Below, in pieces: positions 1 to 64,000 of a stretch of DNA of 64,000 nt (positions within the stretch are counted from its first letter, which is position 1; every line of letters begins with the position of its first letter). The notes beneath the pieces are model-generated. The model had not been told where the DNA came from, searched no databases, and saw only the letters and a list, made by a program, of their open reading frames with translations. The DNA comes from Alkalibacter rhizosphaerae (GTDB lineage Bacteria > Bacillota > Clostridia > Eubacteriales > Alkalibacteraceae). Position numbers and translations under genes: made by a program. The stretch is taken from contig NZ_CP071444.1 of assembly GCF_017352215.1 (NCBI RefSeq), positions 1,922,001 to 1,986,000 on the forward strand, written 5' to 3'.

Positions 1-350
1 TAATTGGCCAGATTTCCTTCTTCATCTACTTCCAAAGCACCAAGCACGGTAGCATCTACATGCCCGCCCCGAATGATACCGAAAGACATGGCACTGTCAA
101 AATATGCTCCTCCCAAATTGATGGTGGCGCACTGGCCTCCGGCATTGACAACATCGGGATCTTCACAACCTGGCAAAGGGGCCTCGCTCAATCCTACAAA
201 GCCGTTTTCCGATTGAAGGATCACATGCACGCCTTCCGGTAAATAGTTGGCTACCATGGTCGGCAAACCGATTCCCAAGTTGACGATATCTCCATCTTTC
301 AATTCCTGTGCAATTCTTTTTGCGATGATTTCTTTTGCTTCCAAGCTCAT
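1..350 (-). CDS. CoA-transferase subunit B (3-oxoacid/acetate type), 3' end outside window
   Basis: This is the beta subunit of a class I heterodimeric CoA-transferase, which moves CoA between a short-chain acyl-CoA and a free acid such as acetate or acetoacetate. Read on the minus strand from the ATG at 350-348, the protein begins [20 protein letters not shown] and continues with [16 protein letters not shown] and [14 protein letters not shown]. The SENG-type segment carries the family's catalytic glutamate. About 116 residues are visible and the C-terminus lies beyond base 1. The start overlaps the stop of subunit A in an ATGA arrangement, so the two are translationally coupled. The acyl substrate cannot be told from the sequence. 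Confidence 0.93.
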
Positions 351-1003
351 GATCTTTCTCCCTCAACGATGTAGTCCACCAAAATTCCAGGTGTCATGAC
401 GTGATTGGGATCCAATGCACCGATTTCTACCAGTTTTTGGGCCCCAACGATCACAGTATCCGCAGCCATGGCCATCAGCGGATTAAAATTTCTTGTCGAT
501 GCGTTGTAAAAAGTATTTCCCATTTTGTCCACGATGGAACCTCGGATCAAAGCAACATCCGCTCGCAGTGGAAGTTCCAACAAGTAATCTTTTCCATTGG
601 CATGGATGACTTGTTTTCCCTTTTCCACGAGGGTACCCAACCCTGTAGGCGTCAATACGCCGCCAAGACCGTATCCGCCGCAACGTATGCGTTCGGCCAA
701 TGTTCCTTGGGGGATCAGCTCCACTTCCAGTTCGCCGGTATTCATAAGCCGGCCCGTCTCCGGATTGGTGCCTATGTGGGATGCAATCACTTTCCGAAGC
801 CGCTTTTCAACGACCAGTCGACCCAGGCCTTTATCCACAAAACCCGTATCGTTGCAGATCACCGTCAAATCACGGATCCCTTTGTCCAGAATGGCATCAA
901 TGAATATTTCCGGAGTACCAACGGCCATAAAACCTCCCAGCATCAATGTCATACCATTATGGATCTTTTCCATTGCTTGTTCCATTGTCAATTGTTTGTT
1001 CAT
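347..1003 (-). CDS. CoA-transferase subunit A (AtoD/CtfA-like)
   Basis: Alpha subunit (218 aa, the usual family length) of the same heterodimeric CoA-transferase. The N-terminal [16 protein letters not shown] glycine-rich CoA-binding segment, the [16 protein letters not shown] block and the [15 protein letters not shown] segment are typical of the AtoD/ScoA family. It is the first gene of the pair and sits about 40 bases behind a consensus sigma-54 promoter. The divergently placed sigma-54 activator gene upstream in transcription order suggests dedicated control, as in AtoC-type systems. Use in acetoacetate, butyrate or amino-acid fermentation is plausible but not shown. Confidence 0.94.
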
Positions 1004-1045
1004 ACTTTCCCACCTTCACTATATCTTCCTGACACCTTATAGTAT

Positions 1046-1061
1046 TGCAAGTATCGTGCCA
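1046..1061 (-). promoter_or_regulatory. Sigma-54 (-24/-12) promoter of the CoA-transferase operon
   Basis: The minus strand reads TGGCACG-ATAC-TTGCA with a T immediately before it. This matches the sigma-54 consensus, with GG and GC separated by exactly 10 bases. It lies 43 bases upstream of the subunit A start and points towards it. Confidence 0.9.
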
Positions 1062-1146
1062 ATAATGATTTTCGCAAGAAAAGAACTCTGAAATCATGCT
1101 GTTTGTTGGGTTTCCGCTTTTTTGAAGAGATTTAAAAAAAGATAAA

Positions 1147-1184
1147 GGAAAGCGCATGATTCAATATTGAATCATGCGCTTTCC
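1147..1184 (-). promoter_or_regulatory. 38-bp perfect palindrome: candidate activator site and/or terminator
   Basis: A perfect 38-base palindrome with half-site GGAAAGCGCATGATTCAAT. Its centre is about 105 bases upstream of the -24 element, where sigma-54 enhancer-binding proteins usually bind. On the minus strand it is followed by a T-rich run (TTTATCTTTTTTT), so as RNA it would also be a rho-independent terminator for the upstream regulator gene. Both roles are compatible with the position. Confidence 0.7.
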
Positions 1185-1222
1185 AAATTCTTTGAGAATC
1201 AGTCGAGTAGTGCGAACTATCC

Positions 1223-1265
1223 GGTGATGCATAATCGGATCACGACGATACGTTAATGCATCACC
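1223..1265. repeat. Inverted repeat overlapping the end of the sigma-54 regulator gene
   Basis: GGTGATGCAT (1223-1232) is repeated in inverted orientation as ATGCATCACC (1256-1265), across the regulator's stop codon. It may be a second binding site or an RNA stem; no T-run follows it. Confidence 0.4.
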
Positions 1266-2790
1266 ATGATTCGATTCCCAGTGCTTTTGCTTTTCGAACC
1301 ACGGTAGGTTGGGAAATTCCCAGATCTTTGGCGGTCTTGTGGGTGCTGCCTGTTCGTTTTAAGGAAGATTCGATTAGATTTCTTTCGAAAGCCGCCAGGG
1401 CTTCTTTATAAGGCAGATCTTCGATTTTTTCAAGATGGTCTTTCAACGAATTTATTCCAAGAACAGCGGCGACTTTTTTTTCGGAGATCCTTGTATCATT
1501 TTCCATGATGATCAAGCGTTCCAAAACGTTCATCAATTGTCGAACATTTCCTGGCCAATCATAGTTTTCGATGAGTTGGAGTGCACCACTTTCCAACTCG
1601 GTTTCTTTGCTGTAGCGTTTGTTGAATTCTTCCAGGAAATGATAGGCCAAAATGGTGATGTCTTCTCTTCGTTCTCTCAAAGGTGGAATACTGATCGGGA
1701 TTACATTGAGGCGATAATACAAATCCTCTCGAAACGTTCCTGCAGCTATTTGTTCCGCAAGGTCTTTGTTGGTAGCTGCAACGATGCGAGCATCCAGTTT
1801 GATGGGTTTGGTACCGCCCACTCGCACAAATTCCTTTTCCTGCAACACCCGCAACAGTTTTGACTGGAGGATCATGGGCATTTCTCCGATTTCGTCCAGC
1901 AAAATGGTGCCTTGATGTGCCGTCTCGAACAATCCCAGTTTTTCTTTATTGCTGGCGCCGGTGAAGGCTCCTTTTTCATAACCGAACAATTCGGATTCCA
2001 ACAGTGTTTCCGGGATCGCTGCGCAATTGACTTTTACATAAGGTTTTTCGCTTCTGGTGCTGAATCGGACGATTTCTTCCGCGACCACTTCTTTTCCACA
2101 TCCGGTCTCACCGGTTATTAAAACCGTCGCATCGGTGATTGCCACATTTTCGATTTGTTTTCGAATGCTCTCGATAACAAAGCTGCTGCCGATCAGGTTG
2201 CTTTGCTTACCTCTCATCAAGTTGATTTGACTTTGGTACATCTTGTTTTCCGTCTCCGCCAGTTCCAATCGGTCTCTCAATTCCAACAGTTCTGTCATAT
2301 CTCGCATGACGGTAAGAACTTGAACGACATCCCCTTCTTCGTCAAAGAATGGATTTCCTGTGATCAGTACTTTTTTGCCGTTGGTCATGATGGTGGACAA
2401 GGCGGATATTTTCTTCTTTTCCTGCATGACGATCATGGAAACGGCATTGCTGAAATATCGGAGGTTGATAAGATCCTGGACGTGGCGGCCAACAACGTCC
2501 GTATCTTTCAATCCGGTAATTTTTGTATAACCCTTGTTGATGGCTACCATGATCCCGTCTTTGTCTACGATACAGATCCCATCAGAAACGGCATTGCCGA
2601 TGGCAAAAGCATCGATTTCTCGTTGTTGGTAACGTTTCAGGGTATGTTCCAAGTTTTCCTTTTCCTTCTTCAGATCCAAAAAAGCATGTAGAAATTTGTC
2701 GATCAGCTGATCACTGCTCTCTATTGCCAAAAGATTTAATATATCTTCATGGGTCTTTGAACTCAATGAAACCGTATGGGGATCGGACAC
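1261..2790 (-). CDS. Sigma-54-dependent transcriptional activator, PAS / AAA+ / Fis-type HTH
   Basis: A bacterial enhancer-binding protein (509 aa). Residues about 55-165 form a PAS sensory domain (AIGNAVSDGICIVDKDG, then TVMRDMTELLELRDR). The AAA+ domain has Walker A GETGCGKE near residue 226, the sigma-54 contact loop GAFTGA near 272 and LLDEIGEMP as Walker B. The C-terminus is a Fis-like helix-turn-helix (THKTAKDLGISQPTVVRKAK). It is read in the same direction as the CoA-transferase pair immediately downstream, which has a sigma-54 promoter. It most likely activates that operon in response to a ligand or redox signal at the PAS domain; the signal is unknown. Confidence 0.95.
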   Translation of the reverse strand: MSDPHTVSLSSKTHEDILNLLAIESSDQLIDKFLHAFLDLKKEKENLEHTLKRYQQREIDAFAIGNAVSDGICIVDKDGIMVAINKGYTKITGLKDTDVVGRHVQDLINLRYFSNAVSMIVMQEKKKISALSTIMTNGKKVLITGNPFFDEEGDVVQVLTVMRDMTELLELRDRLELAETENKMYQSQINLMRGKQSNLIGSSFVIESIRKQIENVAITDATVLITGETGCGKEVVAEEIVRFSTRSEKPYVKVNCAAIPETLLESELFGYEKGAFTGASNKEKLGLFETAHQGTILLDEIGEMPMILQSKLLRVLQEKEFVRVGGTKPIKLDARIVAATNKDLAEQIAAGTFREDLYYRLNVIPISIPPLRERREDITILAYHFLEEFNKRYSKETELESGALQLIENYDWPGNVRQLMNVLERLIIMENDTRISEKKVAAVLGINSLKDHLEKIEDLPYKEALAAFERNLIESSLKRTGSTHKTAKDLGISQPTVVRKAKALGIESW

Positions 2791-2893
2791 GGGTAAACCT
2801 CCTTCGGAGTCAAATGCTTTTATCGACTCATTTGACAGTGTGGGATCTTGTATAGAATTCTATACCAAAATATTTTTTGTGAATATTGCCTGG

Positions 2894-3859
2894 TCAGTTC
2901 TTTGAGTTTGTTTTGTTGGAGAATTTCTTCAGGAAATCGTCTTTCATTTCCATCAGTGTCTCCATTTCATTGATCAGCAGGTTGTCCTTGCGATGGCCTG
3001 TTTCCATGAAGAACATGGACAATCCTCCCGGGCCTACGTGGGTCCCCACCGCCACGCCCATCTGCATGATGTAAATATCACCTTCAAAGGATGTCTCTTC
3101 CAAAAGTTTGGTTTTTAGATTGTCTGCATAACTCTTGTCCGTCGTGTACCCGATGATGATGAAATCCGTCAAAGCGTCGTCATTTCGTCGATTGAATTCC
3201 TTGACATAGTGGGACAGGACTTTTTTGCGTCCTCTTTCTTTTGCCACAATGGAGCCTTTGCCGTCTTTCATGGTCATGATGGGTTTCAATTTCAGCATTT
3301 TGCCGATCACGGCACTGGCACCGGAGAGTCTCCCGCTGCGGATCAGGTGATCCAGGTCATCAACGGTGAGAAAATGTTTCACATTGGTTTTGTAGGTCTC
3401 ATTGAAGTCGATCAGTTCCTGGAAGGTCGCTCCCTTTTCCCGTAAGCGTGCACTCTTGACGATGAGCCACCCGCTTCCATGACTCATGGATTTGGAATCC
3501 ACCACATGGATCCTGATTGGAGAGTCGGGGAATTCTTCGAAGAAATAATCCTTAGCCAGAGCAGCCGATTGGTAGGATCCACTGGTGCCGCTGGACATGC
3601 AGATGCACAAGATCTCCGTATAACCTTTGTCCACCGCCTCTTTCATCATGTCTACAAAAGTTGCAGGACTTGGCATGCCGGTGGTGGGAGGGTCCTTCAG
3701 ATTTTCCATCCTGCTGTAAAATTCATCGGCAGAGATGTCGATCCGGTCTCGATAGGTATTCCCGTCCATGGTCACGGTCAGTGGGGCAATGCTGATGTCG
3801 TATTGCTGAAGAATATCTTCGCTAAGGTCGCAGGTCGAATCTGCCATTATTTTTATCAT
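2894..3859 (-). CDS. DegV family fatty-acid-binding protein
   Basis: DegV/FakB-type protein of 321 aa (family usually about 280-310). It opens with MADSTCDLSEDILQQYDI, the conserved segment that contacts the fatty-acid carboxylate, and contains CICMSSGTSGSYQSA and the VVDSKSMSHGSGWLIVKSA block. Family members hold a fatty acid for phosphorylation by FakA; no FakA gene is in the window. It is a single gene between the sigma-54 activator and the CHAD gene. Confidence 0.93.
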   Translation of the reverse strand: MIKIMADSTCDLSEDILQQYDISIAPLTVTMDGNTYRDRIDISADEFYSRMENLKDPPTTGMPSPATFVDMMKEAVDKGYTEILCICMSSGTSGSYQSAALAKDYFFEEFPDSPIRIHVVDSKSMSHGSGWLIVKSARLREKGATFQELIDFNETYKTNVKHFLTVDDLDHLIRSGRLSGASAVIGKMLKLKPIMTMKDGKGSIVAKERGRKKVLSHYVKEFNRRNDDALTDFIIIGYTTDKSYADNLKTKLLEETSFEGDIYIMQMGVAVGTHVGPGGLSMFFMETGHRKDNLLINEMETLMEMKDDFLKKFSNKTNSKN

Positions 3860-3932
3860 TTTATTCTCCGATCTTCATCTTGGATGGGAAATATGGTCAA
3901 TAAGCTTAGACTATGGTAATCGCCCTGGATTG

Positions 3933-4826
3933 TCAACACGAAAGGATGTTTTTTGTGAAAGTCTTTACCAGCTTCTTTTTCACTTGACCAAGATTTTTTC
4001 GCAAGGCCATACTGCGTCGGTTTTCATACGCTAGAAAGCAGATCCTTGCCAGGTCCATCTCTTCTGCTGCAGGAATATCCAGCATCTCTTCGAAACGTCG
4101 GATGTCGTGAAGTCCTCCGGCCATATTCTGATAGGATGCCAGCAATGGCAAAATGAGGTCTGAATTCTTGACGATGACGTTGTCCATTGACTGAAGCATA
4201 TATCGGATCCGCTTGGCTTGGATCCGGCTTTTGTGGATCCCATCGTCATCGGTCAAATCCAGGTTTTTGTGATGAGAGATCCATTCGCCCATCATTTGTC
4301 GGAGTCGTTTTCCATAGAATTTTTTTGTTCTTGTGTCGGATGCCGATTTCTTGAAGGGCTTTTGTTCCATCAAAAACACCCAGTTTTCTACGTGCAAATG
4401 CCAATTTTCCTTGGGATCATCCGTATCCGGTGAAGAAGTTTCTTCCTGGTGAATACGGGTAAAGTGTTCGATCCATTGTTCCAGCGCAAACAAAACCTCG
4501 TTTTGGGTATCCGGATCCAACGTTTTCACATGTTGATTGTAATCAGTCAAGGCGGAAAGGAGTACGGCGCTTTCCCGGGCATTTTCAAAAGACTTCAAGG
4601 CATCACTCAGCAGCTTCTGGCCTTTTTGGTAGGTTTTCTTTCGAATCAACGGCTTGTAGAAATACATCAAGGATTTTAGTTTTCTCAGAACGATGCGGAT
4701 GTCGTGAACCGTTTTTTCTTTCAATTCCACGTCGTCCATACTGCCGATCCAGGAGGAAACATCGGCTGTCACCCTTTTCATGTTGTCTTTGATCCGCTTT
4801 TCAGATAAAACAAGCTTCAATTCCAT
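3933..4826 (-). CDS. CHAD domain protein
   Basis: Helical CHAD-domain protein (297 aa from the ATG at 4826, chosen because GGAG lies 8 bases upstream; an ATG at 4832 and a GTG at 4835 are also in frame). The two halves each carry the CHAD histidine/arginine signature: VHDIRIVLRKLKSLMYFY near the N-terminus and GIHKSRIQAKRIRYMLQSM in the second half. CHAD proteins bind polyphosphate and often occur with CYTH triphosphatases, but no CYTH domain is fused or adjacent here. Function in this organism is not determined. Confidence 0.88.
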   Translation of the reverse strand: MELKLVLSEKRIKDNMKRVTADVSSWIGSMDDVELKEKTVHDIRIVLRKLKSLMYFYKPLIRKKTYQKGQKLLSDALKSFENARESAVLLSALTDYNQHVKTLDPDTQNEVLFALEQWIEHFTRIHQEETSSPDTDDPKENWHLHVENWVFLMEQKPFKKSASDTRTKKFYGKRLRQMMGEWISHHKNLDLTDDDGIHKSRIQAKRIRYMLQSMDNVIVKNSDLILPLLASYQNMAGGLHDIRRFEEMLDIPAAEEMDLARICFLAYENRRSMALRKNLGQVKKKLVKTFTKNILSC

Positions 4827-4920
4827 TCCCATCACTCCGGTTTTCTTTTTGGTGTTTCTTGTCTGTTTTGTACCCAGAATCCAATAAGTGGAACAGAAAC
4901 TTTTTGTTTATATGAAAGAA

Positions 4921-4942
4921 CAGCCGCCCAAATGGGCGGCTG
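4921..4942 (-). terminator. Terminator of the redoxin gene
   Basis: CAGCCGCCC and GGGCGGCTG pair around an AAAT/ATTT loop just after the redoxin stop codon. On the minus strand it is followed by the T-rich sequence TTCTTTC. Confidence 0.75.
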
Positions 4943-4948
4943 CATTTT

Positions 4949-5407
4949 TTAAAGGGAATCCAACAATTCCAAGATCTCTTCGTCGGTAGGGATATCCTTC
5001 ATGGAGTTGCCGTAATGGATATGGCGGACGATCCCGCCTATGTCAATGATCAACTGGGCTGGCATGCGACCTAGTTTGATGATACTGACCTTTTGTTCAT
5101 ACAGGTCGGCCACCCGATGTTCCGGGTCCGGAATGCCAGGGAAGGGCATGTCGTTTTCTTCCCAGTATTTTGCAAATGCTTCCCTGTCTTCCGGTCCGAC
5201 TGCGACCACCAGGGTGTTTTTCTCTTCAAATTTGGAATAGTCCTGACGCAACTGCGCCATGTGCGCTCGGCAGTACGGTCAGACGAATCCTCTGTTGAAA
5301 ACCAGGAAAATATTTTTTTTGCCAAAATGGCTGGAAAGGGTAAAGTCGTTTCCCTGCCAGTCGGCAATGGTGAAATCCGGTGCTTTTTTGTCGATTTCTA
5401 TGCTCAT
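4949..5407 (-). CDS. Peroxiredoxin-like selenoprotein (in-frame UGA at the peroxidatic site)
   Basis: A thioredoxin-fold AhpC/TSA-type redoxin, read from the ATG at 5407 (AGGAGG seven bases upstream) to the TAA at 4949, 152 residues with one in-frame UGA at 5281-5279. Before the UGA the protein reads MSIEIDKKAPDFTIADWQGN and FLVFNRGFV; after it PYCRAHMAQLRQDY. The UGA therefore falls exactly where redoxins carry the catalytic cysteine (CxxC-like, here UPYC), and homology continues on both sides. Arms ACTGC (5255-5251) and GCAGT (5274-5270 on the opposite strand) could form a hairpin just 3' of the UGA, where bacterial SECIS elements lie. The alternative is a TGC-to-TGA nonsense mutation. Conventional callers would report only the 103-residue C-terminal part from 5260. 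Confidence 0.85.
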
Positions 5408-5712
5408 GGTAACCCTCCTTCTTGGATGTTATATAAGTTTATATATACACTTTCCTCGATCACTTAAACGGTTAATGGCTCAAAATCTCCTGCTCTTGTT
5501 TTTGTCTTCAAAAAACACGGCATCATATTTTTTTTAAAAAATGAATGGGCGAACCTGCAAATTCTTTTTTGGAATAGGGTGCTATTACATGGGAAAGGGC
5601 AAATATGATACAATGTATATATATAGAAGGCTCTGGCGATGGATGGATTTCAGGCCGAGTCTGTTTTTGATTGCAAAACCCAAAAGGGCTTTTGTAACTG
5701 GGAGGTAAAGGT
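5408..5712. other. Intergenic region between divergent redoxin and CarD-like genes
   Basis: This 305-base AT-rich stretch holds the redoxin ribosome binding site (near 5413-5418) and a possible -10 for the CarD-like gene (TACAAT within 5604-5620). I see no further gene, and no convincing -35. Confidence 0.5.
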
Positions 5713-6258
5713 ATGTACGAAATTGGAGATTTGGTTTTTTATGAAAGTACCGGTGTTTGTCGGATCGACGACATATCGACCCAAGATATTACCGGTTTGG
5801 ATAAAGATCAGCTGTTTTACATATTGCATAGCGTGTATGGAGATTGCAAGATCTGGGTGCCGGTGGAATCGACCCAGCTTTACATGCGAAGGATCATCAC
5901 GAAAGAACGGGCCTTGCGCTTGATCGACATGATCCCCAACATACAAGCCGAGGCATTTCATGGATCCAGAATGCGAGAATTGGTGGAGCATTATGAGGAT
6001 TCCTTAAACTCCCACAACTGCCGGGAACTGATCGAGATGACCATGTCCATCTATGCAAAAAAGCAGGAGGCAGAGGATCAGAATAAAAAATTTGGCGCCA
6101 TCGACAAGCGGTTTATGAAACAGGCGGAAGACCTGTTGTTTGGAGAATTGGCGGCAGCATTGGAAATTCCGAAAGAGGACGTTCAAAACTTTATTGCAGA
6201 CCGGATCGTGAAAATAGATGTTCGGATGCTGGACAAAAGAAAAAAGGAAGATCAATGA
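5713..6258 (+). CDS. CarD/CdnL-family transcriptional regulator
   Basis: Protein of 181 aa with an N-terminal CarD/TRCF RNA-polymerase-interacting domain (MYEIGDLVFYESTGVCRIDD, then YYIL-like LFYILHSVYGDCKIWVPVE) and a helical C-terminal half. CarD-type proteins bind the RNAP beta lobe and stabilise open complexes. Family members are about 155-180 aa. A GGGAGG ribosome binding site precedes the ATG. It stands alone, with a strong terminator directly after it. Confidence 0.9.
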   Translation: MYEIGDLVFYESTGVCRIDDISTQDITGLDKDQLFYILHSVYGDCKIWVPVESTQLYMRRIITKERALRLIDMIPNIQAEAFHGSRMRELVEHYEDSLNSHNCRELIEMTMSIYAKKQEAEDQNKKFGAIDKRFMKQAEDLLFGELAAALEIPKEDVQNFIADRIVKIDVRMLDKRKKEDQ

Positions 6259-6277
6259 ATTAGCGGATATTAAAAGG

Positions 6278-6304
6278 GGGAGCTTTCCATGGTGGAAAGC
6301 TCCC
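6278..6304 (+). terminator. Terminator after the CarD-like gene
   Basis: GGGAGCTTTCC and GGAAAGCTCCC form an 11-bp stem around ATGGT, followed by TTTGTT. The minus-strand lipoprotein gene ends just beyond it, so it may serve both directions. Confidence 0.85.
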
Positions 6305-6334
6305 TTTGTTAATGTTTTGTGTTGTTCATTGCAT

Positions 6335-7036
6335 CTACTTCATCAAATACTCGGAAGTATCGGTCCAGTAAAAATGCTCCATGATTTTGTTTGCTCTCGG
6401 CACGAAGCCTTCCGAATACTCGCCGTGGTAGTAAAGCGTCATGACAAAGTATGTGTCGCCATGTTTTCCGACCAGGGCGGTCCTTGGCTGATCCGTACTC
6501 TTCAGTTCATGGATGGCCCAATCGTAGTATCGGAAATCTTCCTCCACCGGATCCATTCCTTTTAGCAGGACGGATACCTGGTTGTCCGCATCGTTGAGCA
6601 GTTCATCTTCCGTCGTGTTTTCCGGGAAGAAGTAAAGTTGCATATAAACGTCTTCCACTTTATTTACGTAATTGGCGTAAAACCGATGTTCCAAGTCACT
6701 GACTTTTTCCGCCAGAAAATCCGATGGGACATATGTCCTGAAAGATGCGTCCTTATCTTCATAGAGCATCAGGGTGATGGGTTCTTCCATGCCTTCCAGC
6801 TCGATGGTGTCTTCGATCTGGGGTTCTGCAGGATCTTCTACGGGGTCTTCATTTCCATTGTCTACGGTACCGTCGTCGTTGCCGTTGTCACCATTGTCGT
6901 TCCCGTCAGGAGGATCCACCGGATCTTCCTGGTTTGGATTTCCGTTATCCCCGTTGTCGGCTGGATCGTTGCTTCCACAAGCGACCAAGGTGAAAACCAG
7001 CATGATGACCATCAAAATCACCAATAATTTTTTCAT
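6335..7036 (-). CDS. Lipoprotein of unknown function
   Basis: Secreted lipoprotein of 233 aa. A basic-hydrophobic signal peptide (MKKLLVILMVIMLVFTLVAC) ends in a lipobox with the modified cysteine at residue 20. Residues about 21-75 are a low-complexity acidic Asn/Gly/Asp/Pro-rich linker. The C-terminal 150 residues form a folded domain (MLYEDKDASFRTYVPSDFL to TLYYHGEYSEGF) that I cannot assign; the length and strand pattern recall PsbP/LpqN-like extracytoplasmic domains, but this is weak. It is monocistronic. Confidence 0.85.
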   Translation of the reverse strand: MKKLLVILMVIMLVFTLVACGSNDPADNGDNGNPNQEDPVDPPDGNDNGDNGNDDGTVDNGNEDPVEDPAEPQIEDTIELEGMEEPITLMLYEDKDASFRTYVPSDFLAEKVSDLEHRFYANYVNKVEDVYMQLYFFPENTTEDELLNDADNQVSVLLKGMDPVEEDFRYYDWAIHELKSTDQPRTALVGKHGDTYFVMTLYYHGEYSEGFVPRANKIMEHFYWTDTSEYLMK

Positions 7037-7128
7037 GATAAACCTCCTTCACACAACGCGATCCAGGGATCGCTTTCGATTATTCTATTCCCTGATTCAG
7101 ATTGACCGAAACATTTCGAAGATTTCCG

Positions 7129-7686
7129 TTACTGGTGTAGTGGCTTTAAGGCATTTGTCCAAGAGATCAACTGGTCAAAGAGCATGACTGCTTCTTCTTC
7201 ATGCCTTGGATCCGGTTTGAACTCGGACAGGTCTTTGAAATCCGTATACAGGGAAAACATTACTTGAGCCCGGATGGTGGCCACTTTCAATTCTGCAAAG
7301 ATCAATCGCAAGTGTTCGACAGCTCTGGCGCCGCCTACACTGCCATAACTGACAAAACCGGCTGCCTTGTTGGCCCATTCCACATTTAGATAATCGATGG
7401 CATTCTTTAAAGCTCCGGATGTACTGTGGTTGTACTCCGGTGTCACGATGATATATCCGTCAAATTCCTTGATTTTTTCCGACCACTTTTTGGTGTGGTC
7501 TTTGGTATATTGATTCATGCCTGCCGGATTTGGTTCATCCAGGATAGGCAGGTCGTAATCGGCAATGTCTACCAGTTCGAAAGTGGCGTCGGTCCTCTTT
7601 TGTGCCTGGTCCAATACCCACTTGGCAACCGCTGCACCGTTTCGTCCCGGTCTGGTGCTTCCCAGCACGATTCCTATTTTCGTCAT
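7129..7686 (-). CDS. NADPH-dependent FMN reductase family protein
   Basis: Flavodoxin-fold reductase of 185 aa. The N-terminal IGIVLGSTRPGRNGAAVAKWV is the FMN phosphate-binding loop, and VTPEYNHSTSGALKNAIDYL is the second family signature. Such enzymes reduce FMN, quinones or azo compounds with NAD(P)H. It is divergent from the nitroreductase gene, with 254 bases between, and the pair suggests redox or electrophile detoxification. Confidence 0.93.
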   Translation of the reverse strand: MTKIGIVLGSTRPGRNGAAVAKWVLDQAQKRTDATFELVDIADYDLPILDEPNPAGMNQYTKDHTKKWSEKIKEFDGYIIVTPEYNHSTSGALKNAIDYLNVEWANKAAGFVSYGSVGGARAVEHLRLIFAELKVATIRAQVMFSLYTDFKDLSEFKPDPRHEEEAVMLFDQLISWTNALKPLHQ

Positions 7687-7940
7687 ATTTCTTCACTCCT
7701 ATTCTATATTTTGTACCCACCGTAGTAGGCTCGTTTTTTCTTATACTTGATTTATACCCCGTAATGAGATAAACAAACGGATCTTCCCGCATCCTGCAAA
7801 CGTTGACAGGGATCTTCCGTGAATGGATCAGGGTATTTTGAAAAGGGTTTGACATGTACAAAAATATGTCTGATGTGGTAGGATTACTTTAAAAGCAGGG
7901 AAGTGCTTCCTGTAGCATTAATCGAAAAGGAGAGTTGAAA

Positions 7941-8459
7941 ATGAACGAAGTACTGCAAAACATCAAAACCAGGCGAAGTGTGCGAAAATTCAAAGACGAG
8001 CAGATCGCCAGGGAACAGCTGGACGAGATCCTTACTGCCGGCCTGTATGCTCCCAGTGCCAGGAACACCCAAAACTGGCAGTTGACTGTGATCCAAGGCA
8101 GGGAAAAGCTGGAAGAATTGCAAGCTGCAGTGGGAGAGGCGCTGGAACAGCCGACCTATTCCGGTTTCTACAATGCACCTACCATGGTGCTGGTTTCCAC
8201 CCCTGAAGATTATGCCTTTGGAGCCTTTGATTCCTCCGTTGTGCTGGAAAACATGTTTTTGGCTGCCAACTCGTTTGGGATCCGTTCCGTCTGGGTCAAT
8301 CAGTTGATGAATACCTGCGACGACATAAAAGTCCGGGAAGTGTTGACCCGATTTAAAGTACCGGAAGACCACAAGGTATGGGGATCCGCCGCCTTGGGAT
8401 TTGCTGCCGTGGAGGTTCCGGACGATCGGGAAAACAAGGGCGTTGTGGAATTTGCCTGA
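7941..8459 (+). CDS. Nitroreductase family protein
   Basis: FMN-dependent nitroreductase-like enzyme (172 aa from the ATG at 7941, preceded by AAGGAGAG). It begins with the family motif NIKTRRSVRKFKDEQI and contains AGLYAPSARNTQNWQLTVI, the FMN/substrate segment, and a C-terminal WGSAALGFA. At about 170 residues it belongs to the short subfamily. The physiological electron acceptor is unknown. Confidence 0.93.
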   Translation: MNEVLQNIKTRRSVRKFKDEQIAREQLDEILTAGLYAPSARNTQNWQLTVIQGREKLEELQAAVGEALEQPTYSGFYNAPTMVLVSTPEDYAFGAFDSSVVLENMFLAANSFGIRSVWVNQLMNTCDDIKVREVLTRFKVPEDHKVWGSAALGFAAVEVPDDRENKGVVEFA

Positions 8460-8531
8460 AGATGAATGATATCTTGATACTCCGGTCTTTTTCCTGTATG
8501 ATATTTTTACTGAGTTAAAAGGTGGGGTTTT

Positions 8532-9710
8532 ATGAAGAAAAAAATCGTCTTGCATCCAGGCATTTATGCCATCGAAGAAAATCAGGCACTGTATCGCCGT
8601 ATGGCCTCCAAAGGCTGGTCTTTGACCAAACGAGGCAGCCTGCTCAGTTATTTTGATCGGGAAGAACCGGAAGAGCGCTATTATCGGATGATCTTGACCA
8701 AGCCTACCTCCTGGAAGGAACCGGAAGCGGATCCTCCATCCCATCAGGAGTCGGGGTGGGAGCTGGTTTCCGAGAGCGGCGGGACCTGGGTCTATTCGAC
8801 CACAGGGGAATCCAATGCGCGATCGGATCAGGGACCCAGACAGGAATTAAAAGCCCTCAAATCAGCAAGAAGCAAGCAAATTTGGAACGTACTGGGGCTG
8901 GCTTTCTCCCTGGTTCTGGAGTCGGCATTGACAGGGTTGCTGCCTTTTCCGACCAGGGGAAGCGGACTTCAATGGTGGGCGGATGCCCAGCGGTTTTTGG
9001 TGCAAAGCACTGCTTTTTCTTTACTGATCTTGGTGTTTTTTGGTTTCTTCATCCTTCAATCCATATATGGATATTTTCGTTTGACCCGGCAGATCCGCCG
9101 GATGAAATCAGAAGATCCATTGGGTTTGGAAGAAGAGGAAAAGGGAAGGATCTCCCTGGGACGGATGCTGTTTGTTTTCGCCATGGTGGTTTTTGCAGGT
9201 CTGAGTCTCTACCAGCTGGCTGTCGGAGAAGAATACGACATGCCGGCCCATAAAGAGGAAGGCTACATGATCTTGGAAGATCTGGGGCATAAAAAAAGAA
9301 AGGCCTTCGACCCAAATGAACCTTTTTACAACGACGATGAATTCGGTATGGTATGGAAAAACCAGTCTTTATTGGCAAAGTGGATGGAAACGACGGAGTA
9401 TTCCGACGATGCCTGGCTCTTTCAAACCAAATTTGATCTTCATGAGATGGTCGATCCGGACCGATTTGCACAGGTCCTTATGAGAACGGCGGTCTTCGAT
9501 CCGGATCCGGCAGACTGGAGACCCCATGACGTATCCGGAGTGGACCATGCTTATTCCGGAAAAACAGGACTGGAATTTTTGTTGGTAAAGGGACAAAGGG
9601 TCCTCTTTGTCAAGTATTCCGGCAGAGGAGATTCCATGGATCGGCCGGCAAGCCAAAAGGAATTTTTGGAACAAGTGGCAAGCATCGACTTTGACGACAA
9701 TGAAAAATGA
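8532..9710 (+). CDS. DUF2812 domain membrane protein
   Basis: Protein of 392 aa. The first ~60 residues match the DUF2812 pattern (a short domain beginning with an EENQALYRRMASKGWSLTKRG-type segment and a YYRMIL strand). Three hydrophobic segments follow (about residues 125-145, 160-185 and 215-235), then a C-terminal soluble domain of about 150 residues. DUF2812 proteins often accompany PadR-like regulators, but none is adjacent here. Function unknown. Confidence 0.75.
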   Translation: MKKKIVLHPGIYAIEENQALYRRMASKGWSLTKRGSLLSYFDREEPEERYYRMILTKPTSWKEPEADPPSHQESGWELVSESGGTWVYSTTGESNARSDQGPRQELKALKSARSKQIWNVLGLAFSLVLESALTGLLPFPTRGSGLQWWADAQRFLVQSTAFSLLILVFFGFFILQSIYGYFRLTRQIRRMKSEDPLGLEEEEKGRISLGRMLFVFAMVVFAGLSLYQLAVGEEYDMPAHKEEGYMILEDLGHKKRKAFDPNEPFYNDDEFGMVWKNQSLLAKWMETTEYSDDAWLFQTKFDLHEMVDPDRFAQVLMRTAVFDPDPADWRPHDVSGVDHAYSGKTGLEFLLVKGQRVLFVKYSGRGDSMDRPASQKEFLEQVASIDFDDNEK

Positions 9711-9716
9711 TGGATT

Positions 9717-9738
9717 CAGCCCCTGTTGGAAGGGGCTG
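9717..9738 (+). terminator. Terminator after the DUF2812 gene
   Basis: CAGCCCC and GGGGCTG form a 7-bp stem around TGTTGGAA, followed by six T residues. Confidence 0.9.
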
Positions 9739-9824
9739 TTTTTTACCAATGGATCGGATGGTTGTGATACAATAATATTGCAAATTTTAAAGGAAAAAAT
9801 CAACGAAGGATTTGGAGGCCGACT

Positions 9825-11114
9825 ATGAAGCAGGACAAGATACTCATCATCGACATGGGCAGCACAAAGAACACCTACATTGCCCGGGAAATACGGGATC
9901 TAGGTGTATTTACGGAGATCCATCCCCACGACATGACAAGGGAAGAATTAACGAAGATCACCAACATCAAGGGGATCATTCTAAATGGAGGAGAGCACCG
10001 CCATGTGGACGGAGCGGACATTGAGCCGTCGGAGGCCCTTTTGGGCATGGGCGTACCGGTATTGTCCGTGGATCACGACGGCATGGATCCATGGCCGGAA
10101 TCGGTAGAGGAACGCCTGAAAAAAATGAAGGAATTTGTTTTTGACGTCTGCAAAGCGGAAGCCGACTGGAACATGGAAAATTTCATTGCAGAGCAAGTCT
10201 CCCAGATCCAAAAGCAGGTGGGAGACGGTAAGGTCCTTCTGGCCCTCTCCGGCGGAGTGGATTCTTCCGTGGTAGCGGCCCTCTTGATCAAGGCCATCGG
10301 GAAGCAGCTGACCTGCGTCCATGTCAATCATGGATTGCTGCGAAAAGACGAACCGGAACAGGTGGTCCATGTCTTCAAGGAAGAAATGGGAGCCAACCTG
10401 GTCTATGTGGATGCTGTAGACCGATTTTTGGACAAGCTGGCCGGCGTTGCCGACCCGGAACAAAAGAGAAAGATCATCGGAGAAGAATTCATCCGGGTTT
10501 TTGAAGACGAAGCGAGAAAGCTGGAGGATGTGGATTATCTGGCACAGGGGACCATCTACCCCGATATCATCGAATCCGGAACGAAGACGGTAAAATCCGT
10601 CAAGAGCCACCACAACGTGGGAGGCCTGCCGGAAGATCTGGACTTCGAACTGGTGGAGCCGTTGAAAATGCTCTTTAAGGATGAAGTGCGAGCCTGCGGC
10701 CTGGCACTGGGGCTACCGGAATCCATGGTGTACCGTCAACCTTTCCCGGGGCCGGGCCTAGGGGTGCGCTGCATCGGGGCCATCACCAGGGATCGTCTGG
10801 AAGCCGTTCGGGAATCGGACGCCATCCTGCGGGAAGAATTTGCCAAGGCGGGACTGGAAGGAAAAGTTTGGCAGTATTTTACCGTCGTACCGGATGTAAA
10901 ATCCGTTGGTGTGAAAGACCACAAGCGAAGCTTTGAATGGCCGGTGATCTTGCGGGCGGTCAATACGGTGGATGCCATGACGGCCACCATCGAGCGGGTC
11001 CCCTACGATGTACTGGAGGCCATCACCCACCGCATCACCCACGAAGTGAAGGGAGTCAACCGGGTATTGTACGATCTCACACCGAAACCGGTGGGCACCA
11101 TCGAGTGGGAGTGA
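9825..11114 (+). CDS. guaA: GMP synthase with internally deleted glutamine amidotransferase domain
   Basis: Converts XMP to GMP with ATP and ammonia. The synthetase half is intact: PP-loop LALSGGVDSS at residues 139-148, a QPFPGPGLGVRC segment, and the dimerisation domain ending KPVGTIEWE. The protein is only 429 aa against about 510-525 for normal bacterial GuaA. The N-terminal GATase starts normally (ILIIDMGSTKN, KGIILNGGE, GVPVLSV), but the GxCxG nucleophile loop and the region up to the His-Pro-Glu motif are missing: GVPVLSVDHDGMDPWPESVEERL runs straight into the end of the domain (FVFDVCKAEADWNMENFI). It should not hydrolyse glutamine and would need free ammonia or a separate amidotransferase subunit, none of which is in the window. 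Confidence 0.95.
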   Translation: MKQDKILIIDMGSTKNTYIAREIRDLGVFTEIHPHDMTREELTKITNIKGIILNGGEHRHVDGADIEPSEALLGMGVPVLSVDHDGMDPWPESVEERLKKMKEFVFDVCKAEADWNMENFIAEQVSQIQKQVGDGKVLLALSGGVDSSVVAALLIKAIGKQLTCVHVNHGLLRKDEPEQVVHVFKEEMGANLVYVDAVDRFLDKLAGVADPEQKRKIIGEEFIRVFEDEARKLEDVDYLAQGTIYPDIIESGTKTVKSVKSHHNVGGLPEDLDFELVEPLKMLFKDEVRACGLALGLPESMVYRQPFPGPGLGVRCIGAITRDRLEAVRESDAILREEFAKAGLEGKVWQYFTVVPDVKSVGVKDHKRSFEWPVILRAVNTVDAMTATIERVPYDVLEAITHRITHEVKGVNRVLYDLTPKPVGTIEWE

Positions 11115-11129
11115 GAATAGGAAAAACTA

Positions 11130-11157
11130 AAACAGGGATCTTTCCGGAACCCTGTTT
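11130..11157 (+). terminator. Terminator after guaA
   Basis: AAACAGGG and CCCTGTTT pair around a 12-base loop that itself contains TTCCGGAA, followed by CTTTTCTTTT. Confidence 0.75.
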
Positions 11158-11219
11158 CTTTTCTTTTATTCCCCTGCAACAATTGTTATAATGGAGACAG
11201 ACAAAAAGGGGGTTTATCG

Positions 11220-12011
11220 ATGACATATGGCGGACATGTGGTGGCAGTGGCATTTGCGGTGTTGTTTTCCGTGGCCTTTCCCATCGGGTTGTTGTTTTAT
11301 TCCAGAAAACTGGCTGGGAAATTTCCGTGGAAACAGGCCTTGGCCGGTGCCATGGTATTTGCCATATTTCAGATCTTTACAAGGATCCCATTGATCACCT
11401 ACCTTCAGGGCCAATCCTGGTTCGTGATCCACATTGCCAGCGAGCGTTTGCTCATGGCGCTGTTTTTGTCCTTTACGGCAGGCCTCTTTGAGGAAGTGGG
11501 AAGAACCGTCGCCTTTCTTCTTTTTCGCAGGAACGGATACCGATTTGGAGAAGTCTTCGCCTATGGTGTGGGACACGGGGGTTTTGAATCCCTTCTACTG
11601 GTGGGAGTAAACACCCTTGCCAACCTGGTGGCGGTTTTGTATCTGGCCTTCGGCTGGTTTTCCAACGCGGTGATCGGCAATCCCCAGATTTTTGGAAGCG
11701 TAGGAGACCTGAGTGCCGTTTTTGCCGCCAATCCGGCCCACTTGTTCTTTTTCGGCGGATTGGAGAGGGTTTTTGCCATCATGCTCCACATTGCCCTGTC
11801 TTTTGTGGTAGCAAAGGGCGTATCCGGCAAGCGACCCAAGATGGTATTAATGGCCATCTTGATCCACACAGCGGTCAACTTTGTTGCTGTCCTGATGCCC
11901 GGCGTCTGGCTGGCGGAAGGGTTTTTGCTGTTGGTGGCCCTTGGTTGTTTTTGGTACATTCGAAAGAGTTTTTATACAAAATATTTGGATGAAATGGGGG
12001 ATCGAGGATGA
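11220..12011 (+). CDS. YhfC-family intramembrane metalloprotease-like protein
   Basis: Polytopic membrane protein of 263 aa with about seven hydrophobic segments. Two conserved motifs in transmembrane context, FEEVGRTVAFLL and YGVGHGGFESLLLVG, match the YhfC family, which is related to CPBP/glutamic-type intramembrane proteases. The C-terminal ALIHTAVN-like segment (MAILIHTAVNFVAV) is also typical. It is the first gene of a three-gene overlapping cluster with a lipoprotein and signal peptidase II, all envelope-linked. A TATAAT box lies at 11189-11194. The substrate is unknown. Confidence 0.85.
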   Translation: MTYGGHVVAVAFAVLFSVAFPIGLLFYSRKLAGKFPWKQALAGAMVFAIFQIFTRIPLITYLQGQSWFVIHIASERLLMALFLSFTAGLFEEVGRTVAFLLFRRNGYRFGEVFAYGVGHGGFESLLLVGVNTLANLVAVLYLAFGWFSNAVIGNPQIFGSVGDLSAVFAANPAHLFFFGGLERVFAIMLHIALSFVVAKGVSGKRPKMVLMAILIHTAVNFVAVLMPGVWLAEGFLLLVALGCFWYIRKSFYTKYLDEMGDRG

Positions 12012-12466
12012 TAAGAAGAAAAGGAATGGTATTGCTTTTGGTTTTGTTCTTGTTGACAGGTTTTGCGGCAGGGTGTTCTTCATCGGAAAACAAGGAAAAA
12101 GTGGAATCCACAGGAACGCCCAAAGTGGAGGCCATGCTGCTTGCTTTCAACAATGAGGATTACAGCGGGTTTGCGAAAGATTTCGGGCCCATGATGACAC
12201 AGGCCATGACCCAGGAAGTGTTTGAGGACCAGATCCTTCCGGTGATCGGCGGCCTGATCGGAAAGTATGAAGAAGGAACCCTGACTTTGGCAAAGGTGAC
12301 GGAAGAATCCAACGAAGGCGTGGACTATATCAGCGCCATTTACAGAAGCAGCTTTACGGAAGAAGAGGGAGACGTGACGGTGACCATCTGGTTCACCAAC
12401 GACGACGAGATGAAGATCGAAACTTTTGTCATGAATTCTCCCAAGCTGGTTCAAGGGAATGGCTAA
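12008..12466 (+). CDS. DUF3887-like lipoprotein
   Basis: Small secreted lipoprotein of 152 aa. The signal peptide ends in LTGFAAGC, with the lipidated cysteine at residue 23. The mature part (VEAMLLAFNNEDYSGFAKDFGPMM to VTIWFTNDDEMKIETF) resembles DUF3887, a NTF2-like fold seen in Firmicute lipoproteins. The ATGA overlap with the YhfC gene and the 8-base overlap with lspA indicate coupled translation. Confidence 0.82.
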   Translation: MIRRKGMVLLLVLFLLTGFAAGCSSSENKEKVESTGTPKVEAMLLAFNNEDYSGFAKDFGPMMTQAMTQEVFEDQILPVIGGLIGKYEEGTLTLAKVTEESNEGVDYISAIYRSSFTEEEGDVTVTIWFTNDDEMKIETFVMNSPKLVQGNG

Positions 12467-12905
12467 ACTCGTTTTATACATCCTGGTATTTTTGACATGC
12501 TTTTTTCTGGACTTGCTGATGAAACATCTGGCCAACGACCGGTTGGCGCTGCGTCACCCGGTCCAGGTCTATAAACGGTTATACCTGGTATTGGTGCACA
12601 ACAAAGGAGCCGCTTACGGTTTGTTGAAAAACCGAAAGCGACTCCTGCGGATCTTGTCTGCCTTTGCCATGTTTTTTATGGTCTATCTGTTCATATACAC
12701 ATACAACAATGACTTTTCTCCCGAGTTCATGATCTCTTTAAGCGTCGTACTGGCAGGAGCGGCCGGGAATTTTTCGGAACGGATCCGACATGGCTACGTG
12801 ACGGATTTTTTATACATCAAGGTAAAAAAAATGCCCATCTTCAACCTAGCGGATCTTTTTATCGTCATTGGAATGGTGTTCGTTTATTATCATGGTTTGT
12901 TTTGA
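12459..12905 (+). CDS. lspA: Lipoprotein signal peptidase II
   Basis: Aspartic protease of the membrane that cleaves signal peptides from prolipoproteins (148 aa, typical length). Four hydrophobic segments are visible. The NKGAAYG motif, the AGAAGNFSERIRHGYVTDF motif and FNLADLFIV supply the two catalytic aspartates (in VTDF and NLAD). The usual NxxDR is NFSER here, a Glu-for-Asp change at a conserved but non-dyad position. It follows a lipoprotein gene in the same transcript. Confidence 0.93.
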   Translation: MAKLVLYILVFLTCFFLDLLMKHLANDRLALRHPVQVYKRLYLVLVHNKGAAYGLLKNRKRLLRILSAFAMFFMVYLFIYTYNNDFSPEFMISLSVVLAGAAGNFSERIRHGYVTDFLYIKVKKMPIFNLADLFIVIGMVFVYYHGLF

Positions 12906-12913
12906 CAAAAAAA

Positions 12914-12941
12914 AACGAAAGAGGCTCTCGCCTCTTTCGTT
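12914..12941. terminator. Hairpin after lspA
   Basis: AACGAAAGAGGC and GCCTCTTTCGTT form a 12-bp perfect stem around TCTC. On the plus strand no clear T-run follows; the A-run before it would give a T-run only on the minus strand. Probably still the end of the lspA transcript. Confidence 0.6.
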
Positions 12942-13105
12942 GAATCTGGGAACCAAACGAAATGAAAAACGCAATTCTATTCATTTATTAAGGGAAAAGG
13001 GAAAGGGGGTTGGTTCCACTTCTTATTCTCTGAGTATAGAATAACGGGTGAAGCTTTACCCAACCTTTAAATATAAAAAAAGCTTTAAAAAATCGGAGGA
13101 AAATC

Positions 13106-13777
13106 ATGAGAGTTCTGTTGGTGGAAGACGAAAAGCCCTTGGCGAAAGCCATAGCCAAGATTTTTGAAAACAATCACATCCTTACCGACGTAGTCTATGA
13201 CGGGGAAGAAGGCTACATGCTGGCGGAAGAAAACGTCTACGATGTGATCATCCTGGACATCATGCTTCCCGGCATGAACGGATTGGAGATCCTGGAGAGG
13301 ATCCGCGAAAAGGGGAAAAATACACCGGTGTTGCTGCTGACGGCCATGGATACGACCAAAGACAAGGTCAAGGGCCTAAACATGGGTGCCGACGATTATA
13401 TGGTAAAACCTTTCGAGACGGATGAGTTGCTGGCACGGGTCCGGGCCCTGGGAAGGCGCCCTCAGGAGATCTTCCACGACTCCAGCATCGAATTTTGCGA
13501 CGTGAAACTCAATATCAATTCTGGAGAAGCCGTGGTCGCCGGATCACCCAAGAATTTGACGGCCAAGGAAGCCCAGCTGTTGGAAATGTTTTTGCGAAAT
13601 CCCAACAGGATCGTGTCCAAGGAATTGATTCTGGACCGGATCTGGGGGTTTGACAGCCTAGCGGCGGAGAACAGCGTGGAGATCTACGTCCATTATCTTC
13701 GCAAAAAGCTGGTAAAATCAAAAGCCGGGATCCAAACCATTCGGGGAATGGGGTACGTATTGAAGGAGCGGGAATAA
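13106..13777 (+). CDS. OmpR/PhoB-family response regulator
   Basis: Two-domain regulator of 223 aa. The receiver domain has the acidic pair in LLVEDEKPLA, the phosphoacceptor aspartate in DVIILDIMLPGMNG, the LLLTAMD threonine and the MVKPF lysine. The C-terminal winged helix (LTAKEAQLLEMFLRNPNRIVSKELILDRIWG) binds DNA. It directly abuts the kinase gene (stop and start are adjacent), so the two form a two-component system. Target genes are unknown. Confidence 0.96.
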   Translation: MRVLLVEDEKPLAKAIAKIFENNHILTDVVYDGEEGYMLAEENVYDVIILDIMLPGMNGLEILERIREKGKNTPVLLLTAMDTTKDKVKGLNMGADDYMVKPFETDELLARVRALGRRPQEIFHDSSIEFCDVKLNINSGEAVVAGSPKNLTAKEAQLLEMFLRNPNRIVSKELILDRIWGFDSLAAENSVEIYVHYLRKKLVKSKAGIQTIRGMGYVLKERE

Positions 13778-15091
13778 ATGTTAAACAAGCTGCGGTTGAA
13801 TCTGACATTGCTCAACACCATTGTTTTGGTCATCATCCTGTTGGCCATTTCGATTTTTTTGTATTTCACCATGCAGATCAACCTGGCCAATACGGTGGAC
13901 CGGGAACTGGCCCTGGCCGCCGAACAGCTCAACACCTACATCGACTATTTTGACGACCTCCAGGAAGGCTATCCCAACGATCCGGAAAAGGATCAGGAGT
14001 ACAACGACTTCATACAAAAACTCCTCAACGAGAACATCACGACCGTGGTGTGGGATGAGGAATTCAATGTTCTTCGCAGCTCCATCTATCTTCAGCTTCC
14101 CAACAACATTTTGAACGATCTGATCAAATATACCTTTCAAAACGACAATCTGGGCGGCGATGCGGTCAGCTACAACTACGACATCATCGACCTGTCCATC
14201 CACACCAATGCCTACGCCAACCGAAACGGAGAGCTGCGAGTGGTCCAGACGGTGAAAAACATGAGCGCGGAAGTGGGATTTTTGGACTGGCTCTTCCAAT
14301 TTCTAATCATCGCCATGGTTATCGGGGTGACCCTGTCTTTTGTGGGAGGGTACATCTTGTCCGGAAGGACCATCGTCCCCATCCGCAAGTCCATACAGAA
14401 GCAGCAGGAATTCGTGGCCAACGTGTCCCACGAGTTGAGGACTCCCATTGCGGTGGTCCTCACCAACCTGGATGTGGTCAAATCCGCTCCCAAGGAGCCG
14501 GTGGAAGACCAAATGGTCTGGCTGGACAATGCCTACGATGAAACCAAACGGATGGAAAAAGTGGTGGGGGATCTTTTGTTTCTGGCCAAGGCCGATGCAG
14601 GGCAGTTGAATCTGGAGAAGGAATACCTGGATCTTTCCTACCTGATCACCAACACCAGCGAAAGGCTCATGCCCCTGGCTGCCAAGAAAAACATCAGCAT
14701 TTACAATACCATTGACGAGCGGACCAGGCTTTATGCGGACAAGATGCGATTGACCCAGCTGGTGATCATCCTGCTGGACAACGCCATCAAATACAGTCTG
14801 GAAAACACCACCATCACCATCTCCACCAAAGAAGAGCGTGGTCTCTACCAGCTGCGTTTCAAAGATCAAGGGGTGGGGATCCCAGTGGAAGACCTGGACA
14901 AGGTCTACGAGCGCTTCTATCGGGCGGACAAGGCCCGATCAAGGGAGATGGGCGGGACCGGTTTGGGACTGTCCATTGCCAAGTGGATCGCCGACGAACA
15001 CGACTGGCGGCTGGAGATCTCCAGCGAAGCGGGCCAGGGGACCATGGTCCGCTTGTGGATCCCACGGGAAAACATTCGAATGGAGGAATAA
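13778..15091 (+). CDS. Membrane sensor histidine kinase
   Basis: Partner kinase of 437 aa. Two transmembrane segments (about residues 9-30 and 168-190) flank an extracytoplasmic sensor domain of about 135 residues. The H-box FVANVSHELRTPIAV holds the phosphorylated histidine; the N-box LLDNAIKYS, G1 DQGVGIP and G2 GGTGLGLSIAKWI form the ATP site. The input signal cannot be inferred. No ABC transporter or other obvious target lies next to it. Confidence 0.96.
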   Translation: MLNKLRLNLTLLNTIVLVIILLAISIFLYFTMQINLANTVDRELALAAEQLNTYIDYFDDLQEGYPNDPEKDQEYNDFIQKLLNENITTVVWDEEFNVLRSSIYLQLPNNILNDLIKYTFQNDNLGGDAVSYNYDIIDLSIHTNAYANRNGELRVVQTVKNMSAEVGFLDWLFQFLIIAMVIGVTLSFVGGYILSGRTIVPIRKSIQKQQEFVANVSHELRTPIAVVLTNLDVVKSAPKEPVEDQMVWLDNAYDETKRMEKVVGDLLFLAKADAGQLNLEKEYLDLSYLITNTSERLMPLAAKKNISIYNTIDERTRLYADKMRLTQLVIILLDNAIKYSLENTTITISTKEERGLYQLRFKDQGVGIPVEDLDKVYERFYRADKARSREMGGTGLGLSIAKWIADEHDWRLEISSEAGQGTMVRLWIPRENIRMEE

Positions 15092-15094
15092 AAA

Positions 15095-16234
15095 ATGAAT
15101 TTGCGATTGCATGGAAAAGAGATCATAACGGGACCGGGAAGCCTGAAGGCCATCAAATCCCTGGAATATGAAAGGTATTTTATCGTAACGGGAAAGAGCT
15201 CCATGTTTAAAAACGGAACCATTGGCCGTATGGAGGAGATGCTTCAAGAGAAGAAGGCAACCTATGAGATCTTCTCCGGGATCGGCGCCAATCCCACCAC
15301 CAAGGAAGTCCTTGCCGGGTTGGAAGCCATGAAAGTCTTTGGGCCCCAGTGCGTGCTGGCGGTGGGCGGCGGAAGCGCCATCGATGCTGCAAAAGTCATG
15401 GCCTTGATGGCAGAACATCCTAAGTTGGACATGGATGCCATTACGGGAGACATCCTGACGCTGGAGAGAAAAAACATTTTTCTGGTTGCCATTCCATCCA
15501 CCTCCGGTACGGCCACGGAAGTGACGAAAAACGCCGTGGTGACCTATCCGGAAAAGGAACTGAAGATCGGCGTGAAAGCCTACGGCCTTCTGCCGGATCT
15601 TGCCATTTTGGATGGAGAACTGACCTTGTCCATGCCAAAAGACGTGGTGGCCCATACGGGCATGGATGCCATGACCCACGCTTTGGAATGCTACATCAAC
15701 CACAAGTGTGAAGAATTTGGGGAAGTGCTGACCATGGGAGCCGTCGAAGGCCTCCTTGCCTATCTTCCAGCCTCTTTTCAAAACGGGGATCTGGAAAGCC
15801 GGCAAAAGGTCCATATTTACCAGGCCATGGCGGGAACCGCCTTTCACAACATTGGCCTTGGCATGGACCACGGCATCTCCCACGCCTTTGGGGGAAAATA
15901 CGACTATGGCCACGGACTGCTAAACGCCATCGGACTGCCCTACGTACTGGCCTTCAACCGGAAGGATCCTATCGTGGACCAAAAGCTGAAGAACCTGGAG
16001 AAACGACTGGGCTTCAAGGATGTGGTGGAAGCCATCCACCAGATGAACCGGACCCTGGAGCTGCCTGCCTCCATTTCACAGTTGGGGTTGGCGGAAGAGG
16101 ATTACCTGGGGGACCTTGAAGGACTACTAGAAAACGCCTTGTTGGGGTCCACCAGATCCAATCCCGTCCCCATGGACCGGGAGACCATGAAAAAGGTGCT
16201 TGATTCCATCTTCTATGGTAGAATAATGTTTTAA
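15095..16234 (+). CDS. Iron-containing alcohol dehydrogenase
   Basis: Group III NAD(P)-dependent alcohol dehydrogenase of 379 aa. It contains the nucleotide-binding VLAVGGGSAIDAAKVMA, IPSTSGTATEVT, and metal-ligand segments VVAHTGMDAMTHALECY and GMDHGISHAFGGKYDYGHGLLNAI with the expected histidines. It follows the histidine kinase by 3 bases and may be cotranscribed with it. Possible substrates are ethanol, butanol or other short alcohols/aldehydes. Confidence 0.94.
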   Translation: MNLRLHGKEIITGPGSLKAIKSLEYERYFIVTGKSSMFKNGTIGRMEEMLQEKKATYEIFSGIGANPTTKEVLAGLEAMKVFGPQCVLAVGGGSAIDAAKVMALMAEHPKLDMDAITGDILTLERKNIFLVAIPSTSGTATEVTKNAVVTYPEKELKIGVKAYGLLPDLAILDGELTLSMPKDVVAHTGMDAMTHALECYINHKCEEFGEVLTMGAVEGLLAYLPASFQNGDLESRQKVHIYQAMAGTAFHNIGLGMDHGISHAFGGKYDYGHGLLNAIGLPYVLAFNRKDPIVDQKLKNLEKRLGFKDVVEAIHQMNRTLELPASISQLGLAEEDYLGDLEGLLENALLGSTRSNPVPMDRETMKKVLDSIFYGRIMF

Positions 16235-16267
16235 TTGAAACACGGAAAGAAAGAATTGGAGGAAGAC

Positions 16268-20473
<4,206 letters not shown>

Positions 20474-20477
20474 ACCA

Positions 20478-20506
20478 TTGTAAAGACACCAAAGTTACCA
20501 TATAAT
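20478..20506 (+). promoter_or_regulatory. Promoter of the gatCAB operon
   Basis: TTGTAA (20478-20483) and TATAAT (20501-20506) are separated by exactly 17 bases, upstream of gatC. Confidence 0.75.
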
Positions 20507-20551
20507 ATAGGGATATGAAAGAAAAACCAAAGCCATAGCGAGGTGGAACCG

Positions 20552-20839
20552 ATGAAACTGACAAAAGAAGATGTGATCTACGTGGCCGACCTGGCCCGTT
20601 TGGAGTTTACGGAAGAAGAACTGGGTTTGTATGCAGACCAGCTCAGTGCCATCCTGGATTACGAAGAAAAGCTCAACGAACTGGATACGACAAATGTGGT
20701 CCCCACGGCCCACGTACTGCCTGTCAACAACGTATTGCGGGAAGACGTCGTCAAGCCGTCATTGGACCGGGAGAAGGCCCTGATGAACGCCCCTTCCCAG
20801 GATCAAGGGTGCTTCAGCGTGCCCAACGTATTGGAATAG
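20552..20839 (+). CDS. gatC: Asp/Glu-tRNA amidotransferase subunit C
   Basis: Small subunit (95 aa) that stabilises the GatCAB amidotransferase, which converts Glu-tRNA(Gln) and Asp-tRNA(Asn) to the amidated forms. The sequence [17 protein letters not shown] and the C-terminal [21 protein letters not shown] are the family signature. The ATG at 20552 follows AGGTGG. Confidence 0.95.
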
Positions 20840-20849
20840 GGGGATGAAG

Positions 20850-22313
20850 ATGACGAAATATCGCACCATACACGAGATCAAGGCCCTGATCGAAAAAGGG
20901 GAGACCACCTACGAAGAAGTGATGGGAGCCTACATCAATCGGATCGACCAGGTGGAAGGCACCGTCGACAGTTTTTTACAGGTATTGAAGGAAGAAGCCT
21001 TGAACCAGGCCAAAGCCGCCGATGAAAACAAGGATGATAAGACAAGCCCTCTTTTCGGGATCCCATACGGATTAAAGGACAACATCTGCATGGAGGGGGT
21101 GGAGACCACCTGTGCATCCAAGATCCTGACAGGCTTTATTCCCCCCTACAGTGCAACTGTAGCGGAAGATCTGAAAAACAGCGGGGCGGTTGTTCTTGGG
21201 AAAGCCAACATGGATGAATTTGCCATGGGATCTTCCAACGAAAACTCCTCCATCAAACCGACGAAAAACCCTTGGGATCCGTCCCGGGTGCCGGGAGGCT
21301 CCAGCGGCGGATCCGCCGCCTGCGTGGCTGCCGACGAAGTGGTTTTCGCCCTGGGTTCCGATACGGGCGGATCCATTCGCCAGCCTGCATCTTTTTGCGG
21401 CGTGGTGGGTCTCAAGCCCACCTACGGACTGGTTTCCCGCTACGGACTCATTGCCTTTGCATCTTCCTTGGACCAGATCGGACCCATCACCAAAGACGTT
21501 ACCGACTGCGCCCTGGTCCTCAACCAGATCGCCGGTCACGACGAGAAGGATTCCACTTCCGTGGACCGGGAGAAGGAAGATTACACTTCCTACCTGCAAA
21601 AGGACATCAAGGGCATGAAGATCGGCATCGTGGAAGAGTACTTTGGAGAAGGTTTGCAGCCGGATGTCCGAAAGCGTCTGGAAGAAGCTGTGGAAGTATA
21701 CAAGAGCCTGGGGGCTCAACTGGTGGATGTCAAACTGCCCACCTCCGACTACGCCTTGTCCGCCTACTACATCATATCTTCGGCGGAAGCCAGCTCCAAC
21801 CTGGCCCGCTACGACGGGATCCGCTACGGGTTCCGGGCGGAAGGATTCGACGATCTTTTGGACCTCTATAAAAAGACAAGAAGCCAGGGATTTGGGGAAG
21901 AAGTCAAGCGCCGGATCATGCTGGGAACCTATGCCCTCAGCAGCGGCTATTACGATGCCTACTATAAGAAAGCACTCCAGGTGAGGACCCTGATCAAGGA
22001 AGACTTTGACAAGGCCCTGTCCCAGTGCGACGTGATCCTTTCTCCCACCTGCCCCACCACGGCCTTCAAGCTGGGGGAGAAGAGTTCGGATCCCTTGGAA
22101 ATGTACCTATCCGACATCTACACTGTACCGGTGAACATCGCTGGTATCCCCGCCATCTCCATCCCCTGCGGATTGGATGAACAGGGACTGCCTGTCGGCA
22201 TGCAGCTGATCGGACGGGATTTTGGAGAAAAGGACATCCTGAAAGCGGCCTATGCCTTCGAGCAGGCCACCAAACATCACTTGAACCGACCCACGTTACA
22301 GGAGGCGAGATAA
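20850..22313 (+). CDS. gatA: Asp/Glu-tRNA amidotransferase subunit A
   Basis: Glutaminase subunit of GatCAB (487 aa). The amidase signature is complete: catalytic lysine in [16 protein letters not shown], and the nucleophilic serine in [11 protein letters not shown]. The ATG at 20850 was preferred because GGGGG lies six bases upstream; the ATG at 20844 would add two residues. It overlaps gatB by one base (TAATG). Confidence 0.96.
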
Positions 22314-23737
22314 TGGAATACGAAATCGTCATTGGACTGGAAATACATTCGGAACTGGATACCAAATCCAAGATCTTCTGTGGCTGCAGCACCGCCTTTG
22401 GTGGAGAGGAAAACACCCAGACCTGTCCCGTTTGCCTGGGACTGCCCGGCGTGTTGCCCGTCATGAACAAAAAAGTGGTGGAATATGCCGTCAAAGCCGG
22501 CATCGCCACCAATTGCACCATTGCCCGTTTCAGCAAGATGGACCGGAAAAACTATTTTTATCCGGACCTTCCCAAAGCCTATCAGATCTCCCAGTTCGAC
22601 TTGCCCATCTGTGAGCACGGAACCGTGGAGATCAACGTGGACGGGGTGAAAAAGAACATCGGCATCACCCGGATCCACATGGAGGAAGACGCAGGCAAGC
22701 TGATCCATGCGGCAGGCGGTACTCTGGCGGACAACAACCGCTGCGGTGTCCCTCTTATCGAGATCGTTACGGAACCGGACATGAGAAGTGCGGCGGAAGC
22801 CCGAGCCCTGGCGGAGAAGATCAAGACCATCCTGGAATATACGGAAGTGTCCGACTGCAAGATGCAGGAAGGTTCCCTCCGATTTGACGTCAACCTGTCC
22901 GTTCGCAAGCCGGGAGAACCCTTCGGGACCCGGACGGAGATGAAGAACTTGAATTCTTTCCGGGCCCTGGAACGGGCCGTGGAAGTGGAGTCCAAGCGGC
23001 AGATCTTCGAGATCGAACGGGGAAATCCCATCATCCAACAGACCAGAAAGTGGGATGACGACAAGGGGGAGAGTTACGCCCTTCGAAGCAAGGAAGAAGC
23101 CCATGATTATCGATACTTTCCCGATCCGGACCTGGTTCCCGTCGTCCTGACGGAGGAATACATCCAAAACATCAAGGGATCCATGCCCATCCTTCCATGG
23201 GTGCGCAAAGTCCGCTATATGGAAGACTACAACCTTTCCGAATACGATGCGGATATCCTGGTCTCCAGCCGGGAGACGGCGGAGTTTTTTGAAGGCACTG
23301 TGGCCGTCTGCAAGGACGCCAAAACGGCTGCAAACTGGCTCATGGGCGACATTGCCGCCACCCTCAACGAAAAGGGACAAACCATGGCGGACGTGACCTT
23401 TACCCCGGCCCAGCTGGGAGAAATGATCGGTCTGATCAACGACAAGACCATCAGTTCCAGCATTGCAAAGCAGGTCCTCCAGGAAATGTTTGCAACCGGC
23501 AAGGACCCCAAGGTCATTGTAGAAGAGAAGAACCTGGCCCAAATGAGCGATACTTCCGAACTGAAAGGGATGGTGCTGGATGTAATGAAAGCCAATCCCC
23601 AGTCCGTGGAAGACCTGAAAAACGGAAAAGAAAAAGCCATCGGTTTCTTGGTGGGACAGATCATGCGACAGACAAAAGGAAAGGCCAATCCCCAGATGGT
23701 CAATGAATTGATCCGGGAGTTGATCGACCAAGTGTAA
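22313..23737 (+). CDS. gatB: Asp/Glu-tRNA amidotransferase subunit B
   Basis: tRNA-binding and kinase-like subunit of GatCAB (474 aa). It begins with YEIVIGLEIHSELDTKSKIFCGC and has the zinc/ATP-site segments CPVCLGLPGVLPVMN, RKNYFYPDLPKAYQISQ and RFDVNLSVR. The C-terminal YqeY-like tail is present (ETKGKANPQMVNELI-like KGKANPQMVNELIRELI). It closes the operon before a strong terminator. Confidence 0.96.
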   Translation: MEYEIVIGLEIHSELDTKSKIFCGCSTAFGGEENTQTCPVCLGLPGVLPVMNKKVVEYAVKAGIATNCTIARFSKMDRKNYFYPDLPKAYQISQFDLPICEHGTVEINVDGVKKNIGITRIHMEEDAGKLIHAAGGTLADNNRCGVPLIEIVTEPDMRSAAEARALAEKIKTILEYTEVSDCKMQEGSLRFDVNLSVRKPGEPFGTRTEMKNLNSFRALERAVEVESKRQIFEIERGNPIIQQTRKWDDDKGESYALRSKEEAHDYRYFPDPDLVPVVLTEEYIQNIKGSMPILPWVRKVRYMEDYNLSEYDADILVSSRETAEFFEGTVAVCKDAKTAANWLMGDIAATLNEKGQTMADVTFTPAQLGEMIGLINDKTISSSIAKQVLQEMFATGKDPKVIVEEKNLAQMSDTSELKGMVLDVMKANPQSVEDLKNGKEKAIGFLVGQIMRQTKGKANPQMVNELIRELIDQV

Positions 23738-23745
23738 GGACATGG

Positions 23746-23775
23746 AGTTTCCGCATCCTGCGGAAACTTTTTTTA
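23746..23775 (+). terminator. Terminator after gatB
   Basis: AGTTTCCGC and GCGGAAACT form a 9-bp stem around ATCCT, followed by seven T residues. Confidence 0.92.
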
Positions 23776-23819
23776 CCAACCCTTCGTCAAGAGGGGCAGG
23801 AGGAAAGGGAGCGAGGCAT

Positions 23820-24806
23820 ATGGAAATAGGAAAGGTATCCAACCAGCTGTTGGATGAGATCGTCTTTTCAAAAATCAAATATCGCCATGAAGACGTTCTG
23901 GTGGGCAGCGGATTGTCGGAGGATTGCAGCCTGATCTCCTTTGGAGACCAGATCTGCGTCATATCTACGGACCCCATCACCGCCACCGCCTCCAACATCG
24001 GACGACTCTCCGTGCTGGTTTCAGGCAACGATGTGGCTACCAAAGGGGTCAAGCCCTTTGGCATCATGGTCACCGTCCTGGCACCCCCCAGCGCCACCAT
24101 CGAAGAGCTCCGGGACGTGATCGGACAGGTCATCGACGAGTGCAACCGGCAGGAAGTGGAACTGATCGGCGGCCATACGGAAGTGACGGATGCGGTGAAC
24201 CGGATCGTGTTCTCCGCCACCAGCCTTGGGAAAGGCCTGAAAAAGGAGATCGTCTACGACCGACTGGTGAAGGAAGGCGACCGGATCATCCTCACCAAGT
24301 ACGCCGGCTGCGAAGGGACCGTCATCTTGTACGATGAATTCCCGGAAGAGATCCATCCCCTTTTAAACGACCGGGAACACCGGGAAGTGGAGCAGCTGCG
24401 CCATTTTCTCAGCGTCACCAAGGAAGGGGTGCTGGCGGCCCGATTGGGCGCCGCCTACATGCACGATGTAACGGAAGGTGGAGTTCTGGGAGCCATTTGG
24501 GAGAGCGCCAACAAATTTGGCCTGGGGGTCCACATCCAGGAGATGGCCATCCCCATCCTGTCTGCAACCAGAAAGATCGCCTCCCACTTTGGGATGGACC
24601 CGCTGAAATTGATCTCCAGCGGCATGATGCTCATTGCAGCAGAGGAAGAAAAGGCGACGGCCATCGTCGCGGAGTTGACGAAAGAAAAGATACCGGCAGC
24701 CATCGTGGGAGGGTTCACAGAGAAGAACCTGTTACTTAAAACACCGGGCGGGACCAAAGAGATCCATCCTCCCCAAAGCGACGAGCTGTATAAGGCATAT
24801 AGATAG
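23820..24806 (+). CDS. AIR-synthase-related protein (HypE/SelD/ThiL fold)
   Basis: Protein of 328 aa from the ATG at 23820. It has the two-domain PurM-like fold: an N-terminal segment with STDPITATASNIGRLSVLVSGNDVATKG and GGHTEVTDAV, and a C-terminal domain with MHDVTEGGVLGAIWE and LISSGMMLIA. These match ATP-binding enzymes such as HypE, SelD and ThiL. It has neither the C-terminal cysteine tail of HypE nor the N-terminal Cys/Sec motif of SelD, so it is probably one of the uncharacterised AIR-synthase-like proteins. It heads a run with rph, rdgB and yfcE. Confidence 0.85.
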   Translation: MEIGKVSNQLLDEIVFSKIKYRHEDVLVGSGLSEDCSLISFGDQICVISTDPITATASNIGRLSVLVSGNDVATKGVKPFGIMVTVLAPPSATIEELRDVIGQVIDECNRQEVELIGGHTEVTDAVNRIVFSATSLGKGLKKEIVYDRLVKEGDRIILTKYAGCEGTVILYDEFPEEIHPLLNDREHREVEQLRHFLSVTKEGVLAARLGAAYMHDVTEGGVLGAIWESANKFGLGVHIQEMAIPILSATRKIASHFGMDPLKLISSGMMLIAAEEEKATAIVAELTKEKIPAAIVGGFTEKNLLLKTPGGTKEIHPPQSDELYKAYR

Positions 24807-24818
24807 AAGGAGAAATAA

Positions 24819-25547
24819 ATGACAAGATTTGACGGACGAAACAACGAGGAACTAAGAAATATAAAGGTAACAAAAGATTTCACCATGTACGCAGACGGCT
24901 CGGTGCTCATCGAGTCGGGTAACACCAGGGTACTTTGCACCGCCATGGTGGAAGACAAGGTGCCCCCCTTTCTGAGAGGTCAGGGAAAGGGCTGGGTCAC
25001 GGCGGAGTACAACATGCTGCCAAGCGCCACCCAGGTGCGAAAACAGCGGGAAATGAGCCGGGGAAAGGCAGACGGACGCAACGTGGAGATCCAGCGGCTG
25101 ATCGGCCGGACCCTCCGAAGCGTGGTGGATCTGGACCGCTTGGGCGAGAGGACCCTTTGGGTGGACTGCGACGTGCTGCAAGCTGACGGCGGGACCAGGA
25201 CGGCAGCCATCACCGGAGCCTTCATCGCGCTAATGGAGGCCCTGCATAAGCTGGTGGAAAGGGGAGCCTTGGAAAAGATCCCTGTGAAGACCCAGGTGGC
25301 GGCAGTCAGCGTCGGCGTAGTGGACGGAGAAGCCATGCTGGATCTGTGCTACGTGGAAGATTCAGCAGCGGAAGTGGACATGAACATCGTCATGACGGCC
25401 CATGGAGAGATCATCGAGATCCAGGGAACGGGAGAAGAGCGCCCCTTTACCAAGGAAGAATTTTCCCGATTGATGGAACTGGCAGAGCTGGGGATCCGCC
25501 AGCTGGTGGATATTCAGCGCCAAGAGCTGTCCCACGTGGAATTTTAA
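24819..25547 (+). CDS. rph: Ribonuclease PH
   Basis: Phosphorolytic 3'-5' exoribonuclease that trims tRNA 3' ends (242 aa, usual length). It starts [19 protein letters not shown] and contains the phosphate-binding region ([42 protein letters not shown]) and the catalytic-aspartate segment [17 protein letters not shown]. It is followed 13 bases later by rdgB, the standard rph-rdgB order. Confidence 0.97.
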
Positions 25548-25560
25548 AGGCGGGGTATGT

Positions 25561-26166
25561 ATGAAGATCGTCATTGCAACGGGAAATCGGCACAAGAAAG
25601 TAGAAGTGGGGCAGATCCTGGGAGAGGATCTTTTTGACCTGTCCACCATGAAGGAAGAGGGTCTGGATCTGGACATCGTAGAGGATGGAGACAGCTTTGA
25701 AGAAAACGCCCTCATCAAGGCTCGGGAGGTAAAAGCCCATACCCCATATGCTGTTTTGGCTGACGATTCCGGTCTGGAGGTGGATTTTCTAAACAATGCT
25801 CCTGGAATCTATTCCGCCCGCTATGCCGGCGAGGAAGCCAACGATGCCAGGAACAACGAAAAGCTGCTGGAAGCCTTGAAGGATGTTCCGGAAGAAAAAA
25901 GGACGGCCCGGTTCGTCTGCGTCATCGCCTACATCGACGAAAAGGGAGAAGAATTCCTGTTTCGGGGGAAATGCCCAGGCAGGATCGCCTTTGCGCTACA
26001 GGGAGAAGGCGGATTCGGTTATGATCCCCTGTTTCTGGTGGAAGGTGGAAACAAGACCTATGCTCAGTTGACGGAAGAAGAAAAGAACGCCATCAGCCAT
26101 CGGGCCGTGGCCCTGCAAAAGGCCATGCCCTTGCTGGAAAAACATGCAAAGGAGCAGGATTCATGA
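25561..26166 (+). CDS. rdgB: XTP/dITP diphosphatase (RdgB/HAM1)
   Basis: Hydrolyses non-canonical purine triphosphates (201 aa). Signature motifs: VIATGNRHKKVEV at the N-terminus, YAVLADDSGLEVDFLNNAPGIYSARYAG with the metal aspartates, and GFGYDPLFL with SHRAVALQK at the C-terminus. Overlaps the next gene by four bases (ATGA). Confidence 0.97.
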   Translation: MKIVIATGNRHKKVEVGQILGEDLFDLSTMKEEGLDLDIVEDGDSFEENALIKAREVKAHTPYAVLADDSGLEVDFLNNAPGIYSARYAGEEANDARNNEKLLEALKDVPEEKRTARFVCVIAYIDEKGEEFLFRGKCPGRIAFALQGEGGFGYDPLFLVEGGNKTYAQLTEEEKNAISHRAVALQKAMPLLEKHAKEQDS

Positions 26167-26636
26167 ACATTCTGGTATTCAGCGACAGCCACCGCAATAC
26201 GAAACGGATGTTGGAGGTGGTGCGAAACAGCGAAAATACGGATCTGATCCTCCATCTTGGAGACAATACAGAAGATGCAAAAAAGATCGCAGAAATCACC
26301 GATACGCCCCTTGTAGTGATCAAAGGGAACACGGATTACACGGACGAACCAGAAGAGCTCCTGCTGGAAAAGGAAGGGTTCAAGCTGCTTTTGACCCACG
26401 GCCACCGCTTCAAGATCAAAAGCGGTCTGCAAAGCTTGTATTATCGTAGCAAGGAGTTGGGAGCGGATCTGGCACTGTACGGACACTCCCACGTGGCAAG
26501 CAACGAAGAGATCGGCGGCATCGTCTTTTTGAACCCGGGGAGCATCGGCGACAAGCGTGGTCAGAAGTACTACAGCTACGGAAAGATCACCCTGAAAAAC
26601 AAGGCTCTGGACGTGGCCATTTGCTATCTTCCATAA
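26163..26636 (+). CDS. YfcE/MJ0936-family metallophosphoesterase
   Basis: Calcineurin-like phosphodiesterase of 157 aa with the full metal-ligand set: FSDSHRN, HLGDN, IKGNTDY, LLTHGHRF and YGHSHVAS, and the NPGSI signature. Related enzymes hydrolyse simple phosphodiesters; the physiological substrate is unknown. It is the last gene of the AIR-like/rph/rdgB run. Confidence 0.93.
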   Translation: MNILVFSDSHRNTKRMLEVVRNSENTDLILHLGDNTEDAKKIAEITDTPLVVIKGNTDYTDEPEELLLEKEGFKLLLTHGHRFKIKSGLQSLYYRSKELGADLALYGHSHVASNEEIGGIVFLNPGSIGDKRGQKYYSYGKITLKNKALDVAICYLP

Positions 26637-26670
26637 GGCCGGGAAAAATGCAAAAAACGCTATTTATGTC

Positions 26671-26699
26671 TTGACTTGCACCCTCTTGTGCTGTATACT
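26671..26699 (+). promoter_or_regulatory. First tRNA-cluster promoter
   Basis: TTGACT (26671-26676) and TATACT (26694-26699) are spaced by 17 bases. Confidence 0.8.
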
Positions 26700-26742
26700 A
26701 ATCCTTGTCTTCAGAATTCCGTTGTCTGATTTTTGAAATTGC

Positions 26743-26771
26743 TTGACAACTCAGGCGTGTTAAGGTATCAT
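26743..26771 (+). promoter_or_regulatory. Second tRNA-cluster promoter
   Basis: TTGACA (26743-26748) and TATCAT (26766-26771) are spaced by 17 bases and end 11 bases before tRNA-Gly. Confidence 0.8.
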
Positions 26772-26782
26772 TTTTTATGTTT

Positions 26783-26856
26783 GCGGGTGTAGCTCAGTGG
26801 TAGAGCCCTGGCCTTCCAAGCCAGTCGCGAGGGTTCGATTCCCTTCACCCGCTCCA
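26783..26856 (+). tRNA. tRNA-Gly (TCC)
   Basis: Full cloverleaf with acceptor GCGGGTG/CACCCGC, anticodon loop CTTCCAA (anticodon TCC), GGTTCGATTCC T-arm and encoded CCA. Confidence 0.97.
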
Positions 26857-26873
26857 TTTATCATTAAGGCCAT

Positions 26874-26950
26874 GCGCCTGTAGCTCAGTAGGATAGAGCA
26901 ACGGCCTTCTAAGCCGTGTGCCCGGGGTTCGAATCCCTGCAGGCGCGCCA
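26874..26950 (+). tRNA. tRNA-Arg (TCT)
   Basis: Acceptor GCGCCTG/CAGGCGC, anticodon TCT in a CTTCTAA loop, GGTTCGAATCC T-arm, encoded CCA. Confidence 0.97.
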
Positions 26951-26965
26951 TTTAATACTTAACGT

Positions 26966-27042
26966 GGTGGGTATAGCTCAGCTGGCAGAGCGCCAGATTG
27001 TGGTTCTGGATGTCGTGGGTTCAAGTCCCATTATCCACCCCA
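26966..27042 (+). tRNA. tRNA-His (GTG)
   Basis: Anticodon GTG in the loop TTGTGGT. The extra 5' G at 26966 pairs with the C73 discriminator, as expected for tRNA-His. CCA is encoded. Confidence 0.96.
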
Positions 27043-27065
27043 TTTTTTACAATTTACAACCCTGT

Positions 27066-27141
27066 TGGGGTATAGCCAAGTCGGTAAGGCACCAGACTTT
27101 GACTCTGGCATGCGTAGGTTCGAGTCCTGCTACCCCAGCCA
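27066..27141 (+). tRNA. tRNA-Gln (TTG)
   Basis: Acceptor TGGGGTA/TACCCCA, anticodon TTG in the loop CTTTGAC, encoded CCA. Its charging would depend on the GatCAB enzyme encoded nearby. Confidence 0.96.
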
Positions 27142-27144
27142 AGT

Positions 27145-27220
27145 GACCCATTAGCTCAGTTGGCAGAGCACCTGACTTTTAATCAGGGTGTCCCGCGTTC
27201 GAGTCGCGGATGGGTCACCA
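27145..27220 (+). tRNA. tRNA-Lys (TTT)
   Basis: Acceptor GACCCAT/ATGGGTC, anticodon TTT in the loop CTTTTAA, encoded CCA. Only three bases separate it from tRNA-Gln. Confidence 0.97.
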
Positions 27221-27229
27221 TTTTTAAAT

Positions 27230-27313
27230 GCGGATGTGGCGGAATTGGCAGACGCACTAGACTTAGGATCTAGCGCCTTCGGTGTGCAGGTTCGACTCCT
27301 GTCATCCGCACCA
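27230..27313 (+). tRNA. tRNA-Leu (TAG)
   Basis: Class II tRNA with a long variable arm, acceptor GCGGATG/CATCCGC, anticodon TAG in the loop CTTAGGA, encoded CCA. It borders the accessory block that follows. Confidence 0.97.
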
Positions 27314-27322
27314 AATGTCTAT

Positions 27323-27347
27323 AACCCTTGATAATCAAGGGTTTTTT
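27323..27347 (+). terminator. Terminator of the tRNA cluster
   Basis: AACCCTTGA and TCAAGGGTT form a 9-bp stem around TAA, followed by a T-run. Confidence 0.92.
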
Positions 27348-27792
27348 CATTTTTTGACGTACTGTATAAACCTCGAAATTCCATACAAAAAAGAGACTGT
27401 GCCGCTTATTTGCCGCTCATACGTTCAAAAATAGGTTCGGATGGCACAACATCAAATTGAGGAATAAAAGACGAACAGTCACAGAGAAATCTTGCCCGGA
27501 ATGGGAAGAGACATGTGGCTGTTTTTTCTAATTTGAAAGCCTGTATTTGGCGTTTAAGGATCTTTGCTCACGGGGTCACAAACTTGTTCGAGTTAAAGTA
27601 TAAGGTGAATTTTCGTCCATTTTAAAGTCCTGATAACACCAATTTACTGGAAACCAAAAACACGTCAAGCTGTGACATGTTCCGTAGAACAAAGGAAAAA
27701 GGTTATAGAAATTCGCAAGTAATTGCGAGTTTCATTGAGAGAAAAATGGATGTGTGCTATTCTTGAAGTAGCGTTTCAATAGGAGGTGCAAT
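27348..27792. other. Non-coding stretch between tRNA cluster and defence block
   Basis: No credible gene in about 445 bases. Near its end is an imperfect inverted repeat, GAAATTCGCAA-GTAA-TTGCGAGTTTC (27708-27733), a possible operator for the XRE regulator. I found no copy of the tRNA-Leu 3' end downstream and no integrase. Confidence 0.5.
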
Positions 27793-28038
27793 ATGGCTGT
27801 TTCGTATAATAAATTGTGGAAGCTTCTTGTAGACCGGAGGATGAGCAAAGCCGATCTACGAAAGGCGGTAGGGGTCTCTCCCAATACTTTCACAAAGATG
27901 AACAAGAACGAGGAAGTTTCCTTGACCGTCCTCGGAAGGATCTGCAAAACATTGGATTGCGACTATGGAGACATCATTTCCTACGTATCCGGAGAAGACG
28001 AGTTGGAGAGTACGTCCGAACAGAACTATTTGTGTTAA
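27793..28038 (+). CDS. Small XRE-family helix-turn-helix regulator
   Basis: Protein of 81 aa, nearly all a Cro/CI-like helix-turn-helix (SKADLRKAVGVSPNTFTKMNKNEEVSLTVLGRICKTLDCDYGDII). AGGAGG precedes the ATG. It lies 45 bases upstream of hsdM in the same direction, where controller-type regulators of restriction-modification genes are found. A role in timing methylase and nuclease expression is an inference. Confidence 0.9.
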   Translation: MAVSYNKLWKLLVDRRMSKADLRKAVGVSPNTFTKMNKNEEVSLTVLGRICKTLDCDYGDIISYVSGEDELESTSEQNYLC

Positions 28039-28083
28039 AATAAATATAGAAGATTAAAAATATGCGAATGCGAGGTATGGATC

Positions 28084-29652
28084 ATGAGCGACAGAAAAAG
28101 GGACCAGGAACGAGCAGAACTGCACAAAACCATTTGGGGGATCGCCAACGATCTTCGGGGAAGCGTGGATGGTTGGGACTTTAAACAATATGTACTGGGC
28201 ATGCTGTTCTACCGATATGTATCTGAAAACCTTGTAAGTTATATCAACCGGGGAGAAAGGGAAGCGGGTGTCGAAGATTTCGACTATACCAATTTGACCG
28301 ATCCTGAAGCGGAAACCGCAAGGGAAGATCTGGTGCAAACCAAAGGCTTTTTCATCTTGCCCAGCGAGCTGTTCCAAAATGTTCGGAAGAATGCAGCAAG
28401 CGACGAAAACCTCAATGAAACGTTGGAGCAGGCATTCCGAAATATAGAAGCATCTGCCAAGGGAGCAGCCAGTGAAGATGATTTCAAGGGCCTCTTTGAC
28501 GACATCGATGTCAACAGCAACAAGCTGGGCGGAACGGTCGCAAAGAGAAACGAGAAGCTGGTCAAGCTCATGAACGGCGTTGCTGCAATGAAGCTTGGCG
28601 ATTACATGGACAACACCATCGATGCCTTTGGGGATGCCTACGAATATTTGATGGGCATGTATGCCTCCAACGCCGGAAAGAGCGGAGGGGAGTACTATAC
28701 TCCACAAGAAGTCAGTGAACTCCTTACCAGGATCACTTTGGTTGGGAAGACGGAAGTCAACAAGGTCTACGACCCTGCCTGTGGATCCGGATCCCTGTTA
28801 TTAAAATTTGCCAAAATCTTGGGGAAAGAAAATGTACGACAAGGCTTTTTCGGGCAGGAAATCAATATCACCACCTACAACCTTTGCCGGATCAACATGT
28901 TCCTGCACGATATCGACTATGACAAGTTTGACATCGGTCATGGAGATACCTTAAAAGATCCTATGCACTGGGATGAAGAGCCATTTGAAGCCATCGTTTC
29001 CAATCCGCCATATTCCATCAAATGGGATGGGGATGCGGATCCGTTGTTGATCAATGATCCTAGGTTTTCGCCAGCTGGAGTGCTGGCACCCAAATCCAAG
29101 GCAGATCTGGCCTTTGTCATGCACTCCTTGTCTTGGTTGGCCACCAGCGGAACGGCAGCCATCGTTTGTTTTCCGGGCGTCATGTACCGAAGCGGCGCAG
29201 AGAAGAAGATCCGAAAATACCTGATCGACAACAACTATGTTGATTGTGTGATCCAGTTGCCGGACAATCTGTTTTTTGGTACCAGCATTGCTACATGCAT
29301 CATGGTCTTGAAAAAATCCAAGAAGGACAACAAGACCCTCTTTATCGATGCATCCAAGGAATGCATCAAGGTGACCAACAGCAACCAGCTGACGTCCAAG
29401 AATATAGAGACCATTGTGGAAACTTATGCCCAAAAGAAAAACAAAGACCATTTTTCCAGGTTAGTTCCCAATCAAGAGATTGAAGAGCAAGACTATAACT
29501 TCTCTGTATCTACATACGTAGAGCAGAAAGATACACGGGAGATCATCGATATAACTGTCCTGAACAAGGAGATCGAAGAAATCGTTGCTAGGGAGCAAAT
29601 ACTGCGGGATGAGATTGCCAAAATCATTGCAGAGATCGAGGTGGACGCATGA
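28084..29652 (+). CDS. hsdM: Type I restriction-modification DNA methyltransferase subunit
   Basis: N6-adenine methyltransferase subunit of 522 aa. The N-terminal helical HsdM domain (IWGIANDLRGSVDGWDFKQYVLGMLFYRYVSE) is followed by the AdoMet-binding motif VYDPACGSGSLLLKF near residue 227 and the catalytic SNPPY near residue 307. The C-terminus is a coiled region. It overlaps hsdS by four bases (ATGA). With HsdS it modifies the recognition site and with HsdR forms the restriction complex. Confidence 0.96.
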   Translation: MSDRKRDQERAELHKTIWGIANDLRGSVDGWDFKQYVLGMLFYRYVSENLVSYINRGEREAGVEDFDYTNLTDPEAETAREDLVQTKGFFILPSELFQNVRKNAASDENLNETLEQAFRNIEASAKGAASEDDFKGLFDDIDVNSNKLGGTVAKRNEKLVKLMNGVAAMKLGDYMDNTIDAFGDAYEYLMGMYASNAGKSGGEYYTPQEVSELLTRITLVGKTEVNKVYDPACGSGSLLLKFAKILGKENVRQGFFGQEINITTYNLCRINMFLHDIDYDKFDIGHGDTLKDPMHWDEEPFEAIVSNPPYSIKWDGDADPLLINDPRFSPAGVLAPKSKADLAFVMHSLSWLATSGTAAIVCFPGVMYRSGAEKKIRKYLIDNNYVDCVIQLPDNLFFGTSIATCIMVLKKSKKDNKTLFIDASKECIKVTNSNQLTSKNIETIVETYAQKKNKDHFSRLVPNQEIEEQDYNFSVSTYVEQKDTREIIDITVLNKEIEEIVAREQILRDEIAKIIAEIEVDA

Positions 29653-30839
29653 GCAGGTTGGAAGAACTGATTCAAGAGTTTTGTCCGGATGGAGTGGAGT
29701 ATAAAAAGATAAAACAATCTTACAAAAGACTTAAAGGCACTCCAATTACAGCGGGAAAAATGAAAGAGATTGAAAACCCTAATGGTGAAATTAGAATTTT
29801 TGCAGGTGGGAAAACTGTTATTAATGCAGTGGAAAAAGACATACCTCAAGCAAATATTACAAGAGTCCCTGCTGTACTAGTACAATCTAGAGGTGTGATA
29901 GATGCTATTTATTATGAAGAGCCATTTACATTTAAAAATGAAATGTGGGCATATACATCAGACAGTGCTATAGCAGTAAAATATTTGTACTATGTTCTAA
30001 AGAGCAATATTCTGCATTTTAGAGAAGCTGCTTCGGGTATGGGTTCACTTCCACAGATTTCGCTCAGAGTTACAGAAGATTTCTTTATCCCCATCCCACC
30101 TCTACCCGTGCAGGAAGAAATTGTACGCATATTGGACAATTTCACCCAGCTTACAGCAGAGCTTACAGCAGAGCTTACAGCAGAGCTTACAGCTAGGAAG
30201 AAGCAGTATGAGTTTTATCGAGATTTTATTATCGGATTTTCTAATGATGTACCTATGGTCAAACTAAGTGATATTGCCGTAGATATGTATAGAGGTTCTG
30301 GAATAAAACGAAATGAAGTCACGGTAGATGGAACTCCATGTGTTAGGTACGGTGAAATTTATACGACATATAATATTTGGTTTGACTCTTGTGTTTCAAA
30401 CACACACAAAGGCAACAAGACGTTTAACCATGGCGATATTTTGTTTGCAATTACAGGAGAAAGTGTTGAAGATATTGCAAAATCGTGTGCTTATGTTGGC
30501 CATGATACTTGCTTTGCAGGTGGTGACATTGTTGTAATGAAACACAATCAGAATCCGAAATATATTGCATATGCTCTTTCTACAACAGATGCTCGAGTGC
30601 AAAAAAGTAAAGGGAAAATTAAAAGTAAAGTCGTTCATTCAAGTATTCCCGCTTTAAAAGAAATTCAAATTCCGTTACCATCAATAGATGAACAAGCCAG
30701 GATAGTCTCGATTTTGGATCGCTTTGACACCCTTTGTAACGACCTGTCAAGTGGTTTGCCAGCAGAGATTGAAGCACGTCAGAAGCAGTACGAATACTAC
30801 CGGGATAAGCTTCTCACCTTCAAGGAGGTGGAGTCATGA
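29649..30839 (+). CDS. hsdS: Type I restriction-modification specificity subunit
   Basis: DNA-recognition subunit of 396 aa with two target-recognition domains, each ending in a conserved coiled region (IPPLPVQEEIVRILDNF and IPLPSIDEQARIVSILDRF; then RKKQYEFYRD and RQKQYEYYRD). At the first spacer, a 12-base unit encoding TAEL is repeated three times plus a partial copy (30150-30193), as in EcoR124-type enzymes. The recognition domains are visibly more AT-rich than hsdM and hsdR, consistent with horizontal exchange. The recognised sequence cannot be predicted here. Confidence 0.95.
   Translation: MSRLEELIQEFCPDGVEYKKIKQSYKRLKGTPITAGKMKEIENPNGEIRIFAGGKTVINAVEKDIPQANITRVPAVLVQSRGVIDAIYYEEPFTFKNEMWAYTSDSAIAVKYLYYVLKSNILHFREAASGMGSLPQISLRVTEDFFIPIPPLPVQEEIVRILDNFTQLTAELTAELTAELTARKKQYEFYRDFIIGFSNDVPMVKLSDIAVDMYRGSGIKRNEVTVDGTPCVRYGEIYTTYNIWFDSCVSNTHKGNKTFNHGDILFAITGESVEDIAKSCAYVGHDTCFAGGDIVVMKHNQNPKYIAYALSTTDARVQKSKGKIKSKVVHSSIPALKEIQIPLPSIDEQARIVSILDRFDTLCNDLSSGLPAEIEARQKQYEYYRDKLLTFKEVES
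30150..30193 (+). repeat. 12-bp tandem repeat in hsdS encoding TAEL
   Basis: Three full copies of CTTACAGCAGAG and one partial copy, in frame, giving LTAELTAELTAELTA at the central spacer. The units are identical, so slippage could change the copy number without shifting the frame. Confidence 0.93.
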
Positions 30840-33800
30840 GTCAATACAACATCGTGGTTTCCACAGAGAAAAGCACGGTTGTTGCCGAGTACGTATCAAC
30901 ATATAATCACACGGGGAAGTACCAGAGCGAGGCCGACTTGGAAAGGGAATTTATCCGGCTGCTTCAGGAACAAGGGTATGACTATTTAAAGATCCATAAC
31001 GAAGCCTCACTGGTCGATAACCTGCGTACCCAGTTGGAGCAACTGAATGGGTACAAGTTTTCCGAGGAAGAATGGAACCGCTTTTTTTCGGAGTGTCTGG
31101 CAAGTCAAAATGAAGGCATCGTGGAAAAGACTCAAAAAATGCAAACGGATCATGTCCAGATCCTTCGACGGGACGATGGATCGACCAAGAACATCTACCT
31201 GATCGACAAGAAGAACATCCACAACAACCAGCTGCAAGTCATCAACCAATATGCAGAATCCCAGGGGAACCATGATACTCGTTACGATGTAACGGTGCTT
31301 GTCAATGGTATTCCTCTTGTTCACATTGAATTGAAGCGACGTGGCGTAGCTATTCGTGAAGCATTCAACCAGATCCGACGCTACCAGAGGGACAGTTTTT
31401 GGGCGGCCAGTGGTTTGTTCGAGTATGTCCAACTCTTCGTCATCTCCAACGGGACCCACACCAAGTATTATTCCAATACGACCCGGGCAAGTCATGTTAA
31501 GGAAAATGCAGATGGGGAGCGAAAGAAAAGTAAAAAGACCAGCAACAGCTTCGAGTTTACTTCCTATTGGGCGGATGCCAACAACAAGGCCATCGCAGAG
31601 CTGGTTGATTTCACCAAGACCTTTATGGCCAAGCATACCCTTTTGAATGTTTTGACCAAGTACTGCGTGCTGACTTCGGAGGATCTGCTTCTCGTCATGC
31701 GGCCATATCAGATCGCGGCAACAGAACGAATCTTGTCCAAAATTCAAATTGCGAACAACTACAAGAAACTGGGAACACTGGAGGCAGGAGGCTATATCTG
31801 GCACACCACCGGAAGTGGGAAGACACTGACTTCCTTTAAGACGGCACAACTGGCGTCGGCTTTGCCCTACGTGGACAAGGTCCTCTTTGTGGTGGACCGT
31901 AAAGACCTGGATTACCAGACAATGAAGGAGTATGACCGATTCCAGAAGGGTGCAGCCAACAGTAATACCTCTACCAGGATCCTTGAAAAACAGCTGGGGG
32001 ATGAGACCTCCCACATCATCATTACCACGATCCAAAAACTGGACAGGTTCATTACCAAAAACAAGGGTCACGCCGTATTCCAAAAACATGTGGTCATCAT
32101 CTTCGACGAATGTCACCGTTCCCAATTTGGCGACATGCACCTGAAGATCATTCGATCCTTCAAGAAATATCATTTGTTTGGTTTTACAGGGACACCCATC
32201 TTTGCAGCCAATTCCAGTTCCGGCGGAAAGCCGAATCTTAAAACCACACCACAAGCCTTTGGCGAGAAACTCCACACCTATACCATTGTTGATGCCATCA
32301 ACGACGGGAATGTTCTGCCTTTCCGCATCGATTACATCAGCACGGTCAAGATGAAAGATCATGTAAAGGACAAGGACGTTTCTTCCATCGACACGGAAAA
32401 CGCCATGGCAGATCCGGAAAGGATCCGGGAGATCGTAGCATATATTTTGGAGCACTTCGATCAGAAGACCAAGCGAAACAGCTTTTATTCCTTGCAGGGA
32501 CAAAGAATGGCCGGATTCAACTCCATCATGGCAGTCAGCTCCATTGCTGTGGCCAAGAAGTATTATACGGAGTTTCGAAAACAGCTGAAGGAGAAGAATC
32601 GGAAACTCAATGTAGCCACGATTTTCAGTTACAGTGCCAACGAAGCGGATCCGGAGGATGTCTTTCCCGATGAAGATTTTGACACAAGTTCCTTGGATCA
32701 AACTTCCCGGGAGTTTCTTGAAGGAGCGATAAAAGACTACAATGCGGATTTCAATGTGAATTTTGACACCTCCGCCGACAAGTTTCCAAACTACTACAAA
32801 GATCTTTCCATGCGGATGAAGGGACGGGAAATCGATCTGTTGATCGTCGTGAACATGTTCTTGACGGGATTTGATGCTACGACCCTGAACACGCTCTGGG
32901 TAGACAAGAACCTTCGTCAACATGGTCTGATCCAGGCATTTTCCAGAACCAACCGGATCCTCAACTCTGTGAAGACTTATGGGAATATTGTATGTTTCCG
33001 TAATCTCCAGGAAGAAACGGACGAGGCCTTCGCCCTTTTTGGCGACAAAGATGCGGAGAGCATCGTTTTACTAAAAAGCTACGATGCCTACTACGACGGA
33101 TTTGATGAACACGGGAAGCATCAATCGGGCTATACGGAACTCATTGCAGACCTGGAACAAAGATTCCCCATTGGTCAATCGATCATCGGTGAGCAAAACA
33201 AGAAGGATTTTATTCGCTTGTTCGGAGCAATATTAAGACTGAAAAACATCTTGACCGCCTTTGACCAATTTGCCGGCAACGAGATACTTAGCGAACGGGA
33301 TTATCAGGATTACCAGAGTGTCTATATTGACCTGTATCAGGAAATGGGTGGGGGCGAAAAGGCAGACAAGGAGAAGATCAACGACGACGTTGTCTTTGAG
33401 ATCGAGCTGATCCGGCAAGTGGAGATCAACATTGATTACATTTTGATGCTGGTGGCTAAGTTCCACGAGACCAATTGTCAGGACAAGAGCATCTTGGTCA
33501 CCATCGACAAGGCAATAGGATCCAGTATGCAGCTACGCAGCAAGAAAGAGCTGATCGAGCATTTTATTGAAAAAGTCAGCATCACGGCCGAAGTAGAAGA
33601 AGCGTGGAAGAAGTTCGTCCACGAGCAGAAGGAAACAGACCTGGAGGCCATCATCAAAGAGGAAAAGCTGAAAGAAGAACAAACGAGAAAGTTCGTGAAC
33701 AACTCTTTTAGAGATGGAACATTGAAAACCACCGGTACGGACATTGACAAGATCCTGCCGCCGGTCTCGCGTTTTGGAGGAGGAAGGGAAGTAAAGAAGC

Positions 33801-33856
33801 AAGGTGTAATCGAGAAGCTGATGAAGTTTTTTGAGAAGTATTTTGGGTTGGTCTAG
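30836..33856 (+). CDS. hsdR: Type I restriction endonuclease subunit R
   Basis: Motor and nuclease subunit of 1006 aa. The PD-(D/E)xK nuclease lies near the N-terminus (VHIELKRRG near residue 162). The SF2 translocase follows: Walker A HTTGSGKT near 322, DECH box near 423, FGFTGTP, and the C-terminal helicase half with VVNMFLTGFDATTLNTLWVDK and IQAFSRTNR. The C-terminal helical region (to FFEKYFGLV) contacts the methylase. It overlaps hsdS by four bases (ATGA), completing the hsdMSR operon. Confidence 0.96.
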   Translation: MSQYNIVVSTEKSTVVAEYVSTYNHTGKYQSEADLEREFIRLLQEQGYDYLKIHNEASLVDNLRTQLEQLNGYKFSEEEWNRFFSECLASQNEGIVEKTQKMQTDHVQILRRDDGSTKNIYLIDKKNIHNNQLQVINQYAESQGNHDTRYDVTVLVNGIPLVHIELKRRGVAIREAFNQIRRYQRDSFWAASGLFEYVQLFVISNGTHTKYYSNTTRASHVKENADGERKKSKKTSNSFEFTSYWADANNKAIAELVDFTKTFMAKHTLLNVLTKYCVLTSEDLLLVMRPYQIAATERILSKIQIANNYKKLGTLEAGGYIWHTTGSGKTLTSFKTAQLASALPYVDKVLFVVDRKDLDYQTMKEYDRFQKGAANSNTSTRILEKQLGDETSHIIITTIQKLDRFITKNKGHAVFQKHVVIIFDECHRSQFGDMHLKIIRSFKKYHLFGFTGTPIFAANSSSGGKPNLKTTPQAFGEKLHTYTIVDAINDGNVLPFRIDYISTVKMKDHVKDKDVSSIDTENAMADPERIREIVAYILEHFDQKTKRNSFYSLQGQRMAGFNSIMAVSSIAVAKKYYTEFRKQLKEKNRKLNVATIFSYSANEADPEDVFPDEDFDTSSLDQTSREFLEGAIKDYNADFNVNFDTSADKFPNYYKDLSMRMKGREIDLLIVVNMFLTGFDATTLNTLWVDKNLRQHGLIQAFSRTNRILNSVKTYGNIVCFRNLQEETDEAFALFGDKDAESIVLLKSYDAYYDGFDEHGKHQSGYTELIADLEQRFPIGQSIIGEQNKKDFIRLFGAILRLKNILTAFDQFAGNEILSERDYQDYQSVYIDLYQEMGGGEKADKEKINDDVVFEIELIRQVEINIDYILMLVAKFHETNCQDKSILVTIDKAIGSSMQLRSKKELIEHFIEKVSITAEVEEAWKKFVHEQKETDLEAIIKEEKLKEEQTRKFVNNSFRDGTLKTTGTDIDKILPPVSRFGGGREVKKQGVIEKLMKFFEKYFGLV

Positions 33857-34478
33857 AAGTGCAGTAGAAGAATTGAATAGAGTTGGAAGTATCCAAGGCC
33901 TTAATCCCATGAAATTGCTTTAAGAAACCAATTTCATGGGATTAAGGCCTATTTAACGTTCGATAAGTGCAAAATATATTTTGCGTAAAGATGTTAAAGA
34001 ATTTGTGCTGAAGAGAAGTTTCAAAATGACGGAATAAAATTCGGAGTTTAATTGGAGTTTACTAAAAAATCTGACTTGAAAAGAAAGGAGTAAGAGTATT
34101 TTGAAAAGTTGGTTTTGATTTTATTCAAGATATTGTTTTGTATAATAACATAGACTAAGATAGCATCATGACAGGATATTGAAGAATGTAGTATTTTAAA
34201 TTAAGTGTAATAAGTATCAATGTTTTAACATGGGGCACAATAATTTGTGCGTTCTTTCTAACTGGCTTTTTTTAATTTTAACCGATAACTAATATTTTAT
34301 TATTTGTTAAATTGGACGAATGTTGCTGTAAAAAGTAGAATGTGTTAAAATTTTCATAATAGCTGTGCAATGGATTACACAGCTTTTTGATCTGTATTCA
34401 ATTATGTGAAAAATATTTGTTATTCGCAAGTTTAGTTTTTAATTAATCTAATGTCAAATGAGACATGGGAGGAATGAC
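33857..34478. other. AT-rich non-coding stretch between hsdR and the PHP-ATPase gene
   Basis: Apart from the long hairpin at its start, the stretch has a terminator-like hairpin at 34361-34384 (AGCTGTG/CACAGCT followed by five T residues). It has no gene to terminate, so it may be a remnant or an attenuator. I see no coding sequence. Confidence 0.5.
33896..33950 (+). terminator. Long hairpin after hsdR
   Basis: A perfect 22-bp stem (AGGCCTTAATCCCATGAAATTG with its complement at 33929-33950) around an 11-base loop, followed by ATTTAAC rather than a T-run. It is longer than most terminators and may be a mobile-repeat remnant. Confidence 0.65.
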
Positions 34479-37292
34479 ATGTACATTAACAGGGGATCAG
34501 AGTGGCGCCGTTGGGAGTTGCATTTACACACACCATTTACCAAAAGGGAAGATCAATATGAGGGAAGAGATGCTGACGAAAAATGGGATAATTTTTATCA
34601 AACTATAAAGAATTACATAGGTGACGCTACCGACCCATTAAAAGATATCGCAGCTATTGCGATTACAGATTATCTATCTATAGCAAATTATTTAAAGGTT
34701 AGAGATGATAAAAGATTGCCAGAATCTGTAAAACTAATTCTACCTAACGTTGAACTTAGAATGCAACCCATTGCTCAAGATTCGCCAATTAATATCCATT
34801 GTATTTTTTCGCCGGGTATTGTGAATCAAATTGAAGATCGATTTTTTTCGAAACTTGAGTTTGAATTTAATGGAAACAAGTACTCGGCCTCAAAGTCACA
34901 ATTAATTAGTTTGGGGCGCGCTTTTGCATTAGATAATAGTTTGCCAGAGGAAGAAGCAGAGTGCTTAGGAAGGTCACAATATGTACTAGAATATGATGTT
35001 TTGTTAAAAATATTTAGAAATGATCAAGAATTACGTAAAAATACGATTATAGCTGTATCAAATAAAACTAATGATGGTGTTTCAGGTACTAGAACTCATA
35101 GCCAATATTTTGAGAGAAATATTTCTCAACTAGAAGCGACTCGTCGTTCAATATATCAGTTTACAGACATGGTTTTTTCAGCGACTCAGTCTGACATTTC
35201 TTATTTTTTAGGTGAACGTGCAGATAGTGAGAATATTGTTAAAGCCAAATGTGGTTCCTTAATGCCGTGCGTTCATGGCAGTGATGCACACACGAATGAA
35301 AAAGTTTTCGAACCTGATGATATGCGATACTGTTGGATAAAATCGGATACCACATTTGAAGGTTTAAAACAAATTTTATTTGAACCCAAGGACCGTGTGA
35401 GAATCAGTTCATCTTATCCTGAGTCAAAACAAAGCTATCATGTAATTGACCGTGTGGAAATTGATGGTAATGCAAATTTTTCACCTGAGCCGATTTATTT
35501 TAATGAGAATTTGACTTGTGTAATCGGTGGAAAATCTACAGGTAAGTCCTTATTGCTTCATAATATTGCTTTGGCAATAGACAAAGAACAGGTTAAGGAT
35601 AAAGAAGAAACTGTTGTAACAAATGTAAAAGCAATTTCTGGGTTTAAAGTATATTGGAGAGATGGAATATGTAGTGACGGAATCAATAAACTGCGAAAAA
35701 TTGTTTACATTCCTCAAACATACTTAAATAGATTAAGTGATGAAAAAGAAGAAACTACTGAAATTGACAATATAGTTCAAGGTGTTGTTTTACAGGATAG
35801 AGAATTAAAAAAATTGCATGAAAATATGGTTGATGGCATTCTAAGACATAAGCGATTAATAGCGCAGACCATAGTAGACTTTATGCAAACTGTTAAAAAA
35901 CGAGATGAATTATTTGATAATAAAATGGAAATTGGTGATAAGGAAGGAATAAATCAAGTTATCAATAAATTGTCAAAAGAATTGGAACTTTTATCGATAG
36001 ATTGTGATATTAAAGATGGTGAAGTTCAAACTTATCAAAATGCCATTGAAGAAGTTAATCATATTCAACTTCGCTTACAAAATATTGGAATAGAGAAAAA
36101 TCAAATTAAAGCATTAGAAACAGTTCTACAAAAGATAGATTTAAACTATAATTCTATTTCTGAATTTGAAGAAGAATTCGACGATGCAATTAAAAGGATT
36201 CAAGATGAAGCTGATAACCAATGGCTAGTTGAGAAAAGTGGACTTGTAGAAAAAATGGAAATAAAGATAGCAGAATTGAAGCAAGATTTGAAAAATTTTA
36301 CTATAAAAATTGAGAATCTCAGACCTAAGATGGAAGCTAATGAGAGGTTAAGTAAGATTTCTGATTCGATAGTTATCGAGAAAGAAAAGATGAATAAAAT
36401 ACTTAAATTAGATAATGAGTTAGAAAAAATTAATAAATTATTCGAATCACAATTAAATTTACTTATAAACTCATTTGAAACCTATAAAGGTTATTATAAA
36501 AGTTATATAGATGGTGCAAATAGAAGCTTTGTATCCCCCACAGAGGACCTTGAGTTTAGAGCTAGTTGCGTCTTTAGAGCGGAACAGTTTTCAGAGAAAA
36601 TATTGGAGATTTTAGACAATAGATCGATTGCAAGATTTAAAAGTATAAATTTTCATAAAATCTCTGAAGCAGACTTTATGATGCACGAAAAGGTAAAGTC
36701 TTTTATAGAATCACTAATTGCTAACTCATCTGAAACACTCAAACTAAAAAATAATAATACTCTTGAATCAGCTTTTAAAGATATTTTTTCTAATTGGTAC
36801 AATGTCGATTATATTGTAAAAATGGACAATGACAGCATTGAAGAGATGTCTCCAGGAAAGAAAGCTTTAGTATTATTAAGGTTGCTAATAAGTCTTGCTG
36901 AAAGCAAATGTCCCATTCTAATTGATCAACCAGAAGATGATCTCGATAATCGATCTATATTTGATGAACTCATTTGTTTTATTAAAGCAAAGAAGATTGA
37001 CCGACAAATAATTATGGCAACTCATAATGCAAACATTGTTCTTGGTGGAGATGCAGAACTTGTTATAGTTGCAAATCAACGAGGATCAAAGTCATCTAAT
37101 AATATGTATCGTTTCGAATATAGGGGTGGTTCGATAGAAGACAATTTACCAGTCAAAGATGATAATGGAAATATTAAAGGTGGAATACTAAATCAAAAAG
37201 GTATACAAACTCATATTTGTGAAATTCTCGAAGGCGGAAAACAAGCATTTGATTTGCGCAAAAGCAAGTATCGTTTTGATAATTTTGAATAG
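34479..37292 (+). CDS. PHP-domain / SMC-like AAA ATPase (TrlF-like), candidate defence protein
   Basis: Protein of 937 aa from the ATG at 34479 (GGGAGGA five bases upstream; an ATG at 34458 is in frame but lacks a site). The N-terminus is a PHP-type metal-dependent hydrolase: WELHLHTPF near residue 12, AITDY, and HGSDAH near 266. An ATPase of SMC/RecN type follows: Walker A GGKSTGKSLL near 350, a long coiled coil (about 440-680), a signature-like MSPGKKALVLLRLL near 790, Walker B PILIDQPEDDLDN near 810 and MATHNANIV near 844. As far as I recall, such fusions are called TrlF family. The gene is much more AT-rich than its flanks and sits beside a type I RM system, so anti-phage function is likely but unproven. 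Confidence 0.88.
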   Translation: MYINRGSEWRRWELHLHTPFTKREDQYEGRDADEKWDNFYQTIKNYIGDATDPLKDIAAIAITDYLSIANYLKVRDDKRLPESVKLILPNVELRMQPIAQDSPINIHCIFSPGIVNQIEDRFFSKLEFEFNGNKYSASKSQLISLGRAFALDNSLPEEEAECLGRSQYVLEYDVLLKIFRNDQELRKNTIIAVSNKTNDGVSGTRTHSQYFERNISQLEATRRSIYQFTDMVFSATQSDISYFLGERADSENIVKAKCGSLMPCVHGSDAHTNEKVFEPDDMRYCWIKSDTTFEGLKQILFEPKDRVRISSSYPESKQSYHVIDRVEIDGNANFSPEPIYFNENLTCVIGGKSTGKSLLLHNIALAIDKEQVKDKEETVVTNVKAISGFKVYWRDGICSDGINKLRKIVYIPQTYLNRLSDEKEETTEIDNIVQGVVLQDRELKKLHENMVDGILRHKRLIAQTIVDFMQTVKKRDELFDNKMEIGDKEGINQVINKLSKELELLSIDCDIKDGEVQTYQNAIEEVNHIQLRLQNIGIEKNQIKALETVLQKIDLNYNSISEFEEEFDDAIKRIQDEADNQWLVEKSGLVEKMEIKIAELKQDLKNFTIKIENLRPKMEANERLSKISDSIVIEKEKMNKILKLDNELEKINKLFESQLNLLINSFETYKGYYKSYIDGANRSFVSPTEDLEFRASCVFRAEQFSEKILEILDNRSIARFKSINFHKISEADFMMHEKVKSFIESLIANSSETLKLKNNNTLESAFKDIFSNWYNVDYIVKMDNDSIEEMSPGKKALVLLRLLISLAESKCPILIDQPEDDLDNRSIFDELICFIKAKKIDRQIIMATHNANIVLGGDAELVIVANQRGSKSSNNMYRFEYRGGSIEDNLPVKDDNGNIKGGILNQKGIQTHICEILEGGKQAFDLRKSKYRFDNFE

Positions 37293-37484
37293 AAAATCAG
37301 ATTCGGAGTAGATTATATTCTAATATTTTTAAGGTTTCTAATAATATTTATTATTCTTGATTTTTTAGCTTTGTTCAAGCTCGACAAAGAATAAATTGTA
37401 TTTATACCGACTCCGTGATATAAGTAAAAATGAGCACGTTCATTTTTTGACAAGTACATGTTTCCAAGGAAAGGGAGGAGTCCA

Positions 37485-39371
37485 TTGAAAAAGTACGAAA
37501 GCATTTTGCAACCCATCAAGATCGGGAACCTTTGGGTGAAAAACCGGATCGAATCATCACCTGCAGAGCCTTTTTTGGCCACGAAAGACGGATTGGTGTC
37601 GGAGGAATTCATCGAATGGCACAAGACCATGGCCAAAGGTGGAGCGGGGATCGTCACCATCGGGGACAGCCCCATCAATGCAGAGTATGCTGCAGAATCC
37701 AAGTATGTCATCGACCTGTCCAACAACGACGTATGCAATGGACTCTTTCGCTTGACGGAAGTGATCCACCGCTACGGTGCAGCGGCGTCCATCGAGCTGA
37801 ACCTTAGGACCCATTACACCCCGACGGATATGACCCTGGAAGAGATCGCCCAGGTGAAAAAAGATTTTGTGGAAGCGGCATACCGCTGCAAGATGTCCGG
37901 ATTCGACATGATCATGGTCCACGGAGGACATGGCCATTTGGTGGCCCAATTCTTTTCTCCGGAATACAACAAGCGGACAGACCATTACGGGGCGGACACC
38001 ATGGAGAATCGAAGCCGTTTCGCCATGGAACTGTTGGATGAGATCCGCGACCGCATTGGGCCGGACATGCCCATCGAATACCGGATCAGCGGCCATGAAA
38101 AACATGAAAACTCCGTTAAAACTGAAGACGTCATCGAATTTGTCAAAAGGATCGAAGACAAGATCGACTTGATCCATGTTTCCGCAGGAGACTTGTACCG
38201 GTTGGAAACGGTAAAATACATGATCCAGCCATCTTATGTTCCCCGTGGAGGGAATGTACACCTGGCGGAGCAGTTCAAAAAAGCATTGTCCATACCGGTG
38301 ACCACCGTTGGTTCCATCGATCTGGACATGGCGGAAGACATCGTCGCCCAGGGGAAAGCCGACGTGGTGGCCATGATCCGCTCCTTTATAGCGGAGCCGG
38401 ACCTGATCGTAAAAGCCATGAAGGGGGAAGGGGAGCTGGTTCGACCCTGCATCCGATGTTCCGAATGCACCAACAATTTCCCCCACTTGTACAATCTGCC
38501 CATTCGCTGCTCCGTCAATCCATTGACCGGGCGGGAGGCGGAATTCAAGAACCATCCAAAACCGGAGGTGTTGAAGAAGGTCGTTATAGTAGGGGGAGGA
38601 CCTGCCGGTCTGGAAGCGGCGCGACGAGCAGCCGGTCAAGGACACCAAGTGGTGCTCTTTGAGAAGGACCAGGAGCTGGGAGGCGTCCTTTCCATCGCAG
38701 CTGCCGGACCCTTGAAGACGGATGTGAAAAAGTACCTGGACTGGACCAGGAACACCATGAAGGATCCCAAAAACATCCAGGTTCGTTTGGGAGAAGAAGC
38801 AACCAGGGAAAAAGTGCTGGCGGAAAACCCGGACGTAGTCATCGTTGCTGTAGGCTCCGAACCCATCGTCCCCGAACTTCCCGGCATCCACGGCGAAAAT
38901 GTCATGTGGGCGGGAGATGTGGATCTTGGCGTTGCAAAGACCGGAGACCGGGTGATCATTGCCGGCGCCGGCCTGACAGGTTGTGAAACGGCTTACACCC
39001 TTGCCAAGGAAGGCAAAAAAGTACAGATCATCGACCGGATGCCCATGAAAAATCTTTATAACGGCGTACCGGGACTAAGCATCGGCACCCTCATGGGATA
39101 TTTACAGGAAGAAGGGGTAGAGCTTCTCTACGAAACAGCATTGGAGGAAGTGAATTCCGATGGAGCGGTGGTCCGATCGAAGGATGGAACCATAACCACC
39201 ATGCCCTGCGACAGTGTGGTCCTGTCCCTGGGAGTCAAACCTAAAAGGGAAGTCATGGACCAATTTGTCAAAACGGCAGAGGATGTTCGATTCATTGGAG
39301 ACTGCAACAACAAAAGCGGTACCATCCTTCAGGCAACCTACGAAGGATTCATGGCGGCCATGATGATCTAA
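37485..39371 (+). CDS. Enoate-reductase/old-yellow-enzyme family NADH:flavin oxidoreductase
   Basis: Large flavoenzyme of 628 aa. The start is TTG at 37485, behind AAGGGAGGAG; the upstream ATG at 37458 has no site. Residues 1-330 form the FMN TIM barrel (KIGNLWVKNRIESSP, MVHGGHGHLVAQFFSPEYNKRTDHYG). A Fe-S cluster motif follows (CIRCSECTNNFPHLYNLPIRC), then an FAD domain (VVIVGGGPAGLEAARRAA) and a second nucleotide-binding fold (VIIAGAGLTGCETAYTLA). This is the layout of 2-enoate reductase, 2,4-dienoyl-CoA reductase and bile-acid BaiCD enzymes. The substrate is unknown. Confidence 0.93.
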   Translation: MKKYESILQPIKIGNLWVKNRIESSPAEPFLATKDGLVSEEFIEWHKTMAKGGAGIVTIGDSPINAEYAAESKYVIDLSNNDVCNGLFRLTEVIHRYGAAASIELNLRTHYTPTDMTLEEIAQVKKDFVEAAYRCKMSGFDMIMVHGGHGHLVAQFFSPEYNKRTDHYGADTMENRSRFAMELLDEIRDRIGPDMPIEYRISGHEKHENSVKTEDVIEFVKRIEDKIDLIHVSAGDLYRLETVKYMIQPSYVPRGGNVHLAEQFKKALSIPVTTVGSIDLDMAEDIVAQGKADVVAMIRSFIAEPDLIVKAMKGEGELVRPCIRCSECTNNFPHLYNLPIRCSVNPLTGREAEFKNHPKPEVLKKVVIVGGGPAGLEAARRAAGQGHQVVLFEKDQELGGVLSIAAAGPLKTDVKKYLDWTRNTMKDPKNIQVRLGEEATREKVLAENPDVVIVAVGSEPIVPELPGIHGENVMWAGDVDLGVAKTGDRVIIAGAGLTGCETAYTLAKEGKKVQIIDRMPMKNLYNGVPGLSIGTLMGYLQEEGVELLYETALEEVNSDGAVVRSKDGTITTMPCDSVVLSLGVKPKREVMDQFVKTAEDVRFIGDCNNKSGTILQATYEGFMAAMMI

Positions 39372-39386
39372 AGTTAGATAGGAAGA

Positions 39387-39412
39387 CAGGCAGGTGCACA
39401 CGCACCTGCCTG
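39387..39412. terminator. Bidirectional terminator between convergent genes
   Basis: CAGGCAGGTGC and GCACCTGCCTG form an 11-bp stem around ACAC, followed by TTTTG on the plus strand; the enoate reductase and deacetylase genes converge here. Confidence 0.85.
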
Positions 39413-39420
39413 TTTTGTTG

Positions 39421-40653
39421 TTATTGCGGGATCACCAGTACCTGTCCTACGTAAATGAGATTCACGTTGGTGATCTTGTTGGTCGTGGCGATGGCCTGGA
39501 TGGTCACATCGTATTTGTTGGCAATGGCCCACAAGGTGTCGCCTGCTTTCACGGTGTATTTTACCGTTGGAGTCGGGGTCGGAGTAGGAGTAGGCGTTGG
39601 TGCAGGTGTGGTGGATGGAATGGTCAAAACCTGCCCTACGTAAATGAGGTTTACATTGGTGATCTTGCTGGCAGTAGCGATGGCTTGTATGGTGACGTTG
39701 TATTTGTTGGCGATGGCCCACAGGGTATCGCCTGCCTTTACGGTGTATTTTATTGTCGGACTTGGTGTTGGTGTCGGAGTAGGTGCAGGCGTTGGTGTGG
39801 TGCCTGGTATGATGAGGACCTGTCCTACATAGATGAGGTTGGTGTTGGTGATCTTGTTGGCAGTGGCGATGGCTTGTATGGTGACGTTGTATTTGTTGGC
39901 GATGGCCCACAGGGTGTCACCGGCTTTGACCACATACGTGGTGCCGGTAGAGGCTCCCAGCAGTTCTGATAGGGTCACCAGCTTGTATCCTTGGGATTTC
40001 AGCTGGGTGATGATCCCGGGGAGGGCAGCTGGAGTGTTGACGGCCCCTTCGCCCACGTGCATGAGAACGATGGCGCCGTTGCCGGCCTTGTCCATGACTC
40101 GTTGGGTGATGGCCGAAGTGGAATCGCCCCTCCAGTCAATGGTGTCCACCGTCCAGTGGATGGTCTTCCCATACCCGGCACTGCCCACAGAAGCCAGTAC
40201 GCTGGCATTGTAGTATCCGTAGGGTGGTCGGAAATAGGGTTTGGTGGATTTGCCGGTTATATCAAGGATCAAATTGTCGCATTTTTGAAGTTCCGCTGCG
40301 ATCTGCGTAGAAGTCAGTTTTGTGAAATCGGGATGGGAATAGGAGTGATTGCCAAGCTCGTGGCCTGCCTTGTAGATATCGGCGATCCACGTTGGATGGT
40401 CTTCTGCCGCTTTGCCAGTGATAAAGAATGTGGACTTGACGCTGTGGTTCTTCAAAATATCCAGCACTACAGGGATGTTTTCACCGTCGGATCCGTCATC
40501 GAAGGTAAGTGCCATCATCTTTTGAGTGGTGTTGACCCGGGATATGAGCTGTGAGTCGGCTGCCAGGACCGGATTCATCGTGACTAAGATGAAGATCGCG
40601 ATCAAGGTCATAACGACAATGGATCCTCGGACTTTTCTGATTTTATCGATCAT
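39421..40653 (-). CDS. Polysaccharide deacetylase with three LysM repeats
   Basis: Secreted cell-wall enzyme of 410 aa, from the ATG at 40653 behind GAGGTGG. A signal segment (VVMTLIAIFILVTMNPVLAADS) leads to a NodB-type deacetylase with MALTFDDGSDGEN (metal aspartates), HELGNHSYSHPD (metal histidines) and YFRPPYGYYN. Three nearly identical LysM domains follow (YTVKAGDTLWAIANKYNVT type), joined by Thr/Pro linkers. It probably removes N-acetyl groups from peptidoglycan or a related glycan while bound by LysM. The DNA of the three repeats is nearly identical, so copy number may vary. Confidence 0.95.
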   Translation of the reverse strand: MIDKIRKVRGSIVVMTLIAIFILVTMNPVLAADSQLISRVNTTQKMMALTFDDGSDGENIPVVLDILKNHSVKSTFFITGKAAEDHPTWIADIYKAGHELGNHSYSHPDFTKLTSTQIAAELQKCDNLILDITGKSTKPYFRPPYGYYNASVLASVGSAGYGKTIHWTVDTIDWRGDSTSAITQRVMDKAGNGAIVLMHVGEGAVNTPAALPGIITQLKSQGYKLVTLSELLGASTGTTYVVKAGDTLWAIANKYNVTIQAIATANKITNTNLIYVGQVLIIPGTTPTPAPTPTPTPSPTIKYTVKAGDTLWAIANKYNVTIQAIATASKITNVNLIYVGQVLTIPSTTPAPTPTPTPTPTPTVKYTVKAGDTLWAIANKYDVTIQAIATTNKITNVNLIYVGQVLVIPQ

Positions 40654-40933
40654 GTTTTCCACCTCATTTTTCATGGATCGATCAGCCAATGGTTCTAAAA
40701 ATCAAGATTCCACCACACCTTATATTTACCACTTTCCACCACGGATAAACCGTTTGCGGAGTTTATGGATCGATGTATTATGGCATGTCATCAATAATTA
40801 TAAAATTATAAATAATTTCAAGAAGGAGTTGACTTTATACGCGTTTGATGGTATTGTTCTTGTATAAAAATAAATATATATTAGATTGGTACTAATTTTT
40901 TGTCAAAATTCAATATAGAGGAGTTGTAGAAAA

Positions 40934-42325
40934 GTGGAAAAGAAACCGATAAGCAAAGCACTACGTACCTTTTATGGAGTGGGAGACATGGGTTTCTCGT
41001 TGATGGCCAGCGTGGAAACATTCTTCTTTGTTTTCTTCCTCACCAATGTAGCAAAGTTTCCTCTTGTGACCGTAGCCTTGATCGGAACCGTCACCAGTAT
41101 CGTGGACGCTGTTTTATCCCCGTTTTACGGAGCCATTATCGAAGGCACCAAACCCATGAAGTGGGGCAAGTATCGTTCCTGGATGCTGATCTGTCCGCCG
41201 TTTGTCGTCATTCTTTATATGTTCCAGTATACAAAAATAGGCGGGGAAGGCCTGGCAGCCATTATCGTAACACTAGGATTTATTCTTAGCCATATTCTTT
41301 GGAACATTCCCTGGGTATCCAACGTGTCCATGATCTCCCTGTTGGCAAGCAACCCGGAAGAGCGGGGTATGCTGGCATCGAGACGAGCCACCTACACGGC
41401 CATTGCCGGCATCATCTTTTCCTATAGCGGATCGGCTTTGATCGCATTTTACGGAGGCGTAACAAATAATGAAGTTTTGGGTTACACCCTGACAGCCGGT
41501 ACTTTTGCGTTGACCATGATGATCCTGTATTGGACCGTTTTCAAGATGACCGACGGTTACGAAGAAACGGATCCGGAAAAAATCAAGGCAACGCAAGCAA
41601 AAGCGCCTCGTGTATCCCTGATCGCCATGTTAAAAATGGCAGCAACCAACCCGTATTTGATCGCCCTGCTCTTTGGAGACTTCTTCCGCTACATGGTCAA
41701 CTTCGTCATGTCGGCAGCGGCAGCGTATTATTTCACCTATGTAGCCAAGAACATGGCATTGTTCCCCACCTACTTGCTGTTGGGTTCCATAGCACAAGTA
41801 GCCGGTGCCTATCTGGCGGCACCTGCAACCAAGTTGTTGTCTACACGCAATGCCAGCATCGTCGGCCTCTTCGGATTGGGTGCAGCCCTTGTTGTTTCTA
41901 AATTTGTCGCTTATAACATCCTGCTGTTCTTCGTCTGTGTCCTGATCGCCAGAGTATTCTTGGGAATCCTTACGGCCACCATGGTTGCCTTGTACTCGGA
42001 CGTATCCGTATACAGCGAATGGAAGTCGGGACAAAACGCCACTGCATGGATCATGGGCCTTATGACCCTGTCCTTGAAAGTAGCCATCATTTCTCGTGGT
42101 ACGGTCATTCCCTTCATTCTGGCAACTGCCGGATTTGTGGCAACTGCAGACCCTGCAACGGCTTCCAAACAGTTGACCGATGCCGTTGTCAACGTATTCG
42201 TTTTGATCCCCGGGATCTTTGCCTTGATCTCCGGCTTGATCATTGCAGTAGCCTATCGATTGACAAAAGAAAAGCTGGTCCAGTTTGAAAAAGAAATCGC
42301 AGAAAGAAAAGCGGCTCAAGCATAA
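40934..42325 (+). CDS. GPH-type/MFS cation symporter
   Basis: Membrane transporter of 463 aa with about 12 hydrophobic segments and a GTG start behind GAGGAG. The opening FYGVGDMGFSLMASVETFFFVFFLTNV and VDAVLSPFYGAIIEGTKPMKWGKYRSWML match the glycoside-pentoside-hexuronide:cation symporter family within the MFS. Its substrate cannot be told. A terminator directly follows. The flavoenzyme gene about 1.5 kb upstream could share its substrate, but the deacetylase gene lies between. Confidence 0.88.
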   Translation: MEKKPISKALRTFYGVGDMGFSLMASVETFFFVFFLTNVAKFPLVTVALIGTVTSIVDAVLSPFYGAIIEGTKPMKWGKYRSWMLICPPFVVILYMFQYTKIGGEGLAAIIVTLGFILSHILWNIPWVSNVSMISLLASNPEERGMLASRRATYTAIAGIIFSYSGSALIAFYGGVTNNEVLGYTLTAGTFALTMMILYWTVFKMTDGYEETDPEKIKATQAKAPRVSLIAMLKMAATNPYLIALLFGDFFRYMVNFVMSAAAAYYFTYVAKNMALFPTYLLLGSIAQVAGAYLAAPATKLLSTRNASIVGLFGLGAALVVSKFVAYNILLFFVCVLIARVFLGILTATMVALYSDVSVYSEWKSGQNATAWIMGLMTLSLKVAIISRGTVIPFILATAGFVATADPATASKQLTDAVVNVFVLIPGIFALISGLIIAVAYRLTKEKLVQFEKEIAERKAAQA

Positions 42326-42339
42326 GTTTGTTGCATCAT

Positions 42340-42374
42340 AAAAAAAGTACTCTCACACCGAGAGTGCTTTTTTT
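42340..42374 (+). terminator. Terminator after the symporter gene
   Basis: AAAAAAGTACTCTC pairs with GAGAGTGCTTTTTT (one wobble) around CACAC; the stem's T-side forms the T-run. Confidence 0.85.
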
Positions 42375-42468
42375 CGTGTTTCCTAATTCCGAGTTATTTG
42401 GTATACTTAAGAGTAGCTCCTGTGCAAAGGGAAAAGCCGATGCACGGAATATATTGGAGGTAATGCAA

Positions 42469-43221
42469 ATGTTGGAACTAAAAAATATTTCAATGAATGT
42501 TGGAAAAGAAAACAAGGACATACTCAGCGATGTCAGTTTTTCTTTTGATCGAAAAAAATTATACGTTATAACCGGACCCAACGGAGGCGGCAAGTCTTCC
42601 CTGGCAAAGATCATCATGGGGATCTACGATGCCACCGACGGACAGATCCTGTTCGAAGGAGAAGACATCACCCATTATGACATCACCCAGCGTGCCAACC
42701 TTGGGATCGGCTATGCCTTTCAACAACCGCCTCGGTTCAAGGGGATCAAAGTCCGAGACCTGCTCAAGATGGCGGCAGGCGGACAGGCAGACCACCAATA
42801 CATGTGCAAGCTGCTGCAGGATGTTGGCCTTTGCTCCCAGGATTACATCGACCGGGATGTGGACGACAGCCTTTCCGGTGGGGAACTGAAGCGGATCGAG
42901 ATCGCCACCATCATGGCGAGAAAACTGAAAGTGGCCGTTTTTGATGAGCCGGAGGCAGGCATCGACCTGTGGAGTTTTCAAAAACTTGCAGAGACGTTTA
43001 AGAACATCCACGACAAGTACGACACCACCATCGTCATCATCTCCCATCAGGAGAGGATCTTGAATCTGGCCGATGAAGTGATCGTCATGGCAGAGGGAAA
43101 AGTGAAAGAAGTCACCAGCAAGGAGCAGTTCTTCGCCGATATGGAACGGGATGAACTGGACTGCATGTGTGGCTTGGACTGTGTGAAGGGAGTGGACAAA
43201 AATGTTGAGCTCATTGGATAG
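42469..43221 (+). CDS. SufC-like ABC ATPase (minimal Suf/SMS-type system)
   Basis: Fe-S assembly ATPase of 250 aa from the ATG at 42469 (GGAGG eight bases upstream). Walker A GPNGGGKSS, Q-loop AFQQPPRFKG, signature SLSGGELKRIEI, Walker B VAVFDEPEAGIDL and H-loop IISHQ are intact. The FQxPP-type Q-loop and the SFxK motif (WSFQKLAETF) resemble SufC. The tail has a cysteine cluster (LDCMCGLDC). It overlaps the SufB/D-like gene by 20 bases. No SufS, SufU or SufD paralogue is present, so this is a two-gene minimal system, as described in many anaerobes and archaea. Confidence 0.9.
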   Translation: MLELKNISMNVGKENKDILSDVSFSFDRKKLYVITGPNGGGKSSLAKIIMGIYDATDGQILFEGEDITHYDITQRANLGIGYAFQQPPRFKGIKVRDLLKMAAGGQADHQYMCKLLQDVGLCSQDYIDRDVDDSLSGGELKRIEIATIMARKLKVAVFDEPEAGIDLWSFQKLAETFKNIHDKYDTTIVIISHQERILNLADEVIVMAEGKVKEVTSKEQFFADMERDELDCMCGLDCVKGVDKNVELIG

Positions 43222-44122
43222 GGAATTGCTGGAAACCGTGGCTGATCTTCATGAGATCCCCATGGGTGCCTATAATATACGAAAAAACGGAGAGAAGGAA
43301 GGCCGTAATACCACAGGAAACATCGATATCGTCACCAAGACGGACAAGGACGGCATCGACATCATCATCAAGCCGGGAACCGTGGGAGAAAGCGTTCATA
43401 TCCCGGTGATCATGTCCAGCAGCGGATTGAAGGATACGGTCTACAACACCTTTGAAGTTGGGGCAGGATCCGATGTTTTGATCGTTGCCGGTTGCGGGAT
43501 CCACAACCCGGGAGAAGAGAGCTCGGAACACAACGGGGTCCACGAATTTTTTGTTCGAAAAGGGGCAAAGATGAAATACGTGGAAAAACACTATGGCGAA
43601 GGAGAGGGCCAGGGCAAGAAGGTCATGAATCCCAAAACCATCATTGAAGTGGAGGAAGACGGAGTCGTAGAGCTGGAGATGATCCAGATCAAGGGAGTGG
43701 ACGACACGTTAAGAGAAACGGAAGTGCGCCTGCACAAGAATGCCAAGGCCATTATCGTGGAAAGACTCTTGACTTACAAGGACCAGTTTGCCGATTCCAG
43801 GATCGTTATCGAATTGGAAGGGGAAGGCTCCAGCGCCCAGGTCATATCCAGGTCTGTCGCCCAGGACGATTCCGTGCAGAAGTTCTATTTCAACCTGGTT
43901 GGAAAGAACCAGTGCATGGGACACGTGGAATGCGACTCCATCATCATGCATCACGCAAAAGTGTATTCCACACCGGAGATCTCCGCCCTTCATCAGGATG
44001 CCAACCTGATCCACGAAGCGGCTATTGGAAAGATCGCATCGGATCAGCTGATCAAGCTGATGAGTCTGGGAATGACAGAGCGGGAAGCGGAAGATCGGAT
44101 TCTGGCCGGGTTCCTGCATTGA
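43202..44122 (+). CDS. SufB/SufD-family Fe-S scaffold protein (minimal type)
   Basis: Scaffold partner of the ATPase, 306 aa, much shorter than SufB (about 470) or SufD (about 430). It retains the beta-helix core (VEVEEDGVVELEMIQIKGVDD, IVIELEGEGSSAQVISRSVA) and the C-terminal AIGKIASDQLIKLMSLGMTEREAEDRILAGFL helical segment of SufB/D proteins. It likely assembles or delivers Fe-S clusters as a homodimer with the ATPase. Confidence 0.9.
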   Translation: MLSSLDRELLETVADLHEIPMGAYNIRKNGEKEGRNTTGNIDIVTKTDKDGIDIIIKPGTVGESVHIPVIMSSSGLKDTVYNTFEVGAGSDVLIVAGCGIHNPGEESSEHNGVHEFFVRKGAKMKYVEKHYGEGEGQGKKVMNPKTIIEVEEDGVVELEMIQIKGVDDTLRETEVRLHKNAKAIIVERLLTYKDQFADSRIVIELEGEGSSAQVISRSVAQDDSVQKFYFNLVGKNQCMGHVECDSIIMHHAKVYSTPEISALHQDANLIHEAAIGKIASDQLIKLMSLGMTEREAEDRILAGFLH

Positions 44123-44185
44123 TTGGATTTTTTTGGGTATCAATCCTTTAGAATGTATTATTCCAGATAGAAGGAGGAATCACTC

Positions 44186-44737
44186 ATGGGATTGATGGAC
44201 AGCATCAAGAAAATGTTCGGATCAACGAAGGAAAAATCGGAAGAATTTGCCCAGAAGGCGGGAAAGCAGCTGGATGAAGCAAAAGACAAGACGGAAGACA
44301 TGATGAAAAAAACCGGTGACAAATTGGATGAGTTTGGGGACAAAGCGGAAGAATCCATGAAAAAAGCCGGAGACAAGCTGGAAGAGTGGAAAGACAAGGC
44401 GGAAGATCGGGTGGAAGAATGGTCGGAAAAACGAGACCAAAAGGAAGCGGAAGCCAAAGATCAAGTAGAGGACCTGAAGGAAGAAGCTACAGAAAAGGCG
44501 GAAGAAGTCAAGGCGGAAGTGGAAGAAGTCAAGGATGAAGCTGCTGAGAAAGTGGAAGAAGTCAAGGATCAAGCTGCCGAGAAAGTGGAAGAAGTCAAGG
44601 AAGAAGCTGCGGAAAAAGTAGACGACGCCAAAGAACAAGCAGAAGAAGTAAAGGAAGACGTGACAGAGAAAGTGGATGAAGCAAAAACTGACTTGGAAGC
44701 GAAAATCGACAACTTGGATGACGAATCCAAAAAATAG
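44186..44737 (+). CDS. Highly charged coiled-coil repeat protein (LEA/YtxH-like)
   Basis: Protein of 183 aa composed almost entirely of Lys, Glu, Asp and Ala in heptad/11-residue repeats (EAAEKVEEVKDQAAEKVEEVK and variants). There is no signal peptide and no transmembrane segment. It resembles LEA-type or apolipoprotein-like amphipathic helices, which in bacteria are associated with stress or desiccation. The repeats are also evident in the DNA (GAAGTCAAGGA-type units at 44501-44640). No catalytic role is expected. Confidence 0.8.
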   Translation: MGLMDSIKKMFGSTKEKSEEFAQKAGKQLDEAKDKTEDMMKKTGDKLDEFGDKAEESMKKAGDKLEEWKDKAEDRVEEWSEKRDQKEAEAKDQVEDLKEEATEKAEEVKAEVEEVKDEAAEKVEEVKDQAAEKVEEVKEEAAEKVDDAKEQAEEVKEDVTEKVDEAKTDLEAKIDNLDDESKK

Positions 44738-44750
44738 CAATCAATCACGG

Positions 44751-44769
44751 ACCGGCCCTCCAGGCCGGT
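44751..44769 (+). terminator. Terminator after the repeat-protein gene
   Basis: ACCGGCC and GGCCGGT form a 7-bp GC-rich stem around CTCCA, followed by TTGTT. Confidence 0.8.
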
Positions 44770-44831
44770 TTGTTCATGGAGCGGGAACCTTTTTTTCGTA
44801 ATTGCGTCTAAAGAATCGAGGAGATGATCGG

Positions 44832-45098
44832 ATGAAAAAACGAAAAATGTGGATCCCCTTGATCGTGCTTCTGGTATTGTGGCTTGGCATGTTTGCGACA
44901 GATTACCGGATGAGCACCACCCTGCGTAAACCGGTTTTTGTTGTTCCCGTAGAAACGGCCGATGACGGAGGATCCGGGACGTATCAGGGTTTGGGATACT
45001 CGGTAACTCTGGAACTGGATGGAAACGTGCCAAACAGCCAAGTGATCTCCGTGACCATGGAAATGTTCGGAAAAGTCATTGGCGCCAGCATCACCTGA
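44832..45098 (+). CDS. Small membrane-anchored protein of unknown function
   Basis: Protein of 88 aa from the ATG at 44832 (GAGGAG upstream). A basic N-terminus and one transmembrane segment (MWIPLIVLLVLWLGMFATDY) precede an exported 60-residue tail (YQGLGYSVTLELDGNVPNSQVISVTMEMFGKVIGASIT). I do not recognise the family. Confidence 0.7.
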   Translation: MKKRKMWIPLIVLLVLWLGMFATDYRMSTTLRKPVFVVPVETADDGGSGTYQGLGYSVTLELDGNVPNSQVISVTMEMFGKVIGASIT

Positions 45099-45126
45099 TG
45101 CAGCAAACTGGATACGGATCATCACG

Positions 45127-45144
45127 AACTCCCTTCGGGGAGTT
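45127..45144 (+). terminator. Terminator with UUCG tetraloop
   Basis: AACTCCC and GGGAGTT close a C(TTCG)G tetraloop, followed by a T-run. Confidence 0.88.
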
Positions 45145-45231
45145 TTTCTTGTATCTGGAAGAAAAAACAGGAGATGGAATATTGCAGCCCCATGCTTCCT
45201 GATGTAAGATGAAAGAAAAAAGGAGGCTGAC

Positions 45232-45822
45232 ATGGGTCGATTCAAAGGAGCCAGCCGGAGAAAAAGAAAGGGAAGTTACGGTTTTGTCCACCAGCGAAAG
45301 ATGCCCACAGACACTTTTGTTGGTGAGGATCTTTCGATTGAACCGTTGGAGTGGGCGGTCACCCTGGATTACAGGAATATGGCAAGAAATCATTGTGCTG
45401 CCGTATTTGTGACGAATTTGGCGTTGTATTTTGCAGAATTGGGGTATAAAGAGCTCATAATCAATAATAGCATTTCTGATACATTCAAGGAGATCCACGA
45501 GATCGTTGGTGACGGTCCGGTACCACTTCTGGCGGTCAAGGCAAAAGTTTATTTTGCAAGGCGGGGTTATGATCTAGGATATGAAAGGGTCCGGTCGTTG
45601 AAAGATCTGAAGAGATCCATAGCATCCAACCATCCTTTAGGGCTCTTGCTGACCGATGGGATCGTCCATTGGCACTGGGTCATGGTGCTGGGTTGGAGAA
45701 AGTATCCTTCTCATGGGAAGTACCTGCGCATCGCGGACGGATGGAATCGAAAAGGCAACCGCTTTTACCCGATCAACAATAAATTGGCCTGGTTGTGGGC
45801 GACGGAGTTTTTTTTAAAATAA
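45232..45822 (+). CDS. Putative papain-like (C39-type) cysteine peptidase, unassigned
   Basis: Protein of 196 aa with AAGGAGG before the ATG. No signal peptide or membrane segment is seen. The order of a cysteine in YRNMARNHCAAVFVTNLALYF, a histidine in DGIVHWHWVMVLGW and a polar ADGWN segment resembles the Cys-His-Asp/Asn arrangement of C39-like peptidases, and the spacing (about 105 residues) is compatible. The basic N-terminus (RRKRKGSYGF) is unusual. No transporter or small substrate peptide gene lies beside it. Function remains open. Confidence 0.65.
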   Translation: MGRFKGASRRKRKGSYGFVHQRKMPTDTFVGEDLSIEPLEWAVTLDYRNMARNHCAAVFVTNLALYFAELGYKELIINNSISDTFKEIHEIVGDGPVPLLAVKAKVYFARRGYDLGYERVRSLKDLKRSIASNHPLGLLLTDGIVHWHWVMVLGWRKYPSHGKYLRIADGWNRKGNRFYPINNKLAWLWATEFFLK

Positions 45823-45855
45823 TTAAAAACCAACGAAGAATCTGGGGGGATGAGC

Positions 45856-46695
45856 ATGAACGATAATCGCGATCTTACGCCGGCGGAAATCACAGCGGCA
45901 AGCATCATGGTTGCAGTAAGAAAAGTAGACAATAAAAGATTGAATCAGTTTATTCTGGCCATTATGGCTGGCGCATTCATTGCATTTGCTGCAGAAGGAT
46001 CCAATATGGCAGCCTTCAATTTATTTGCCAATCCGGAGACCTATGGTTTGGGCAAAGCCATGGCCGGGGCCATTTTCGGAACGGGTCTGATGCTGGTGAT
46101 CATCGCTGGAGGAGAGCTTTTCACCGGTAATTCCCTGATCCTTGCCGGAGTCTTGGAAAAGAAAGTGACCCTGGGAAAAATGTTGAGCAACTGGGGTGTG
46201 GTATACCTGGGCAATTTTGTCGGATCTGTTCTGATCGCATATTTGATGGTGGCATCGGGTCTGTTCAGCAGTGGTGCCAATGGACTGGCGGCAACGACGA
46301 TCAAGATCGCTTCCTACAAGGTAGGTCTGACTTTTGGTCAAGCGTTCGTTCTCGGCGTCATGTGCAACTGGCTGGTGTGTCTGGCGGTTTGGATGTCTTT
46401 TGGATCGAAGAACATCGTCGGCAAGGTCTTTGCCATTTTCTTTCCCATATGGCTTTTTATCACCTCCGGTTTTGAACATTCCATCGCCAACATGTACTAT
46501 GTTCCCGCAGGGATCCTGGCCAAGAGCAACGAAGCCTGGGTTGCGGCATCCGGACTTGGCGCAGAGCAGCTGGCCAATCTAAACTGGGGCAGTTTTTTCG
46601 TCAACAATCTGATTCCAGTCACCTTGGGCAACATCATCGGCGGGGGGCTGTTCGTAGCACTGTTGTATTGGTTCGTCTACATGAAAAACAACTGA
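45856..46695 (+). CDS. Formate/nitrite transporter (FNT) family channel
   Basis: Pentameric channel subunit of 279 aa for small anions such as formate, nitrite or hydrosulfide. The ATG at 45856 follows GGGGGG by six bases. Six hydrophobic segments are visible, with the hallmark GGELFTGN, the MCNWLVCLAVW motif and GFEHSIANMYYVPAG near the end. In a fermentative anaerobe, formate export or uptake is a reasonable role. It is monocistronic. Confidence 0.93.
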   Translation: MNDNRDLTPAEITAASIMVAVRKVDNKRLNQFILAIMAGAFIAFAAEGSNMAAFNLFANPETYGLGKAMAGAIFGTGLMLVIIAGGELFTGNSLILAGVLEKKVTLGKMLSNWGVVYLGNFVGSVLIAYLMVASGLFSSGANGLAATTIKIASYKVGLTFGQAFVLGVMCNWLVCLAVWMSFGSKNIVGKVFAIFFPIWLFITSGFEHSIANMYYVPAGILAKSNEAWVAASGLGAEQLANLNWGSFFVNNLIPVTLGNIIGGGLFVALLYWFVYMKNN

Positions 46696-46712
46696 CCATT
46701 TTAAGATGCAAA

Positions 46713-46744
46713 AAAGACAGCCCTTCTTTTGAATGGCTGTCTTT
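46713..46744. terminator. Bidirectional terminator between convergent genes
   Basis: AAAGACAGCC and GGCTGTCTTT form a 10-bp stem with A/T-rich ends suited to both directions. Confidence 0.8.
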
Positions 46745-46751
46745 GCTATTG

Positions 46752-47108
46752 TCAGTCTATTTTTTCGCTCAAAGCGATGCCCACGATCTCGTCCAGGTAG
46801 ACGATCAGATACTTGAGATTGGTTTCCACTCCACCGGATTTCAGGACAGCATTTTCGAAAGTGATGAAAGTGTTTTTCTGCTTGTCCATGAAAGGATCGT
46901 CCAGGTCGTATTCCTTTTCGTAGTAATGAAGCATGCCTTTGATGAAATCCGGGAAGATGCCGGAAGTATCATCTTCGATCATCATGATCTTTCCTTCGAT
47001 CAGACCTGCAGGCGTCAATACGTTGATGCGGCTCCTTTTGCTCTGGGCCATTTCAACAAACTGCACCAGGTATTCTATGGAATAGGTTTTCAAACGTTCG
47101 GTAGTCAC
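46752..47108 (-). CDS. Conserved small protein of unknown function
   Basis: Cytoplasmic protein of 118 aa. The GTG at 47108 is preferred because TTGGAGGG lies upstream with good spacing; a TTG at 47123 would overlap that site. The sequence (SIEYLVQFVEMAQSKRSRINVLTPAGLIEGKIM then FENAVLKSGGVETNLKYLIVYLDEIVGI) has a small beta-barrel, Sm-like look, but I cannot name the family. Confidence 0.75.
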   Translation of the reverse strand: MTTERLKTYSIEYLVQFVEMAQSKRSRINVLTPAGLIEGKIMMIEDDTSGIFPDFIKGMLHYYEKEYDLDDPFMDKQKNTFITFENAVLKSGGVETNLKYLIVYLDEIVGIALSEKID

Positions 47109-47258
47109 TGGGGATCCCTCCAATATACGTATTCTTGATTTTCAGCTCCATCTATCATCAGTATATCACAGCATTTGTGAATTATATATTCGAAAATATC
47201 GAAAACACAAAAAGTGGCATGCCATCAAATATGGAATTATTACAATCCATTAAAAAAA

Positions 47259-47290
47259 CAGGCAAGGGTCATCGTTTTGACCCTTGCCTG
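47259..47290 (-). terminator. Terminator of the copper operon
   Basis: CAGGCAAGGGTCA and TGACCCTTGCCTG form a 13-bp stem, followed on the minus strand by seven T residues. Confidence 0.93.
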
Positions 47291-47310
47291 CAAGGTTGCT
47301 CCCGGAAATG

Positions 47311-47514
47311 TTAAACGACGTCGTAGCCTTGGTCTTCAATGGCTGCCTTCATGGCATCCACAGTGGCAGGTGCCTCATACTCTACGGTGGCCGTCTTGTT
47401 TTCCAGACTGACTTCCACATTTGCCACTCCTTCCAAGGCACTGACAGCTTTGGTCACTGCGGCGACACAATGGGAACAGCTCATTCCTTCTACGTTCAAT
47501 ATTACTTTTTCCAT
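47311..47514 (-). CDS. copZ: Copper chaperone CopZ
   Basis: Single heavy-metal-associated domain of 67 aa with the Cu(I)-binding GMSCSHCV motif. It carries Cu(I) to the CopA ATPase. It is the last gene of the csoR-copA-copZ operon, 28 bases after copA. Confidence 0.94.
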   Translation of the reverse strand: MEKVILNVEGMSCSHCVAAVTKAVSALEGVANVEVSLENKTATVEYEAPATVDAMKAAIEDQGYDVV

Positions 47515-47542
47515 GATGGATCCTCCTTGTTTTTTTTTTAGA

Positions 47543-49999
47543 TCACGGTTTGAACCGCTTTAATCGCAGTGCATTGGTAACGACGGAGATGCTGCTCAGG
47601 GACATGGCTGCTGCGGCAAACATGGGATTTAGCAGTGGTCCGCCGAAGATGTAAAAGATGCCGGCTGCCAGGGGGATCCCTGCCGTGTTGTAGCCAAATG
47701 CCCAAAACAGGTTTTGCTTGATGTTACGGATGGTGCTCTTGCTTAGTTTGATGGCGGTTGGCACGTCCATCAGATCGCTTTTCATCAACACGATGTCCGC
47801 CGATTCCATGGCCACATCCGTTCCGGAACCGATGGCGATGCCCACATCCGCCTGGACCAGGGCAGGGGCGTCGTTGATGCCGTCTCCCACCATGGCAACC
47901 ACTTTCCCCTCCTCCTGAAGTTTCTTTACTTCGTTGGATTTATCTTGAGGAAGGACTTCCGCCAATACCCGATCGATGCCCACTTGTCTGGCGATGGCCA
48001 TGGCGGTCTTTTGGTTGTCTCCGGTGATCATGGCCACCTCCACGCCCATGTCGTGAAGTTTTTTGATGGCTCTTGCACTGCTTTCCTTTACCACGTCGGC
48101 AACGGCGATGATACCGGCCAACTTTCCGTCCACCGCAACGTACATGGGCGTCTTTCCTTCTTCCGCCAGGCGATCCGACTCTTTTTCCATGCTGGACAGA
48201 TCGATGGTTTGATCCACCATCAACTTGCGATTTCCAATGTACACTTCCATCTCTTCCATCTGGACTTTCAGTCCATGGCCGGGAATGGCGTCAAAGGACG
48301 TAGTGGTCAGCAGTTTCAGATCTTCCTCTTTTGCTTTTGCAACGATGGCCTCTCCCAAAGGATGTTCGGATGCCGTCTCCGCGGAGGCGGCGATTTGAAG
48401 CAGTCGGTTTCCGTCCATATCGTTGGCAGGCAGCAGGTCCGTGACTTCCGGTTTGCCTTCTGTAATGGTTCCTGTCTTGTCAAAGACGATGGTGGTGACT
48501 TTATGGGTGGTCTCCAAGGCTTCTCCACCCTTGATCAGGATGCCGTATTCTGCACCTTTCCCCGTTCCCACCATGATGGCGGTGGGGGTTGCCAGGCCAA
48601 GGGCACAAGGACAGGCGATGACCAGTACGGAAATGAACTTGGTCAGGGCAAATGCCAGGGTCTCGCCGGCCAGGGTCCATCCGACGAATGCCAGAATGGC
48701 GATCCCTACCACTATGGGTACAAAATACCCGGAGACGATGTCTGCCATTTGGGCAATGGGGGCTTTGGAACCCTGGGCGTCTTCCACAAGCTTGATGATC
48801 TGGGCCAGGGCAGTATCTCCTCCGACCTTGGTGGCCTTAAAGCGAATGGATCCGTTTTTGTTGATGCTGGCGGCATAGACTTTGTCGCCAGCTTTTTTTT
48901 CGATGGGGATGCTTTCGCCAGTGAGCATGGATTCGTCGATGGCGGTAAAACCGTCCACCACCATGCCGTCCACCGGGATCTTGCCCCCGGGCTTGACGAT
49001 GACGATGTCACCCATTTCCACTTCGTCGATGGGGACTTCCGTCTCTTCTCCCTTGTGTAGGATGACGGCGGTTTTTGGCGCCAATCCCATCAGTTTCTTG
49101 ATGGCATCGGAGGTTTTTCCCTTGGAGATGGTCTCCAGGGTTTTTCCCAACATGATCAGGGCGATGATCACGCCGGCCGTTTCAAAATACAGGCCGTGGA
49201 TGGCGTGCATGTCCCCCTGGGCGATGCGAAACGTACTGTAGAGGGAATAGCCGATGGCTGATGTTGTTCCGATGGCGATCAGGGAATCCATGTTGGGGCT
49301 TCGCTGCCACAAGGAGCGAAATCCCACGACATAAAACCGATATCCTGCCGCTACAATGGGTATGGTCAGCAGGATCTGGGTGATGGCAAACCGGAGCGGG
49401 TTGATGTCCGGGTGGATGAAGGCCGGCAGGGGTAAAGTAACAAAGGGGATCATGGGTCCCATGGCGATATAAAGCAAGGGCACGGCGAAAACGGCGGAGA
49501 TGATGAATTTGATCTTCATGATCCGGATGTCCCGTTCTTTTCGCAGCTTGTCTTCATCCACGGTGGTTTTTTCCACATCCAGGGGCTTGTATCCCAGTTT
49601 GACAATGACATCCTTGATGCCGGAAAGCTTGATCTCTCCCGGGTCGTATTCTACGGAGGCCTTCTCGGAAGCCAGGTTTACGCTTGCCTTGATGACTCCT
49701 GGTGTTTTGTTGAGCATTTTTTCGATGCGGGAAGAACAGGCCGCACAAGTCATCCCTTCTATGGGGATGGTCACGTTTCGACTGGTTTGTTCCTGGACGA
49801 CGCCGTATCCTGCGTTTTCGATAATATGTTGAATGGCCGACAAGTCGATGGTTTTTTCGTCAAATGTCACCGACAGTTTTTCCGAAGCAAAGTTGACGGA
49901 GGCTTGTTCCACTCCTTCCGCCTTGGACAGGGCCTTTTCGATGCGTTGTGCACACGCGGCACAGGTCATGCCGGTGAGGGAAAGGTTTTGTTTTTCCAT
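47543..49999 (-). CDS. copA: Copper-exporting P1B-type ATPase
   Basis: Membrane Cu(I) pump of 818 aa. Two N-terminal metal-binding domains (GMTCAACAQ and GMTCAACSS) precede eight transmembrane helices. The transport site CPC is in [27 protein letters not shown] near residue 462, the phosphorylated aspartate in [10 protein letters not shown] near 505, HP in SEHPLGEAI, and the hinge [20 protein letters not shown] near 701. It is transcribed after csoR and before copZ, so it is probably induced by copper. Confidence 0.97.
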
Positions 50000-50038
50000 G
50001 GGGATCTTCCTTTCTGTAGTAGACGTTTCAATATATAT

Positions 50039-50305
50039 TTACTTACCAATTACTTTGGCCAACAGTTCGATGACTTCATCGACCTTTTCTTTTCCCTGAT
50101 CCTGTTCAAATGCTTCTCGAACACAATTGTTGATATGTTGCTTTATTATTAATAGATCCGCTTTTTTCAACAGGGATTGGGCAGCCAAGATCTGGTTGGA
50201 AACATCGATGCAATATCGATCGTCTTCCATCATTTTAATGGTTGCCTCGATTTGGCCTTTTGCTGTTTTTAATGTTTGCAATGCTTTTTTTTGATCATCA
50301 TTCAT
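50039..50305 (-). CDS. csoR: CsoR-family copper-sensing repressor
   Basis: Small helical DUF156 repressor of 88 aa. The metal-binding Cys-His-Cys set is visible in MEDDRYCIDV, IIKQHINNC. Cu(I) binding releases such proteins from DNA and derepresses copA. It is the first gene of the operon and is preceded by a consensus promoter with a G/C-tract operator-like site. Confidence 0.92.
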   Translation of the reverse strand: MNDDQKKALQTLKTAKGQIEATIKMMEDDRYCIDVSNQILAAQSLLKKADLLIIKQHINNCVREAFEQDQGKEKVDEVIELLAKVIGK

Positions 50306-50326
50306 TGTATTCTCTCCTTACATGCC

Positions 50327-50384
50327 TACCCCAGGGGGGAGGGGTTTACACTACTAATTTACTATCTTTAGTGGGTTTTGTCAA
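50327..50384 (-). promoter_or_regulatory. Promoter and probable CsoR operator of the copper operon
   Basis: On the minus strand TTGACA (50384-50379) and TAAATT (50361-50356) are 17 bases apart. Downstream, TACCCCAGGGGGGAGGGG (from 50327 on the plus strand) resembles the GC-tract of CsoR boxes, though imperfectly. Confidence 0.65.
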
Positions 50385-50395
50385 TACCATTCCAT

Positions 50396-50455
50396 AAAAA
50401 AGCTCCTTCCAGGGTCGACAGTTTTTTTCAACTGTTTACCTGGAAGGAGCTTTTT
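50396..50455 (-). terminator. Terminator of the YibE/F gene
   Basis: AAAAAGCTCCTTCCAGG and CCTGGAAGGAGCTTTTT form a long stem enclosing a smaller hairpin (CAGTT/AACTG), directly after the YibE/F stop codon. Confidence 0.85.
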
Positions 50456-50460
50456 ATTCA

Positions 50461-51630
50461 TTAAAGATCGCTTTTGGGCAACATGACGGAAGCAAAAAAA
50501 CTGGTGATGGGTATGGCAAAAAAGATACCGAAACTACCTACTAAAGCTTGCAGGATCTCCACCACGATCATCTCCCGGTTCAACAAAAACATCAGGGAAG
50601 TGTCGGATACGGCCAGCAGCAATACCATGGCCAAGGCGCTTCCCACATAAGCCAGTACCAGGGTGTTGGCCATGGTCCCCATAATATCCTTGCCGATGGT
50701 GATGCCGGACCGGAAGAGGGTCTTTTGGGTAATGACGGGTGTTTGCCGCCTCATTTCCGTAAGTGCGGATGAAATGCTCATGGCCACATCCATGATGGCC
50801 CCCATGGCGCCGATGATGATGGCTGCAAAGATGATGGCCCGAAGGTTGATGGGTACTTCGGTTGGAAGGTAGGCCAGGTAGATGGATTCATCGCTGGTCA
50901 CGCCGGTCAGTGCCAAGGAACGGTCCATGATCCAGGAGATGGATCCTGCCACCAGTACACCACCAAAGCAACCCAGGATGGTGACCCATGATTTTCGATC
51001 CCATCCGTTTAGAATGATCAGCGTAGTCAAAATGGAATAGAAGCAGGTGAGGATGGCCCACAGGTAAATGTTGCGTCCGGACAGGATGGCAGGAACCAGC
51101 ACGGCGAATACGGCTCCAAAGGTCAATGCCAAGGAAAGAAGGGTATTGAATCCCTTCATGCCTCCCATGACCAATAGGAGCAGGACAAAGACGGCGCCCA
51201 GAATAAGCAACTTGTCCGTTCGAATGTATTCCACAAAATGCCATTCGGAAACGTCAAAGCCGGCGTCGATGAGAAGGATCTTGCTTCCCGGCGTCACTTC
51301 GTTGGTATAAATGTAGGGTGGTGTGTAGTCGATGTGTTGAACGGCTGGAAGGATCTCTCCTTTTCTGGGACCGGAGACGACTTTTGCATCAAACTGAACC
51401 TCAATGGATTGAGAAATGACGTCGTCGTAGGAGTAATCCTCCACCAGGCGGTCGGTCACACCCATGACCTGGGCCCGGACCACTTCCATTTCTGCCTCGT
51501 TTTGAAACAGGGTGGCGTCTTTGGTCACGTAGCGGTTGGCAAGGAAAAGGACGACGAGAGCCACCATCAGGGTGATCAAATAGTTGGTTACAGGGTTTGT
51601 GTCCTTCGCTTTTTTTGGTATGATCTTCAT
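50461..51630 (-). CDS. YibE/F-family membrane protein
   Basis: Polytopic membrane protein of 389 aa. The ATG at 51630 has AAAGGA nine bases upstream; the open frame continues further but overlaps the divergent lyase gene and lacks homology. After one N-terminal transmembrane helix and an extracytoplasmic beta-rich domain (about residues 45-130), there are about seven helices with KGFNTLLSLALTFGAVFAVLVPAIL, GAIMDVAMSISSALTEM and FRSGITIGKDIMGTMANTLVLAY, the family's signature. Function is unknown; transport is suspected. Confidence 0.9.
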   Translation of the reverse strand: MKIIPKKAKDTNPVTNYLITLMVALVVLFLANRYVTKDATLFQNEAEMEVVRAQVMGVTDRLVEDYSYDDVISQSIEVQFDAKVVSGPRKGEILPAVQHIDYTPPYIYTNEVTPGSKILLIDAGFDVSEWHFVEYIRTDKLLILGAVFVLLLLVMGGMKGFNTLLSLALTFGAVFAVLVPAILSGRNIYLWAILTCFYSILTTLIILNGWDRKSWVTILGCFGGVLVAGSISWIMDRSLALTGVTSDESIYLAYLPTEVPINLRAIIFAAIIIGAMGAIMDVAMSISSALTEMRRQTPVITQKTLFRSGITIGKDIMGTMANTLVLAYVGSALAMVLLLAVSDTSLMFLLNREMIVVEILQALVGSFGIFFAIPITSFFASVMLPKSDL

Positions 51631-51744
51631 AAAAATATATCCTTTCTTTGGTGCAATCTTTTGCCACAGGATAAGGCTATCAAGTATACTTAGTGTAGCA
51701 CAGGAAAGTGAAAATTTGAAATAGGAAAGTTGGTGGTTGGGATC

Positions 51745-52932
51745 ATGGAACAAAAGCCATTGCTGCAATGGGTCGAAAACAGGAAAAAAATTAGGGCGGA
51801 TCCGTCGAATTTTTTTGGGCACAAGGAAACCATGGATGGAGTGGTCTTGTATCACCGGGGATTTTCCCAGTATGAAAAAACTCCATTGGTGGAGTTGTCC
51901 TCTTTGGCCCAGAAACTTGGTGTGGAGAAAATCTGGGTGAAAGATGAATCGAAGAGGTTCGGTCTGAACGCCTTTAAAGTGTTGGGTGGATCCTACGCCA
52001 TGAAACAGATCCTGGAAAGTTCTCCCAAAGGGGCAAAACAGATCTTTGTTACCGCCACCGATGGAAACCACGGACGCGGTGTCGCCTGGGCGGCAAAGAC
52101 CTTGGGGCATGAAGCCGTTGTGTTTCTACCCCAGGGGACAGCAGCCACCCGATTGGAAAATATCCGGAAAGAAGGGGCCGAGGCAGAGATCCTGCCCATG
52201 GGATATGACGATGTGGTTCGCCATGCTGCTGCCTATGCTGATGAGGTGGGAGGCATTCTGATCCAGGATACGGCATGGGAAGGATATGAAACCATCCCCA
52301 AGTGGATCATGGAGGGGTATTATACCATCATGGCGGAGATTTTGGATGTTATGATTGACAGTCCAAAGCCGACCCACGTGTTTCTTCAGGCAGGGGTGGG
52401 CAGCTTTCCTGCCAGCATGACTGCTTGCCTGGCTGCCGTTTATGGAGAAGAGATGCCAAGGGTGATCATTATGGAACCCCACCATGCAGCGTGCATCTAT
52501 GCTTCTGTACGGGCCGATACGGGTAAGCCCATGAAGGCGGAAGGAGACCTGGATACCATCATGGCTGGTTTGGCCTGTGGGGAACCCAGCAGCCTATCCT
52601 GGAAGATCCTGCGGGATCACGTCTTTGGCGCTCTCAGCTGTGACGACACCTTGAGCGCCCTGGGCATGCGGATCCTGGGGAATCCTTTGACCGGAGATGA
52701 TCCCGTGGTATCTGGAGAATCCGGAGCCATTGGTGCAGGAGTGCTTTATGCCCTCCATCAAGATCCATCCCTGGCGCCCATCAAGGAGGCCTTGGGGTTG
52801 AAGGATTCATCCCGGGTACTGTTGATCAGTACAGAAGGGGATACGGATCCCGTCAACTACCGGAAAGTGGTGTGGGAAGGAGCCTATCCTTACGAACCGG
52901 AACGAGGTTTTTCCGAAGAAAAAATAAAGTGA
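51745..52932 (+). CDS. dpaL: Diaminopropionate ammonia-lyase (YgeX-like)
   Basis: PLP enzyme of 395 aa that splits 2,3-diaminopropionate into pyruvate and ammonia. The PLP lysine is in KRFGLNAFKVLGGSYA, and further family signatures are TATDGNHGRGVAWAA and FLQAGVGSFPASMTACLAA. The fold type II core and length match DpaL/YgeX. The YgeY-like hydrolase follows 13 bases later, as in the E. coli ygeW-ygeX-ygeY cluster. Confidence 0.93.
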   Translation: MEQKPLLQWVENRKKIRADPSNFFGHKETMDGVVLYHRGFSQYEKTPLVELSSLAQKLGVEKIWVKDESKRFGLNAFKVLGGSYAMKQILESSPKGAKQIFVTATDGNHGRGVAWAAKTLGHEAVVFLPQGTAATRLENIRKEGAEAEILPMGYDDVVRHAAAYADEVGGILIQDTAWEGYETIPKWIMEGYYTIMAEILDVMIDSPKPTHVFLQAGVGSFPASMTACLAAVYGEEMPRVIIMEPHHAACIYASVRADTGKPMKAEGDLDTIMAGLACGEPSSLSWKILRDHVFGALSCDDTLSALGMRILGNPLTGDDPVVSGESGAIGAGVLYALHQDPSLAPIKEALGLKDSSRVLLISTEGDTDPVNYRKVVWEGAYPYEPERGFSEEKIK

Positions 52933-52945
52933 GGTAGCGTTGTAT

Positions 52946-54112
52946 ATGAACATATCAAATGCAGTAAAGAGACATGAGAAGGCCTTGGTTGGTCTGGCAT
53001 CCCGGTTGGTTTCCATTCCCAGTTTTTCCGGGGAGGAAGAAGAAGTGGTCCATGCCATTGCCGAGGTGATGAAGTTGTTGGAATTCGATGAAGTGATGGT
53101 GGACGACCTGGGCAATGTGGTCGGGAAAATGGGCAACGGACCCCTGTGCATCCTTTTGGATTCCCACATCGATACGGTTCGGGTCCCCGATGCGGACCAG
53201 TGGTCCTACCCTCCATTCGGTGGAGAGATCGTGGATGGGAATCTCTATGGACGAGGTTCTGTGGACATGAAATCCAGTGCGGCAGCAAGCATTTATGCAG
53301 CTGTAGTAGCCAAGGAGATGGGGTTGCTGGAAGGGAAGACCCTGTTGGTTTCCGGTACCGTTTTTGAAGAGGACTGCGACGGAGAAAATCTAAAACACCT
53401 GTTTGATCAACTGGAGATGCGCCCGGATTATTATATCACCTGCGAACCGTCGGACAACAAGATCGTTACCGGACACAAGGGAAAAGCGCAAATGACCATC
53501 ACCACCAGGGGACAAAGCGCCCACGGATCCGCTCCGGAAAAAGGAGTCAATGCCGTTTATGAAATGGCACAGATCATTGGACGAGTGGAAAAAATGAATT
53601 TGGATCTGGCGGCCGGGGAAGGCATGAAAAAGACCCTTGTTTTGTCTCGGATCACTTCCAACGCCGCCAGCTTGAATGCCGTTCCCTACGAGTGTGAGAT
53701 CTATCTGGATCGGCGATTGGTGCCTGGAGAAACCTGGGAGGATGTCGTAGAGGAAATGGAGGAGCTTGTAGAGGGAAAGGATGCTGGATGGACCCTGGAT
53801 ACGGTAAAACGAAGATCCTGGACCGGCAAGGAGATCGCGTACAGACCCTTTCATCCGGCTTGGGAGTTGGATAAGGATAGCCTGCTTTATAAAAAATCCG
53901 TGGAAGCCTACCGGCGCTGCTTCGGGAAAGAGCCGGAATTTGATTTTTGGGATTTCAGCACCAACGCGGTGACGCCAGTTTCCATGGGGATCCCGTCTGT
54001 TGGATTTGGGCCGGGAGAGCACAAGATGGCCCACATGAAGGATGAGCATTGCGCTGTAGATAAGATCGCTGCGGCCTGTGATTATTATGTGAATTTGATC
54101 GACTTGTTGTAG
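52946..54112 (+). CDS. YgeY-family (selenium-metabolism-linked) M20 hydrolase
   Basis: Zinc-dependent amidohydrolase/peptidase of the M20 family, 388 aa (ATG at 52946; a TTG at 52940 is possible). Metal ligands are in [26 protein letters not shown] and the C-terminal HMKDEHC. YgeY proteins co-occur phylogenetically with selenium-dependent metabolism, which fits the apparent selenoprotein elsewhere in this window. The coupling to diaminopropionate ammonia-lyase suggests that it releases an amino-acid substrate for it; the exact reaction is not known to me. Confidence 0.9.
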
Positions 54113-54121
54113 CTTTTTTTT

Positions 54122-54159
54122 GGGGACGGTGACTTTTTTGCAAAAAAGTCACCGTCCCC
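54122..54159. repeat. 38-bp perfect palindrome, copy 1
   Basis: Arm GGGGACGGTGACTTTTTTG followed immediately by its complement, then TTTT. It lies just after the YgeY-like stop and acts as a likely terminator. Same unit as copies at 54884 and 63245. Confidence 0.93.
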
Positions 54160-54233
54160 TTTTACAATCCCCTCGTTTGGCTATATATAAGATGAATCAA
54201 AATATGAAGAAGCAACCATTGGAGGGATGGAAT

Positions 54234-54869
54234 ATGAAGTATTTTATTGACACAGCAAACGTGGACGAAATAAAACAAGCCAGCGAACTTGGCATCATCA
54301 GAGGTGTTACCACTAATCCATCATTGATCGCAAAAGAAGGACGAAAGTTTGAAGATGTCATTGAAGAGATCGCCAATATTGTAGACGGCCCCATCAGTGC
54401 AGAAGTTATTTCACTGGAAGCAGAAGGAATGATCGAGGAAGCGGAAGATCTGCAGAAGATCCATCCCAACATCGTCATCAAGATCCCCATGACGGCGGAA
54501 GGCATCAAAGCCACTTCCATATTGTCCAAGGAGCTGATCAAGGTCAACGTGACTTTGGTTTTCAGTGTTACCCAGGCACTGGCCGCCGCCATGGCGGGAG
54601 CGGCATATGTTTCTCCGTTCATAGGGCGGCTGGATGATGTGGGGGCGAATGGAGTCGCTTTGCTGGAGGAGATCATGTGGACATTCCAGCGCTATGACAT
54701 AAAGACGGAAGTGATCGCGGCCAGCATTCGCAACAAGGAACATATTGTAGCAGCGGCGGCAGCCGGAGTGGACATTGCGACTGTACCCTACAAGGTGTTG
54801 ATGGATTCCTTGAAGCATCCGTTGACGGATCAGGGGATCGAGAAGTTTTTGAAGGATTGGAACAAGTAA
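54234..54869 (+). CDS. Transaldolase / fructose-6-phosphate aldolase-like protein
   Basis: Class I aldolase of the small transaldolase subfamily, 211 aa from the ATG at 54234 (GGAGGG seven bases upstream). It begins [20 protein letters not shown] and has [13 protein letters not shown], the Schiff-base lysine in [24 protein letters not shown] and [11 protein letters not shown]. At this size it could be transaldolase (TalC) or fructose-6-phosphate aldolase (Fsa). It lies between two copies of the palindrome. Confidence 0.94.
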
Positions 54870-54883
54870 ATAGATTTTTTTTA

Positions 54884-54919
54884 GGGACGGTGACTTTTTT
54901 GCAAAAAAGTCACCGTCCC
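54884..54919. repeat. 36-bp perfect palindrome, copy 2, with partial tail
   Basis: Arm GGGACGGTGACTTTTTTG with its complement, followed by TTTTTACCGTCCCC, a fragment of another copy. It separates the convergent aldolase and TetR genes and can terminate both. Confidence 0.93.
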
Positions 54920-54940
54920 CTTTTTACCGTCCCCATTTTT

Positions 54941-55606
54941 TTACTCTACCGGTTCCAGGAGTCGGATGCCGGCAAGTGGGATATCTTTTAAGATTCCTTC
55001 TGCTTTTTCGATGTGTTGTTTTATTTTATCCATGGGGTATCCCATGAAGACCCAGCGAGTGATGTCGGTTGCATCTCGAATCTCTTTATGGCTGAAATCA
55101 AAAGCCCCGGATTGTTTGGCTTTGTACATGCCGGACCAGATACTGTCCCCCATCAATGTGGCTTTTTCCACCGTAGGTGCATCCACTGTCAATCCTACTT
55201 CATTTGCCGCTGTATAGTTTTCGATGAACAAGCCACGTACTGGACGAAATTCAGACCAAGCCTGGATATAAAAATCCATGTCTTTTTCGTATTGAAGCAG
55301 TTCCCTGGCTACAAAACGCAGATAGACCAGAGTGTACATCAGATAACCTTCGGCTTTGTAGGACTTTCTCAATGCTTGAAGGCATTTTTTCTCATGGGCG
55401 ACGATAAGCTTGTATGCGATGTCCACTTTTCCATTCGGAAAATAGTAGTAGATCAATGAATGATTGACCTCCGCCAATCGGGTCAATTCTCTGATTTTTG
55501 TTCCTTCGTATCCTTTTTCGTAAAAGAGATGATTGGAAACTTCCAACAATTTATTTTTTGTTAACTGGCTTTTTTTTATTTTTTGACGTTTTTTGGGTGT
55601 AGGCAT
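54941..55606 (-). CDS. TetR-family transcriptional regulator of the MttB operon
   Basis: Regulator of 221 aa. The ATG at 55606 follows AAAGGAG; an upstream open extension runs into the divergent operon and is not real. The N-terminal helix-turn-helix is TKNKLLEVSNHLFYEKGYEGTKIRELTRLAEVNHSLIYYYFPNGK. The C-terminal ligand domain is helical. The gene is divergent from the methyltransferase operon, with two palindromic boxes between, so it probably represses that operon (and itself) until a methylated amine or derivative binds. Confidence 0.92.
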   Translation of the reverse strand: MPTPKKRQKIKKSQLTKNKLLEVSNHLFYEKGYEGTKIRELTRLAEVNHSLIYYYFPNGKVDIAYKLIVAHEKKCLQALRKSYKAEGYLMYTLVYLRFVARELLQYEKDMDFYIQAWSEFRPVRGLFIENYTAANEVGLTVDAPTVEKATLMGDSIWSGMYKAKQSGAFDFSHKEIRDATDITRWVFMGYPMDKIKQHIEKAEGILKDIPLAGIRLLEPVE

Positions 55607-55675
55607 TGGGTGAACTCCTTTCGGTATTTCCTTATTATACCACATAACCATCAAAATCCAGGAAAAGATAAAATT

Positions 55676-55728
55676 AATTATACTGTATAAAAAAGTTCTT
55701 GACGTGATTATTTTTATACAGTATAATT
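55676..55728. promoter_or_regulatory. Dual TetR operator overlapping the MttB-operon promoter
   Basis: AATTATACTGTATAAAAA (55676-55693) and its perfect inverse TTTTTATACAGTATAATT (55711-55728) are 17 bases apart. Each contains a self-palindromic ATACNGTAT box. The plus-strand promoter TTGACG (55699-55704) / TATAAT (55722-55727), 17-base spacing, lies within the region, so occupied boxes would block it. Confidence 0.88.
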
Positions 55729-55796
55729 CTATTCGACAAGCGAAATGGTATACCGATTTGAATTTACAAGAATCAGAATTAGGAGGGAGAAATGGA

Positions 55797-57239
55797 ATGA
55801 AGGCATACGAATTGTACGTTTCTAAACAAGATGTGGAACGGATCCATGAGAATACGCTGCGGATCCTGAAAGAAACCGGCGTTAAGTTTGAAAGTGAAAC
55901 AGCTCTGGACATTTTTCGAAAAAACGGAGTGAGAGTAGAAGGGGATCTGGTTTTCATCGATGAGGAGACATTGAACCGATGCTTGGAGACCACACCGTCG
56001 ACTTTCACCATGCAAGTCAATGAAAAGGGAGATACGGAAGAATTGGGTAAAGGTTCCATGCTTACTTGTGTGATCGGCCACCCAGCCTACATTGCAAAGG
56101 AAGGTCGAATCTTTAGCATGACAAGTGAAGACGCCATCGATCAATTCAAAATGTCGGAGACTTCGCCCATCACCAACGGTGCCAACTTGAACTTTGCATT
56201 TCTGAACGGGAAGAAAATGACAGAAGAGCAACAATCATTGGCTCAAATCGCATTCATTTTAAAATATTCCAGCAAATACAAGATCCATGCAGATCCTTAT
56301 GTCATGGGCTACTCGGAAGAAAAAGCCTACGAATATTCAAAAAAAGGGATCCAGCTGATGAAACGATTTTATGGATCGGATGACAAACCCATGATGCTTA
56401 CCATCATCAATCCTTTGTCTCCGCTGTGTTACGACGATATCCCCATCACAAAAATGATGGCTTATATCGAAGAAGGTCAGGTTTGCGCCATTTCTCCATG
56501 CGGCATGCCCCTGCTTACATCTCCCGGTTCCGTAGCCGGCATGATGTCCCAAACAAACGCGGAAGTGCTGGCCGGTCTTGTCTTCATACAGTTGGTAAAA
56601 CCGGGTACACCGGTAGTCTACGGGAATACTTCCGGATCTACGGACATGAAAACCATACAACTGGGTATCGGCAGTGCAGAAGCCTCCCTGGTCAGTTACA
56701 CAACTGCGGCCTTAGCGGATTATTATAAAGTGCCATTCAGAACTGGCGGAGCCCTCAGTGATGCAAAAGATGTGGATGCCCAAATGGGTGCCGAATCCAT
56801 GATGATGCTTCAAACGACCTACAGCGTTCGACCGGATTTTGTTCTTCATCATATAGGTTGCATGGGAACCTTCAACGTAGTCAGTTTAGAGAAATTCATC
56901 GTGGATGAAGAAATCGCCAAAATGGTGCAGCGACAGATCCGTGGTTTGGATACCAGCGAAGAAAAACTGGCATTTGACACGATCCACAAGATCGGTCCTC
57001 GAGGGTCCTTCCTGAAGGGGCGAACTCCTAAAATGTACCGGGACGACTTCCAGCTGGCCAACTGCTTCAGCAAGGATGATCCCAACAACTGGCAGCAAAA
57101 CGGTTCAAAGTCAGTTTATGAAACAGCCAAGGAACAAGTAATGGAACGAATTGCGGGTTATCAACAACCGGATATGGATCCAAGCCAGACCAGCATGCTG
57201 GATGCTTACCTGCCGGACAAATTTAAATCCTCCATCTGA
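55797..57239 (+). CDS. MttB-family (non-pyrrolysine) methylamine/betaine methyltransferase, first copy
   Basis: Corrinoid-dependent methyltransferase homologue of 480 aa, from the ATG at 55797 (AGGAGGGA eight bases upstream). It begins YELYVSKQDVERIHENTLRILKETG, the usual MttB N-terminus, and has the barrel segments ISPCGMPLLTSPGSVAGMMSQTNAEVLAG and GGALSDAKDVDAQMGAESMMM. No in-frame UAG occurs, so it is a non-pyrrolysine member, like MtgB, which demethylates glycine betaine. No corrinoid protein gene or MtgA-type second methyltransferase is in the window. The substrate (betaine, carnitine, proline betaine or other) is open. Confidence 0.92.
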   Translation: MKAYELYVSKQDVERIHENTLRILKETGVKFESETALDIFRKNGVRVEGDLVFIDEETLNRCLETTPSTFTMQVNEKGDTEELGKGSMLTCVIGHPAYIAKEGRIFSMTSEDAIDQFKMSETSPITNGANLNFAFLNGKKMTEEQQSLAQIAFILKYSSKYKIHADPYVMGYSEEKAYEYSKKGIQLMKRFYGSDDKPMMLTIINPLSPLCYDDIPITKMMAYIEEGQVCAISPCGMPLLTSPGSVAGMMSQTNAEVLAGLVFIQLVKPGTPVVYGNTSGSTDMKTIQLGIGSAEASLVSYTTAALADYYKVPFRTGGALSDAKDVDAQMGAESMMMLQTTYSVRPDFVLHHIGCMGTFNVVSLEKFIVDEEIAKMVQRQIRGLDTSEEKLAFDTIHKIGPRGSFLKGRTPKMYRDDFQLANCFSKDDPNNWQQNGSKSVYETAKEQVMERIAGYQQPDMDPSQTSMLDAYLPDKFKSSI

Positions 57240-57264
57240 GGATACCAAGAAAGGAGCAATATCG

Positions 57265-58560
57265 ATGTTTAAAAACGAAAAGCTTCGCGCCATCATCCAA
57301 TTTCTCTGCCTTTGCGCAGGAGGCTGGTCCATTTACCAGGTGACCTACATGAGGTATTCCTATTACGATGCATTTATTGAAGCATTCAGCATGACAAACG
57401 AGCAGTTCGGCGTTCTTTTCAGCGTTTATGGTACGTTGACCATTGCAACATATTTTATCGGCGGGGTCGTTGCAGATAAAATATCGCCACGAAAGCTGCT
57501 GACTTTCTCATTTATCTCCACCGGTTTGTTAAATCTGTGGTTTGGCACACTCCCGGGATACAGTATGGCATTGGTCATCTATGCTTTGTTGGGGATCACT
57601 TCCACGTTGACATTCTGGGCAGCGCTGATCAAAGCCACCCGCCAAGTCGGCAAAGTCATTGGTGAAGGAAAAGCTTTGGGCGGATTGGAAGCCGGACGAC
57701 AACTTTTCAACATGGTCGTTGGTACGGCATTGGTCTTTTGGTTTGGACGATTTGCCAGCATGACACTGGGTCTGCAGGCCATCATCAATTTCTATGGAAT
57801 TTTTCTTATAGCTGTCGGGATTTTGACATTCTTGTCCTTTGAGGATGAAAAAGCAGACGCTTCCCAAGAAAATCCTTTCAAAGTTGCGAAAGAATGTTTG
57901 AAAAACAAAAACATCTGGGTCATGTCCCTGATCATCTTGGGTGCATATGCAGTAACAAGTTCCGTGACCGGATACATCAGCAACTATTCTACTTCCGTAC
58001 TTGGTATCAGTGTAGCGGCGGCAGCATTCATCGGAATGTTCCAAGCCTACTTTAGTCCATTGGGTGCATTGGGTGGTGGAGTCGTTGCAGACAAAATCGG
58101 TATCAGTAAAATGCTTTTGATCGGTGCATTGGGATTGGTTGCAACGGTACTGTTGATCGGATATTTGCCCGCTGGGACGGGAATGGTCGTATTGTTCCTG
58201 GCCGTGTTCGCCGTATTCAACATCTTTATGGGAGTAGCTCGAGGATTGTACTATGGAACCATGAAAGAAGCGGGCATTCCCATGCGACTTTCCGGTACGG
58301 CAATCGGTGTCATGGCGACCATCGGATACACACCGGACATTTTCTTATCCCCCATCATCGGAAGAATTTTGGACAGCAATGCAGGTGCTCCGGACGTTGC
58401 ATATAAGATCATTTTCACCATTCTGGCCGGGTTTGGTCTCTTCTGCGCCGTCATGTTGTTGGTCTTTAGAAGAATGAACAAGGAGAATATAGCCAAGCTG
58501 GACCAGGAGCGTAAAGAGTTGAAAGCAGCGAAAAAGATCCAGCCTACGGAAGCGGCATAA
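57265..58560 (+). CDS. MFS transporter
   Basis: Major facilitator of 431 aa with 12 predicted helices, from the ATG at 57265 (AAGGAGC upstream). GGVVADKISPRKLL after helix 2 is the MFS A-motif, repeated as GGGVVADKIGISKML in the second half. It lies between the two mttB homologues in the same operon, so it likely imports or exports a substrate or product of the demethylation pathway. Confidence 0.92.
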   Translation: MFKNEKLRAIIQFLCLCAGGWSIYQVTYMRYSYYDAFIEAFSMTNEQFGVLFSVYGTLTIATYFIGGVVADKISPRKLLTFSFISTGLLNLWFGTLPGYSMALVIYALLGITSTLTFWAALIKATRQVGKVIGEGKALGGLEAGRQLFNMVVGTALVFWFGRFASMTLGLQAIINFYGIFLIAVGILTFLSFEDEKADASQENPFKVAKECLKNKNIWVMSLIILGAYAVTSSVTGYISNYSTSVLGISVAAAAFIGMFQAYFSPLGALGGGVVADKIGISKMLLIGALGLVATVLLIGYLPAGTGMVVLFLAVFAVFNIFMGVARGLYYGTMKEAGIPMRLSGTAIGVMATIGYTPDIFLSPIIGRILDSNAGAPDVAYKIIFTILAGFGLFCAVMLLVFRRMNKENIAKLDQERKELKAAKKIQPTEAA

Positions 58561-58591
58561 GCGTTTTGTTAGGGATTAATAGGAGGAAAAA

Positions 58592-60034
58592 ATGAAATAC
58601 TATGAACAATTTATTTCCAAAAAAGATGTAGAAAGAATCCATGAGAACGTGGTGCGGATCTTTGAAAATGTCGGTGTGGTATTTGAAAACCAGCGGGCAT
58701 TGGACACTTTCAAAGAGCACGGTGCCAGAGTCGAGGGCAACAAGGTTTTTATTCCAAGGAACATGCTGGAGGAGGCGGTGAAAACCGCCCCTGAAACCTT
58801 CCAGATCCATGCCAATACCGTAGGGGATGCTACCCTGGGCGGAGGAAGCATGCTGGCCGGTGGCATCGGAGGAAACATCTATATTCAAGATGGTGGAAGA
58901 GTTCGAAAAATGACCAATCGGGATGTGGTGGATCAGTTCAAACTGAACGAAACCAGTCCGGTGACCCAGTATGGCCTGGTCAACCCATTTATGGAAACGA
59001 CGGGTTTCTCTTCGGACCAAAAAATCTATGGACGGATGGCCTTTGCATTGAAGTACTCCTCCAAGTATCGCTTCAGCGTCAATTGCATCACGGATGGAGT
59101 AGAAGCCGATCAAGTTTACGATAAGGTAAAAAAAGGGATCCAGCTGGTGCGGGACTTTGAAGGGATCCAGGACAAACCAGTTATCATGGAGGGGATCAAT
59201 CCGCTATCTCCCTTGGCTTTCGATAACGCACCCATCGAAAAACTGTACGCCAACTGTCATGAAGGCCAGGCACTTTGGTTTACGCCCTGTTCCATGCCTT
59301 TGTTGACAGGACCTCCATCCGTTGCCGGATTGTTGTCCACAACGACGGCGGAAGCGTTGGCCGGGCTGGTGCTGGCCCAATTGGTCCGTCCCGGAACGCC
59401 GGTGGTATTTGGGAACACTTCTGCGTCCACCAACATGCGGACCATCCAACTTTGCATCGGCTCGCCGGAAGCGACTCTGATCGCATATGCAACGGCTGCG
59501 ATGGCGGATTTTTACAAGCTGCCATTTCGAAACGGGGGGGCATTGAGCGATGCCAAAGACGTGGATTTCCAGGCAGGGGCCGAGTCCATGATGCTTTTGC
59601 AGGCCACACTGGCCAGCAAACCGGACTATATTTTGCACATGTGCGGAGTTTTGGGGACCTTCAATATCGTCAGTTTTGAAAAGTTTCTTCTGGACGAAGA
59701 GATCATAGCCATGGTACAAAGACAACTGGCAGGGATCACAGTAGATGACAATACTTTGAGTTATGATATGATTGAAAAAGTAGGTGCTCGAGGAAACTAT
59801 CTACAAGGGCGCACCCCCAAAATGTTCCGACAGGAGTATCAAATGGCCAAGCTGTTCAACAAGGAAGATCCCAATCAGTGGCAGAAAGAAGGCAGTATCT
59901 CTGTCCGGGAAAATGCACGGGAAAAGGTGATGGACCGGTTGGAAAGCTATCAGGCACCTACGCTGGAAAAAGAACAGCTGGAATTGATCGAAAAATACAT
60001 TCCGGCAGCGTTTAAGGACAGCATTAAATTTTAA
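58592..60034 (+). CDS. MttB-family (non-pyrrolysine) methyltransferase, second copy
   Basis: Second homologue of the same length (480 aa), clearly paralogous to the first: both share KDVERIHEN, EKLYANCHEGQALWFTPCSMPLLTGP-type segments, GGALSDAKDV and RGNYLQGRTPKMFR versus RGSFLKGRTPKMYR. No in-frame UAG is present. AGGAGG precedes the ATG. Two diverged copies in one operon suggest two substrates, or successive demethylations of one substrate. Confidence 0.92.
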   Translation: MKYYEQFISKKDVERIHENVVRIFENVGVVFENQRALDTFKEHGARVEGNKVFIPRNMLEEAVKTAPETFQIHANTVGDATLGGGSMLAGGIGGNIYIQDGGRVRKMTNRDVVDQFKLNETSPVTQYGLVNPFMETTGFSSDQKIYGRMAFALKYSSKYRFSVNCITDGVEADQVYDKVKKGIQLVRDFEGIQDKPVIMEGINPLSPLAFDNAPIEKLYANCHEGQALWFTPCSMPLLTGPPSVAGLLSTTTAEALAGLVLAQLVRPGTPVVFGNTSASTNMRTIQLCIGSPEATLIAYATAAMADFYKLPFRNGGALSDAKDVDFQAGAESMMLLQATLASKPDYILHMCGVLGTFNIVSFEKFLLDEEIIAMVQRQLAGITVDDNTLSYDMIEKVGARGNYLQGRTPKMFRQEYQMAKLFNKEDPNQWQKEGSISVRENAREKVMDRLESYQAPTLEKEQLELIEKYIPAAFKDSIKF

Positions 60035-60802
60035 AGAAGGGAGTCGGCAGATGAACAACGTACGAATCAATTATCGAGTATTTTTGCCTGTATTCTTGTT
60101 GTTGCTGGGCACCATCGTCTTTAGTCTGGTAGACAATGAGGGTTTTGTGGCACTGACCACCGGGTTGTATTACTGGATCCTGGATAAATTCGGATGGATG
60201 TTCCTGCTGACTACTTTTATCATGTTGATGGTTTGTGTTTGGCTGGCATTCTCCCCCTTTGGAAAGACGAAATTGGGAGGAGCGGAAGCAAAGCCGCTGA
60301 TGAGTAAAAGAAACTGGTTTGCCATTACGGTCTGCACCACCATTGCAGCGGGCATCGTATTTTGGGGTGCGGCAGAACCCATACAGCATTTGCTATATCC
60401 TCCCGAATCCTTGGGGTTGGTTCCCGGATCGCCGGAAGCTGCGATTTTTTCCATGTCCACCATCTACATGCACTGGACGTTTTTGCCCTATGCCATTTAC
60501 ACGTTGACAGGCGTCATGTTTGCTTATGGTTATTACAATATGAAGCGCAACTTTTCTTTGGGAGCTGCCATTGCACCGATCATAAAAAACCAAGACAATC
60601 CATGGATCAATACCCTGGTCGATATTCTCTGTGTTTTTGCCTTGGTTGCCGGTTTGGCTGCATCTCTTGGAATGGGTGTGCTTAATATCAGTGGTGGCAT
60701 CGGCAAACTGACGGGAGTCGATCCCGGTACCCCCCTGTGTTAGGATAGTTGTCGGGTGATCAAAAATATTATATGCTAGTAGCCAAGAGAGAGAGGATCA
60801 AT

Positions 60803-61291
60803 ATGGCTACCTACAGTAAAGAATTTAAAGACAAATTAATCAAGTTGATGTTACCACCCGAAAACAGGTCCATTAAGGAACTGGTTGATGAGTATCATGT
60901 TCATGAACAAACCCTGTATAAATGGCGTAAAAAGGCAAAATCCAAAGGGACGGTCTATCAGGATCATGCAGGCTCCAAACAAAAATATTCTAAAGAAATG
61001 CAGTTGCAAATCATTATTGAGACCAGTCCACTCAACAACCATGAGCTCTCAGAATATTGCCGACGCAAAGGCATATATGCGGAGGAAATCGAAGTCTGGA
61101 AGCAAGCATTCATCACCGGTGAAACAGCTGAAGAATCCAAGGTCAAAAAAGAACTCAAGGACAGTCAAGCAGAGCTTAAACTTACAAAAAAGGAACTGGA
61201 GCGCAAGGAGAAAGCTCTTGCCGAAGCTGCCGCACTCTTGGTATTAAAAAAAAAGATGCAAGCGATTTGGAGTTCGGACGAGGAAGATTGA
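60803..61291 (+). CDS. IS3-family transposase OrfA
   Basis: Helix-turn-helix subunit of 162 aa (YSKEFKDKLIKLMLPPENRSIKELVDEYHVHEQTLYKWRKKAK, then a leucine-zipper-like helical tail). A run of nine A residues and a G at 61246-61255 near its end is a typical -1 frameshift site, allowing an OrfAB fusion. The ATG at 60803 is chosen over the in-frame TTG at 60749. Confidence 0.93.
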   Translation: MATYSKEFKDKLIKLMLPPENRSIKELVDEYHVHEQTLYKWRKKAKSKGTVYQDHAGSKQKYSKEMQLQIIIETSPLNNHELSEYCRRKGIYAEEIEVWKQAFITGETAEESKVKKELKDSQAELKLTKKELERKEKALAEAAALLVLKKKMQAIWSSDEED

Positions 61292-62346
61292 CCAGCCAAT
61301 CAAATCGCATCAAAGTGGTTGTGGCCATCGACGAAGCAGTCCTTTCTGGAGCCAGACAGTTCAAGGCTTGCGAAGTCGTCGGTATCAGCGAGAGGACCTA
61401 CCAGCGCTGGAAAGTTCAAGGTAACGATACAAAAGACGGTCGTCCGGATGCGCTAAGACCCATACCTGCAAACAAGCTGCATTTGGAGGAGGAGAAGAGG
61501 ATCCTGGAGGTGATGAACCAAAAGGAACATCGAAGCCTTTCACCAAATCAAGTCTTTCATAAGCTCATTGATAAAGAAGGAATATATATCGCTTCGGTTT
61601 CAAGTTTTTATCGGGTCTTGAGATATTTTGGTCAAGTCAATCATCGGGGCTATGCAAAAGCACCCATAAGCAAGAATATTACAACACATTGTGCAACAGG
61701 CCCCAATCAGGTCTGGATGTGGGATATCACCTGGCTTCCCGGTCCCGTGAAAGGAATATACTATTACCTGTACATGATCATTGATTTATTCAGCCGCAAA
61801 GTGGTTGGCTGGGAGATCTGGGATCACGAGAGTTCTGAAAACGCCAGTGTTCTTGTGAAGAAGGCTGCGTACTCTGAAAATGTATTGATGAAGAACGAGC
61901 CTTTGGTGTTACATTCTGATAACGGAAGTCCGATGAAAGGTGCTTCCTTGTTGACAACGCTGTATAATCTAGGGATCGTGCGATCCAACAGCAGGCCAAG
62001 AGTGAGCAATGACAATGCTTATATTGAGTCAATGTTCCGAACGGTCAAATACATGCCATCTTTTCCCCATAATGGATTTTCAGATATTGAAACTGCCCGC
62101 AGATGGGTCGATGCCTTCGTTGATTATTATAATAATGACCACCACCACAGCAGCTTGAAATTTTTGACTCCCAACCAAAGACACAATGGATCGTCCGATG
62201 AGATCCTTCAAAGAAGAAAAGAAATACTGGAAACTGCAAAGGCAAAGAACCCTGAACGATGGACCGGACCGGTTCAAAACTGCACCATGGAACAAGCCGT
62301 TTGGCTGAATCCATCAAAAGAAAAAAACAGTGAAAAAGCATGCTAG
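61267..62346 (+). CDS. IS3-family transposase OrfB (DDE integrase core)
   Basis: Catalytic subunit of 359 aa in the -1 frame relative to OrfA. The DDE residues are in QVWMWDITWLPG, VLHSDNGSP and NDNAYIESMFRTVKY. It is probably made as an OrfAB fusion by slippage at the A-run; a TTG at 61267 is the only nearby independent start. The frame appears intact, so the element may be active. Confidence 0.93.
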   Translation: MEFGRGRLTSQSNRIKVVVAIDEAVLSGARQFKACEVVGISERTYQRWKVQGNDTKDGRPDALRPIPANKLHLEEEKRILEVMNQKEHRSLSPNQVFHKLIDKEGIYIASVSSFYRVLRYFGQVNHRGYAKAPISKNITTHCATGPNQVWMWDITWLPGPVKGIYYYLYMIIDLFSRKVVGWEIWDHESSENASVLVKKAAYSENVLMKNEPLVLHSDNGSPMKGASLLTTLYNLGIVRSNSRPRVSNDNAYIESMFRTVKYMPSFPHNGFSDIETARRWVDAFVDYYNNDHHHSSLKFLTPNQRHNGSSDEILQRRKEILETAKAKNPERWTGPVQNCTMEQAVWLNPSKEKNSEKAC

Positions 62347-63244
62347 CATATTTGAGAAAAGCGACAACTATGTTGACAATTACCGGTACTGGGCTGTGGG
62401 GATTTACGATTCTACTCATCGTAGTATTATTCATCGCATCTTCCGTTTCCGGCATCTTGAGGGGAGTTCGGATCCTGTCCAACATCAACCTGTTTTTTTA
62501 TCTGGGCATGTTGGGGATGGTACTGCTGTTTGGAGGTACCGTCTTCATCTTGTCCTTTGGCATGGAGGGCATTGGAGCATTTGTACAAAACTTTGTTCCA
62601 CGCGCTTTGTTTACCGGAGCCATTTCGGGTGACTCCTGGGCCCAAGACTGGCCCATGTTCTACTTTGGAAATTGGATGGCCTGGGCGCCCATCACGGCTG
62701 TTTTTTTAGGTCGGATCGCCTACGGTCGTACGGTTCGGGAATTCATTTTCATGAATCTGCTTGCCACATCTCTGTTCAGCATCATCTGGTTCATGATCAT
62801 TTCCGGAGCCACTATCAACATGTATTTGAATCATCCTGGCAGCGGTATCCTGGAAGCATTTCAACTGGGTTACGAAAACGTGATCTATCAACTGTTGCAA
62901 AATATACCCATGTCGACAGTGATGATCCCGCTGTATCTGTTGGTGGTATTGATCTCTTTCGTCACCGCCAGCGATTCTACGACCATTGCCATTGCTGGAG
63001 TTTGCAGCAAGGGGATCACCTTGGACAGTCCGGATTCCTCCAAAGCGTTAAAGGTAGTTTGGGGAATCATCATTGCCGGACTGACCTGGGTCATGCTTTT
63101 TGCGGGAGAAGGGATCACCGGTGTCAAGATGCTTTCCAACATCGGTGGACTGCCAGCCATGTTTTTTTCCATTGCGGTGATCGTTGGTGCGATCAAGGTT
63201 GGAACACAGGGATACAGCAAGTAAATAGATTTTTATTGTTTTTT

Positions 63245-63282
63245 GGGGACGGTGACTTTTTTGCAAAAAAGTCACCGTCCCC
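63245..63282. repeat. 38-bp perfect palindrome, copy 3
   Basis: Identical to copy 1 over 38 bases, located after the BCCT stop codon and before the mscS-like gene; followed by TTTG. Confidence 0.93.
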
Positions 63283-63360
63283 TTTGTTTCCCTTTGTGTC
63301 GTCCCTTAGGGAAGGGTATAATGGAACTACAGCAACTTCAATGGGACAGGAGGAAGTTTC

Positions 63361-64000
63361 ATGGACGAGTACCTACAAATGTTTTTAAGCGAGCCTATGG
63401 TTCGTAAACTGGTGATCGTCGTGATCGGCGCTATTGTGATCATCACGATCAAGAATTTGTTGCGCTCCCGTATTGGAAAATACGTCAAGGATCGCAACAA
63501 CTCGTACCGTTCCAAAAAAGCCGTCAACATTACCGGATATTTTTTGATCGTGATGTTTGTCTTGTTCGTTTATATCGATGATCTGCAAGGAATCTCGGTA
63601 TTTTTTGGCATTGCGGGAGCAGGAGTGGCTTTTGCCCTCCAGGAAGTTATCGTCAGTATTGCAGGGTGGATCGCCATATTGTCCAGCGACATCTACAAGG
63701 CCGGAGACCGTGTCCTTTTGGGCGGGATCAAGGGGGATGTTATTGACGTTGGTATCCTTCGGACCACCATCATGGAGATGGGCAGCTGGTCCGACGGGGA
63801 TCGATATAACGGCCGGATCGTACGCATCGGCAACAGCTTTGTCTTCAAGGAACCTGTCTACAACTATTCTTCCGATTTTCCCTTCTTGTGGGATGAGATC
63901 AAGATCCCCATCAAGTATGGAAGCGATTATCAAATAGCCAGGACCATGCTCATGGAAGTGGCGCAGGAAGTGGTCGGAACCTATGCAGAGGAAGCGGCAA
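63361..64000 (+). CDS. MscS-family mechanosensitive channel, 3' end outside window
   Basis: Small-conductance mechanosensitive channel protein; 213 residues are visible. After hydrophobic segments at about residues 16-35 and 58-75, the pore helix and MscS core follow: FFGIAGAGVAFALQEVIVSIAGWIAILSSDIYKAGDRVLLGGIKGDVIDVGILRTTIMEMG, with the usual beta domain (RIVRIGNSFVFKEPVYNYS). Such channels release solutes on osmotic downshift; placement beside a betaine-transport locus fits osmotic control, but this is inference. AGGAGG lies 11 bases before the ATG. Confidence 0.93.
   Translation, partial: MDEYLQMFLSEPMVRKLVIVVIGAIVIITIKNLLRSRIGKYVKDRNNSYRSKKAVNITGYFLIVMFVLFVYIDDLQGISVFFGIAGAGVAFALQEVIVSIAGWIAILSSDIYKAGDRVLLGGIKGDVIDVGILRTTIMEMGSWSDGDRYNGRIVRIGNSFVFKEPVYNYSSDFPFLWDEIKIPIKYGSDYQIARTMLMEVAQEVVGTYAEEAA

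Follow-up and report, generated by a model that had tools for sequence, protein, structure and literature searches.

A probable unannotated selenoprotein in Alkalibacter rhizosphaerae: a UxxC redoxin gene with a conserved in-frame UGA

Results

The redoxin gene and its reading frame

The window, i.e. the whole stretch of 64,000 nucleotides of Alkalibacter rhizosphaerae DNA analysed here, carries one open frame of 152 amino acids with a single TGA (Table 1). An earlier note on this DNA, made from the sequence alone, had proposed that reading through the UGA yields a full-length redoxin, and this frame is confirmed: PF00578 (AhpC-TSA) aligns with residues 5-130 of the read-through product, on both sides of the UGA (E 1.2e-22, 80.6 bits, gathering score 26), and PF08534 with residues 6-141, across the UGA (62.4 bits). 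The same note had predicted a truncated call by standard annotation; under table 11 the 103-residue alternative is indeed the sole ORF listed in the redoxin frame. In the window the gene is on its own, with a CHAD-domain gene on one side and a CarD-like gene on the other, and it is probably monocistronic in A. rhizosphaerae. No signal peptide is evident in its product.

Table 1. Features of the redoxin gene, given as positions in the window
Feature	Position	Strand	Basis or remark
Putative Sec-containing UxxC redoxin gene	4949..5407	(-)	152 aa, predicted Sec at codon 43
In-frame UGA, predicted Sec codon 43, position 1 of U-P-Y-C	5279..5281	(-)	TGA here in 23/23 loci
Cys46 codon, second UxxC position	5270..5272	(-)	faces the peroxidatic position in peroxiredoxin structures; invariant in 21 A3 rows
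Shine-Dalgarno AGGAGG, 6 nt before ATG	5414..5419	(-)	sequence reading
Terminator-like stem after TAA	4920..4943	(-)	10 pairs, 8 GC; consensus match only
103-aa ORF, table-11 alternative in the same frame	4949..5260	(-)	ORF list
SECIS-like hairpin with a stem of 6 bp and an AGUU loop whose second base is G	5244..5259	(-)	10- and 23-row alignments
Possible accessory helix UGC/GCA, 3 bp, between UGA and hairpin	5262..5272	(-)	weak

Selenocysteine machinery of the host

The earlier note had named selA, selB, selD and tRNA-Sec as the genes to look for, and all four are present in the host genome (2.45 Mb, one contig). The three protein genes score over their curated cut-offs (569, 350 and 383 bits, respectively), and the tRNA-Sec (67.6 bits) is also found by ARAGORN; selB, selA and the tRNA lie in a row at C1:2174486-2177971. 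A second place in the genome barely reaches the tRNA-Sec cut-off (47.3 vs 47). Since searches for tRNA-Sec, selB and selD match weakly in all 14 control genomes, only matches well over the cut-offs were relied on. In the window, Rfam models found nothing but tRNAs, and at E<=5 only tRNA-Sec exceeded its gathering score in L001 and L029. A second host selenoprotein, a PrxU with a TxxU motif (FVUPTE; 310.5 bits, cut-off 270), is encoded immediately upstream of tRNA-Sec, selA and selB (L001:3156-3716, minus strand). As for the YgeY-like gene that had been cited as fitting a Sec-using host, its identity is borne out (397.9 bits, cut-off 321), but at a distance of about 47 kb it does not strengthen the selenocysteine case.

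Conservation of the UGA among homologues

Relatives were collected by a scan of genome contigs with peptides none of which crosses the UGA, which gave nine loci, and from three overlapping genome samples in which only the best candidates of the first look were scored per genome: two of the 67 genomes sampled in the order bear the family, as do five of the 391 in the class and, at more than 180 bits, 11 of the 398 in the phylum. The next matches in the phylum sample score at most 80.6 bits and are other redoxins, including UGA-bearing and Cys types. The plasmid search returned 46 records, all with less than 60% identity. Of the three that were read, the one from Thermomicrobium roseum (NC_011961, 51.7% identity over residues 35-152) was counted as a member, and the other two, of archaeal origin, carry Cys and were not. 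Four phage records were all below 60% identity, and the viral contigs searched with A1 gave two pattern matches, neither of which is a relative. Duplicates were removed (L029 is a copy of the window gene, L030 of L012, L065 of L032 and L083 of L017) and the last codon of L039, a TAG, was trimmed. The structure alignment A3 holds 21 rows, without L042 and L062, both of which are kept in all 23-row counts.

The homologue alignment suggested in the earlier note speaks for Sec: in the 23 distinct loci, i.e. the window gene and 22 relatives ranging from Bacillota to the T. roseum megaplasmid, codon 43 is TGA without exception, and Cys occurs in none. The window gene shares 79% identity with L012 over its whole length. 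For the pair L013/L014, dN/dS (NG86) is 0.22 before the UGA and 0.17 after it; for the window gene and L012 the same ratio is saturated. The gene selA is found in 11/11 family-bearing genomes of the phylum sample vs 246/387 of the others, and in 12/12 whole genomes reached through the loci, one genome being common to both sets. The T. roseum record, which covers the plasmid alone, is without selA.

One locus is irregular. In L042 (L042:1501-1899), which is fragmentary and stems from a 79%-complete genome, a TAG stands in frame at the codon after His54, in addition to the UGA; decay, faulty assembly or some other cause may lie behind it. When six outgroups were included, the tree had very long branches and did not place them on one side. 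In it, the T. roseum gene (L062) groups with L043, another UGA-bearing redoxin, and the family border is therefore uncertain there. L043 is one of four distant redoxins from other phylum genomes with TGA at the U of UxxC (L043:1501-1914, UPFC; L044:1501-1953, UPNC; L046:1501-1806, ULLC; L049:1501-1914, UASC), which are probable further selenoproteins.

The effect of such a codon on annotation can be seen in the T. roseum plasmid record, where gene callers have cut a family gene at the UGA: WP_012643006.1, a 42-residue 'hypothetical protein' (L062:2899-3027), is the N-terminal piece ending at the Sec codon. L062 also has the SECIS-like hairpin.

A SECIS-like hairpin downstream of the UGA

A hairpin directly 3' of the UGA had been put forward; a conserved hairpin is real, although it starts 22 nt downstream. 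It is short and keeps a fixed distance, lying 22-37 nt past the first UGA base. The AGUU loop is common to the alignments, with GGCU in L038. Among the 22 distinct rows, 99.2% of stem cells are paired, and a shift of the partners by 1-3 columns brings pairing over the full structure down from 99.5% to 15-59%. Of the stem pairs, one is C-G in 11/22 distinct rows and U-A in the other 11/22, and another occurs as A-U, G-U or G-C. Cells with a two-sided change number 15 vs 4.5 in shuffles, and both this count and the covariation score were exceeded by 0/500 shuffles; the number of pairs with a two-sided change was reached by 13/500, and pair types are no more numerous than in shuffles (7 vs 6.9). 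In the possible accessory helix, which is largely constrained by the codons of Cys46 and His49, one pair has a two-sided change, in one of the 22 distinct sequences.

The pairing is also visible in the protein. Residues 51 and 54 covary, being Met (ATG) and His (CAT) in 12/23 loci and Ala or Thr (RCG) and Arg (CGY) in 11/23, with no mixtures, and this coupling is explained by the stem, whose pairing requires it. When the 11 Ala/Thr-Arg sequences were resampled synonymously, all six pairs arose in 0-2.65% of trials (L039 keeps five of the six), and for the 12 Met-His sequences the corresponding figure was 16-31%. On a tree built without these columns the swap between Met-His and Ala-Arg takes about three changes; since one of them depends on L042, whose placement is poor, there are few independent events. 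The earlier note had also looked to a fold of the bases after the UGA, and this gave nothing: the minimum-free-energy fold of 53 nt in the window pairs the UGA itself and is no stabler than shuffles (z -0.42). Single-sequence folding energies are likewise unexceptional in the ten sequences folded (z +0.26 to -1.46), and the case for the hairpin therefore rests on comparison.

Decoding of the UGA

Based on the Sec machinery of the host, the UGA found in every one of the loci and the covarying SECIS-like hairpin, the selenoprotein claim of the earlier note holds, and UGA 43 almost certainly encodes Sec, as far as sequence comparison can tell. The window gene is thus very probably a real, unannotated selenoprotein of an already known general kind. 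That the TGA is instead a nonsense mutation, a mark of a pseudogene or a sequencing error is highly improbable: a bare in-frame stop is all that speaks for it, and conservation of the UGA refutes it in practice, alongside the full-length identity to L012, the low dN/dS on both sides of the UGA in L013/L014 and the presence of the four Sec genes. Reassignment of UGA throughout the genome, as in code 4 or 25, has nothing in its favour and is more improbable still, being refuted by those Sec genes and by the use of TGA as an ordinary stop, which ends 11 of the 22 ORFs picked in the window.

Active site and fold

The AF2 model of the protein is confident (pLDDT 90.8, pTM 0.88). Its best fold matches in the PDB are peroxiredoxins of the Bcp/PrxQ and AhpE types (3drn, 5enu and 1xxu; TMq 0.80-0.83, 21-24% identity), which share its fold, and the thiol-disulfide oxidoreductases of the ResA/TlpA type also match (ResA, TMq 0.73-0.75). 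ResA presumably has a CxxC-type motif, with Cys, at the place of UxxC.

The earlier note had set the UGA at the peroxidatic position, and this assignment has to be given up. HMMER alignments to 3drn and 5enu put the Thr of their TPGS/TPGC motif opposite residue 43, and it is Cys46 that faces the peroxidatic Cys of 5enu; in 3drn it faces a Ser, presumably the mutated Cys of that protein. The motif is therefore UxxC, resembling that of thioredoxin, and not TxxU. Invariant in the 21 rows of A3 are N38, R39, G40, F41, residue 43, P44, C46, R114, P116, A117 and Q118, Pro116 being part of a GRMPAQ segment; of the two members outside A3, L042 carries Thr in place of R114, and L062 departs from this set at positions 38, 41 and 118. 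Arg114 is aligned with an Arg of 3drn that lies next to the strand where peroxiredoxins keep their catalytic Arg.

Gene neighbourhood of the relatives

An OhrR-like gene of the MarR family adjoins the redoxin gene in four of the 23 loci (L017, L020, L031 and L032, the last two from one genus); none was seen in the other 19 within the flanks covered (1.5-3 kb, shorter at contig ends). OhrR is a sensor of organic hydroperoxides. The copy in L031 matches 1z91, the OhrR of B. subtilis, at E 1.5e-35, and the three copies scanned score 156-170 bits with the NCBIfam OhrR model, below its cut-off of 200. Of three other genomes assigned to the genus of the L017 host, two have a glutathione peroxidase gene (PF00255) after the OhrR orthologue. 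These are Cys enzymes (L084:2069-2644 and L085:2036-2512), and L017 has the Sec redoxin beside its OhrR-like gene instead. The host of the window gene has no OhrR match at E<=1e-25.

Discussion

Comparison with known families

A 'Prx-like protein' family with UXXC in place of TXXU has been described (PMC1088965), and Prx-like UxxC proteins or 'Prx-like thiol:disulfide oxidoreductases' figure among the predicted selenoproteins of other studies (PMC1794560, PMC2398784, PMC9312934, PMC13188914), the last of which also includes a 'Redoxin family protein' (PF08534, UxxC). As far as these descriptions go, the window gene fits the Prx-like kind: it shares with it the PF00578 domain, the UxxC motif (the published kind has UxxC or UxxU) and a distant homology to peroxiredoxins (PMC1088965, PMC1794560, PMC13188914), as well as a UGA followed by a hairpin and a predicted redox role. 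Prx-like selenoproteins are assigned to Deltaproteobacteria and, as 'distant', to Syntrophomonas wolfei (PMC1794560). The published marine members have many Cys homologues (225 Sec and 2,740 Cys sequences for Prx-like 1 in the GOS data; PMC2398784), whereas the 23 loci of the window family include no Cys form.

Every NCBIfam model listed for the window protein scores below its cut-off. The best match is the SelL-related redox protein NF040769, found for all ten A1 members at E<=0.001 (best E 5.3e-23); the window protein scores 73 bits, the curated cut-off being 120, and matches over residues 7-104 only. The motif also differs, being UxxC here and UxxU in SelL. The ResA model is second best (53 bits, cut-off 170). 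PrxU (NF040737) likewise combines an AhpC/TSA fold with Sec, and the host genome encodes one next to tRNA-Sec, but its motif is TxxU and the window protein scores 24.9 bits against a cut-off of 270.

Proposed mechanism and function

In the scheme proposed here, SelB and Sec-tRNA would decode UGA 43 under the direction of the hairpin located 22-37 nt downstream, and the product would carry a thioredoxin-type U43-P-Y-C46 active site, not TxxU, on an AhpC/TSA-redoxin fold. Sec43, presumably placed at the nucleophile position of thioredoxin and glutathione peroxidase, would attack a hydroperoxide, probably an organic one; Cys46 would then resolve the selenenic acid into an Se-S bond, and thioredoxin or a similar donor would reduce that bond. 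For the peroxide substrate, for which residue attacks first and for the donor, this proposal draws on the neighbourhood of four relatives and on the chemistry of the family. We hold this hydroperoxide reduction of the glutathione peroxidase type, with Sec acting first and Cys46 resolving, with moderate confidence.

The same selenoprotein might instead serve in thiol:disulfide exchange, like ResA/TlpA or thioredoxin, rather than in peroxide reduction, a possibility that we regard as less probable though serious. It is suggested by the published family name, by UxxC in place of TxxU and by the occurrence of ResA among the sequence and fold matches (its model scoring below cut-off), and UxxC together with Pro116, invariant in 21/21 rows, fits a disulfide oxidoreductase equally well. 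The invariance of Arg114 in the A3 rows argues against it, though L042 has Thr there, as does the genetic context: the peroxidase reading is preferred because OhrR adjoins the redoxin gene in 4/23 loci and glutathione peroxidase adjoins OhrR in two congeners. A strict peroxiredoxin, with Cys46 as the peroxidatic residue and Sec43 resolving from the Thr position, would agree with the alignment of Cys46 at the peroxidatic position and with the invariance of Cys46 and Arg114 (21/21), but it would leave the second step to the stronger nucleophile; moreover, the Sec of glutathione peroxidases stands at the first position of the motif, as in the window protein. We consider such an arrangement quite improbable.

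Going beyond the reduction of hydroperoxides by Sec43, we tentatively suggest that the family may be an obligate-Sec subfamily that occurs in several phyla and lacks any Cys version, acting as a glutathione peroxidase-like organic-hydroperoxide reductase of OhrR regulons and standing in there for glutathione peroxidase in some Clostridia. A family whose members found here all carry Sec is useful for asking when Cys cannot replace Sec, and the OhrR neighbourhood found in some hosts offers a direct, testable guess at the substrate of a selenoprotein class.

A candidate Sec-containing OhrR and other observations

In Clostridium rhizosphaerae the Sec redoxin gene is directly followed by an OhrR-like gene (L017:3522-3935, plus strand) in which TGA takes the place of the conserved codon for the peroxide-sensing Cys. 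The TGA may mark either a Sec-containing OhrR or a very recent nonsense mutation. The host has a tRNA-Sec (65.5 bits) and selA, and comparison with L084 (dN 0.10, dS 1.39, NG86) gives apparent purifying selection. A selenoprotein OhrR was nevertheless not accepted: TGA occurs in none of the 34 phylum-sample matches listed, one of which carries TAA, the three congener matches are free of stops, the scanned stretches contain no hairpin of -2.5 kcal/mol or lower (the 60-nt fold gives -3.4), and the frame is apparently shifted near the 3' end. It is thus unlikely that the OhrR of C. rhizosphaerae uses Sec as its peroxide sensor, which would make it a selenocysteine transcription factor. Among the titles and abstract openings searched, none concerned this Alkalibacter gene or a Sec-OhrR, and no paper on MarR-family selenoproteins appeared.

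Two further genes of the window may be mentioned. Positions 58592-60034 hold an open frame of 480 amino acids resembling trimethylamine methyltransferase (249.7 bits, cut-off 525), whose product is apparently a non-pyrrolysine member of the MttB family, and positions 1261-2790 encode a sigma-54 regulator most like PrdR (418 bits, cut-off 795).
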